Position numbers and translations under genes: made by a program. The notes beneath the pieces are model-generated. The model did not search any database. It had not been told where the DNA came from and saw only the letters and a list, made by a program, of their open reading frames with translations. Source: Acidobacteriota bacterium (GTDB lineage: Bacteria; Acidobacteriota; Thermoanaerobaculia; Multivoradales; JAGPDF01). From it: a stretch of DNA of 37,030 nucleotides. Positions 1-37,030 of the stretch are shown here, in pieces. Numbering within the stretch: the stretch's first letter is position 1; every line of letters begins with the position of its first letter. Location: positions 1 to 37,030 of the forward strand of contig WYBK01000143.1 of NCBI GenBank assembly GCA_011525905.1. Reading direction: 5' to 3'.

Positions 1-255
1 AAAGGCCCGCAGCCGGCCGAGGAAGCGCAGGAGATCGCGCACGCCCCGGCTCCGTTCGCCGGTCCGCCGCGCCCGGCGCAGCGGCGCCGCGATCACCCGC
101 TCGAGGTCGTCGTGCCCCTCGAGCAGGGGCGCGAAGGCCTCGTCGGCCACCCAGGCGATGCGCGCGGCGGGCAGGTGGCGGCGGATCGCGGCGAGCGACG
201 GCAGGGCGTGGACGATGTCGCCGAGCGCGCTCGTGCGGACGATCAGGACGCGCAC
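1..255 (-). CDS. LPS heptosyltransferase (WaaC-like), N-terminal part, cut by window edge
   Basis: Only the first 85 codons lie in the window. The reading frame opens with GTG at 255 and gives MRVLIVRTSALGDIVHALP, followed by AWVADEAFAPLLEGHDDLERVI. This is the characteristic N-terminus of GT9 heptosyltransferases, which move heptose from ADP-heptose onto the lipid A-Kdo core at the inner face of the inner membrane. The segment after the first strand resembles WaaC (heptosyltransferase I) more than WaaF, but too little is visible to be sure. It starts 5 nt after the stop of the adenylyltransferase gene that makes its donor sugar, so the two are almost certainly co-transcribed. Confidence 0.82.
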   Translation of the reverse strand, partial: MRVLIVRTSALGDIVHALPSLAAIRRHLPAARIAWVADEAFAPLLEGHDDLERVIAAPLRRARRTGERSRGVRDLLRFLGRLRAF

Positions 256-260
256 CGCCG

Positions 261-737
261 CTAGGGCAACGCCCGGACGCGGGCGATCAGGTCGCTGGTG
301 GCGTGGTCCTTGGGATCCCCGACCAGCACGGTGCGGCCGCCGTGGGCGCGCACGACGTCGAACTCCGGCACCCGCTCCGGCGAGCCGTAGTCGGTCCCCT
401 TGCAGTGGAGATCGGGCTCGATCTCGGCGATCAGCGGCGCGGGCGAGTCTCCCTCGAAGATCACGACGAAGTCGACCGGCGCGAGCGCCGCCAGCAGCTC
501 GGCGCGCTCCGCGGCGGGCACGATCGGCCGCCCCGGCCCCTTGAGGCGCGTCACCGAGTCGTCGTCGTTGACCGCGACCACCAGGACGTCGGCCTCGGCG
601 CGCGCCGCCGCGAGATAGCGCAGATGGCCGACGTGCAGCAGGTCGAAGTGCCCATTGGCGAGCGCGATCCGCCGTCCGGCGCGGCGCAACGGGGCGAGCG
701 CCGCGGCGAGCCGCGCCCGCTCGATCACTTCCCCCAC
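261..737 (-). CDS. rfaE2: D-glycero-beta-D-manno-heptose 1-phosphate adenylyltransferase (RfaE2/HldE C-domain type)
   Basis: This 158-residue single-domain protein carries the nucleotidyltransferase signature [12 protein letters not shown] (HVGH at residues 35-38), the [10 protein letters not shown] segment and a CKGTDY motif. These are typical of the enzyme that adenylates heptose 1-phosphate to ADP-heptose for LPS core synthesis. It starts with GTG at 737 and overlaps the end of the kinase gene by 13 nt. In E. coli the two activities are fused in one HldE protein; here they are separate translationally coupled genes. The next gene downstream is the heptosyltransferase that uses the product. 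Confidence 0.93.
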
Positions 738-1807
738 GCGATCTCCTCGAGCGGCCGGCGGTCGGACTCGACCGCCGCCGCCAACTCGTCGCGGTCGAGC
801 GTCGCCGTGCCCATCTTCATCACGACGACGCCGCCGGCGTAGTTGGCGAGCAGCGTGGCTTCGAGCGGCGTCGCGCCGGCCGCGAGCGCCAGCGCGAAGG
901 TGCCGATCACCGTGTCGCCGGCGCCGGTGACGTCGGAGACCTGCGCCGAACCGTGCACCGGCACGTGGAGGCCCCGCCGCTCGGCTTCGAACAGCGACAT
1001 ACCCCGGCTGCCGCGGGTGACCAGCAGGAAGCGGCAGCCGAGGCGCGCACGCAGGGCGGCGCCGGCGCGATCGAGCGCGCCGGCCGCCGCCTCGAGGCGC
1101 TCGCCGGCGAGCGCCTCGGCCTCCTCCTCGTTGGGGGTGGCGCCGTCGAGACCACGGTACTCGCCGAGGCGGAAGCGGCTGTCGGCGAGCAGCAGCGCAT
1201 CCGGCCCCAGGGCGGCGCGCACGCTCGTGACCAGGTCGGGAGCGACGGCGCCGTAGCCGTAGTCGGAGAAGATCGCCACTCTGGCCCCGGCCGCGCCGGC
1301 GGCGACGCGCTCGGCCAGCCGGGCGCGATCCTCGGGGCCGAGCGGCGTCTCGGGCTCGCGGTCGAAACGGACCACCTGCTGCTTGTTGGCGCTCGGAAAG
1401 CCGGCGAGGATGCGCGTCTTGGTCGGCGTCGCCCAGCCGGCGCGTACGAGGACGCCGTCGATCGGGATGTCGCGCGCGGCGAGCGCCGCGAGCAGCGCCC
1501 GGCCCTCGGCATCGTCGCCGACGAAGCCGACGGGCCGCGGCCGGCCGCCGAGCGCGCGCACGTTGGCCGCCGCGTTGGCGCCGCCGCCGGGAGCCAGGCT
1601 CTCCCCCTCGTAACGCAGGATCAGCACCGGCGCCTCGCGGCTGATCCGCTTGGGCACGCCCCAGAGGAAGCGGTCAGCGACCAGGTCGACCAGCATGAGC
1701 ACGTCGCGCCCCTCGAAGGCGGCGATCAGCTCGAGCAGCCGAGCGACCGTCGGCAGCGCAGCGGAAGCGGGTCCGGCCGCGGGACTCACGGCCGCGGATT
1801 CTCTCAC
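725..1807 (-). CDS. rfaE1: D-glycero-beta-D-manno-heptose-7-phosphate kinase (RfaE1/HldE N-domain type)
   Basis: This 360-residue PfkB/ribokinase-fold kinase phosphorylates heptose 7-phosphate at C1 in ADP-heptose synthesis. The N-terminal part has [15 protein letters not shown] (substrate-binding region) and the C-terminal part has [17 protein letters not shown], which contains the anion hole and the catalytic Asp of GAGD. The ATP-binding segment [10 protein letters not shown] precedes it. The GTG at 1807 overlaps the upstream stop as GTGA, which supports this start; a second GTG lies six codons in. The same frame stays open far upstream only because GC-rich DNA lacks stops. It is coupled to rfaE2 by a 13-nt overlap. 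Confidence 0.93.
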
Positions 1808-3303
1808 GGCGCCACCGCGGGCTCGGCGCAGACGCCACGGCGCGCCAGCAGGCGCACCGTCAGCGGATACTCGGGGCGCTGGAACCAGCCGACCGTGCGG
1901 AAGCGCTCGCGGACCTCTCCGGTGTCGAGGATCGGCGACCAGTAGGGCTCGGCGAAGGTCGGATGGTCGACCAGGAAATCGGGGCGTCGCGCGAGCGCCG
2001 CCGCCGCGAGCTCGCCGGCAACCCGCGCGCGCCGCAACCCGGGATCGACCAGGCCGACCAGATCGAGCACCGGACGCTCGGTGGCGAAGCCCAGGGCGCC
2101 GATCTCGACGGCGGCGATCGGCCCGCCGTGCGCAGCGCAGCGATCCGCCGCGCGAGCGACGTCGCGATAGAGCCGCACCCGCGGGTCGGGGGGCTCGCGC
2201 CAACCGGTGGTCACGAAACGAAACGAGGGGAGCAGCAGGGGCAGCAGCAGCAGCGCCGCGAGCGCCGCGCGGGGCGCCATTGCGCCACCCGCGGCGAGCG
2301 CCAGCGCGCGTCCGCCGAGCGCGAGCGCGCCGAACACCGCGAGGGCGAGCAGGGCGTGGAAGAGGTGGACGTGGTACCAGGGGGAGAAGGGCACGCCGAC
2401 GGCGCGGTAGAAGAGCTCGTGCGCGGCCAGCCAGCCGGCGGCCGCGGCGAGCGCCGGGCGCTCCCCGCGCCAGCGCGACCAGCCGAGCGCGACGCCGGCG
2501 CCGGCGAGCGCGAGCAGCGCCAGCGCCCCGGCCTCGCCGTAGATCCGCCCGAGCCAGGCCCACTGCGCCGCGCCGTACCCTGGCGCCGCCAGAGCGAGCT
2601 CGGCGCGCTTGGCCGCGAGCGTGGCCGGCACGAACGAGCCGTAGTAAGCCGTCAGCGCGAGGGCGACGGCGGCCAGCCCGGCGAGGCCAGCGAGCGCGAA
2701 GCGCCAGGGGAAGCGCCGAGAGCGCCACCAGAGCAGCAGGCCGAGCGCCGCGAGAGCGAGCCCCGAGTCGAGTCGGAAGGAGGCCGCCAGGGCGCCGAGC
2801 AGGCCCGCCGCGACCGGCCACTCGCGATCCCAGGCGAGACGGAAGGCGGCCACCAGCAGCGTCAGCGCCGGCAAGGTCTCGCACCCTTCGAGCTCGAGGT
2901 CGAAACGGGAAATCAGGGCGAGCGACCCGAAGAGCGCCGGGGCCAGCACGGCGCCCCGCCGCGCCAGCAGCGCCGCCAAGCCGACCAGCGAAGCGAAGAA
3001 GAGCGCCGATCCGGCATCCTCGACGCCCAGGCCGAGCGGCCGGCCGGCCGCGGCCAGCGCCCCGAGCAGCGCAGCGTATCCGGGCGCCGAAGTGCCGAGC
3101 ACCCGCTCCCCCGGGTTGTAGACCAGCCCCCGTCCCTCGGCGAGGTTGCGCGCGTATCGGTAGGTGATGTAGCCGTCGTCGTACGTGTAGCCCCAGAAGC
3201 CGAGGGCGCAGACGAGCGCCAGCGGGGCGAGCAGGAGCGACACGGCCAGGGCGGGGCGGCGCACGAGGCGGCTAGCGTACGACGGAGCTGGACGGCCTGG
3301 CAC
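1804..3303 (-). CDS. Polytopic GT-C-like membrane glycosyltransferase
   Basis: This protein of about 500 residues has some ten hydrophobic segments and a soluble C-terminal region of about 130 residues. Right after the first membrane segment comes YTYDDGYITYRYARNLAEG. An acidic DD motif in the first periplasmic loop is typical of GT-C transferases (PMT/ArnT/arabinofuranosyltransferase-like), which use polyprenyl-phosphate sugars. The tail contains AAVEIGALGF and VLDLVGLVDP, a pattern I associate with this membrane family. I place the start at GTG 3303; TTG 3363 would overlap the divergent sigma gene and GTG 3264 is also possible. It overlaps rfaE1 by 4 nt and so belongs to the LPS operon. The acceptor is unknown. 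Confidence 0.72.
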   Translation of the reverse strand: MPGRPAPSYASRLVRRPALAVSLLLAPLALVCALGFWGYTYDDGYITYRYARNLAEGRGLVYNPGERVLGTSAPGYAALLGALAAAGRPLGLGVEDAGSALFFASLVGLAALLARRGAVLAPALFGSLALISRFDLELEGCETLPALTLLVAAFRLAWDREWPVAAGLLGALAASFRLDSGLALAALGLLLWWRSRRFPWRFALAGLAGLAAVALALTAYYGSFVPATLAAKRAELALAAPGYGAAQWAWLGRIYGEAGALALLALAGAGVALGWSRWRGERPALAAAAGWLAAHELFYRAVGVPFSPWYHVHLFHALLALAVFGALALGGRALALAAGGAMAPRAALAALLLLPLLLPSFRFVTTGWREPPDPRVRLYRDVARAADRCAAHGGPIAAVEIGALGFATERPVLDLVGLVDPGLRRARVAGELAAAALARRPDFLVDHPTFAEPYWSPILDTGEVRERFRTVGWFQRPEYPLTVRLLARRGVCAEPAVAP

Positions 3304-3353
3304 CGGTCGTGCGTAGACCGGGGCTGGAGAGGTAGGCTCGAGGGCGAGCGGCG

Positions 3354-3989
3354 ATGAGCGCAAGAGCGAAGCGAACGACGGGCGACGGATTCGAGGCGGC
3401 GGCCATGCCCTACCTCGACTCGCTCTACAACACCGCGTACCGGATGGCGCGCAACGCCGAGGACGCCGAGGACCTGGTCCAGGAGACCTACCTCAAGGCC
3501 TACCGGAGCTTCGACCAGTTCACGCCCGGCACCAACCTCAAGGCCTGGCTGTTCAAGATCCTCAAGAACACCTTCATCAACGAGTACCGCAAGCGCCAGG
3601 CCAAGCCTCCGGCGAGCGACTTCTCCGAGATCGAGGGCGCCTTCGAGAGTCAGCTGCGCCCCGACTCGATGCTCCAGATCAAGAACCCCGAGGAGGAGTT
3701 CCTCGAGACGAGCTTCGACGAGGGGGTGCAGGCGGCGCTCGACCACCTCCCGCCCGACTACCGGATGGCCGTGCTGCTCGCCGATCTCGAGGGGTTCTCC
3801 TACAAGGAGATCGCCGAGATCCTCGAAATCCCGGTCGGCACGGTGATGAGCCGCCTCTATCGCGGGCGCAAGCTGCTCGAGGAGGCGCTGCTCGTCTATG
3901 CCCGCGAGCGCGGCTACCTGCGCGGCGACGCCGAGCCGAGCAAGCGGCGCGGCCGCGCCGAGGCCGACGGCCGGGCGGGGGCGGCGTGA
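3354..3989 (+). CDS. ECF RNA polymerase sigma factor, SigR/RpoE-like
   Basis: This 211-residue two-domain sigma factor has region 2 at about residues 24-82 ([16 protein letters not shown], then [18 protein letters not shown]) and region 4 at about 129-180 ([19 protein letters not shown], then [13 protein letters not shown], the -35 recognition helix). The TNLKAWL..IL.NTFIN..RK stretch closely resembles the SigR/SigH disulfide-stress group. The next gene encodes an RsrA-type zinc anti-sigma factor, which fits. An ATG at 3405 is an alternative start. The gene is divergent from the LPS operon with about 50 nt between them, so a shared promoter region is likely. The regulon cannot be read from this window. 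Confidence 0.93.
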
Positions 3990-4075
3990 CGGCGGCCACG
4001 CTCCCGGGCGCGGAATATCGGCCGCGCGCCGAAGGTTGACGGAAGGGAAGCGACGATGCGCGACGCGGTCGAAGC

Positions 4076-4089
4076 GAGGAACGCTCATG
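4076..4089 (+). promoter_or_regulatory. Shine-Dalgarno site fixing the anti-sigma start
   Basis: GAGGA at 4076-4080 lies six nucleotides before ATG 4087. The same frame is open much further upstream, so this site decides the start and gives a 74-residue protein. Confidence 0.7.
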
Positions 4090-4311
4090 GGCTGTAGGCG
4101 GGTTCAGCGAGCCGTCTTCTTCTGGGTCGACCGCGACCAGGAGGAGCGCATCGTCGAGCGCATCGCGCGCCATCTGGAGGAGTGCCCGCAGTGCCGGGAT
4201 CGCGCCACCGAGATCGAGCGGCTGATCCTGCTGGTGCGCAGCCGGTGCCCCCGGCGCGCGGCACCCAGCCGGCTGCAGGACCAGATCCTCTCCCTGCTCG
4301 AGCGCCAATGA
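4087..4311 (+). CDS. RsrA-like zinc-binding anti-sigma factor
   Basis: This 74-residue protein has the ZAS motif H29-x3-C33-x2-C36 in RHLEECPQCRD, plus an upstream Cys at position 3. The C3-H29-C33-C36 spacing (26, 4, 3) equals that of C11-H37-C41-C44 in Streptomyces RsrA, where oxidation of these cysteines releases zinc and the sigma factor. One more Cys lies at 54. By analogy it should bind and hold the ECF sigma encoded 97 nt upstream and release it on thiol oxidation. It has no membrane segment, so it acts in the cytoplasm. Its stop overlaps the start of the thioredoxin-fold gene as ATGA. Redox sensing is inferred from spacing and context. Confidence 0.82.
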   Translation: MGCRRVQRAVFFWVDRDQEERIVERIARHLEECPQCRDRATEIERLILLVRSRCPRRAAPSRLQDQILSLLERQ

Positions 4312-4796
4312 ACACGATCCGGACGATTCGCCCGCACCTCGCTCGCGGCGCGCGCGCCGCCGTCGCGCTCGCCCTGCTCGCCGTGATCACCGCCGGCGCC
4401 GCGGCCGCGCAAGGGCGCTTCCGGCTGCCCGGCCTGCGCGGCGGCGCGCTCACCTCGGCCGACCTCGAGCGGGGCACGCACGTGCTCGTCGTCTGGGCTT
4501 CCTGGTCGCCGCGCTGCCGCGACATCGTCGAGCGCGCCAATGCGATCTCCGCGCGCTGGAACGGCGAAGCGCGCGTCGTGACGGTGGTCTTCCAGGAGGA
4601 GCCGGCGGCGGTCGAGGAGTTCCTGCGCGGCAAATCGCTCGCCGCGCCGACCTACCTCGATCGCGACGGCGAGTTCTCCAAGGCCCACGCGGTGACCTCG
4701 CTGCCCGGCCTGGTCGTGCTGCGCGACGGCGAGGCGCGCTACCAGGGACGCCTGCCCGCCGACCCCGACCGCGCGATCGCCGAAGCGCTGCGCTGA
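4308..4796 (+). CDS. Secreted thioredoxin-fold protein with SxxC active-site motif
   Basis: This 162-residue protein has an Arg-rich N-terminus, a hydrophobic stretch at about residues 18-34 and a likely cleavage after AAAAQ, so it is probably periplasmic or lipid-free secreted. The mature part is a TlpA/thioredoxin-like fold: VLVVWASWSPRCRD holds the active-site position, and LPGLVVL supplies the cis-proline (P133). The usual WCxxC reads W-S67-P-R-C70, so the nucleophilic first cysteine is a serine and only the resolving position remains. It cannot act as a normal dithiol reductase; a monothiol, holdase or redox-sensing role is possible. It overlaps the anti-sigma gene by 4 nt and is its operon partner. 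Confidence 0.78.
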   Translation: MNTIRTIRPHLARGARAAVALALLAVITAGAAAAQGRFRLPGLRGGALTSADLERGTHVLVVWASWSPRCRDIVERANAISARWNGEARVVTVVFQEEPAAVEEFLRGKSLAAPTYLDRDGEFSKAHAVTSLPGLVVLRDGEARYQGRLPADPDRAIAEALR

Positions 4797-4811
4797 CCAC
4801 CCCCCATTCGC

Positions 4812-4840
4812 TTTACACCGCCGCGCCGGCGCACTAGGAT
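4812..4840 (+). promoter_or_regulatory. Sigma-70-like promoter for the M23 peptidase-kinase pair
   Basis: TTTACA at 4812-4817 and TAGGAT at 4835-4840 are separated by 17 nt. The predicted transcript starts near 4848 and has a leader of about 47 nt ending in GAGAGGAG before ATG 4895. An inverted repeat GATCGGC/GCCGATC (4838-4844 and 4857-4863) overlaps the -10 box and start site and could be an operator. Confidence 0.6.
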
Positions 4841-4894
4841 CGGCGGGTCGGCCCCGGCCGATCCCCGAAACTCGAGAGGAGTCCCCCGCGCGCG

Positions 4895-6274
4895 ATGAGT
4901 TGGCGAAGCGAAGGACGGCCGCCGTATCTGGTCCAGTTGGGGGCCCGCTTCGGCGTTCCGTTGGGCGGCCTGCTCGCCGTCGCCGCGCTCGGCCTCTTCG
5001 TCGATCGCGATCAGGGCCTGCTCGGCCCCACCGCCCTCGAGACCGCCGCGCTCGCACCCCACGCCGCCATCGCGGATCTCGCCGCAGATCGCGCGGCGTC
5101 CGTACCGGTCTCGAGGCCCGATCGGATCGGCCGGCTGGCGAGCGGCCAGACGCTCGGCGCGATCTTCGCCGAGCTCGGCCTGGACGGCAGCGAGTCGCAT
5201 CAGGCGGCGCTGGCGGCCTCCCGCTACGTCGATCTGCGCCAGCTGCGGCCCGGCGCCGAATACGCCGCCTACTACGACGAGCAGGAAGCGCTCGGCCGGT
5301 TCGAGCTCGCGGTCGGAGGCAAGGGGCGGCTCGAGCTCGAGCGCACCGGCCTCGGCTGGCAGCCGACCTTCCGCACCTTCGAGCGGCAGGTGCGCGTCGC
5401 GAGCGTGCGGGGAACCGTCGAGGGCGCGTTCGAGTCGGCGGTCGTGCGCGCCGGGGCGGCCGGCGAGCTCGCCTACGCGATCGCCGACGCGCTGCAGTGG
5501 GACCTCGACTTCAACCGCGACCTGCGCAACGGCGACCGCTTCGCCGCGCTCTACGAGGAAGTCTGGCTCGAGGGGGAGCGCCACGGGCTGGGCGACCTGC
5601 TCGCCATCTCGTACGAAGGCGCCGGCCGCCGACTCGAGGTCTACCGATTCGGCGAACCGGGGGGCTTCTACGACGCCGAGGGCCGGCCTCTGACGAAGAT
5701 GTTCCTGCGCTCGCCGCTGCCGTACTCGCGCGTGACGTCGCGCTTCTCGAACCGGCGGTTTCATCCGGTGCTCAAGACCTTCCGCCCCCACTACGGTGTC
5801 GACTACGGCGCGCCGACCGGCACGCCGGTGCGCGTCACGGCCTCCGGTACCGTGGTCTCCGCCGGCTGGGACGGCGGCGGCGGCAAGACCGTCAAGGTGC
5901 GTCATCCGAACGGCTACCTGACCGCTTACCTGCATCTCTCCAAGGTCGCCACGGGCATTCGCGCCGGCGCTCGGGTCGCCCAGGGCGACGTCGTCGGCTA
6001 CGTCGGAGCGACCGGGTTGGCGACCGCGCCCCATCTCGACTACCGCGTCCAGCGCGACGGCCGCTGGATCGATCCGCTCACCATCAAGAGCGTGCCGGGC
6101 GAGCCGCTGTCGAAGTTGGCGCTCGCCGAGTTCCACGCCACACGCGATCAGATGCGCGCGAGCCTCGACTCCGGCGCGCCCTACGCGCCGGCCGGCCCCG
6201 CCGCGCCCCTCGGCGCCGATCGGCTGGCCGCCCGCTCCGCCCCTCCGGCCGGGGCCGCCGCCGCGCGCCGGTGA
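4895..6274 (+). CDS. M23-family murein peptidase with N-terminal membrane anchor
   Basis: This 459-residue protein has one N-terminal hydrophobic segment (about residues 18-35). An OapA/Csd3-like region (about 80-260, including GQTLGAIFAELGL) is followed by a C-terminal LytM domain (about 280-395). The metal site shows H299-x3-D303 (HYGVDYG) and H347 (YLHLS), but the usual HxH reads H380-L-D382 (APHLDYRV). Aspartate therefore sits where the third zinc ligand is normally histidine. Such variation occurs in parts of this family, so activity is possible but not certain. It should act on peptidoglycan cross-links in the periplasm. It has its own promoter and a strong ribosome-binding site, and its stop overlaps the kinase start. 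Confidence 0.88.
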   Translation: MSWRSEGRPPYLVQLGARFGVPLGGLLAVAALGLFVDRDQGLLGPTALETAALAPHAAIADLAADRAASVPVSRPDRIGRLASGQTLGAIFAELGLDGSESHQAALAASRYVDLRQLRPGAEYAAYYDEQEALGRFELAVGGKGRLELERTGLGWQPTFRTFERQVRVASVRGTVEGAFESAVVRAGAAGELAYAIADALQWDLDFNRDLRNGDRFAALYEEVWLEGERHGLGDLLAISYEGAGRRLEVYRFGEPGGFYDAEGRPLTKMFLRSPLPYSRVTSRFSNRRFHPVLKTFRPHYGVDYGAPTGTPVRVTASGTVVSAGWDGGGGKTVKVRHPNGYLTAYLHLSKVATGIRAGARVAQGDVVGYVGATGLATAPHLDYRVQRDGRWIDPLTIKSVPGEPLSKLALAEFHATRDQMRASLDSGAPYAPAGPAAPLGADRLAARSAPPAGAAAARR

Positions 6275-7260
6275 GCGCGCTCCGGGCGGTCGCCCGGTGC
6301 CGCGTCGACCTGGGCGGCGGCACGCTCGACATCTGGCCCCTGGGTCTGCTCCACCCGGGGGCGTGCACCGTCAACGTCGCCATCGAGTTGCGCGCGAGCG
6401 TCGCGCTCGCGCCAGGCGGCGACCGCTACGTCGTCCGGCAGGAGGGCGAGGAGGCGAGCGCCGCGACGCTCGCCGAGCTCGCCCGTTCTCCTGGCGCGGC
6501 GCTGGTCGCGCGCATGCTCGAACCCTTCGATCCGGGTCCCTGCACGGTCACCCTGGCGAGCGACTCGCCGCGCGGCGCCGGCCTCGGCGCCAGCTCGGCG
6601 CTGGCCGTCGCGCTGCTCGCGGCGGCCGAGCTCGCCCACGAAGGGCGGCTCCGCCTCGAGCCGCTCGCGCGTGCGCGCCTCGCTCGCGATCTCGAGGCGC
6701 GCTTGATGGGCCTGCCGACTGGCCTCCAGGACCACCTGCCCGCCCAGCTCGGCGGCGCGCTCGAGATCGCCCACCAGCCGGGCGGCGCGCGGGTGCGCCG
6801 CCTCGAGGTCGACCTCGAGGCGCTCGCCGCGCGCTGGGTCGTCGCCTACACCGGCCAGAGCCACTTCTCGGCCGGAGCCAACTGGAGCGTGGTGCGCGGC
6901 CGGCTCGACGGCGATCCCGACCGCGTCGCGCGCCTGGAGCGGATCGCCGCGGCGGCGAGCACGATGGCCTCCGCGCTCGAGGCCGGCGCCTGGGCCGAGC
7001 TCGGCCACGCGGTCGGTGCCGAGTGGGAGGCCCGCCGCGGCCTCTCCCCCGAGGTCTCGACCCCGCGCATCGAGGAGCTGCTGGCGGCGGCGCGCGCGGT
7101 CGGCGCCTGGGGGGGCAAGGCCTGCGGCGCCGGCGGCGGCGGTTGCGTCGTCGCGCTGGCGCCGCCCGAGGCGCGCGCGAAAGTCGACGAAGCCTGGCGG
7201 CGAATCGGGGCGCGGCCGCTCGACGCCCGCCCCACGCTCGCCGGCCTCGAGCTCGGCTGA
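6271..7260 (+). CDS. GHMP-family sugar kinase (HddA/galactokinase-like)
   Basis: This 329-residue protein has the three GHMP landmarks. RCRVDLGGGTLDIWPLG is at the N-terminus, SPRGAGLGASSALAV (about residues 99-113) is the ATP-binding glycine-rich loop, and GGKACGAGGGGC lies near the C-terminus. The RVDLGGGTLD opening resembles D-glycero-D-manno-heptose-7-phosphate 1-kinase (HddA) and related sugar kinases more than mevalonate or homoserine kinases. The substrate is therefore probably a sugar or sugar phosphate destined for nucleotide activation. GTG 6271 overlaps the peptidase stop (GTGA), so translation is coupled. No gmhB- or hddC-like partner is in the window, so the heptose assignment is tentative. 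Confidence 0.82.
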   Translation: MSALRAVARCRVDLGGGTLDIWPLGLLHPGACTVNVAIELRASVALAPGGDRYVVRQEGEEASAATLAELARSPGAALVARMLEPFDPGPCTVTLASDSPRGAGLGASSALAVALLAAAELAHEGRLRLEPLARARLARDLEARLMGLPTGLQDHLPAQLGGALEIAHQPGGARVRRLEVDLEALAARWVVAYTGQSHFSAGANWSVVRGRLDGDPDRVARLERIAAAASTMASALEAGAWAELGHAVGAEWEARRGLSPEVSTPRIEELLAAARAVGAWGGKACGAGGGGCVVALAPPEARAKVDEAWRRIGARPLDARPTLAGLELG

Positions 7261-7344
7261 TCCGACACGGCGCAGGCCGCGTCGCGACCGCGGGCCCGGC
7301 TCGGGAAGTCGATTCTCTGGAAGAGCGCCTCGAGCGCGGACCGC

Positions 7345-8718
7345 TCAGGGGCGAGCGAGTCGCCGCTCGAGCGCCTGGAACGCGTCGCCGATCGGGATCT
7401 GGGTCAGGTCGAGCGCGTGCGTGCCGCTCCAGAAGCCATCGGGCAGCGTCTCGAGGTAGTGGAGCGACGTGCCGCTGATCCACCCGACCATCGCCCGGTC
7501 GCCGCTCGGCGAGACCAGCAGCGACGGCGGCTCGGCACCGATCTCGGGCGCGCCGAAGGCCCGGACCGCCCGCAGCCGGAGCAGGTGCGTGAAGTCGCGA
7601 CCCTCCTCCGGCACGAGCGGCGGAATTTCGAGCAGCTCGCCCTCGCCGGCGCAGCCGTTGGCCAGGCCGCTGCCGTCGACCTGGTCGACCAGCTCGATGA
7701 TCGAGCCGCGCGCCTCGTCGGCCACCTGCCCGAGCGTGGCTCCCGGATCGGCGCCGAGCAGCGTCGCCTGCGCGCCGTCGGCGACGTGCGTGGCGACCGC
7801 CGGATGGAAGGTGCCCGCCAGCTCGATGATCGAGCCGCGCGCCTCGGCGGCGAGCGCCGGGACGTCCGCGGGGAAGAGCGTCTGACCGAGCTCGATGATC
7901 GAGCCCCGCGCCTCGTCGGCCAGCTGGCCGAGCTCGGCGGGCAGCACCCGGATCTCGACCGTGGCGACCCGCGAAGTGCGCGGATCGACGAAGCCGGCGA
8001 CGAGCTCGGAGCCGTCGCGCCCCGAGGAGAGCGTCGGCGCCCAAGCCAGGGCCTCGGCGGCCGGAACCGGCGAGGGAGACTCGGCGCCGACCAGCTCTTC
8101 GAGGGCGACGACCGGGTTCCAACCGACGAAGCGCCCCTCGACGAAGACCAGCGGCGAGTAGTAGGGCCGTGGACCCGCGCTCGAGGGCTCCATCCAGACC
8201 AGGTGAACGATCCGGCGGCTGAGCTCCACCGGCGCGCCGGCGATCGTCGTCTGGTAGCGCTCGCCGGTCACCAGGATCCGGATCGCCCGCTTCTCCTCGG
8301 TCGAGCCCGCGGAGAGGTCGATCTCCTCGCCCCACCCTTCCGGGGTCAGGGCGCGCAGGACGAGCTGCGACCGCTCGAAGTTGATGTCGATCCGGCGGTT
8401 CCACACGAGGTGGAGCGTCGACGTCTCCTCCTCGAAGAGCAGTGCCGGCGAGCTCTCGACCTCCTCGCCCTCGGTTCCGGGCACCACCCAGCGCTCGAGC
8501 GGCTCGCCCGGCCGCACCAGATCGAGGGCCAGCACGGCGCGCTCGGCCGGCAGCGCCGGGCTCTCGCCGAACAGGTCGGCGAAGCGGCCGGCGTGGACCT
8601 TGTAGAAGGTGCCGTTGGCGGCGACCGCCGAGGGCGCGGGCGCTAGCGCCGCCTCGGCCGCGGGCAGCGCGGCGAGCAGGGCGACGAGCGCCACGAGGAG
8701 GATGCGCGCCGCTCTCAT
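7345..8718 (-). CDS. Secreted protein with tandem EARGSIIEL repeats, unknown function
   Basis: This 457-residue protein has a clear signal peptide (hydrophobic residues 7-20, likely cleavage after AEA near 23). The mature protein is mostly predicted beta, with blade-like segments such as STLHLVWNRR, RIVHLVWMEP and RAMVGWISG that recall BNR/propeller proteins. In the middle (about residues 265-345) sits a different, helix-like region with three copies of EARGSIIEL, twice preceded by AD and once by AA. The copies are 23 and 43 residues apart, with a degenerate copy (GAQATLLG) filling the larger gap. I recognise no family. It is the last gene of the XRE-TPR operon; its ATG overlaps the TPR stop (ATGA). 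Confidence 0.75.
   Translation of the reverse strand: MRAARILLVALVALLAALPAAEAALAPAPSAVAANGTFYKVHAGRFADLFGESPALPAERAVLALDLVRPGEPLERWVVPGTEGEEVESSPALLFEEETSTLHLVWNRRIDINFERSQLVLRALTPEGWGEEIDLSAGSTEEKRAIRILVTGERYQTTIAGAPVELSRRIVHLVWMEPSSAGPRPYYSPLVFVEGRFVGWNPVVALEELVGAESPSPVPAAEALAWAPTLSSGRDGSELVAGFVDPRTSRVATVEIRVLPAELGQLADEARGSIIELGQTLFPADVPALAAEARGSIIELAGTFHPAVATHVADGAQATLLGADPGATLGQVADEARGSIIELVDQVDGSGLANGCAGEGELLEIPPLVPEEGRDFTHLLRLRAVRAFGAPEIGAEPPSLLVSPSGDRAMVGWISGTSLHYLETLPDGFWSGTHALDLTQIPIGDAFQALERRLARP
7693..7903 (-). repeat. Three near-identical repeats coding for EARGSIIEL
   Basis: The 13-nt core CTCGATGATCGAG (plus strand) occurs at 7693-7705, 7822-7834 and 7891-7903, each followed by nearly the same 12 nt. 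The spacings of 129 and 69 nt are multiples of a 3-nt codon frame. The core is itself an inverted repeat, CTCGAT-G-ATCGAG. The identical codons suggest recent duplication or selection on the DNA. Confidence 0.85.
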
Positions 8719-9617
8719 GCCTTGAGGTTCACCAGCTTGCGCACGTCGAGCTGGACCAGCAGCTCGGGCAAATAGTCGGCGTCGGGGAAGAAGTCGGCCT
8801 GGAGCTGCTGGTACCAGCGCTTGGCGGCGAAACGGTCGCCGAGCGCCGTGGCCGCGGCACCGAGCAGGTAGAGCGCGTTCTTCGCCGCTTCCCCGAGTCC
8901 GCTCTCGCGCGCCAGCTCGAGCGCCCGGCCGGCGTGCCGCGCCGCGGCGCGCGGCTTCTCGGACTCGAGGGCGGCGAAAGCGAGATCGAGCCGCGCCAGC
9001 GCCTCGTGACGGCGCGCTCCCTGCCGGCGCAGCGCGCGCACCGCCGCGACCAGATGGCCGTAGCCCGCGCGGCGACGGCCGAGCAGCGTCTCGCAGTAGC
9101 CGAGGTTGTAGAGGATCACGCTGCGGCGCGAGAAACGGTCGGAGGCGACCAGCTCGAGCGCGCGGGCATAGGTCGTGGCCGCCTCGTCGAAACGGCTCTC
9201 GGCGACCAGGACGTTTCCCAGCTGGTTGAGGCTCGAGCCGAGCCGCTCGCGGTCGAGCCGCTCGGCGCGGTCGCGAGCGAGCTGCGCGTAGAAGCGCGCC
9301 TTGCGCGATTCCTTCCTCAGCTCGTAGAAGCGGGCGAGCGAGTAGGCGGCGAGGAACGCGGTCTCGTCGTCGGCATTGGCGAGGAGCACGTCGCGCAGCT
9401 CCGCGGCGTAGCCCCCTTCGAGCCCGAGCTCGATCGCCACCCGCGCGCGATTGCAGCGCACGCGGGCCGCGAGCACCGCATCCCCCGAGATCGCCGCCCA
9501 CGCGAGCGCGGCCTCGACCAGCGGCAGCGCCTCCTCGAGGCGCCCCGCCTCGACCAGCTCGCTCCAGCGCGCGCGCGCCGCCTCGAGCTCGGACGCACTG
9601 CCGATCCGCGGCGTCAC
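8715..9617 (-). CDS. TPR-repeat cytoplasmic protein
   Basis: This 300-residue all-alpha protein shows successive helical hairpins of TPR type, for example SLNQLGNVLVAESRFDEAAT, VILYNLGYCETLLGRRRAGY and ALYLLGAAATALGDRFAAK. The repeats run almost the full length and there is no signal peptide or membrane segment. GTG 9617 overlaps the stop of the XRE gene (GTGA), and its own stop overlaps the start of the secreted repeat protein. TPR proteins bind partner proteins or peptides, and next to an XRE regulator it may modulate that regulator, as TPR domains do in RRNPP systems. That role is an inference. Confidence 0.83.
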   Translation of the reverse strand: MTPRIGSASELEAARARWSELVEAGRLEEALPLVEAALAWAAISGDAVLAARVRCNRARVAIELGLEGGYAAELRDVLLANADDETAFLAAYSLARFYELRKESRKARFYAQLARDRAERLDRERLGSSLNQLGNVLVAESRFDEAATTYARALELVASDRFSRRSVILYNLGYCETLLGRRRAGYGHLVAAVRALRRQGARRHEALARLDLAFAALESEKPRAAARHAGRALELARESGLGEAAKNALYLLGAAATALGDRFAAKRWYQQLQADFFPDADYLPELLVQLDVRKLVNLKA

Positions 9618-9985
9618 GAGAAGCTCCGGCCGGCGCGGCGGCGGCGATCCGTGGGAACCTGGTCGAAGATCCAGCTCTCGACCTCCTGCTGCGCGCCGCT
9701 GTCGAGCGCATGGAAGCCGCGCACGAGTCGCATGTCGCGCGGCGTGATGGTCTCTTTCGAGATCTCGTCGAAGAACTCGCCGATGCCGACGCGGAACTCG
9801 GCGAGGATCTTGAAGAGCGTGTCGAGGCTCACCCGGTACTCGCCCTTCTCCATGCGCGACAGATCGGACTGCTGGATGCCCAGACGCACGGCGAGCTCGG
9901 TCTGCGTCAGCCGGCGCTCCTTGCGCAGCTGACGGATCTTGCGGCCCACGAGTTGGACCTGCCGGAACTCGGACGTCGTCGCCAT
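9614..9985 (-). CDS. XRE-family HTH transcriptional regulator
   Basis: This 123-residue protein has a Cro/C1-type helix-turn-helix at about residues 10-65: VGRKIRQLRKERRLTQTELA, then LGIQQSDLSRMEKGEYRVSL, then DTLFKILAEF. A short C-terminal region follows, with SKETITPRDMRLVRGFHALD. ATG 9985 is chosen because it follows a good promoter with a leader of about 29 nt. The open frame upstream would run through that promoter. An 11-bp inverted repeat overlaps the likely ribosome-binding region, which suggests autoregulation. It is the first gene of a three-gene operon coupled by 4-nt overlaps and divergent from the permease gene. Confidence 0.9.
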   Translation of the reverse strand: MATTSEFRQVQLVGRKIRQLRKERRLTQTELAVRLGIQQSDLSRMEKGEYRVSLDTLFKILAEFRVGIGEFFDEISKETITPRDMRLVRGFHALDSGAQQEVESWIFDQVPTDRRRRAGRSFS

Positions 9986-9992
9986 GGCGTCG

Positions 9993-10003
9993 CTCTTAAA
10001 GAG
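9993..10003. promoter_or_regulatory. 11-bp inverted repeat, candidate operator of the XRE gene
   Basis: CTCTT-A-AAGAG lies between the predicted transcription start (near 10014) and ATG 9985 and includes the only purine-rich ribosome-binding candidate (AAGAG on the minus strand). A repressor bound here would block both transcription and translation of the operon. Confidence 0.4.
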
Positions 10004-10020
10004 GCGCTCCCTCGGATCGC

Positions 10021-10050
10021 ATAGTAGGAGCGGGGGCGAATCCATGTCAA
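10021..10050 (-). promoter_or_regulatory. Sigma-70-type promoter of the XRE-TPR-repeat operon
   Basis: On the minus strand a perfect TTGACA (10050-10045) and TACTAT (10026-10021) are separated by 18 nt. This is one of the two best promoter matches in the window. It lies between the divergent XRE and permease genes. Confidence 0.75.
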
Positions 10051-10091
10051 GATGCCATCCGGGCCCGCCGGCCACCCCGCCCCGCGAGAAG

Positions 10092-10862
10092 ATGATCCGC
10101 TTCCGATTCCTGCTGCGCGAGCTGGTCGCGCGCGACCTCAAGAGCCGCTATGCCGGCTCGCTGTTCGGCTTCTTCTGGGCCTTCCTCCACCCCCTCTGGC
10201 AGCTCGCCCTGTTCACGGTGGTCTTCTCCTACATCCTGCGCATCCCCCTGGTCGGCGAGCGAACCTCGAGCTTCCCGCTCTTCCTATTCGCCGGCCTGCT
10301 CCCCTGGCTCGGCGTCCAGGAGGGCCTCGCGCGCGCCACGACGGCGATCGCCGAGGGGGCGAACCTGGTCAAGAAGCTGCGCTTCCCGAGCGAGATCCTG
10401 GTGCTCGGCGTCGTGCTCGGCGCCTTCGCCCATCAACTCGTGGCGCTCGGCCTGTTCGGCGCCCTGCAGGCGGCGCGCGGCGAGCTCGAGCCCCGCCACC
10501 TCCCCTGGCTCGCGGCCGGCGCCCTGGTCCAGCTCGCCCTCACCTTCGGCCTCGGCCTGGCCACCGGGGCACTCCAGGTCTACTTCCGCGACGTCGCCCA
10601 GCTCGTCGGCATCCTGCTGCCCGCCTGGTTCTATCTCACGCCGATCGTCTACGCGCCGGCCTGGGTCCCGGCCGCCTTCGCCCGCTGGGTCGAATACAAT
10701 CCGCTGGCCACGATCGTGCAGCTCTACCGCTGCGCGCTCCTCGGCGGCGACCCCCCCGGCGCCGCCGCCACCGCGATCGCTGCGGCGGTGGCCGGCGTCG
10801 CGCTCCTGATGGGCACGGCGCTCTTCCGCCGTCTGAGCCCGGGCTTCCCGGACGAGCTCTGA
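10092..10862 (+). CDS. wzm: ABC-2 polysaccharide export permease (Wzm-like)
   Basis: This 256-residue integral membrane protein has about six hydrophobic segments. It opens with the amphipathic stretch RELVARDLKSRYAGSLFGFFW, typical of Wzm/KpsM/TagG permeases, and ends with LTPIVYAP and EYNPLATIVQLYR, two conserved landmarks of that family. It should form the channel that flips a completed lipid-linked polysaccharide to the periplasm. ATG 10092 is preferred because ATG 10044 lies inside the opposing XRE promoter and adds a Pro-rich tail lacking family features. The matching ATPase is not adjacent as usual but lies 3.7 kb downstream (14531), after two secreted-protein genes. Confidence 0.9.
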   Translation: MIRFRFLLRELVARDLKSRYAGSLFGFFWAFLHPLWQLALFTVVFSYILRIPLVGERTSSFPLFLFAGLLPWLGVQEGLARATTAIAEGANLVKKLRFPSEILVLGVVLGAFAHQLVALGLFGALQAARGELEPRHLPWLAAGALVQLALTFGLGLATGALQVYFRDVAQLVGILLPAWFYLTPIVYAPAWVPAAFARWVEYNPLATIVQLYRCALLGGDPPGAAATAIAAAVAGVALLMGTALFRRLSPGFPDEL

Positions 10863-10944
10863 GCGGCTTCCGGAGGCGGCGGTACCGCTCTTGCTTCCGC
10901 GCCGGAGACGCCGCCACTTTGGCCCGCTTCAAGAAAGGAAGACC

Positions 10945-12702
10945 ATGCCTCGAAACGTCCACCGCCTCGCCTCTGCCGCCTCCGGGCGACTCACCCTGCT
11001 CGTCGCGCTGGCGGCGGCCGCCCTCGCGCTGCCGGCGCTCGGCCAGGAGCCGACTCCGCCAGCGGCGCAGCCGCAAGATCCAGTCACGGCGCAGCCGCAA
11101 GATCCAGTCACGGCGCAGCCGCCGGCGACCGCCGAGGCCGCCTCGGTCCCGGCCGAGCCGGGCGCCGAGCAGCCCCTGCGCCCCTGGCAGCGGCAGGAAG
11201 GCCCGCCCGACGGCAAGTGGCTCACCGACGCCCAGGGACGCCAGTACTACGTGCGCAAGTTCGCGCGCCCGGCCGAGGGCGCCTATCTGCGCCTCGAGGG
11301 CAACCGCGTGCGCCTGCCCGGCGGCGTCGCCTTCGAGCTGGTCGACGAGGACGCCGAGTTCTTCTACGCGAAGATCTATCGTGTCGACAACATCGAGACG
11401 CGGCTCTCGCGCAAGAAGGCCGAGCCGACGCCCGAGCAGCTCGCGGCCAAGGAGGCCGAGTACCGCTTCGAGGCCCGCGAGAGCGACCGCGTCCGCTTCG
11501 TGCCCTTCGGCGAGGGCCTGCCGAACCAGGGTCAGTGGCGCAACGGCTTCGAGCTCGCCGACGTCAACGGCGACCGCAAGACCGACATCGCGCACGGCGG
11601 CACCCGCCGCACCATGGCTCCGGTGCCCAACCTCTTCATCGGCGACGGCAAGGGCGCCTTCCGCTACTGGCAGGAGGCGACTTACCCGCGGCAGCCCTAC
11701 GACTACGGCGATGTCGCGGTCGGCGACTTCAACGGCGACGGCAAGGCGGATCTCGCGCTCGCGATCCACCTGCGCGGCCTGCTCGCCCTGTTCGGCGACG
11801 GCAAGGGCGCCTTCCGGCTGGCCGGCGAGGGGCTCTCCTTCGAGGCGGGGCAGCTCCAGCCGGGCAACGTCACGCAGTTCTCCTCGCGCGCCATCGTCGC
11901 GCTCGACTGGGACCGCGACGGCGACCAGGAGATCCTCGCTCTCGCCGAGGGGCCGATGGGCTCGTTCGCCGCGCAGAAAGGGCTGACCAACCGGATGCAG
12001 CAGTCCTACGGCGTCGCGCTCTACGACTTCGACACGGAGACCGGCAAGTGGGTCGTGCTCGGCGGCGGCAAGACGCACCCGGAGCTGTTCGGCGACTCGC
12101 TGGTGGCGGCCGACTTCGACGGCGACGGCCGGATCGACTTCGCCGCCGGCTCGAACAGCCGGAGCAACAAGGCGCTGGTCCACCTGCATCACGAGGACGG
12201 CAGCTGGGGCTACCTCTGGGTCGAGCCGGTGCGCGATCGCGCCTTCGCGCGCGCGGTCGGCGCCGGCGACTTCGACGGCGACGGCAAGGCCGACCTGGCG
12301 GTCGGCTATCAGAGCGTGGAGCTCGGCGTCTGGCGCTCCGGGATCGACGTGATGCTCTCCCGCCCGGAAGCGGCGTGGGAGCGCCGGACGGTCTACGTCG
12401 AGGCGGGCCGGGAGGGCTTTTACTCCCTGGCGACCGGCGATCTCGACGGCGACGGCCATGCCGACCTGACCGCGGGCACCGGCGACGGCCGGGTCTTCGC
12501 CTTCCTCGGCGACGGCAAGGGGGGCTTCAGCCGCGAGGCGACCGACGACCTCGCCGCCGAAGCGGGCTGCCGGGTCTACGACCTCGGCATCACCGATCTC
12601 GACGGCGATCGGCGCGGCGATCTGGTCGCGGCCTTCGCCGGCGAGCAGTGCCCCGACGGCGGCCGCCTGAGCGCCTGGGCGAGCCGGGCGCCGCGCCGCT
12701 GA
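10945..12702 (+). CDS. Secreted FG-GAP/VCBS beta-propeller protein
   Basis: This 585-residue protein has a signal peptide (hydrophobic residues about 10-32, cleavage near ALGQ). A Pro/Ala/Gln-rich linker follows, then a domain of about 100 residues and seven FG-GAP-type calcium loops: DVNGDRKTD, DFNGDGKAD, DWDRDGDQE, DFDGDGRID, DFDGDGKAD, DLDGDGHAD and DLDGDRRGD. Seven repeats fit one integrin-like seven-bladed propeller. AAGGAAG before ATG 10945 is the ribosome-binding site. It starts 82 nt after the permease gene, so it may be co-transcribed. A surface or periplasmic binding role, perhaps for the exported glycan, is inferred only from position. Confidence 0.85.
   Translation: MPRNVHRLASAASGRLTLLVALAAAALALPALGQEPTPPAAQPQDPVTAQPQDPVTAQPPATAEAASVPAEPGAEQPLRPWQRQEGPPDGKWLTDAQGRQYYVRKFARPAEGAYLRLEGNRVRLPGGVAFELVDEDAEFFYAKIYRVDNIETRLSRKKAEPTPEQLAAKEAEYRFEARESDRVRFVPFGEGLPNQGQWRNGFELADVNGDRKTDIAHGGTRRTMAPVPNLFIGDGKGAFRYWQEATYPRQPYDYGDVAVGDFNGDGKADLALAIHLRGLLALFGDGKGAFRLAGEGLSFEAGQLQPGNVTQFSSRAIVALDWDRDGDQEILALAEGPMGSFAAQKGLTNRMQQSYGVALYDFDTETGKWVVLGGGKTHPELFGDSLVAADFDGDGRIDFAAGSNSRSNKALVHLHHEDGSWGYLWVEPVRDRAFARAVGAGDFDGDGKADLAVGYQSVELGVWRSGIDVMLSRPEAAWERRTVYVEAGREGFYSLATGDLDGDGHADLTAGTGDGRVFAFLGDGKGGFSREATDDLAAEAGCRVYDLGITDLDGDRRGDLVAAFAGEQCPDGGRLSAWASRAPRR
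11065..11121 (+). repeat. 24-bp tandem repeat in the linker of the FG-GAP protein
   Basis: Two exact 24-nt units (11065-11088 and 11089-11112) and nine bases of a third encode AQPQDPVT twice. They lie in a disordered linker just after the signal peptide. In-frame unit gain or loss would change linker length only. Confidence 0.85.
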
Positions 12703-12801
12703 GCCCGGGGGCCGCGAGCCCGGGTTCGGGGCCGGTGAAGCGGCCGTGCGCTCCGGCGAGCCGCCCCGGGGTCACCGGACCCCCTTGCGCCGCCCGGTTT
12801 G

Positions 12802-12810
12802 TGGTACCAT
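12802..12810 (+). promoter_or_regulatory. Extended -10 promoter candidate for the 12-cysteine secreted protein
   Basis: TGGTACCAT matches the TGn-TAnnnT extended -10 pattern and has no clear -35 at the right distance. It would start transcription near 12817 and give a leader of about 120 nt. Confidence 0.4.
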
Positions 12811-12839
12811 TCCGCCGACTGGACAACCTTTGAATGGGA

Positions 12840-12851
12840 GGTGATGTCACC
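12840..12851. promoter_or_regulatory. Inverted repeat GGTGA-TG-TCACC, candidate operator or leader hairpin
   Basis: Five-base arms flank two central bases, just downstream of the predicted transcription start and about 90 nt before the gene. It could be a protein-binding site or part of leader structure. Confidence 0.35.
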
Positions 12852-12867
12852 GGATTCGGCGAGGGTG

Positions 12868-12882
12868 GATCTGATCTGATCT
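12868..12882 (+). repeat. GATCT x3 pentanucleotide tandem repeat in the leader
   Basis: Three contiguous GATCT units lie about 55 nt before the start codon of the secreted protein. Being outside the coding frame, a change in unit number would alter leader length. Confidence 0.8.
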
Positions 12883-12893
12883 GGTAACGAACG

Positions 12894-12914
12894 TTCCTTT
12901 CACGAGGAAAGGGA
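12894..12914 (+). other. Leader hairpin before the ribosome-binding site
   Basis: CCTTTC (12896-12901) pairs with GAAAGG (12907-12912) around a 5-nt loop, and flanking bases extend the stem with a U-G and a U-A pair. It ends eight bases before the AAAGGGAGA Shine-Dalgarno sequence at 12922-12930. An mRNA-stabilising or translation-tuning role is plausible. Confidence 0.4.
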
Positions 12915-12937
12915 TACACCCAAAGGGAGATTGTCTA

Positions 12938-14446
12938 ATGAAGAAGATTGTCAGCTGCCTCGCGGTGGCAGGCCTTCTGATGCTGGGGAGTTCGGCGATC
13001 GCCGACTTCTGCACCATCGAGGCGACGCCCGCCGCGACGCTCCTCCTGCCGTATTTCGAGGTCGATATCAACGACCCGAACGGCATCGATACGTTCTTCT
13101 CGATCAACAACGCGTCGGCGGCCGCGGCCCTGACGCACGTGATCATCTGGACCGACCTGTCGGTCGAGGCGTTGGACTTCAACGTCTACCTGACCGGCTA
13201 CGACGTCCAGACGATCGGCATGGGCCTGATCATCCGTGATGGCATCCTGCCGGTCACCGGCGACGCCACCTCGATCAGCCCGGTCGGCCCGTACTCGGAC
13301 GTTCCTCCGGGCGGCATCGACAACGCGATCGACGGTTACTCGGCCTGCATCGGCGTCTTCCCGTACTCGGTGCCGGCGCTCGACGAGGACTACCTCAACC
13401 ACCTGCAGTCGATCCTCACCGGCGGCCCGTCGGCGATCTACAACGGCCGTTGCGGCGGTCTCGACTACGGGGACGGCATCGCCCGCGGCTACGTCACGGT
13501 CGATCTCGTCAACAACTGCACGCTGCTGCGCCCCTGCGAGGAGGGTTACTTCTACACCGGCGCCGGGCCGTACACCGGCGTTGGCGAGTACGACAACATC
13601 CTCTGGGGCGACTGGTACATGATCGACTACGCCAACAACTTCGCCCAGGGCGACACGTTGGTGCACGTCGAGGCCGTCAACCCGCTCGATCAGGTCGGCC
13701 AGGACTACCTCAACGGCACCTTCTACGGCCGTTGCGGCCTGGACAGCGAGTTCTGGCCCTTCCCGCCGTCGCCCTGGTTCGACCTGCGCGAGACCCTGCC
13801 GACCACCTTCGCCACCCGCTTCTACCAGAACGCGGCGTTCGACGGCGGCACGGACCTGCTGGTCTGGCGTGACTCGGTCATCCAGATGTTCCTGCCGGAC
13901 CTCATCGCGTACTTCTACGGCTCGCGCTACGGCGACCTCGACGCGGCGGGCTTCAACTGCAACATCGGACCGCTCTGGTTCCCGCTCTCGCAGCGGCAGA
14001 CCGTGACGTTCGACGAGCAGGAGAACCCGGAAGCGCTCTGCACGATCTCCCCCTGCCCGGAGGAGGACATCCTCTTCCCGGCCGAGGCGCAGCGCGTTTC
14101 GATTCCGAACCTCGACGTGGTGCCGGAGTCCGGCTGGCTCTACCTCAACCTCAACCAGGGGCCGTTCTCCTGCGAGGGTGAGGACTGCTCGATCCTCTCG
14201 CAGGCCTGGGTGACCTCGGTCCACAGCGCCGAGGGTCGCTTCAGCGCCGGTCTGCCGGCGATCCAGCTCGACAACTTCTGCGACAACCGCAGCATCGTTC
14301 TCGGGCCTTCGCCGGACTACCCGCTGGGTGACGTGGTTTACAACTACTTCACCAGCTACTACTACGGTGGCGGCGGTGCCAAGGCTCCGACCTCTGGCGA
14401 CTTCCCGTACGCTCACAAGAAGATGAGCAAGTTCATCGGCGACTGA
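12938..14446 (+). CDS. Orphan secreted 12-cysteine protein, unknown function
   Basis: This 502-residue protein has a classical signal peptide (MKK, hydrophobic core, likely cleavage AIA-DFC near residue 22). I count twelve cysteines in the mature part, an even number that suits six extracellular disulfides. It is rich in Asp, Asn, Tyr, Gly and Phe, poor in Lys and Arg, and ends in a Tyr/Gly-rich stretch and a short Lys-containing tail. There is no recognisable catalytic motif or named domain. The AAAGGGAGA ribosome-binding site is the strongest in the window. With its own promoter, structured leader and UUCG terminator, it is probably highly expressed alone. It splits the exporter genes, and its base use is less GC-extreme than its neighbours. 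Confidence 0.85.
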   Translation: MKKIVSCLAVAGLLMLGSSAIADFCTIEATPAATLLLPYFEVDINDPNGIDTFFSINNASAAAALTHVIIWTDLSVEALDFNVYLTGYDVQTIGMGLIIRDGILPVTGDATSISPVGPYSDVPPGGIDNAIDGYSACIGVFPYSVPALDEDYLNHLQSILTGGPSAIYNGRCGGLDYGDGIARGYVTVDLVNNCTLLRPCEEGYFYTGAGPYTGVGEYDNILWGDWYMIDYANNFAQGDTLVHVEAVNPLDQVGQDYLNGTFYGRCGLDSEFWPFPPSPWFDLRETLPTTFATRFYQNAAFDGGTDLLVWRDSVIQMFLPDLIAYFYGSRYGDLDAAGFNCNIGPLWFPLSQRQTVTFDEQENPEALCTISPCPEEDILFPAEAQRVSIPNLDVVPESGWLYLNLNQGPFSCEGEDCSILSQAWVTSVHSAEGRFSAGLPAIQLDNFCDNRSIVLGPSPDYPLGDVVYNYFTSYYYGGGGAKAPTSGDFPYAHKKMSKFIGD

Positions 14447-14469
14447 GCCGGCGAGCTTGACCGCCTCAC

Positions 14470-14505
14470 GGGGCGCGGGCCTTCGGGTCCGCGCCCCTTT
14501 TCTTT
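14470..14505 (+). terminator. Rho-independent terminator with UUCG tetraloop
   Basis: A 12-bp stem (14470-14481 with 14486-14497, one G-U pair) is closed by a C(UUCG)G tetraloop and followed by TTTTCTTT. It lies 23 nt after the stop of the secreted-protein gene and is the only canonical terminator I see in the window. Confidence 0.93.
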
Positions 14506-14517
14506 GCGGCGAGCGGG

Positions 14518-14523
14518 TAGGAT
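14518..14523 (+). promoter_or_regulatory. -10-like TAGGAT box seven bases before the ATPase start
   Basis: TAGGAT ends 7 nt before ATG 14531 and lies just after the terminator, so transcription must restart here or come through the terminator. A start site at or next to the ATG would make the mRNA leaderless. The same bases overlap a possible GGA ribosome-binding site, which is an alternative reading. Confidence 0.4.
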
Positions 14524-14530
14524 TCCGTCC

Positions 14531-15733
14531 ATGGCGATCGCCGTCGCGGCCGCGGGGCTGTCGAAGACCTACCGCATCTACCCCTCCGCGGCGGCCCGCC
14601 TGACCGAGCTGGTCCTGCGCGCGCGGCGCCACGTCCCCTTCCCGGCGCTCACCGACGTCACTTTCGAGCAGCCGCGGGGCCACGGCCTCGCGCTCGTCGG
14701 CGAGAACGGCGCCGGCAAGTCGACGCTCTTGAAGCTGGTCGCCGGCGTGGCGCAGCCGACCGCGGGCACGCTCGAGGTCGCCGGCCGGGTCGCCGCGATC
14801 CTCGAGCTCGGGGCCGGCTTCCACCCCGACTTCAGCGGGCGGCAGAACATCGAGCTCAACGCCGCGCTGCTCGGTCTCGAGCGCGCCGAGGTCGAGGCGC
14901 GCCTGCCCGAGATCGTCGAGTGGAGCGAGCTCGGCGACTTCATCGACCGCCCCGTGCGCCAGTACTCGAGCGGCATGGCGATGCGGCTCGGGTTCGCCAT
15001 CGCCACCCAGGTCGATCCCGACGTGCTGATCGTCGACGAAGCGCTCTCGGTGGGCGACGGCTACTTCCAGAAGAAGTGCATGGACAAGATCCTCGCCTTC
15101 GTCGAGCAGGGCAAGACCCTGCTGTTCTGCTCGCACGCGATGTACTACGTCTCGGCGCTGTGCGAGCGCGCGCTCTGGCTGCGCGAGGGCCGGGTCGAGG
15201 CGCTGGGCGCGACCGACGAGGTCGTACGCGCCTACGAGCGCCATCTGCTCGCCAAGGGCGCCGAGCGCGAGGAGACGCCCACGGCGCTCGCCGACTCGGG
15301 TGAGCACGACGCCCTGGGTGGCAAACCGGCCCGGATTCTCGCCGTGCACCAGGCGAGCGCATCGGGCGAGCACCCCGCCTATCGCTGCGGCGAGCCCTGG
15401 CAGGTCGAGATCGACTGGGAGAGCGACGCGGCCGAGCTCGCCTTCCACGTCGCCGTCGGCATCAACCGCGCGGAGGACGGCCTGCCGATCGCCTCCTTCG
15501 CCACCCACTACTCGGGACTGCCGGGGATCACCGGCGCGCGCCACCACCACCTGCGGCTCGAAGTGCCGGCGCTGCCGCTCGCCAAGGGGAGCTTCTCGCT
15601 CACCGTCTTCCTGCTCGACGAGCGCGGCCTGCACGTCCACGACCAGCGGCTGGTCCCGGAGGCCTTCGCCGTCGTCACTCCCCGCTTCGTGCCCGGGCTG
15701 GTCGAGATCGAGCACGGCTGGCACCTCGGGTAG
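14531..15733 (+). CDS. wzt: ABC polysaccharide export ATPase with carbohydrate-binding tail (Wzt-like)
   Basis: This 400-residue protein has an N-terminal nucleotide-binding domain (about residues 1-240). It shows Walker A GENGAGKST, signature YSSGM, Walker B VLIVDEALSVGD and H-loop CSHAM. The segment LELGAGFHPDFSGRQNI is typical of Wzt/TagH ATPases. The C-terminal part (about 265-400), with CGEPWQVEIDW and GSFSLTVFLLDE, resembles the Wzt beta-sandwich that recognises the end of the finished O-polysaccharide. It should energise export through the Wzm-like permease at 10092. If so, chain ends are probably capped, for example by methylation, and a methyltransferase is encoded downstream. Confidence 0.92.
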   Translation: MAIAVAAAGLSKTYRIYPSAAARLTELVLRARRHVPFPALTDVTFEQPRGHGLALVGENGAGKSTLLKLVAGVAQPTAGTLEVAGRVAAILELGAGFHPDFSGRQNIELNAALLGLERAEVEARLPEIVEWSELGDFIDRPVRQYSSGMAMRLGFAIATQVDPDVLIVDEALSVGDGYFQKKCMDKILAFVEQGKTLLFCSHAMYYVSALCERALWLREGRVEALGATDEVVRAYERHLLAKGAEREETPTALADSGEHDALGGKPARILAVHQASASGEHPAYRCGEPWQVEIDWESDAAELAFHVAVGINRAEDGLPIASFATHYSGLPGITGARHHHLRLEVPALPLAKGSFSLTVFLLDERGLHVHDQRLVPEAFAVVTPRFVPGLVEIEHGWHLG

Positions 15734-15738
15734 GCCGA

Positions 15739-17097
15739 GTGCGCCGGCTCCTGTCCGCGCTCGGGCTGGGCTGCCTCCTCGCACTCGCGCTGGCGCTCGC
15801 TTCGAGCGGGCACGAGCCCCGTCGCTTCGCCGACTCCGAGGGCTACCTGTTCGCCGCGCGCCAGCCGCTCGGCGCCGACTTCTTCGCGAGCGCGCGGCCC
15901 CCCTTCGAGCTGGGGCCCGAGCCGGCGCCCGAGGATGGGCTCTATCGGAATCGTCCCTTCCTGATCCCGCTGCTCTTCAAGCTGTGCGACGGCGATCCGG
16001 CGCGCATCGTCGCCGCGCAGAGGCTCCTCTATTCCCTCGCCGCGGGCGGCGGAATCGTTCTCCTCTCGGCGCTCGGCGGTGGCGCACCGACCGTCCGGCG
16101 GCGGCTCGCGCATGCACTGGGCGGCGCCCTGCTCCTGCCGCTCGCGCTCGCCTGGTACGTCGCCGGCTGGACGGGCGTACTGCTCTCCGAGGCGACGGTC
16201 CTCGCCCTGATCTGGCTGGCCGCGGGGGGCGTCGCCGCCTTTCTCGCCGGGGGTCGCCGCCTGGCGCTCGGCGTGGCGCTCGCGGCAGCGGCGCTGCTGC
16301 TGGCGGCGCGCGACAGCGCCGGCCTCCTCGTCCTGCCGCTCTTCGCCCTGGCGGCGGCCGCCGCGCTCTTCACCGCCGACTGCCGGCGGGCGCGAGCCCT
16401 CGCCCTGGCGCTCTCCGCCCTGCTGCCGCTCTTCCTGCTCGCGCAAGGGACGGTGGCGCGCGGGCAGCGCGCCCTCCTGCCGATCGCCAACGTGCTGCTG
16501 GTGCGCGTGGCTCCCGATCCAGAGGCGCTCGCCTGGTGGGTCGAGCGCGGCCTGCCCTGGAGCGACCGCCTCGAGCCCTTCCGCGGCCGCTTCGCCTTCG
16601 AGCGCGACCTCGAGCTCTTTCGCGATCCGGCCCACGCCCCCTTTCTCGAGTTCGTCGAGCGCAGGGGGCGCGGCCTGCTGCTGCGCTTCCTGCTCGGCCA
16701 CCCCGGCTTCGTGGCGCGCGAGACGTGGCGCGGTGCCGCCGACCTGTTCGGCACCGAGCTGGCGACCTACGTCGGACCGTCGCCCCGAACGCTCGCGCCG
16801 CTCGACCGCGTCGTGCGCGCGCTCGGCGCGCCAGGCGCCGCGCTCGTGCTCGTCCTCTTCGCGGTCGCGCTCGCCCGCCGCCGGCCGCTCGCGCCGGCCG
16901 ACCTCGCCCCGTTCGTCCTCGCCCTCGCCTTCCTCTGCCATGGCCTCGCCGCCTACCACGCCGACGCGGCCGAGCCGGAGCGCCACTGCTTCCCGACCGC
17001 CTTCGGCCTGCAGCTGGCCGCCGCCGTCGCGGTGACACTCGCCGTCGCGCGCGGCGGTCGGCGGCGCACGCCTCCGAGCCCAGCGGACGCGGCCTAG
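15739..17097 (+). CDS. Polytopic membrane protein, possible GT-C-type transferase
   Basis: This 452-residue protein has roughly nine or ten hydrophobic segments rich in Leu and Ala. After the first segment comes RRFADSEGYLFAARQPLG, then NRPFLIPLLFKL. An acidic DSE in the first loop would fit a GT-C fold, but the motif is weaker than in the LPS-operon protein at the left end. There is a large loop at about residues 260-330. The GTG start at 15739 follows the ATPase stop by 5 nt, so the genes are coupled. I do not recognise a named family. A glycan assembly role is inferred from its place between the exporter ATPase and glycosyltransferases. Confidence 0.65.
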   Translation: MRRLLSALGLGCLLALALALASSGHEPRRFADSEGYLFAARQPLGADFFASARPPFELGPEPAPEDGLYRNRPFLIPLLFKLCDGDPARIVAAQRLLYSLAAGGGIVLLSALGGGAPTVRRRLAHALGGALLLPLALAWYVAGWTGVLLSEATVLALIWLAAGGVAAFLAGGRRLALGVALAAAALLLAARDSAGLLVLPLFALAAAAALFTADCRRARALALALSALLPLFLLAQGTVARGQRALLPIANVLLVRVAPDPEALAWWVERGLPWSDRLEPFRGRFAFERDLELFRDPAHAPFLEFVERRGRGLLLRFLLGHPGFVARETWRGAADLFGTELATYVGPSPRTLAPLDRVVRALGAPGAALVLVLFAVALARRRPLAPADLAPFVLALAFLCHGLAAYHADAAEPERHCFPTAFGLQLAAAVAVTLAVARGGRRRTPPSPADAA

Positions 17098-17100
17098 AAT
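17095..17100 (+). promoter_or_regulatory. -10-like TAGAAT box seven bases before the methyltransferase start
   Basis: TAGAAT overlaps the preceding stop codon and ends 7 nt before TTG 17108. No Shine-Dalgarno sequence lies between, so a leaderless transcript is the simplest reading. There is no clear -35. Confidence 0.45.
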
Positions 17101-17107
17101 CGTCGAG

Positions 17108-18244
17108 TTGAGCGCACCCTCCACCGCCCCACTCCTCTGGCAGCGCGTCCGCTCGCGCCGGCCGGCGCTCGCCGCGCAGCTCGCCCGGCTCGCGGGGACG
17201 TTCCGCGCCGCGGGCTGGCGGGTCCACGAGGGACCGGAGGCCCCCGAGGCGGGCGGCACCCCGCTCGCCGTGCTCGACGATCCCTGGGCGGCGCCCCGCC
17301 CGGAGAGCGCTCACGCTCTGGCCGAGGCCGGCGCCCCTTCCGGCCGCTGGCGGCTACCGCGCGCGCCCGGCGCGCCCGAGGCGCAGGCCTGGGACGTCTC
17401 CCGCGGGCCCTTCACGGAGCGCGACTACCGCCGCCTGGCCCTGCGCGATGCCCGGCGGCGCCTCTCCGCGGCCGTGGCGCCGCCGGAGGGTGCCTGGTGC
17501 GGCTTCGCGGTGGCCAGGGCGGGCGAGGGCGATCGCCTGCTCGAGCGAGGCTGGCCGCCGCGGGCGCAGGACCTCGCGCTGGTCGACGGCGTGCGCTGCT
17601 TCCGCTTCCAGGACCCGGCCGACCACCCCCGTCACGAGCTCGACCCCTTCCTGCCCGACGGCGCCGGCCTCTGGCTCGAGATCGGCTGCGGCGCCGGCGC
17701 CTTCGCCGCCCGCCACCGCGGCGCCGGCCGGCGCTGGATCGGCGTCGAGCCCGACTTCGAGATGGCAGCGCGCGCCGCGCGCCGGCTCGACCTGGTGCTC
17801 GCCGCGGACGCCGAGAGCGCCCTCGGCGCGCTGCCGGACGGGCTCGCGGGCGCCGTGCTCGCCGACGTCGTCGAGCACCTGGACGACCCGCTCGGGGTCC
17901 TCTCGGCGCTCGCCCGCCGGCTCGCTCCGGACGGCCGTGCCGTCGTCGCCTTCCCCAACGTCGCCTGGGCGCCGGTCCTGCTCGCGCTGGCCGCCGGGCG
18001 ATGGGACCCGACGCTCGCCGGCGTCCAGGCGGCCGACCACCGGCTGCCGACGACGCCCGCTTCGCTCGCCGAGCTGGCGCGCGCCGCCGGCTTCGAGGTC
18101 GAGCGGCTCGAACCGCTCCCGTCCCCCCGGCTGCCGCGCTCGCTGCGCTGGCGGGCGGTGCTGCTCGCCTGGCTGGCGGGCGGCAGGGCGGCCACGATCG
18201 CGGCACCCCAGTGGGTCGCTTGCCTGGCGCCCAGGAAGGGCTGA
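17108..18244 (+). CDS. SAM-dependent methyltransferase with unknown N-terminal domain
   Basis: This 378-residue protein starts with TTG. The C-terminal two thirds hold a class I methyltransferase: motif I LEIGCGAGAFAARH (about residues 194-207), the acidic end of strand two in GVEPDFEMA, and LADVVEHLDDPLGVL (motif II/III) followed by FPNVAW. This order is typical of the Methyltransf_11/23 group acting on small molecules, lipids or sugars. The first 130 or so residues match nothing I know and contain scattered Pro and Arg. Given a Wzt-type ATPase nearby, methylating or capping the exported glycan is a reasonable guess. The next gene starts 10 nt after its stop. Confidence 0.83.
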   Translation: MSAPSTAPLLWQRVRSRRPALAAQLARLAGTFRAAGWRVHEGPEAPEAGGTPLAVLDDPWAAPRPESAHALAEAGAPSGRWRLPRAPGAPEAQAWDVSRGPFTERDYRRLALRDARRRLSAAVAPPEGAWCGFAVARAGEGDRLLERGWPPRAQDLALVDGVRCFRFQDPADHPRHELDPFLPDGAGLWLEIGCGAGAFAARHRGAGRRWIGVEPDFEMAARAARRLDLVLAADAESALGALPDGLAGAVLADVVEHLDDPLGVLSALARRLAPDGRAVVAFPNVAWAPVLLALAAGRWDPTLAGVQAADHRLPTTPASLAELARAAGFEVERLEPLPSPRLPRSLRWRAVLLAWLAGGRAATIAAPQWVACLAPRKG

Positions 18245-18254
18245 GACCGGGGCC

Positions 18255-19304
18255 ATGAGGGTCACCTACCTGCTCGAGCGCGCCGACCTCGGCGGCGGCA
18301 CCAAGGTCGTGCTCGCGCACGCGCGACTGCTCGAGCGCTGGGGGCACCGGGTGACGATCGCCGCGCGCGGCCCACTGCCGCCCGGCTTCGCCTACCGGGG
18401 GCGCTACCGCGACCTCGACGCCGGCCCCCCGCCGGGCCCGCCGCCCGACCTGCTCGTCGCCACCTTCTGGACGACGCTCGCCCGGGCGCGCGAGCTGACC
18501 GAGGGTCCGATCGCCCACTTCTGCCAGGGATTCGAGGGCGAGATCGCGCATTTCCGCTCCGACTGGCCGGCCATCGAGGTGGCCTACGCCGAGCCGCTGC
18601 CGACCTTCGCGGTCACCCCGCGGCTCGCCGAGCTGCTCGCCCGGCGCTTCCAGCGGCCGGCGCGCGTCCTGCCGCCGCCGGCCGAATCGACGCCGGCCCG
18701 CCCCGGTGCGCGGCGGGCTCCTCGCCGCTCTCCCTGGATCGCGCTCTTCGGCGCCTTCGAGGCCGAGGTCAAGGGGATCCCGCTCGGCCTCGAGACGGTG
18801 CGCCGCGTGCGCGCCGCCGGCATCCCGGCGCGGCTGCTGCGCATCTCGGTCCTGCCGCTCTCCGAAGCGGAGCGCTCCCGGCTCGCGCCGGATCGCTACC
18901 TGCTCTCGGTGCCGCCCGGCCGGGCGCTCGCGGAGCTCGCCGAGTGCGACCTCCTGCTCTTCCCGAGCGGCGTCGAGGAGGGCTTCGGGTTGCCACTGCT
19001 CGAGGCGATGGCGCTCGGCGTGCCGGCGGTCGCCTCGCGGACCCCCGGCCTCGAGTTCGTCAGTGGCGGCACCGGCGCGCTCCTGGCCGACGCGGGGGAC
19101 GGCGAGGGGTTCGCCCACGCCGCCCTCGAGCTGCTGCGCCGGCCGCCGGCTTGGCGCGCGCAGCGCCGCGCGGGCCGGCGGGCGGCGACGCGCTTCGCCC
19201 CCGAGCGGATCGGCGCGGCGCTCGACCGGGCGGTGCGCTGGGCGGCGGCCGGAGCGCCCGGCGGAGCATCCGCCGCGGCGGCCGATCCGGAGTCGGCCTG
19301 GTGA
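18255..19304 (+). CDS. GT4-family glycosyltransferase
   Basis: This 349-residue GT-B enzyme has an N-terminal Rossmann domain with the acceptor-side loop LLERADLGGGTKVVLAHARL. Its C-terminal domain carries the GT4 donor-binding E-x7-E motif in SGVEEGFGLPLLEAMALG, followed by VPAVASRTPG. HFCQGFEGEIAHFR in the N-domain resembles a group of GT4 enzymes from polysaccharide clusters. It should transfer a sugar from a nucleotide donor with retention at the cytoplasmic face. It has no signal or membrane segment. No convincing Shine-Dalgarno precedes ATG 18255. Its stop overlaps the next GT2 gene as GTGA. Donor and acceptor cannot be deduced. Confidence 0.87.
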   Translation: MRVTYLLERADLGGGTKVVLAHARLLERWGHRVTIAARGPLPPGFAYRGRYRDLDAGPPPGPPPDLLVATFWTTLARARELTEGPIAHFCQGFEGEIAHFRSDWPAIEVAYAEPLPTFAVTPRLAELLARRFQRPARVLPPPAESTPARPGARRAPRRSPWIALFGAFEAEVKGIPLGLETVRRVRAAGIPARLLRISVLPLSEAERSRLAPDRYLLSVPPGRALAELAECDLLLFPSGVEEGFGLPLLEAMALGVPAVASRTPGLEFVSGGTGALLADAGDGEGFAHAALELLRRPPAWRAQRRAGRRAATRFAPERIGAALDRAVRWAAAGAPGGASAAAADPESAW

Positions 19305-20374
19305 GCGCGGCGTCGGTCGACGTCGTCCTGGTCCACTACCGGACGCCGCACCTCGTCCGCCCGGCCAGCGAGGCGCTGCTCGCCGATCTGAACGGCGCCG
19401 GCATCCCCGCGCGCCTCTGGCTCGTCGACAACGGCTCGCAGGCGGCGGACCGCGTCGGCTGGCTGGGCCTGCCCCTGGAGCGACTCGAGCCGGGCGGCAA
19501 CGTCGGCTACGCCGCGGCGCTGACGCTCGCCGTCCGCGCTTCGAGCGCTCCGCGCCTGGTGGTCGTCAACCCCGACGTCCTGGTCCGCCCCGGTTGCCTG
19601 CCGCGCCTGCTCGCCCAGCTCGACGCCGGTGCCGCGGCCGCCGGTCCCCGCTTCGTCTGGGACGAGGCCGGACGTTTCCTGCTGCCGCCGACCGAGGCGC
19701 GGGCGCTGCCGGCCGAATTGATCGCCGCGGCGGCGTCGCGTGGCCCGCGGTGGGCCTGGCTCGCGCGCCGCCGCTGGCGCCGCCACGCGCGGCTTCACTG
19801 GCAGGCGGTCGCGCCGCTGGCCAGCCGGTCGCTCTCGGGCGCCCTGCTCGCCTTCCGCCGCGACGCCTGGGAGCGCGTCGGCCCGTTCGACGCCGCCTAC
19901 CGCCTCTACTTCGAGGAGTCCGACTGGCTCGAGCGGCTCCGGCGTGCCGGCCTGCCCTCGGTCTACGAGCCGGGCGCCGCAGCGCTCCATCTCTACGCCC
20001 AGTCGAGCCTGGGCGAGCCCGCCGCGGCCGGTTGGTTCGCCGAGTCCGCGGCCCGTTTCCGCCAGCGCCGGTACGGCCCCCGATTCGCCGCGCTGCTGGC
20101 CAGGCTCGAGCGCGCCTCGTTCTGCGCGGATGCGGTCGCGACGCTCGATCGGCCGGCGCTCGCGGCGGACCGGCTGCCCGGGAGCGCACACTGGATCGAA
20201 GTCGCATCCTCTCCCCTGGGCTTCCCGGCGGCGGCCGAGCCGCGCGCCCCCATGTCACGGGATTGGCAGCTCCCGGCGGCGGTCTGGGACCGGCTCGCCC
20301 CCGGCTCCTACTGGCTGCGCGCCGTCGCATCCGGCCGCGAGCTCGGGCCCTGGCGGGTCGAGAAGCGCGCCTGA
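19301..20374 (+). CDS. GT2-family glycosyltransferase (rhamnosyltransferase-like)
   Basis: This 357-residue GT-A enzyme shows VDVVLVHYRTP at the N-terminus and WLVDNGS for nucleotide binding. VVVNPDVLVRPG occupies the DXD position and the acceptor-side motif is YFEESDWLERLRRAG. The NPD/N-N-D type resembles WbbL-like rhamnosyltransferases. A C-terminal extension (about residues 275-357, with LPAAVWDRLAPGSYWLRAV) forms what looks like a small beta domain of unknown role. GTG 19301 overlaps the preceding GT4 stop, so the two are co-translated. It is convergent with the GNAT gene 28 nt away; a 5-bp hairpin (20383-20397) lies between. Confidence 0.87.
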   Translation: MSAASVDVVLVHYRTPHLVRPASEALLADLNGAGIPARLWLVDNGSQAADRVGWLGLPLERLEPGGNVGYAAALTLAVRASSAPRLVVVNPDVLVRPGCLPRLLAQLDAGAAAAGPRFVWDEAGRFLLPPTEARALPAELIAAAASRGPRWAWLARRRWRRHARLHWQAVAPLASRSLSGALLAFRRDAWERVGPFDAAYRLYFEESDWLERLRRAGLPSVYEPGAAALHLYAQSSLGEPAAAGWFAESAARFRQRRYGPRFAALLARLERASFCADAVATLDRPALAADRLPGSAHWIEVASSPLGFPAAAEPRAPMSRDWQLPAAVWDRLAPGSYWLRAVASGRELGPWRVEKRA

Positions 20375-20402
20375 CTCGCGCAGCGAACGGTCTTCGCCCG
20401 GA

Positions 20403-21812
20403 TCAGAAGAGGTCGCCATCCCCCATCGTGTAGTAGAGCCGCTCGAGGGGCAGCCGCTCCTGCCGGTCCGGCAGGTACATCAGGGCAAGATCGGCCGGCT
20501 CCGGTGCGCGGACGAAGCCCAGCCGCTGGAGCTCCTCGTGCCACCAGAGCGGGCGCTCGGGAAACCACCCCTCCACCGCGCCGGCGCCGGCGAGCTCCGG
20601 TTCCCGCAGTGCCTGCGCGAGGATCGCGCCGGCAGCGCCCACGTGGCGCGGCTCGAAGAGCGCGTCGCCCCAGCGAACGCGCTCCCCCTCGCGCCGGAAA
20701 ACCGACCAGCCGACCAGACGTCCGAACCGGTAGGCCGCCAGGACCACGTAGGGGCGTTCGTCGGGGCAGCGCAGATAGCGCCAATCCACGTACTCGGCGT
20801 CGCGCCGCACGAGAAAGCCGTACGCCGGCGCCGCGCGACGGAAGAGGCGGTCCCAGGTGGAATCGACCCTCAGGACGCGCTCGACCCGATGGACCGGTCG
20901 GTTCGGCACGATCGGCGGTCCGCTCGGTCGAATCCGGTAGGCGACCGGCTCGGCGCGGCTCCCGCCGATGAACCAGCCGCAGAAGCGCTGAATGCCCCCG
21001 GTGTTGAAGCCGTAGTAGAACGTGTGGCGACCGCCCCGATGGCAGGCGAAGAAGTGCCGGACGGTGCGTGCCAGCAGGCTCGAGGTGCCCCGTCCGACCC
21101 GGCGCACTCGGGCATCGGTCATGGTGTCGCCCATCTGCAGGGCCAGGTGGGGCGAGCCGTCGAGCCAGAACGGGACGGGGTAGCCCCCGTAGTAGACGAC
21201 GACCTCGCCGCCGGCGGACTGCGCGACGCTCGCCGCCCGCTCTCCCCAGGGATTCTCGTCGTACTTCCAGCGCCAGTGCTCTCGAGAGCGCGCCGCGTGG
21301 AAGCTCTCCGCGAAGAGCCGGCGAACCTCGCTCTCGTCGGCGGGACGGAACGGCCGGACGGCGAACGAATCGCGGCGCGCCGCCAGCGCGCCGCGCCCCG
21401 TTTCCGCGAGCTCGCCCGGGGCGAGCTCGCGCAGGACGACGAACCCCGTCTCGGAGAGCCGGCGGATCCACGCCCGGCCCTGCGCCTCGCCCGCCCGGGC
21501 ATTCTCCGGGAGCACCACCACCAAGCGCCCGCCTTCGGGGAGCCAGCGCGCGACGGAGCCGAGCCACTCGTCCTCGCCGCCCGTCGGCGCGTACCCGAGA
21601 ATCGCGCTGACCCCGTCCTCGGCGCCGCCGCTTCCAGGCTCCCGCGCCAGGCGCTCCGCCGGCCAGTCGCTGGGTGGTGGGCCCTCACCGAGCAGCAGCA
21701 GGCGGCCCGGCGGAGGATCGCCCGTCGCGGTGAGCAGCGCGGCCAGCGCGGTCGGGCGCGGAGCGCCGCGCGCAGCCTCGCGCGCCCTCGGCTCCATGCT
21801 GCGGAAGACCAT
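20403..21812 (-). CDS. GNAT acyltransferase with N-terminal methyltransferase-like segment
   Basis: This protein is about 469 residues long. The C-terminal 320 residues form a GNAT-type region: FAVRPFRPADESEVRRLFAE, EHWRWKYDENPWG, and an acetyl-CoA loop in VRRVGRGTSSLL (R-x-x-G-x-G). GFNTGGIQRFCGWF follows. The N-terminal 145 residues contain LLLLGEGPP, ARWLPEGGRLVVVLPENA and a helix-strand pair like the second half of a class I methyltransferase, but with no SAM-binding GxGxG. That part may be a remnant or a structural domain. It is the only minus-strand gene in the polysaccharide block. ATG 21812 is preferred over GTG 21821. A role in acylating a glycan residue is likely but unproven. Confidence 0.7.
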   Translation of the reverse strand: MVFRSMEPRAREAARGAPRPTALAALLTATGDPPPGRLLLLGEGPPPSDWPAERLAREPGSGGAEDGVSAILGYAPTGGEDEWLGSVARWLPEGGRLVVVLPENARAGEAQGRAWIRRLSETGFVVLRELAPGELAETGRGALAARRDSFAVRPFRPADESEVRRLFAESFHAARSREHWRWKYDENPWGERAASVAQSAGGEVVVYYGGYPVPFWLDGSPHLALQMGDTMTDARVRRVGRGTSSLLARTVRHFFACHRGGRHTFYYGFNTGGIQRFCGWFIGGSRAEPVAYRIRPSGPPIVPNRPVHRVERVLRVDSTWDRLFRRAAPAYGFLVRRDAEYVDWRYLRCPDERPYVVLAAYRFGRLVGWSVFRREGERVRWGDALFEPRHVGAAGAILAQALREPELAGAGAVEGWFPERPLWWHEELQRLGFVRAPEPADLALMYLPDRQERLPLERLYYTMGDGDLF

Positions 21813-21860
21813 CTGCCGCACTCTACGTCAGGAGCCGTGGGGCGAGCGGGCGACTCTGCA

Positions 21861-21866
21861 TAGAAT
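21861..21866 (+). promoter_or_regulatory. -10-like TAGAAT box six bases before a GT2 start
   Basis: TAGAAT ends 6 nt before GTG 21873, which begins a new plus-strand transcription unit after the opposite-strand GNAT gene. A promoter is needed here, and the spacing predicts a leaderless mRNA. Confidence 0.5.
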
Positions 21867-21872
21867 CCAAGG

Positions 21873-22583
21873 GTGTCCGTCGAGGTTTCCGTGGTGCTGC
21901 CCGCGTTCGACGAGGCAACGCGCCTCGGACCCTCGCTGGGACGGATCCTCGACTACCTGCAGCGGCGCCATCTGACCTTCGAGGTGCTGGTGGTCGACGA
22001 CGGCTCCTCGGACGGGACTGCGGCGATCGCGCAGGGCTTCGCGGCGCGCGGCGTGCGCGTCCTCTCGCTGGACACCAACCGCGGCAAGGGCGCGGCGCTG
22101 CGCGCCGGCGTCGCCGCGAGCCGGGGGCGCCGGGTCCTGATCTCCGACGCCGATCTCTCGACGCCGATCGAGGAGCTCGAGCGGCTCGAGCCCTGGCTCG
22201 AGCGCGCCCCGCTGGTGCTCGGCAGCCGCGCGCTCACCGATTCGCGCATCACCCGCCGGCAGCCGCGCCACCGCGAGCTGATGGGCAAGCTGTTCAACGG
22301 CCTGATCCGCGCGCTCGGCGTGACCGACCTGCGCGACACGCAGTGCGGCTTCAAGCTGCTCGACGGCGAGGTCGCGCGCTCCCTCTTCGCCGCGCTGACC
22401 ATCGATCGCTTCGCCTACGACGTCGAGCTCGTCTGGCTGGCGCGCCGCCGCGGCCTCGGCGTGGTCGAGGTCGGCGTGGCCTGGCACGACTCGCCGGCCT
22501 CCAAGGTCCACCCGCTGCGCGACGCCAGCCGCATGCTGCTCGACGTGCTGCGCTTCCGCCTGCGCCACCGGGCGCGCTCCTGA
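21873..22583 (+). CDS. GT2 glycosyltransferase, polyprenyl-phosphate sugar synthase (DPM/ALG5-like)
   Basis: This 236-residue GT-A enzyme has VVLPAFDEATRLGPSL at the N-terminus, the nucleotide-sugar loop VLVVDDGSSDGTAAIA and the metal-binding LISDADLSTPIEEL. DTQCGFKLLDGEVAR is near the middle, and VGVAWHDSPASKVHPLRDA is at the C-terminus. This order, including Q-C-G-F-K, is diagnostic of the dolichyl-phosphate glucose/mannose synthase group. It should load a sugar from a nucleotide donor onto a polyprenyl phosphate at the inner membrane, providing donor for GT-C transferases. It lacks the C-terminal membrane segments some relatives have. The two GT-C-like proteins in the window are possible users. 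Confidence 0.88.
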   Translation: MSVEVSVVLPAFDEATRLGPSLGRILDYLQRRHLTFEVLVVDDGSSDGTAAIAQGFAARGVRVLSLDTNRGKGAALRAGVAASRGRRVLISDADLSTPIEELERLEPWLERAPLVLGSRALTDSRITRRQPRHRELMGKLFNGLIRALGVTDLRDTQCGFKLLDGEVARSLFAALTIDRFAYDVELVWLARRRGLGVVEVGVAWHDSPASKVHPLRDASRMLLDVLRFRLRHRARS

Positions 22584-22589
22584 GCCTGC

Positions 22590-22595
22590 TACGAT
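22590..22595 (+). promoter_or_regulatory. -10-like TACGAT box before the deacetylase-GT2 gene
   Basis: TACGAT lies just after the preceding stop and 39 nt before GTG 22635. It has no good -35. It would give a leader of about 32 nt with only a weak GGCGAG ribosome-binding site. Confidence 0.3.
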
Positions 22596-22634
22596 GCCCT
22601 CTCGACCGCCGGACCCGATCTCTCGGCGAGCGCC

Positions 22635-24398
22635 GTGACCCGCGCCAGGACACCGACGACCCCACCGGGTGAGACGACCCGCCTGCGCGCGGCGAGCGCG
22701 CTCGTGGTCGCGCCCCACTACGACGACGAGCTGCTCGGCTGCGGCGGCCTGCTGCTCCAGCTGGCGGCGGCGGGCGCCCAGATCCGTGTCCTCTTCCTGA
22801 CCGACGGCGGCGCCGGCGCGGGAGTCGACGACCGCGGCGCCTATGCCGCCGAGCGCCGCGCCGAGAGCCAGCGCGTCGCCGAGCGGCTCGGCTGGACGGC
22901 CGCCGAGCGGCTCGAGCTGCCCGACGGCGAGCTCGCGCAACGCCAGGACGAGCTGGCCGCCGCGCTGGCCCACGCCCTCGCAGCGCACCGGCCCGAGCTG
23001 CTCCTGGTTCCCTCGCCGCTCGAGGCGAGCGCCGACCACCGCGCCGCCTTCGCCGCGCTCCATCGCGCGCTGGCGCCGCTGCGCCCCGGGGATGCGCTGG
23101 CCGCCGCGCTCGATGCGACCGAGATCCTGCTGTACGAAGTCAACCGTCCGGGGCTGCCCGACCTGTTGGTCGACGTCTCGGCCGAGCTGCCCGCGCTCGA
23201 GGCCGCGATGTCGCTCTACGCCAGCCAGGAGGCGCGCCACCCTTACTGGCACGCCGCGCTCGGGCTGCGCCGCTTCCGCACGCTGACGCTGGGGCCGCAG
23301 GTCGAGGCCGCGGAGGGCTATCGTCGCCTGCGGCCGGGCGACTTCGCGACCCGCGGGCTCGACGGGCTGCTCGCCGAGCTCGGCGCTGTTCTCGAAGCCG
23401 AGCTCGTCGAGTCGGGCCCGCTCGTCTCCGTCGTCGTGCGCACCCGCGACCGGCCGGCGCTGCTCGCCCAGGCGCTCGCCAGCCTCGCGGCGAGTCGCTA
23501 CCGACGGCTGGAGGTCGTGCTGGTCAACGACGGCGGCGTGCCGCCGCGCCCGCCGGAGGCCTTCCCCTTCCCGGTGCGGCGCGTCGAGCACGAGCGCTCG
23601 CGCGGCCGCGCGGCGGCCGCCAACGCCGGTCTGGCGGCGGCGACCGGCGAGTGGATCGGCTTCCTCGACGACGACGACCTGATCGAGCCCGGGCACTACG
23701 CGACGCTGGTCGGGCTCGCCCGCGGCAGCGGCGCGGAGGCGGTCTACTCCGATGCCGCGGTCGCCCTCTACGAGCCCGACGCCGAGCTCGGCTGGCGCTG
23801 CGTCGAGCGGCGGCTCCCCTACAGCCGGGACTTCGACGCCGATCTCCTGCTGGTCGACAACTACATCCCCTTCCACACGCTGCTCGCCCGGCGCGAGCGC
23901 GTCCTCGCCGCCGGACCCCTCGACGAGTCGTTGCCCTTCTTCGAGGACTGGGACCTGCTCGTCCGCGTCGCGGCGCTCGTCCCCTTCCTCCACCTCGCCC
24001 AGGTCACCTGCGAGTACCGCCACTTCCGCGGCTCGGCCCACCACGCCCTCGGCGAGCGCCCCCGCGAGCGCGCCGATTTCCTCGAGGTCAAGGCGCGCGT
24101 GATCGCGAAGCACGGCGGCCGCCTCGATCCGGCGCGTCTCTCGCGTCTGATCGACCGGCTGCGCGCCGAGGGAGTGCTCGCCGCCGCCGAGGCCGACCGC
24201 CGGCGCGAGGAGCTCGAGCGCCACGTCGACCGGACGCGCGCCGAGCTCTCGCGGCTCTACGCCGCGAGCGCCGAGCAGACCGAGCACGTCGGCCGCCTCT
24301 ACGGCGAGATCGGCCGGCTGAACGACCTCGTCCGGCGCATGGAGGGGACGCGAGCCTGGCGGGCGCACCAGTGGTGGCAGCGGATCCGCGGCCGGTGA
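22635..24398 (+). CDS. PIG-L-type deacetylase fused to a GT2 glycosyltransferase
   Basis: This 587-residue protein has three parts. Residues about 18-225 are a PIG-L/LmbE deacetylase with VVAPHYDDELLGCGG (zinc-binding H-x-D-D), LFLTDGGAG and ASADHRAAF for the second metal-ligand site. Residues about 260-480 are GT2 with VSVVVRTRDRP, VLVNDGG, the metal-binding IGFLDDDDLIEPGHY and LPFFEDWDLLVRV. The last 60 residues (DRTRAELSRLYAASAEQTEH and following) look like a coiled coil. PIG-L enzymes remove N-acetyl groups from GlcNAc-type substrates, so the fusion could deacetylate a sugar before or after transfer. Its stop overlaps the next glycosyltransferase start as GTGA. Confidence 0.88.
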   Translation: MTRARTPTTPPGETTRLRAASALVVAPHYDDELLGCGGLLLQLAAAGAQIRVLFLTDGGAGAGVDDRGAYAAERRAESQRVAERLGWTAAERLELPDGELAQRQDELAAALAHALAAHRPELLLVPSPLEASADHRAAFAALHRALAPLRPGDALAAALDATEILLYEVNRPGLPDLLVDVSAELPALEAAMSLYASQEARHPYWHAALGLRRFRTLTLGPQVEAAEGYRRLRPGDFATRGLDGLLAELGAVLEAELVESGPLVSVVVRTRDRPALLAQALASLAASRYRRLEVVLVNDGGVPPRPPEAFPFPVRRVEHERSRGRAAAANAGLAAATGEWIGFLDDDDLIEPGHYATLVGLARGSGAEAVYSDAAVALYEPDAELGWRCVERRLPYSRDFDADLLLVDNYIPFHTLLARRERVLAAGPLDESLPFFEDWDLLVRVAALVPFLHLAQVTCEYRHFRGSAHHALGERPRERADFLEVKARVIAKHGGRLDPARLSRLIDRLRAEGVLAAAEADRRREELERHVDRTRAELSRLYAASAEQTEHVGRLYGEIGRLNDLVRRMEGTRAWRAHQWWQRIRGR

Positions 24399-25648
24399 CG
24401 CGGGTCGCGCTGCTCTCGAGCGAGCCGATCCGCCCGGCGATGGGCGGCATCGGCATCCGCTACCTGGAGCTCGCGCGCCGGCTCCCCGCCTTCGGCTTCG
24501 ACGTCGTGCTGCTCTCGCCGGCCGCGCCGGAGGAGTCGGTGGGCTGCGGCCTCGACCCCGCCCGAGTCCGCCAGGTGAACGGCGAAACGCTCGCCCGCGC
24601 CACCGCCGATCGCGACGTCGCCGTCGGCCAGGGGCAGCTGGTCAACGACCTGATCGGCGCGCGGCCCGAGCTGCCCCTCGCCGTCGACCTCTACGATCCC
24701 TGGCTGGTCGAGAATCTCCACTACTTCGACGAGCTCGGGCTCGACCCCTATCGCAACGACCATGCGACCTGGGTGCTGCAGCTCGGCCACGGCGACTTCT
24801 TCCTCTGCTCGTCGGCGGAGCAGCGGCTCTTCTACCTCGGCTTCTTGGCGGCGCTCGGCCGCGTCAATCCCCAAGCCGTGGCCGCGGATCCGACGCTCGA
24901 GCGCCTCGTCGCTGAGGTCCCCTTCGGCCTGCCGGACGAGCTGCCACCCCACCGTCCCTGGCTGCCGGCGCGCCGGCCCGGCGAGCGGCGCCTGCTGTTC
25001 GGCGGGCTCTACGACTGGTACGACGACGTCGCGGCGGTCGACGCCCTCGAGCGGCTCGAGGACGACGCGCGGCTCTACGTGATCCGCAACCCCAACCCCG
25101 AGTCGACGCCGCAGCGCCGCTTCCGCGAGCTCGAGCGACGGCTCGCGGCCCGCCCCGGCCTGCGCGAGCGCGTCGTCGCGCTCGACTGGGTGCCGGCGGA
25201 ACGCCGCTTCGACCTGCTGCGCGACGTCGACCTGCTGGTTTCGCCCCACCGCCCTGGAATCGAGACCGATCTCGCGCTGCGCACTCGCTTCCTCGAAGCG
25301 CTCGCCGCCGGCTGCCTCGTGGTCGCGAGCGAGGGCGGCACCGTGGCCCGCCTCCTCGCCGCACGCACCGCCGGCTGGGTGGTGCCGCCGCGGGACGTCG
25401 CGGCGCTCGCCGCAGCGCTCGAGGCGGCGCTCGCCGGCGGGCCCGCGGCCGAGGCGCGCCGGGCGGCGGGGCTCGAGCTCGCGCGCGAGTATCGCTGGGA
25501 GCGCGCGCTCGCCCCGCTCGTCGCCTTCCTCGAGGCGCCCGCGATCGACCCGTCGAAGCGGCGATTCGCCTTCCGTCCCGAGACCCGTGTGCCGGCCGCG
25601 GGGCTCCTCGCCCGCGTCCGGCGGCGGCTGGCGCGTCGCGGGATCTGA
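24395..25648 (+). CDS. GT4-like (GT-B) glycosyltransferase
   Basis: This 417-residue GT-B protein begins VTRVALLSSEPIRPAMGGIG, typical of the acceptor domain, and has VDLYDPWLVENLHYF in the first half. The second half has LLFGGLYDWYDDVAAVDALE and VALDWVPAERRFDLL. SPHRPGIETDLALRTRFLEA then replaces the usual E-x7-E of GT4, and LAAGCLVVASEGGTVARLL follows. It is a divergent member and the donor cannot be named. GTG 24395 overlaps the stop of the deacetylase-GT2 fusion, so the two are translated together. The residues after about 385 are basic and may contact the membrane. It lies 10 nt before the next GT2 gene. Confidence 0.83.
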   Translation: MTRVALLSSEPIRPAMGGIGIRYLELARRLPAFGFDVVLLSPAAPEESVGCGLDPARVRQVNGETLARATADRDVAVGQGQLVNDLIGARPELPLAVDLYDPWLVENLHYFDELGLDPYRNDHATWVLQLGHGDFFLCSSAEQRLFYLGFLAALGRVNPQAVAADPTLERLVAEVPFGLPDELPPHRPWLPARRPGERRLLFGGLYDWYDDVAAVDALERLEDDARLYVIRNPNPESTPQRRFRELERRLAARPGLRERVVALDWVPAERRFDLLRDVDLLVSPHRPGIETDLALRTRFLEALAAGCLVVASEGGTVARLLAARTAGWVVPPRDVAALAAALEAALAGGPAAEARRAAGLELAREYRWERALAPLVAFLEAPAIDPSKRRFAFRPETRVPAAGLLARVRRRLARRGI

Positions 25649-25658
25649 GCCGAGGTCG

Positions 25659-26960
25659 ATGCCCAGCACGGTCCGTCGGGTCTCGATCCTGGTGCTCTCC
25701 TGGAACGGGCGCGCCCACCTCTCGGCCTGCCTGCCCGCGCTCGCGGCGCAACGGGTGCCCGGCCTCGAGGTCGAGATCCTGCTGCTCGACAACGGCTCGA
25801 CCGACGGCAGCGCCGAGTGGGTGCGGCGGCATCATCCCGAGGTCCGCCTGGTGACCAGCGAGGTGAACCTCGGTTTCTGCGCGGGCAACAACCGTCTGGC
25901 CGACCTCGCCCGCGGCGAGCTGGTCGCCTTCGTCAACAACGACACGCGCGCCGAGCCCGGTTGGCTCGCGGCGATCGTCGACTCCTATCGCGCGGCCGAG
26001 GCCGACGTCGCCGCGGTCGGCGGCCGGATCGTCGACTGGGGGGGCGAGCGGCTCGACTTCGGCCGCGGCGTGCTCGCGTTCGACGGGCACGCCTTCCAGC
26101 TCGACTTCCGGCGCCCGCTCGCCGAGGCGCGGCAGCCGGCGGCCGGCGAGGAGCTGCTGTTCGGCTGCGGCGGCAATCTGCTGGTCGAGCGCCGCGCCTT
26201 CCTCGAGGTCGGCGGCTTCGATCCGCGCTACTTCGCCTACCTCGAGGACGTCGACCTCGGCTGGCGCCTCTGGTCGGCCGGGCGGCGAGTGATCGCCGCG
26301 CCGGAGGCGACCGTGCGCCATCGCTCGAGCGCGACCAGCGACCTGCTGGGCCACCACCACCGCGGCTTCCTGTTCGAGCGCAACGCCCTGCGCACCGTCC
26401 ACAAGAACCTCGAGCCCGAGCTCTGGCGGGCGCTGATGCCGGCGATCCTGTTGACCTTCCTCTCGCGCGTCGAGGCGATGCTCGCCGAGTCGAACCCGGG
26501 GGGCGCGCTGCTGCGCGCCGATCCCTTCGCCGGCGCGATCGCCGACACCGCGCCGGCGGCAACGGCCGAGTCGCTCGCCGAGAAGTGGCGGCGCATGGGT
26601 GCCGCCGAGTTCGCCCGCCGCGCGGCGTCGAAAGCCTGGCGCACGGTGCGGTCGCGGCGCGCCCGAGCGGCGACTGGAACGGAGCGCGTCCTGGTCGAGG
26701 ATCCGAGAACGCTCGCCCAGCTGCGGGCGCTCGCCTTCTTCCGCTCGAGCCTCGAGTCGGCGGCGGCCGAGCGCGCCGCGATCGCCGCGCGCCGAAGACG
26801 CTCCGATCGGGAGATCCTCGAGCGCTTCCCGCTCTGGATCGTGCCGACCTATCCGGGCGACGCGGAGCTCTTCGCCAGCCCGAGCTTCGCGGCCTGGCTG
26901 CCCGGCGACCTCCCCTTCGAGCGCGCCCGGCTCGACGAGGTCATGCTCTTTCCCGGCTGA
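25659..26960 (+). CDS. GT2-family glycosyltransferase with C-terminal extension
   Basis: This 433-residue enzyme has an N-terminal GT-A domain (residues 1-260): VSILVLSWNGRAHLSACLPA, ILLLDNGSTDGSAEWV, NLGFCAGNNRLAD, and VAFVNNDTRAEPGW at the DXD position. FAYLEDVDLGWRLWSAG provides the catalytic acidic pair. This is the rhamnosyltransferase-like branch. The remaining 170 residues are helical, with FERNALRTVHKNLEP typical of large members and a conserved-looking WIVPTYPGD segment near the end. CGAGG at 25651-25655 is a short ribosome-binding site close to ATG 25659. It follows the GT4-like gene and precedes another GT2, forming a run of transferases for one oligosaccharide. Confidence 0.88.
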   Translation: MPSTVRRVSILVLSWNGRAHLSACLPALAAQRVPGLEVEILLLDNGSTDGSAEWVRRHHPEVRLVTSEVNLGFCAGNNRLADLARGELVAFVNNDTRAEPGWLAAIVDSYRAAEADVAAVGGRIVDWGGERLDFGRGVLAFDGHAFQLDFRRPLAEARQPAAGEELLFGCGGNLLVERRAFLEVGGFDPRYFAYLEDVDLGWRLWSAGRRVIAAPEATVRHRSSATSDLLGHHHRGFLFERNALRTVHKNLEPELWRALMPAILLTFLSRVEAMLAESNPGGALLRADPFAGAIADTAPAATAESLAEKWRRMGAAEFARRAASKAWRTVRSRRARAATGTERVLVEDPRTLAQLRALAFFRSSLESAAAERAAIAARRRRSDREILERFPLWIVPTYPGDAELFASPSFAAWLPGDLPFERARLDEVMLFPG

Positions 26961-26981
26961 GCCGGCCCGCTCGCCAACCGG

Positions 26982-26987
26982 TACGAT
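26982..26987 (+). promoter_or_regulatory. -10-like TACGAT box six bases before a GT2 start
   Basis: TACGAT ends 6 nt before GTG 26994 in the 33-nt gap between two GT2 genes. There is no Shine-Dalgarno sequence before the GTG, so a leaderless transcript is plausible. Confidence 0.4.
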
Positions 26988-26993
26988 TCCTCC

Positions 26994-27935
26994 GTGGAGC
27001 CGCTCTACACGGTCTTGGTGCCGACCCACAACCGGATCGACGTGCTGCCCGAGGTGCTCGAGGCGCTCGCCGCGCAAGCGGGCGCTCCGACCTTCGAGGT
27101 CGTCGTGGTCGACGACGGCTCGACCGACGGCACGCCGGAGCGGCTCGCGGCGCTCGCGGCGCACGGCGCGCTCGACCTCGAGCTGATCCGGCAGGCGAAC
27201 CGCGGTCCCGCCGCCGCGCGCAACCGGGGAATCGCCGCCGCACGCGGCCGCCGGGTCGCCTGCCTCGGCGACGACACGGTGCCCGAGCCGGGGTGGCTCG
27301 CCGCCCATCACCAGGCGTTCCTGGCGCGCGGCGGCGGCGACGAGATCGCCGTCTTGGGTTATACCGGCTGGCACCCGCGCGTCGGCCGCTCTCCGTTTCT
27401 CGAGCACTTGAACGAACAGGGGCTGCAGTTCGGCTACGCGCTGATCGGCGACCCCGAGAACGTCCCGTTCAACTTCTTCTACACCTCGAATCTCTCCTTC
27501 GACCGGGATCGGCTGCGCCGCGAGCCTTTCGACGAGAGCTTCCCCTACCCAGCCTGGGAGGACATCGAGGCCGCCTGGCGCCTCGTCCGCGCCGGCTTGC
27601 GCCTGGTCTATGCGCCCGAGGCGCGCGTGGCGCACGACCATCCGACCGACTTCGACCGCTTCGCCGCCCGGCAGGAGCGCGCCGGCTACTGCGCCGTGGT
27701 CTTCCACGAGCGCCACCCCGAGCTCGGCCCCTTCCTCGGACTCGGCCCCGGAGGGCCGCCGCCGCTGCCGTCGGCGCTCGCGCAGCGGCTGCGCGAAGGG
27801 CTGGTCCGGGCCTTGCTTCCTCTCTCCGTGCCGGTCCCGCGCCTCTGGGACGAGGCCTTCCGGTACCACTACATCCGGGGCCTCCATCGCGGATGGCGCG
27901 AACGGAGTCGAGACCGGCAGGGAGGTTTCTCGTGA
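26994..27935 (+). CDS. GT2-family glycosyltransferase
   Basis: This 313-residue GT-A enzyme has YTVLVPTHNRIDVLPEVLEA at the N-terminus and VVVVDDGSTDGTPERL. ANRGPAAARNRGIAAARG is the nucleotide-binding part, CLGDDTVPEPGWLAAH the metal-binding motif, and PAWEDIEAAWRLVRAG the acceptor-side motif. FNFFYTSNLSFDR is typical of enzymes near O-antigen or capsule clusters. The C-terminal 70 residues are helical. It starts with GTG after a TACGAT box rather than a ribosome-binding site. Its stop overlaps the start of the PEGA-domain protein as GTGA. Its specificity is unknown. Confidence 0.88.
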   Translation: MEPLYTVLVPTHNRIDVLPEVLEALAAQAGAPTFEVVVVDDGSTDGTPERLAALAAHGALDLELIRQANRGPAAARNRGIAAARGRRVACLGDDTVPEPGWLAAHHQAFLARGGGDEIAVLGYTGWHPRVGRSPFLEHLNEQGLQFGYALIGDPENVPFNFFYTSNLSFDRDRLRREPFDESFPYPAWEDIEAAWRLVRAGLRLVYAPEARVAHDHPTDFDRFAARQERAGYCAVVFHERHPELGPFLGLGPGGPPPLPSALAQRLREGLVRALLPLSVPVPRLWDEAFRYHYIRGLHRGWRERSRDRQGGFS

Positions 27936-28753
27936 AGCGAGTCCTGATCGTCGCGCTCTTCGCCACCCTCGCGGTCGCGCTGGCGGCCCCGGCCGAGGCC
28001 GGCCACATCCGGGTCTACCCGAGCTTCGGCCTCCACCACTGGTCGTATTGGGGCGGGGTCTACTGGCGGCACGGCTACCCCTACGGCTACGGTCCCGGCT
28101 TCGGCTACACCGTCGTCTATCCGCGCGCCGGCTACACCCACGGCGCGCTCGACACGGACATCGCGCCGGAGAAGGCGGAGGTCTGGGTCGACGGCACCAA
28201 GATCGGCCTGGCCGACGACTTCGACGGCTTTCCCGACTACCTCTGGCTCGAGAAGGGGACCTACGACGTCGTCTTCTACGCGCCCGGCTTCAAGACGCTG
28301 GCCCGGCAGTACTCGATCTATCCCGGGCTCGTGATCGACGTCGAGGACCGGCTGGAGCGGGGCGAGTCGGTGCACCCGCTCGACCTCGGACCGAAGAGCC
28401 ACGAGCGGCGCGACGAGCGCCTGCGCCGGGAACGCGAGCGCGCCGAGGAGCTCGAGCGCGGCGCGGCCCCCTACGAGCCGGGCTGGCGGGCCGAGGCGCC
28501 CGGCGCCCCGCTCGACGCGCGCGGCGAACCGGGCCGCCTGGTGCTCGACGTCGAGCCGGACGACGCCTCGGTCTACCTCGACGGCCGCTTCCTCGGCACG
28601 GGCGGCGAGCTCGCCCGGCTGCGCTCGGGGCTGATCGTCGACGCCGGCGAGCACCTGCTGCAGGTGGTCCGGCCGGGGCGCGAGGAGCACGCGCGCCACT
28701 TCACCGTCGAATCGGGCGACGAGGTGCGGCTCGAGATCCGGCTGGAGGAGTGA
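27932..28753 (+). CDS. Secreted PEGA-domain protein
   Basis: This 273-residue protein has a signal peptide (KRVLIVALFATLAVALA, cleavage near AEAG). A Tyr/Gly/Trp/His-rich stretch (about residues 30-65) follows, then two PEGA-like beta domains. The first (about 70-138) has KAEVWVDGTKIG and EKGTYDVVFYAPGFKTL. The second (about 200-272) has LDVEPDDASVYLDGRFLGTG and AGEHLLQVVRPGRE. A charged Glu/Arg-rich helical linker joins them. PEGA domains are surface or periplasmic modules often linked to cell envelope proteins; no enzymatic motif is seen. GGGAGG before GTG 27932 is a good ribosome-binding site. It is the last gene of the polysaccharide block and overlaps the GT2 gene by 4 nt. Confidence 0.85.
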   Translation: MKRVLIVALFATLAVALAAPAEAGHIRVYPSFGLHHWSYWGGVYWRHGYPYGYGPGFGYTVVYPRAGYTHGALDTDIAPEKAEVWVDGTKIGLADDFDGFPDYLWLEKGTYDVVFYAPGFKTLARQYSIYPGLVIDVEDRLERGESVHPLDLGPKSHERRDERLRRERERAEELERGAAPYEPGWRAEAPGAPLDARGEPGRLVLDVEPDDASVYLDGRFLGTGGELARLRSGLIVDAGEHLLQVVRPGREEHARHFTVESGDEVRLEIRLEE

Positions 28754-28786
28754 GGCGGACGCCGGGGCGATGCGACCGGCTCGCGG

Positions 28787-29344
28787 CTACGCCGACAGAG
28801 CGGCGACCGCGTCGCGCTCCATCTTGAGCAGCCAACGCTTGCGCGCGACGCCGCCGACGTAGCCACCGAGCCCCGCCTTGGTCGGCACGACGCGGTGGCA
28901 GGGGATCAGAATCGGCAGCGGGTTCTTCTCGACGATCGCCATGACCTGGCGGTAGGCGTCGGGGCGGCCGGCGGCCTCCGCCACTTCCTTGTAGGTCCGC
29001 GTCTTGCCGTAAGGCGTGCGCGAGACCTCCTTGAGCACCCGGCGGCCGAAGCTGTCGAGCCCCGAGGGCCCGAGGTCGTACTCGAGCTCGAGATTGCGTC
29101 GCGCGGCGGCGAGGAACTCGGAGATCCGGCCGAAAACCTCGTCCAAGAACTCCGAGTCCTCGTAGTCCGACAGCGGGTAGAAGAGGCGCTTCTCTCTGCC
29201 GGTCGGTGCGAAGACGACGCGAGTGATCGCCGTGTGGTGGAACTCGACGCCGAGATTGCCGAGCTGGGAGGGGACCAGCACCCGGACGGGCTCGGGGGCG
29301 GCCGCCGCCTGGGCTCCCGGGGACTCGACCGGCTCTGGGGGCAT
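28787..29344 (-). CDS. ogt: Methylated-DNA-[protein]-cysteine S-methyltransferase (Ogt/MGMT-like)
   Basis: This 185-residue protein has the active-site motif IPCHRVV, with the methyl-accepting Cys at 149. The helix-turn-helix DNA-binding region is RTPYGKTRTYKEVAEAAGRP, and YRQVMAIVEKNPLPI holds the arginine that flips the base. The RAVGxA motif is altered, Gly being replaced by Met, but the Arg and NP are kept. It takes O6-alkyl groups from guanine in a single-use repair reaction. The N-terminal 25 residues are Pro/Ala-rich and atypical. It is 12 nt downstream of the transglycosylase gene and forms the end of the prmC-murA operon. Confidence 0.9.
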   Translation of the reverse strand: MPPEPVESPGAQAAAAPEPVRVLVPSQLGNLGVEFHHTAITRVVFAPTGREKRLFYPLSDYEDSEFLDEVFGRISEFLAAARRNLELEYDLGPSGLDSFGRRVLKEVSRTPYGKTRTYKEVAEAAGRPDAYRQVMAIVEKNPLPILIPCHRVVPTKAGLGGYVGGVARKRWLLKMERDAVAALSA

Positions 29345-29356
29345 CGCGCCGCGAGG

Positions 29357-31705
29357 TTACCGCACGCCCGCGGGCGTCGACAAGCGGTCCTCGCCCGGAG
29401 TCTCGTCGAGGGTCGCGTAGTGAGCGCGGCTGCCGAGCACCCGCCTCAAGTAGGCGCGCGTTTCCCGGAAGCCCACCTTGGAGAGGAACTCCGCCTCGTC
29501 TTGAGTAGAACAGTAACGCAACCAGAGATCGACCTGGGCCTCTCCCGCGTTGTAGGCGGCGACCGCCGGCCCGACCCGCCCCTCGAAGCGAGCGAGCAGC
29601 TCCGCCAGATAAGCGGCCCCGAGCGCGATCGACACCTCCGGCCGAAAGAGGTCGTCCGCCGTCGGCACGGGAAGGCCCGCCCGGACGGCGAGCTCCCGGG
29701 CCGTGCTCGGCACGAGCTGGGCGAGCCCGCGGGCCGCGGCGGGCGAGAGCGCTCGCGGGTCGAAGCGGCTCTCCTCGCGCAGCAGCGCGGCGAGCAGGCT
29801 GGGGTCGACACCCCGCTCGCTCGCCGCCTCGCGAATCGCGGATTCGTAGGGGAGCGGGTAGAGCAGCGCGCGCAGCGCGCGGTCGACCCATTCGATCGGC
29901 ACGGTCGGCGGTCGGCGTTCGAAGAGCGTCTCGACTCGCGCCAGGGCGCGACGGGGGGCTCCGGCCCTGGCCAGCGCCCAGGCCCCGGTGAAGGCGAGGG
30001 GCGGATCGCTCGCCGGGAAGTGGCGCGCCACCGCCCCGGCGGCCTCGTCGAATCGGCCGAGAGCTAGCAGCAGGTCCTCGGCCAGGCTCGCCCGCGAAGA
30101 GGCCGCTGCCCGCCAGAGCGGCCAGGCCGGCGCCGGCACCGGTCGCCAGACGAGCCAGGCCGCATGGGCCGCCGTCGCCGCCAGACCCTCGCGCCCGGCG
30201 CGCTCCGCTGCGGCGCCGAGCGGATCGGCGCCGCCGAGCAGGAGCGCGGCGCCGCGCGCCGCTTCCGGGCCGCTGGCTCGAGCCAGAGCCCAGCCGCGCG
30301 CGAGCGCGGCGGGGCGCAGCCGCTCCGAGCGCAGGCGTTCGCTCGCCAAGCGCGCGAAGGGGTGGAACGGGTCGAGGCGCAGCGCCGCCAGATAGGCCTC
30401 GACCGCGCGCGCTTGCGAGCCCTCGAGCTCGGCGAGCCGGCCACGCCAGTACGCGAGCTCCTCGCCCCCGGCGTGCTCCGAACGCTCGGCCAGCTCGAGC
30501 AGGTCGGCCGCTCCCGCGGCCTCGCCGCGGGCCAGGCGCCCCGCGGCGAGGTAGAGAGCGCCGCGCGCCACCGCGCTCGGACCGGAGCGGCGGGCCGCGA
30601 ACGCGCGTAGGCGAGCCTCCGCCGCCGCCTCTTCGCCGGCGAGCGCCTCGAGGCGCAGCGCCGCCAACTCGGCAGCGCCCGCCCACGAGCCTCTGCCGGC
30701 GGCGCGTGCCGCACCCTCGAACGCCGCGAGCGCCTCGTCTTCGCGCCCGGCGAGCTCGAGCGCACGCCCGGCCTGGAAGAGCGCGTCGGCGCGCCGCTCG
30801 GGGTCGCCGCCGGTGCGGCCGAGGGCGAGGAAGCGGGCGCTCGCGCTCGCGTGGTCGCCGAGCCAGAAGTCGCAGCGGGCGAGAGCGTACTCGTCGCGGA
30901 AGGCCCGCGCGCCGCCTCCGGCGTCCTGGAATGCTTCGCGGAAGAGCGCACGGGCGAGCTCGAACTCACGATGATCGAAGGCTGCCCGGGCGAGCAGCAG
31001 ATGCTCCTCGCGGCCGCGGCCGCTTTCGAGCGTGGTACGCGCGAGCAGCTCGGCCGCCTCGCGGGCGAGCGCGTCGTCGGTGGCCTCGGTGAGCAGCCGC
31101 CGCGCCCCGGACGCCGCCTCCCGCGCGCGCCCCGCCCGCTCGGCGCATTCGGCTCGCGTCAGGTCGAGACGGCGTCGCGCGTCGCGACCGAGGCGCTCGG
31201 GGGGCAGCGTCTCCAGCAGCCGGCAGTCGCCGCCGGCGCCGAGCGCGCGGTGCAGCTGCTCGACCGCTCCGATCGGATCCGGGCCCCGCCCGCCGGCCGC
31301 CACCAGCGTCGCCACGAGCCCGGCGGCGACCTCCCCCTCGCCCCGCCGCAGGCGCAGCTCGGCGAGCCGGGCGCGCGCCCGGTTGGCCAGGCGGGGCGAA
31401 GAGAGCACCTCGGCAAAGGCGAGGTCCGCCTCGGCGTCGCGCCCGAGCCGCTCGAGCAGGTCGGCTCGCGCATAGTCGAGTCCGAGGCGCCGGGCCGCGA
31501 CCGGGCTCTCGTCGAGGCTCCGCTCGACGATCGCCAGCGCCTCCTCGAGCTCGCCGGCGAGCGAGCGCTCGACGAGCTGCGGGCGCGGGTCGGAGGCCGC
31601 GGCGCCCGGGCCGGGCCCGGTGGCCGCGGTGACCGCGGTGACTGCCGTGATCGCGGTGATCGCAGTGAGCCCAGTGACCGCGAAGACCGGCGGCGACAGG
31701 ATCAT
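29357..31705 (-). CDS. Soluble lytic murein transglycosylase (Slt70-like)
   Basis: This 782-residue secreted protein has an unusual signal region made of a three-residue repeat (see the 9-bp repeat). A long alpha-superhelical TPR-like part (about residues 30-620) includes ALGRTGGDPERRADALFQAG and ALAAFEGAARAAGR. The C-terminal SLT domain has REESRFDPRALSPAAARGLA, with the catalytic Glu in the ESRF motif, LAQLVPSTARELA and AVAAYNAGEAQVDLWL. Such enzymes cleave glycan strands in the periplasm, releasing 1,6-anhydromuropeptides. ATG 31705 overlaps the HIT gene stop (ATGA), which fixes the start. Cell-wall function matches murA two genes upstream. Confidence 0.9.
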   Translation of the reverse strand: MILSPPVFAVTGLTAITAITAVTAVTAATGPGPGAAASDPRPQLVERSLAGELEEALAIVERSLDESPVAARRLGLDYARADLLERLGRDAEADLAFAEVLSSPRLANRARARLAELRLRRGEGEVAAGLVATLVAAGGRGPDPIGAVEQLHRALGAGGDCRLLETLPPERLGRDARRRLDLTRAECAERAGRAREAASGARRLLTEATDDALAREAAELLARTTLESGRGREEHLLLARAAFDHREFELARALFREAFQDAGGGARAFRDEYALARCDFWLGDHASASARFLALGRTGGDPERRADALFQAGRALELAGREDEALAAFEGAARAAGRGSWAGAAELAALRLEALAGEEAAAEARLRAFAARRSGPSAVARGALYLAAGRLARGEAAGAADLLELAERSEHAGGEELAYWRGRLAELEGSQARAVEAYLAALRLDPFHPFARLASERLRSERLRPAALARGWALARASGPEAARGAALLLGGADPLGAAAERAGREGLAATAAHAAWLVWRPVPAPAWPLWRAAASSRASLAEDLLLALGRFDEAAGAVARHFPASDPPLAFTGAWALARAGAPRRALARVETLFERRPPTVPIEWVDRALRALLYPLPYESAIREAASERGVDPSLLAALLREESRFDPRALSPAAARGLAQLVPSTARELAVRAGLPVPTADDLFRPEVSIALGAAYLAELLARFEGRVGPAVAAYNAGEAQVDLWLRYCSTQDEAEFLSKVGFRETRAYLRRVLGSRAHYATLDETPGEDRLSTPAGVR
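31619..31681 (-). repeat. Seven 9-bp tandem units in the signal-peptide coding region
   Basis: Degenerate 9-nt units of the type GGTGACCGC (plus strand) run from 31619 to 31681 and encode TAI/TAV triplets in the hydrophobic core of the transglycosylase signal peptide. They are imperfect, so they are older than a fresh expansion. Confidence 0.8.
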
Positions 31706-32046
31706 CCGGGCGGCCAGGACATCGGGCGGCCGCCGAGCAGGTGGAGGTGGAGGTGGAAGACCGACTGGCCCGCCGGCTCGCCGCAGTTCCAGACCAGCCG
31801 GAAGCCGTCCGCGCACCCGGTCTCGGTCGCCAGCTCGATCGCTGTGCGCACCATCCGGCCGAGCAACGCCGCATCCTGCGGGGTGGTCTGGTCGAGCCGA
31901 GCCAGATGGCGCCGGGGGATGACCAGCAGGTGGACCGGCGCCTGCGGAGCCACGTCGTGAAACGCCACGATCTCCTCGTCCTGCCGGGCGAGGCGCGCCG
32001 GAATCTCGCCGGCGGCGATGCGGCAGAAGATGCAGTCGCTGGACAT
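31702..32046 (-). CDS. HIT-family (HINT-like) nucleotide hydrolase
   Basis: This 114-residue protein has the histidine triad FHLHLHLLGG (H98, H100, H102), the N-terminal C5xxC8 (DCIFCRI) of zinc-containing HINT proteins, and VIPRRHLARLD. Members hydrolyse nucleotide phosphoramidates such as adenylyl-AMP conjugates in the cytoplasm. AGGAGGAA five bases before ATG 32046 is the best Shine-Dalgarno in this operon. It lies 16 nt after murA, and its stop overlaps the transglycosylase start. Its physiological substrate is not known from context. Confidence 0.93.
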   Translation of the reverse strand: MSSDCIFCRIAAGEIPARLARQDEEIVAFHDVAPQAPVHLLVIPRRHLARLDQTTPQDAALLGRMVRTAIELATETGCADGFRLVWNCGEPAGQSVFHLHLHLLGGRPMSWPPG

Positions 32047-32062
32047 GGCGATTCCTCCTGGT

Positions 32063-33337
32063 TCAGGGCGCGCTCGCCGCCCGGGCGGCGAGCCGTTCGA
32101 CCGCCGCGCCCAAGGCGACGAGCTTGGCCTCCATCGCCTCGTAGCCGCGGTCGAGATGGTAGATCCGATCGACGTACGTCTCCCCTTCGGCGGCGAGGCC
32201 CGCGAGCACCAGCGACGCCGACGCGCGCAGGTCGGTCGCCATGACCTCGGCGCCGGCGAGCGCCGCCGGGCCGTGGATCCGCGCCACGTGCCCCTCGACG
32301 CGGATGTCGGCGCCCATGCGCGCGAGCTCGGCGACGTGTTGGAAGCGGTTCTCGAAGACCGTCTCGTGCAGCGTCGAGACCCCCTCGGCCTGCGTCAGCA
32401 GGGTCATCAGTTGCGCCTGCAGGTCGGTCGGAAAGCCGGGATGGGGCGCGGTCGCGACCTCGAGCGGCGCCAGCGGCCCGTCGCGGCGGACGCGCACGCT
32501 CCGACCCTCGACCGCGACCTCGGCGCCGGCTCGCTCGAGCTCGCCGAGCAACGGCGCGAGATCCCCCGGCAGGCAGTCGTCGAGCAGGACGTCGCCGCGG
32601 GTGAGCGCCGCGCCGATCAGATAGGTCCCCCCTTCGATCCGGTCGGGGATGACCGCGTGCCGCGCCGCGCCGAGCGAAGACACTCCTTCGATGGTGATCG
32701 TCGCTCCCCCGGCGCCCTCGATGCGCGCCCCCATGGCGGTCAACAGGCGGGCGAGATCGACCACCTCGGGCTCGCGCGCGCAGTTGTCGAGCACGGTCGT
32801 GCCCCGCGCCAGCGCCGCCGCCATCAACAGGTTCTCCGTGCCGGTGACGGTCGGCATCGCGAAGCGGAAGCGGGCGCCGGTCAGGCGCGGCGCGGCGACG
32901 TCGACGTAGCCGTGGTCGAGACGGACCTCGGCGCCGAGCGCCTCGAGCCCGGCCAGGTGCTGGTCGATCGGGCGCACGCCGATCGCGCAGCCGCCGGGCA
33001 GCGAGACGCGGCCGTGGCCCCGACGCGCGACCAGCGGACCGAGCACCAGGACGCTCGCGCGCATCGTCTTGACCAGCTCGTAGGGCGCGTCGTCCGGGCT
33101 CGCGACCCCGCCGGCGCCGAGCTCGAGCGCGCCGTCGCGCCAGTCGCTCGGCCGGCCGAGGTGGGCGAGCAGGCGCCGCATCGTCTCGACATCGCGTACC
33201 CGCGGCACCCGCTCGAGGCGCAACGGCGCGTCGCTCAGCAGCGCCGCCGCGAGCGCGGGCAGCGCCGCGTTCTTCGCGCCGCCGGCGCGCACGCGGCCAG
33301 CCAGTCGACAGGGTCCCGAGATACGAAAGCGGTCCAC
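32063..33337 (-). CDS. murA: UDP-N-acetylglucosamine 1-carboxyvinyltransferase
   Basis: This 424-residue enzyme of the EPSP-synthase fold transfers enolpyruvate from PEP to UDP-GlcNAc, the first committed step of peptidoglycan synthesis. It has the substrate lysine in GGAKNAALP (K22). The active-site Cys is in [11 protein letters not shown] (C117, the fosfomycin target), and the catalytic Asp is in [16 protein letters not shown]. Because Cys rather than Asp is present, it should be fosfomycin-sensitive by family rule. The GTG start at 33337 follows prmC by 22 nt. Length and motif order are normal. Grouping with prmC and a transglycosylase in one operon suggests joint control of growth functions. 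Confidence 0.96.
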
Positions 33338-33359
33338 GATGGTTCGAGTCCGCGCGGAT

Positions 33360-34208
33360 TCAGCCGCCGCGCGCGCCGCGCCTTAGTACCACATCTCGCT
33401 CGATCCCGGCCAAGTCGGACGAGACGCTGAGCTCGTCGTACAGCCCCCCGGCGCGCGCCCGTTCGACCAGCGCCGCCGCCTGACCGGCGCCGACCTCGAC
33501 GGCGAGATAGGCACCGGGACGCAGCGCCCGCCCGGCAGCAAGCAGCCGCTCGAGCACCGCGAGGCCGCCGTGCGCGAACAGCGCGAGCGGCGGCTCGTGC
33601 GCGCGAACCTCGGGAGAGAGCGCCGTCTCGTCTTCCGGATCGACGTAGGGCGGATTGCTGACCACCAGGTCGAAGCCACCGAGCTCGAGCGCGGCGTCGA
33701 GATCGGCGGCGACCAGGGCGACTCCGGGCGCCAGAGCCTGGGCATTGCCGCGCGCCAGCGCCAGCGCGCCGAGCGACCGGTCGCTCGCCACCACCCGCCA
33801 AGCGGGACGCTCCGCCGCCAGGGTCAGGGCGATCGCCCCGGAGCCGGTGCCGACGTCGAGCACCCGCGCGCGGTCGGGCAGCGGCAGGGCGAGCGCGATC
33901 TCGACCAGGTGCTCGGTCTCGGGGCGCGGCACGAGCACCCGGCGGTCGACGGCGAAGCGGCGGCCGAAGAACTCCCGCTCGCCGGTCAGGTAGGCCGCGG
34001 GCTCCCCGGCCGCCCGTCGCGCGACCAGCTCGAGGAAGCGGTCGGCGATCGTCGCGTCGACGGTCTCGCCGTCGCGCGCGAGCAGCCCCGCCTCGCCCGT
34101 GCCGAGCAGGTGCGCGAGCAGTCGGGCGGCTTCGCGCCCCGGCGCCTCGACGACCCGGCCCACGAGGCTGCGCCGCCCTTGCTCGACCAGCTCCCGCACT
34201 CGCGTCAC
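33360..34208 (-). CDS. prmC: Peptide chain release factor N5-glutamine methyltransferase
   Basis: This 282-residue protein has an N-terminal helical domain, PRPETE (residues 94-99), the SAM-binding motif VLDVGTGSGAIAL and NPPYVDP (NPPY 185-188) that binds the substrate glutamine. These are diagnostic of PrmC/HemK, which methylates the glutamine of the GGQ motif in release factors. Its substrate prfA is encoded nearby at 35879-36964, but in most genomes the two genes are adjacent and here an opposite-strand pair lies between. The GTG start at 34208 comes 6 nt after a TAGGAT box on the minus strand, so the operon may begin with a leaderless transcript. Confidence 0.95.
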   Translation of the reverse strand: MTRVRELVEQGRRSLVGRVVEAPGREAARLLAHLLGTGEAGLLARDGETVDATIADRFLELVARRAAGEPAAYLTGEREFFGRRFAVDRRVLVPRPETEHLVEIALALPLPDRARVLDVGTGSGAIALTLAAERPAWRVVASDRSLGALALARGNAQALAPGVALVAADLDAALELGGFDLVVSNPPYVDPEDETALSPEVRAHEPPLALFAHGGLAVLERLLAAGRALRPGAYLAVEVGAGQAAALVERARAGGLYDELSVSSDLAGIERDVVLRRGARGG

Positions 34209-34214
34209 TCGAGC

Positions 34215-34220
34215 ATCCTA
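34215..34220 (-). promoter_or_regulatory. -10-like TAGGAT box six bases before prmC
   Basis: On the minus strand TAGGAT ends 6 nt before GTG 34208. A partial -35 (ACGACA, minus-strand 34243-34238) stands 17 nt upstream. It would drive the prmC-murA-HIT-slt-ogt operon. Confidence 0.5.
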
Positions 34221-34293
34221 CCCGGCCCCGTTCTCACTGTCGTTGCCGCAGTCCCCTCGCATCTGACGAATCATCGGAAATCTACCTTGAATA

Positions 34294-34322
34294 TTGACGT
34301 TTCATCTGTTCCTGCGTAAAAT
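34294..34322 (+). promoter_or_regulatory. Near-consensus sigma-70 promoter of lrp-eamA
   Basis: TTGACG at 34294-34299 and TAAAAT at 34317-34322 are separated by exactly 17 nt, in the most AT-rich stretch of the window. The box ends 7 nt before ATG 34330, predicting a leaderless transcript. Lrp family proteins often autoregulate, so this region may include their operator. Confidence 0.8.
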
Positions 34323-34329
34323 TCCGGCC

Positions 34330-34815
34330 ATGTTGGACGCCCGCGACCTGCACATCCTCGACCGCCTCCAGCGCGACGCCCGCACGCCCAACGCCGAGCT
34401 GGCTCGCGAGCTTGGCATGGCTCCTTCGGCGATCCTCGAGCGGATCCGCAAGCTCGAGCGCAACGGCGTGCTGCGCGGCTTCTCGGCGCGGATCGACCCG
34501 GAGGCCGTCGGCCTCGGGCTGCTCGCCTACGTCTTCGTCCAGGCCGACGAGCGCCTCACCGAGGAGAGCACGGGGCGCCTGCTGGCCGAGTTGCCCGAGG
34601 TTCAAGAGGTGCACCACATCGCGGGCGAGGACTGCTATCTGGTGAAAGTGCGCTGCGCTTCGACCTCGGCGCTCGGCACGCTCCTGCAGGAGAAGTTCGG
34701 CGCCTTGCCTTCGGTGCGGCGGACCCGAACCACCATCGCGATGCGCACCCTCAAGGAGAGCCCGCAGCTGCCGATCCCGGCGCCCGGGCCGGAGGAAGCC
34801 CATGACCCCCACTGA
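34330..34815 (+). CDS. Lrp/AsnC-family transcriptional regulator
   Basis: This 161-residue protein has an N-terminal helix-turn-helix (LHILDRLQRDARTPNAELAR, ELGMAPSAILERIRKLERNG) and a C-terminal RAM ligand-binding domain (about residues 65-145; EVQEVHHIAGEDCYLVKVRC). Lrp/AsnC proteins sense amino acids and form octamers. ATG 34330 is chosen because the promoter -10 box lies immediately before it; an earlier frame start would sit inside the -35. It overlaps the downstream EamA transporter gene by 14 nt, so it may control that exporter in response to an amino acid. The last 20 or so residues are Pro-rich and atypical. Confidence 0.93.
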   Translation: MLDARDLHILDRLQRDARTPNAELARELGMAPSAILERIRKLERNGVLRGFSARIDPEAVGLGLLAYVFVQADERLTEESTGRLLAELPEVQEVHHIAGEDCYLVKVRCASTSALGTLLQEKFGALPSVRRTRTTIAMRTLKESPQLPIPAPGPEEAHDPH

Positions 34816-35869
34816 GACGCGCTCCGGGCGCGCCGGCATCGCGCTCGCTCTCGCGACGGTCTACCTCGTCTGGGGCTCGACCTACCTCGCGATCCGCTTC
34901 GCGATCGAGACGCTGCCGACTTTCACCATGGCCGGCCTGCGCTTCCTGATCGCGGGCGGGGCGCTCTACGCCTTCGCCCGCGCGACCGGCGCGGCGCGGC
35001 CGACCGGGCGCGACTGGGGTCCGGCGGCGGTGATCGGAGCGCTGCTGCTGCTCGGCGGCAACGGCGCCGTGGTCTGGGCGGAGCACCGCATCCCTTCCGG
35101 AGTCGCCGCCCTGCTGGTCGCCGTCGAGCCGGTGTTCATCGCGCTGCTCGCGCCGCTCATCCTCGGCGGCCGGCGCGCCGGACTGCGCGTCCTGGTCGGC
35201 TTGCTGGCGGGGATCGCCGGCGTGGCCACCCTGGTCGCCGACCCGCTGGGGGGCGCCGACGCCACGTCGGTCGACTGGCTCGGCGCGGCGGCGGTAGTCG
35301 CGGGCGCCGCGAGCTGGGCGATCGGGTCGCTCTGGTCGGTGCGGGCGCGGACCGTCGCTTCGCCGGCGCTCGGCACCGGCATGCAGATGCTCGCGGGCGG
35401 CGCCCTGCTGACACTGGCCGGCGGCGCCGTCGGCGAGTGGCCCGGGATCGATCCCGGAGCGGTCTCGACGCGCTCGCTCGCCGCCTTCGGTTACCTGGTC
35501 GTCGCCGGCTCGATCGTCGCCTTCTCGGCCTACGCCTACCTGCTGCGCAACGCCCGGCCGAGCGTGGTGGCCACCTATGCCTTCGTCAACCCCGTGGTCG
35601 CGGTGCTGCTCGGCTGGCTCTTCGCCGGCGAGCCGCTGACCTGGCGGGTGGCGCTGGCGACCGCGTTGATCCTCGCGGCGCTCGCGCTGATCTTCGGCGA
35701 GCGTCCGAAGGACGAGGCCACGCCCGAGCGCGCCGACGCGAACGTGGGCGTCGACCCGCGCTCCGGCGAGCTCGGCGCCGGGGACCCCGAGCCCGGCGCC
35801 CCCCGTCTCACGTCGCTCGATCCGGCCGGCCAGGCTCCGGCAGGCGCGGTCGCGCGCCGCTGCGCCTGA
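34802..35869 (+). CDS. EamA/DMT-superfamily transporter (YedA-like)
   Basis: This 355-residue protein has ten predicted membrane segments in two EamA repeats. The first contains VYLVWGSTYLAIRFAIE and the second contains SYLLRNARP-like features (AYAYLLRNARPSVVATYAF, then NPVVAVLLGW). This is typical of YedA-type drug/metabolite exporters in the inner membrane. The last 55 or so residues form a hydrophilic Pro/Gly/Asp-rich tail not usual for the family. GGAGGAAGCCC before ATG 34802 is a strong ribosome-binding site within the lrp coding end. Coupling to lrp suggests amino acid or metabolite export, but the substrate is not known. Confidence 0.92.
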   Translation: MTPTETRSGRAGIALALATVYLVWGSTYLAIRFAIETLPTFTMAGLRFLIAGGALYAFARATGAARPTGRDWGPAAVIGALLLLGGNGAVVWAEHRIPSGVAALLVAVEPVFIALLAPLILGGRRAGLRVLVGLLAGIAGVATLVADPLGGADATSVDWLGAAAVVAGAASWAIGSLWSVRARTVASPALGTGMQMLAGGALLTLAGGAVGEWPGIDPGAVSTRSLAAFGYLVVAGSIVAFSAYAYLLRNARPSVVATYAFVNPVVAVLLGWLFAGEPLTWRVALATALILAALALIFGERPKDEATPERADANVGVDPRSGELGAGDPEPGAPRLTSLDPAGQAPAGAVARRCA

Positions 35870-35878
35870 GGCACCGCC

Positions 35879-35882
<4 letters not shown>
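35866..35882. terminator. 17-bp palindrome over both stop codons, candidate bidirectional terminator
   Basis: CTGAGGC-ACC-GCCTCAG is a perfect 7-bp stem that contains the TGA of eamA on the plus strand and the TGA of prfA on the minus strand. The genes are only 9 nt apart. No U-run follows on either side, so termination strength is uncertain. Confidence 0.45.
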
Positions 35883-36964
<1,082 letters not shown>

Positions 36965-36974
36965 GGGCCGGCCT

Positions 36975-37012
36975 CCGAAGCTTCGGCCCCGGGGCGCCGC
37001 CCGGGGCGGCGC
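36975..37012. other. Structured sequence upstream of prfA
   Basis: A perfect 12-bp palindrome CCGAAGCTTCGG (36975-36986) abuts the prfA ribosome-binding site (GGAGG at 36972-36976 minus strand). An 8-bp stem GCGCCGCC/GGCGGCGC with a 3-nt loop lies at 36994-37012. They may form a terminator for an upstream gene beyond the window or a leader structure that hides the prfA ribosome-binding site. No coding sequence is evident from 36965 to the end. Confidence 0.4.
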
Positions 37013-37030
37013 GTCTCCGGGGCCGCGGGG

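Follow-up and report, generated by a model that had tools for sequence, protein, structure and literature searches.

A conserved leader element complementary to the 16S rRNA 3′ end precedes the gene for a predicted double ASRAH-like secreted protein in one class of Acidobacteriota

Introduction

ABC exporters of the Wzm/Wzt type are associated with O antigen, galactan and teichoic acid. In Bacillus, the STAB-SD, a stabiliser at the 5′ end of the cry3A mRNA, is described as blocking RNase J1 (PMC4113751), and a standby site has been described upstream of tisB in Escherichia coli (PMC7708055). For the ASRAH superfamily, De Souza et al. 2009 (PMC2739507) propose sugar binding and describe its other families as forming dyads or tetrads. 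Here we compare with these systems a gene and its leader on a 37,030-nt stretch of DNA, called the window below (positions 1 to 37,030, forward strand, of contig WYBK01000143.1, assembly GCA_011525905.1, Acidobacteriota bacterium, Thermoanaerobaculia). No literature on this leader or on the protein family was found, as judged by titles and the beginnings of abstracts.

Transcription unit and codon usage

An earlier note on this DNA, made from the sequence alone, had described a unit consisting of an extended −10 element, a leader of about 120 nt, a ribosome-binding site (RBS), a secreted protein and a UUCG terminator. This unit was present as described, with the following features:

12800–12810, plus strand: extended −10 promoter element TGTGGTACCAT (TGG-TACCAT), read from the sequence, with the same letters in the orthologue L038
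12828–12846, plus strand: conserved leader element CTTTGAATGGGAGGTGATG, whose core GGAGGTGAT at 12837–12845 is complementary to the usual 16S rRNA 3′ end
12840–12851, plus strand: inverted repeat GGTGATGTCACC with 5-bp arms around TG, overlapping the conserved leader element
12868–12882, plus strand: GATCT repeated three times, read from the sequence
12893–12915, plus strand: leader hairpin of nine pairs, −9.8 kcal/mol, z −2.2
12922–12929, plus strand: RBS AAAGGGAG of the 502-aa gene, from sequence and anti-Shine-Dalgarno (anti-SD) pairing
12938–14446, plus strand: coding sequence of 502 amino acids, with a signal-like peptide (about 1–22, by eye), an N domain (about 22–247), a C domain (284–450) and a low-confidence tail (462–502)
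14470–14497, plus strand: intrinsic terminator, 12-pair stem with a TTCG loop, then TTTTCTTT, from scan and folding

A consensus scan found no full sigma-70 promoter, with 0.2 expected. The terminator stretch folded with z −2.7; the count of terminator-like sites is not above chance by itself, because the scan expects 0.9 in shuffles. The z score was −1.7 for the folding of the entire leader and −1.5, unremarkable, for the inverted repeat. In the nearest orthologous leader (copy A of G003, a genome of the same genus as the window genome; L038), TGTGGTACCAT and GGGAGGTGATG were kept, and conservation of the inverted repeat, the GATCT triplet and the hairpin was absent. The leader features that the earlier note had listed thus exist in the window, but by comparison with L038 they are not the conserved ones. 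The unit is real and had been partly misread, and the leader and the conserved locus described below add to it.

Codon usage was compared among 27 window genes, namely the family gene and 26 others (three more were dropped for frame errors), without a ribosomal-protein reference. CGT accounted for 31% of the Arg codons of the family gene and for at most 13% in each of the other 26. CCG made up 80% of its Pro codons and C-ending codons 95.3% in five codon pairs, both the highest of the 27 genes, the next gene reaching 95.2% in the latter. The effective codon number (Nc 29.6) and GC3 were not unusual. Some codon measures (CGT, CCG and C-ending codons) therefore suggest the high expression that had been proposed for this gene, but Nc and GC3 were ordinary.

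A conserved leader element complementary to the anti-SD sequence

The leaders of 110 distinct copies of the protein family were surveyed. A relaxed pattern of the element matched 42 of the 110 copies, and 40 were kept after L009 and L084 had been dropped as chance matches. Exact GGAGGTGAT occurred between −300 and −60 in 30 of the 105 copies with enough flank (mean 0.15, maximum 2 in 200 shuffles), and its reverse complement occurred in none of these 105 leaders. The element was found in 38 of 47 genomes, belonging to 16 families (G003 records merged); the 47 comprise 46 of the 50 numbered genomes in which the family matched, together with the record behind L034. The copies examined in the other 9 genomes had no element. 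Among the copies examined, 36 of the 38 genomes had one element copy, and G011 and G003 had two each. On the protein tree the element was scattered, with 24 changes compared with 31.5 in shuffles.

GGAGG lay 78–225 nt ahead of the start codon (median 121 nt). In the window, GGAGGTGAT would lie about 20 nt from the mRNA 5′ end, on the assumption that transcripts begin about 7 nt downstream of the −10 element. In 9 of the 40 leaders, by a count made without a control, the best −10-like hexamer ended 24–26 nt ahead of GGAGG, and in the others its position was scattered. The median anti-SD duplex energy was −17.7 kcal/mol for the element and −9.1 kcal/mol for the real RBS, and the element was the stronger in 40 of 40 leaders, an advantage that is partly by construction because the element was picked by sequence. 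The RBS itself was equally strong in copies with the element and in other copies (−9.1 kcal/mol in both). The element was predicted to be 38% unpaired (median). The 16S tail was recovered in one of the ten genomes searched. Several leaders from other orders (L103–L118) share ATCG-type words after GGAGGTGAT, such as GGAGGTGATCGTATCGTTCG in L105, and these words are a possible second element.

One explanation is a short regulatory leader peptide, acting by attenuation or coupling, for which GGAGGTGAT would be the Shine-Dalgarno site. An ATG overlaps the motif (GGTGATG) in 21 of the 42 leaders, and in the window it opens an ORF of 11 codons. However, this ATG lies only 2 nt after GGAGG, a spacing too close for normal initiation, and 13 of the 40 leaders have no start codon 1–16 nt after GGAGG. 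The ORFs of the remaining leaders are inconsistent, differing in length and sequence. We consider a leader peptide unlikely.

Conservation also reached beyond the search pattern, with T at +8 (0.89) and A at −12 (0.87), and the stretch from −8 to −6 was T-rich. The conservation upstream of GGAGG would suit a second explanation, in which the conserved stretch binds a protein or small RNA, or is part of a structured riboswitch-like leader, and is not a ribosome site. GGA motifs suit regulators of the CsrA type. CsrA (PF02599) was nevertheless found in none of 12 genomes, although 3 of 14 control genomes matched; the leader had no Rfam match at E ≤ 1 (the window had none either), and the conserved core coincides with the anti-SD complement. 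This explanation is improbable, if slightly less so than a leader peptide. RNAalifold gave an energy of 0 and no consensus structure for the 40 leaders, a test that is uninformative because shuffled alignments likewise gave 0. Sequestration of the RBS by the 5′ end, which was predicted in the window fold, was rejected as a general feature, as the first 30 nt and the RBS were expected to share at least five pairs in only 10 of the 40 leaders.

For specificity, the 19-mer was searched with up to three mismatches in ten genomes, and 17 places were found, 7 of them at family genes. The other 10 places were all within a same-strand ORF of at least 100 codons, which is weak evidence because the DNA is GC-rich. 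The 11-mer SGGAGGTGATS occurred 14 times in G000 (once as the window leader) and 36 times in G003, and the reversed control occurred 3 and 4 times, respectively. Ten of the 13 other matches in G000 were inside a GC3-rich ORF, by a test that also flagged a true leader, L138.

A docking site for the 30S subunit, either of the STAB-SD type or of the standby type, is our best reading of GGAGGTGAT, by analogy with the systems named above. RNase J was searched for in 12 genomes: PF17770 was found in one of the 12 and TIGR00649 above cut-off in one of the 12, with weak partial TIGR00649 matches in four further genomes. The RNase J-positive genome, G099, had no element in the three copies examined. 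Since RNase J passed its cut-off in only one genome of the 12, shielding from a different nuclease, or a tisB-like standby, would be at least as likely as the Bacillus mechanism.

The protein family and its predicted fold

The 502-aa protein has 13 cysteines, of which 12 follow the signal-like part, in agreement with the earlier count of 12 for the mature protein, and its N terminus, judged by eye, supports secretion. In an alignment of 31 members, C172 and C194 were invariant and C137 and C341 nearly invariant. Pfam and NCBIfam gave no family for the window protein, and no similarity to a known enzyme family was found. Pfam searches over the 31 relatives gave three chance-level names (best E 0.014). 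Sequence comparison with the PDB gave two chance-level matches (E 0.54 and 0.84), and a profile search against the PDB gave none. The claim that the protein has no recognisable domain therefore holds at the level of sequence in Pfam, NCBIfam and the PDB; it does not hold for structure prediction, suggested earlier, in which both halves were predicted to have a TM1070-like fold.

The model of the whole protein was built with 31 rows (pLDDT 75, pTM 0.81). Its N half matched 1nc7 (Thermotoga TM1070) with Z 9.2 and 2.8 Å over 112 residues; the second row was the Anabaena rhodopsin transducer (Z 6.6), and the remaining rows were below 4. A separate model of the C half, built from 84 rows (the window domain plus 83 of 92 stretches detected; pLDDT 83.7), matched 1nc7 with Z 9.9 and 2.9 Å over 105 residues, and the next entry had Z 4.0. 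The Anabaena transducer was absent among the matches listed for the C half. In this structure comparison, models that lack a clear match commonly reach a best Z of 7–8, and the TM1070 fold was accepted because of the gap in Z between 1nc7 and the next rows. Foldseek placed 1nc7 at E 0.095 (probability 0.97) for the whole model, and 1nc7 was not among the 50 matches listed for the C half. Rhamnosidase, Bap and arrestins, the top Foldseek rows for the whole model, were set aside with TM-scores below 0.2.

From these models, the protein very probably consists of two tandem beta-sandwich domains of the TM1070/ASRT type (ASRAH-like). ASRT (PF07100) gave no match for the window protein and was not among the families at E ≤ 0.1 for the 31 members. 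Comparison with three ASRT sequences by hhalign gave a probability below 1%, with a thin ASRT profile (Neff 1.4). A sequence duplication detectable between the two halves was rejected, since sequence and profile comparison found no similarity between them. The Trp with which strand 1 begins in ASRAH domains was absent in both halves of the window protein (residues 34–43 and 290–296). The ligand signature SHEshChhN was also absent, the family consensus being GVTTLFSINNAS; other ASRAH families likewise lack the H and C of the signature (PMC2739507). A further ASRAH feature is an Asn at the end of strand 2. At this position, as placed without a residue-level structural alignment, N58 was invariant and N57 nearly so in the N half, and D312 was found in the C half.

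The window genome has four places matching the family, three of them, besides the gene described here, at or near contig ends. Family matches were found in 33 of 59 genomes (the window genome included), with up to 15 places per genome, often in tandem. In an even sample of the phylum, 22 of 297 genomes had the family, all of the same class as the window. Within family f4, genus g6 gave no match in any of 14 genomes; G039, of another genus, had the family. L034 (JAGQOG010000270.1), filed under a Phycisphaerales MAG, is a close relative of the second copy in the window genome (L003) with similar upstream DNA, and its contig is possibly misbinned.

The many paralogues and tandem arrays could also point to a variable, recombining family of secreted proteins resembling surface antigens. 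Two G003 paralogues (copies A and B) have different leaders and signal peptides, and their mature parts are almost identical up to the contig break, the last 99 bases being identical; their 3′ parts are also close. However, such near-identity came from a single genome, a hypervariable cassette was not seen, and plain gene conversion fits the pattern. An antigen-like family is in our judgement an unlikely explanation, and the sequences suggest recent gene conversion between copies A and B. G003 contigs C27, C48, C14 and C18 (L038/L039 and L036/L037), which carry paralogues with different promoters and signal peptides, break inside the near-identical mature coding part. The assemblies may be broken because of recent gene conversion between paralogues.

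Gene neighbourhood

The earlier note had regarded the unit as self-contained. This was not borne out: an FG-GAP protein and an ABC exporter of the polysaccharide type are encoded around the gene in a conserved neighbourhood, which comprises the following genes:

8715–9617, minus strand: TPR protein, divergent, also in relatives (Pfam run on the L196 relative)
9614–10141, minus strand: XRE-type HTH regulator, divergent, also in relatives (Pfam run on the L196 relative)
9939–10862, plus strand: ABC-2 permease, conserved neighbour; the best NCBIfam models, Wzm/RfbD and KpsM, were both below cut-off
10891–12702, plus strand: FG-GAP repeat protein with a signal-like N terminus (by eye), directly upstream, conserved neighbour of the element copy
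14534–15733, plus strand: TagH/Wzt-like ABC ATPase; NCBIfam models and Wzt_C were below cut-off

Pfam identified ABC2_membrane in the window permease and ABC_tran in the ATPase. Of three ATPases scanned, Wzt_C was above cut-off in L195 and below it in the window and L201. On the minus strand of the window, an ORF at 7345–9711 carries imperfect repeats of the EARGSIIEL type.

Among copies with enough flank (32 more had short flanks), 36 of 40 with the element were immediately preceded, on the same strand, by an FG-GAP gene, compared with 3 of 37 without it. The four exceptions were L062 (the same as the chance match L009), G039, with FG-GAP on the other strand, one G011 copy and one G003 copy. 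Across 26 loci, clusters of FG-GAP-type ORFs were seen in 24 and of permease-type ORFs in 20, and XRE-type ORFs and TPR ORFs lay on the opposite strand; these ORF clusters may include antisense ORFs. In 13 loci the family gene was followed by an ORF of 919–1744 codons, with a Wzt-like ATPase labelled after it in 6 of the 13. Two of these large proteins were scanned with Pfam: PKD domains were found in L195, and L205 gave no match. In G005 and G007 (L189 and L191), the C terminus of the large protein resembles the window protein. The window locus lacks the large gene, and the ATPase directly follows the family gene. No Acidobacteriota literature linking FG-GAP, polysaccharide export and PKD was found.

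These data also bear on the view that the protein is an ordinary abundant structural or matrix protein that does not bind sugar, its beta-sandwich a mere scaffold and the gene order historical. A shared fold proves no function, the TM1070 ligand residues are not conserved, and 34 of the 37 element-less paralogues with sufficient flank sit apart from an FG-GAP gene. On the other hand, the link to the exporter genes is retained across other families of the class, at about 30% protein identity to the window. We rate this view below even, though as a more serious alternative than those considered above.

Discussion

The element is conserved across genomes, it has the potential to pair with the anti-SD sequence, and the gene order around it recurs. 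We propose that the probably secreted, predicted double ASRAH-like protein binds carbohydrate at the cell surface. It would associate with the polysaccharide exported by the surrounding ABC-2/Wzt-like system, together with the FG-GAP protein and, in relatives, the giant partner. Such a surface role, which draws on fold and gene order, has in our view about an even chance of being correct.

Where the element occurs, it is as a rule on a single copy per genome, typically that behind the FG-GAP gene, and its GGAGGTGAT can pair almost perfectly with the 16S 3′ end, with no evident start codon at that place. A 30S subunit would dock at GGAGGTGAT and shield the mRNA 5′ end; alternatively, the docked subunit would be a standby ribosome, supplying the true RBS further downstream. 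Under this proposal, docking at the leader would cause this copy to be made in large amounts. That docking, by 5′ protection or standby, boosts the element copy is a view we hold and doubt in equal measure. The same balance applies to the combination of fold, polysaccharide association and 30S-docking leader, which is the best explanation for the locus as a whole. More tentatively, and with the balance somewhat against it, the element could be a class-wide, non-initiating anti-SD complement that acts as a ribosome-docking mRNA enhancer of a new mechanism, on a new polysaccharide-associated double ASRAH-like family, mostly in genomes with no detectable RNase J.

Ahead of one gene the element has been retained even as the proteins have diverged to about 30% identity, and the leader offers a natural, strongly conserved test case for the role of a Shine-Dalgarno sequence that does not initiate translation. 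The apparent lack of RNase J would need a mechanism other than that of Bacillus. For the protein, a fold and a genomic role are proposed for a one-class family that has no Pfam or NCBIfam model.

Compared with the STAB-SD of Bacillus cry3A (PMC4113751), the element is likewise SD-like and complementary to the 16S 3′ end, is placed in the window some 100 nt ahead of the start codon, shows no evident initiation and would be near the mRNA 5′ end. It differs in occurring in another phylum, in genomes where RNase J was mostly undetected. The tisB standby site of E. coli shares the loading of a 30S subunit about 100 nt upstream of the RBS, but tisB relies on a 5′ pseudoknot and S1 (PMC7708055), whereas a plain anti-SD complement is found here. 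With the secreted actinobacterial dyad family of ASRAH (PMC2739507), the window protein shares two domains per protein, secretion, a sugar-related neighbourhood and the TM1070-type beta-sandwich (predicted for the window protein). It differs in having no detectable sequence similarity, no Trp and no SHEshChhN, and its N domain has a long insertion. In comparison with Wzm/Wzt exporters, the window models are below cut-off and the ASRAH-like and FG-GAP genes separate the permease from the ATPase, but the locus shares with them an ABC-2 permease and a TagH/Wzt-like ATPase.
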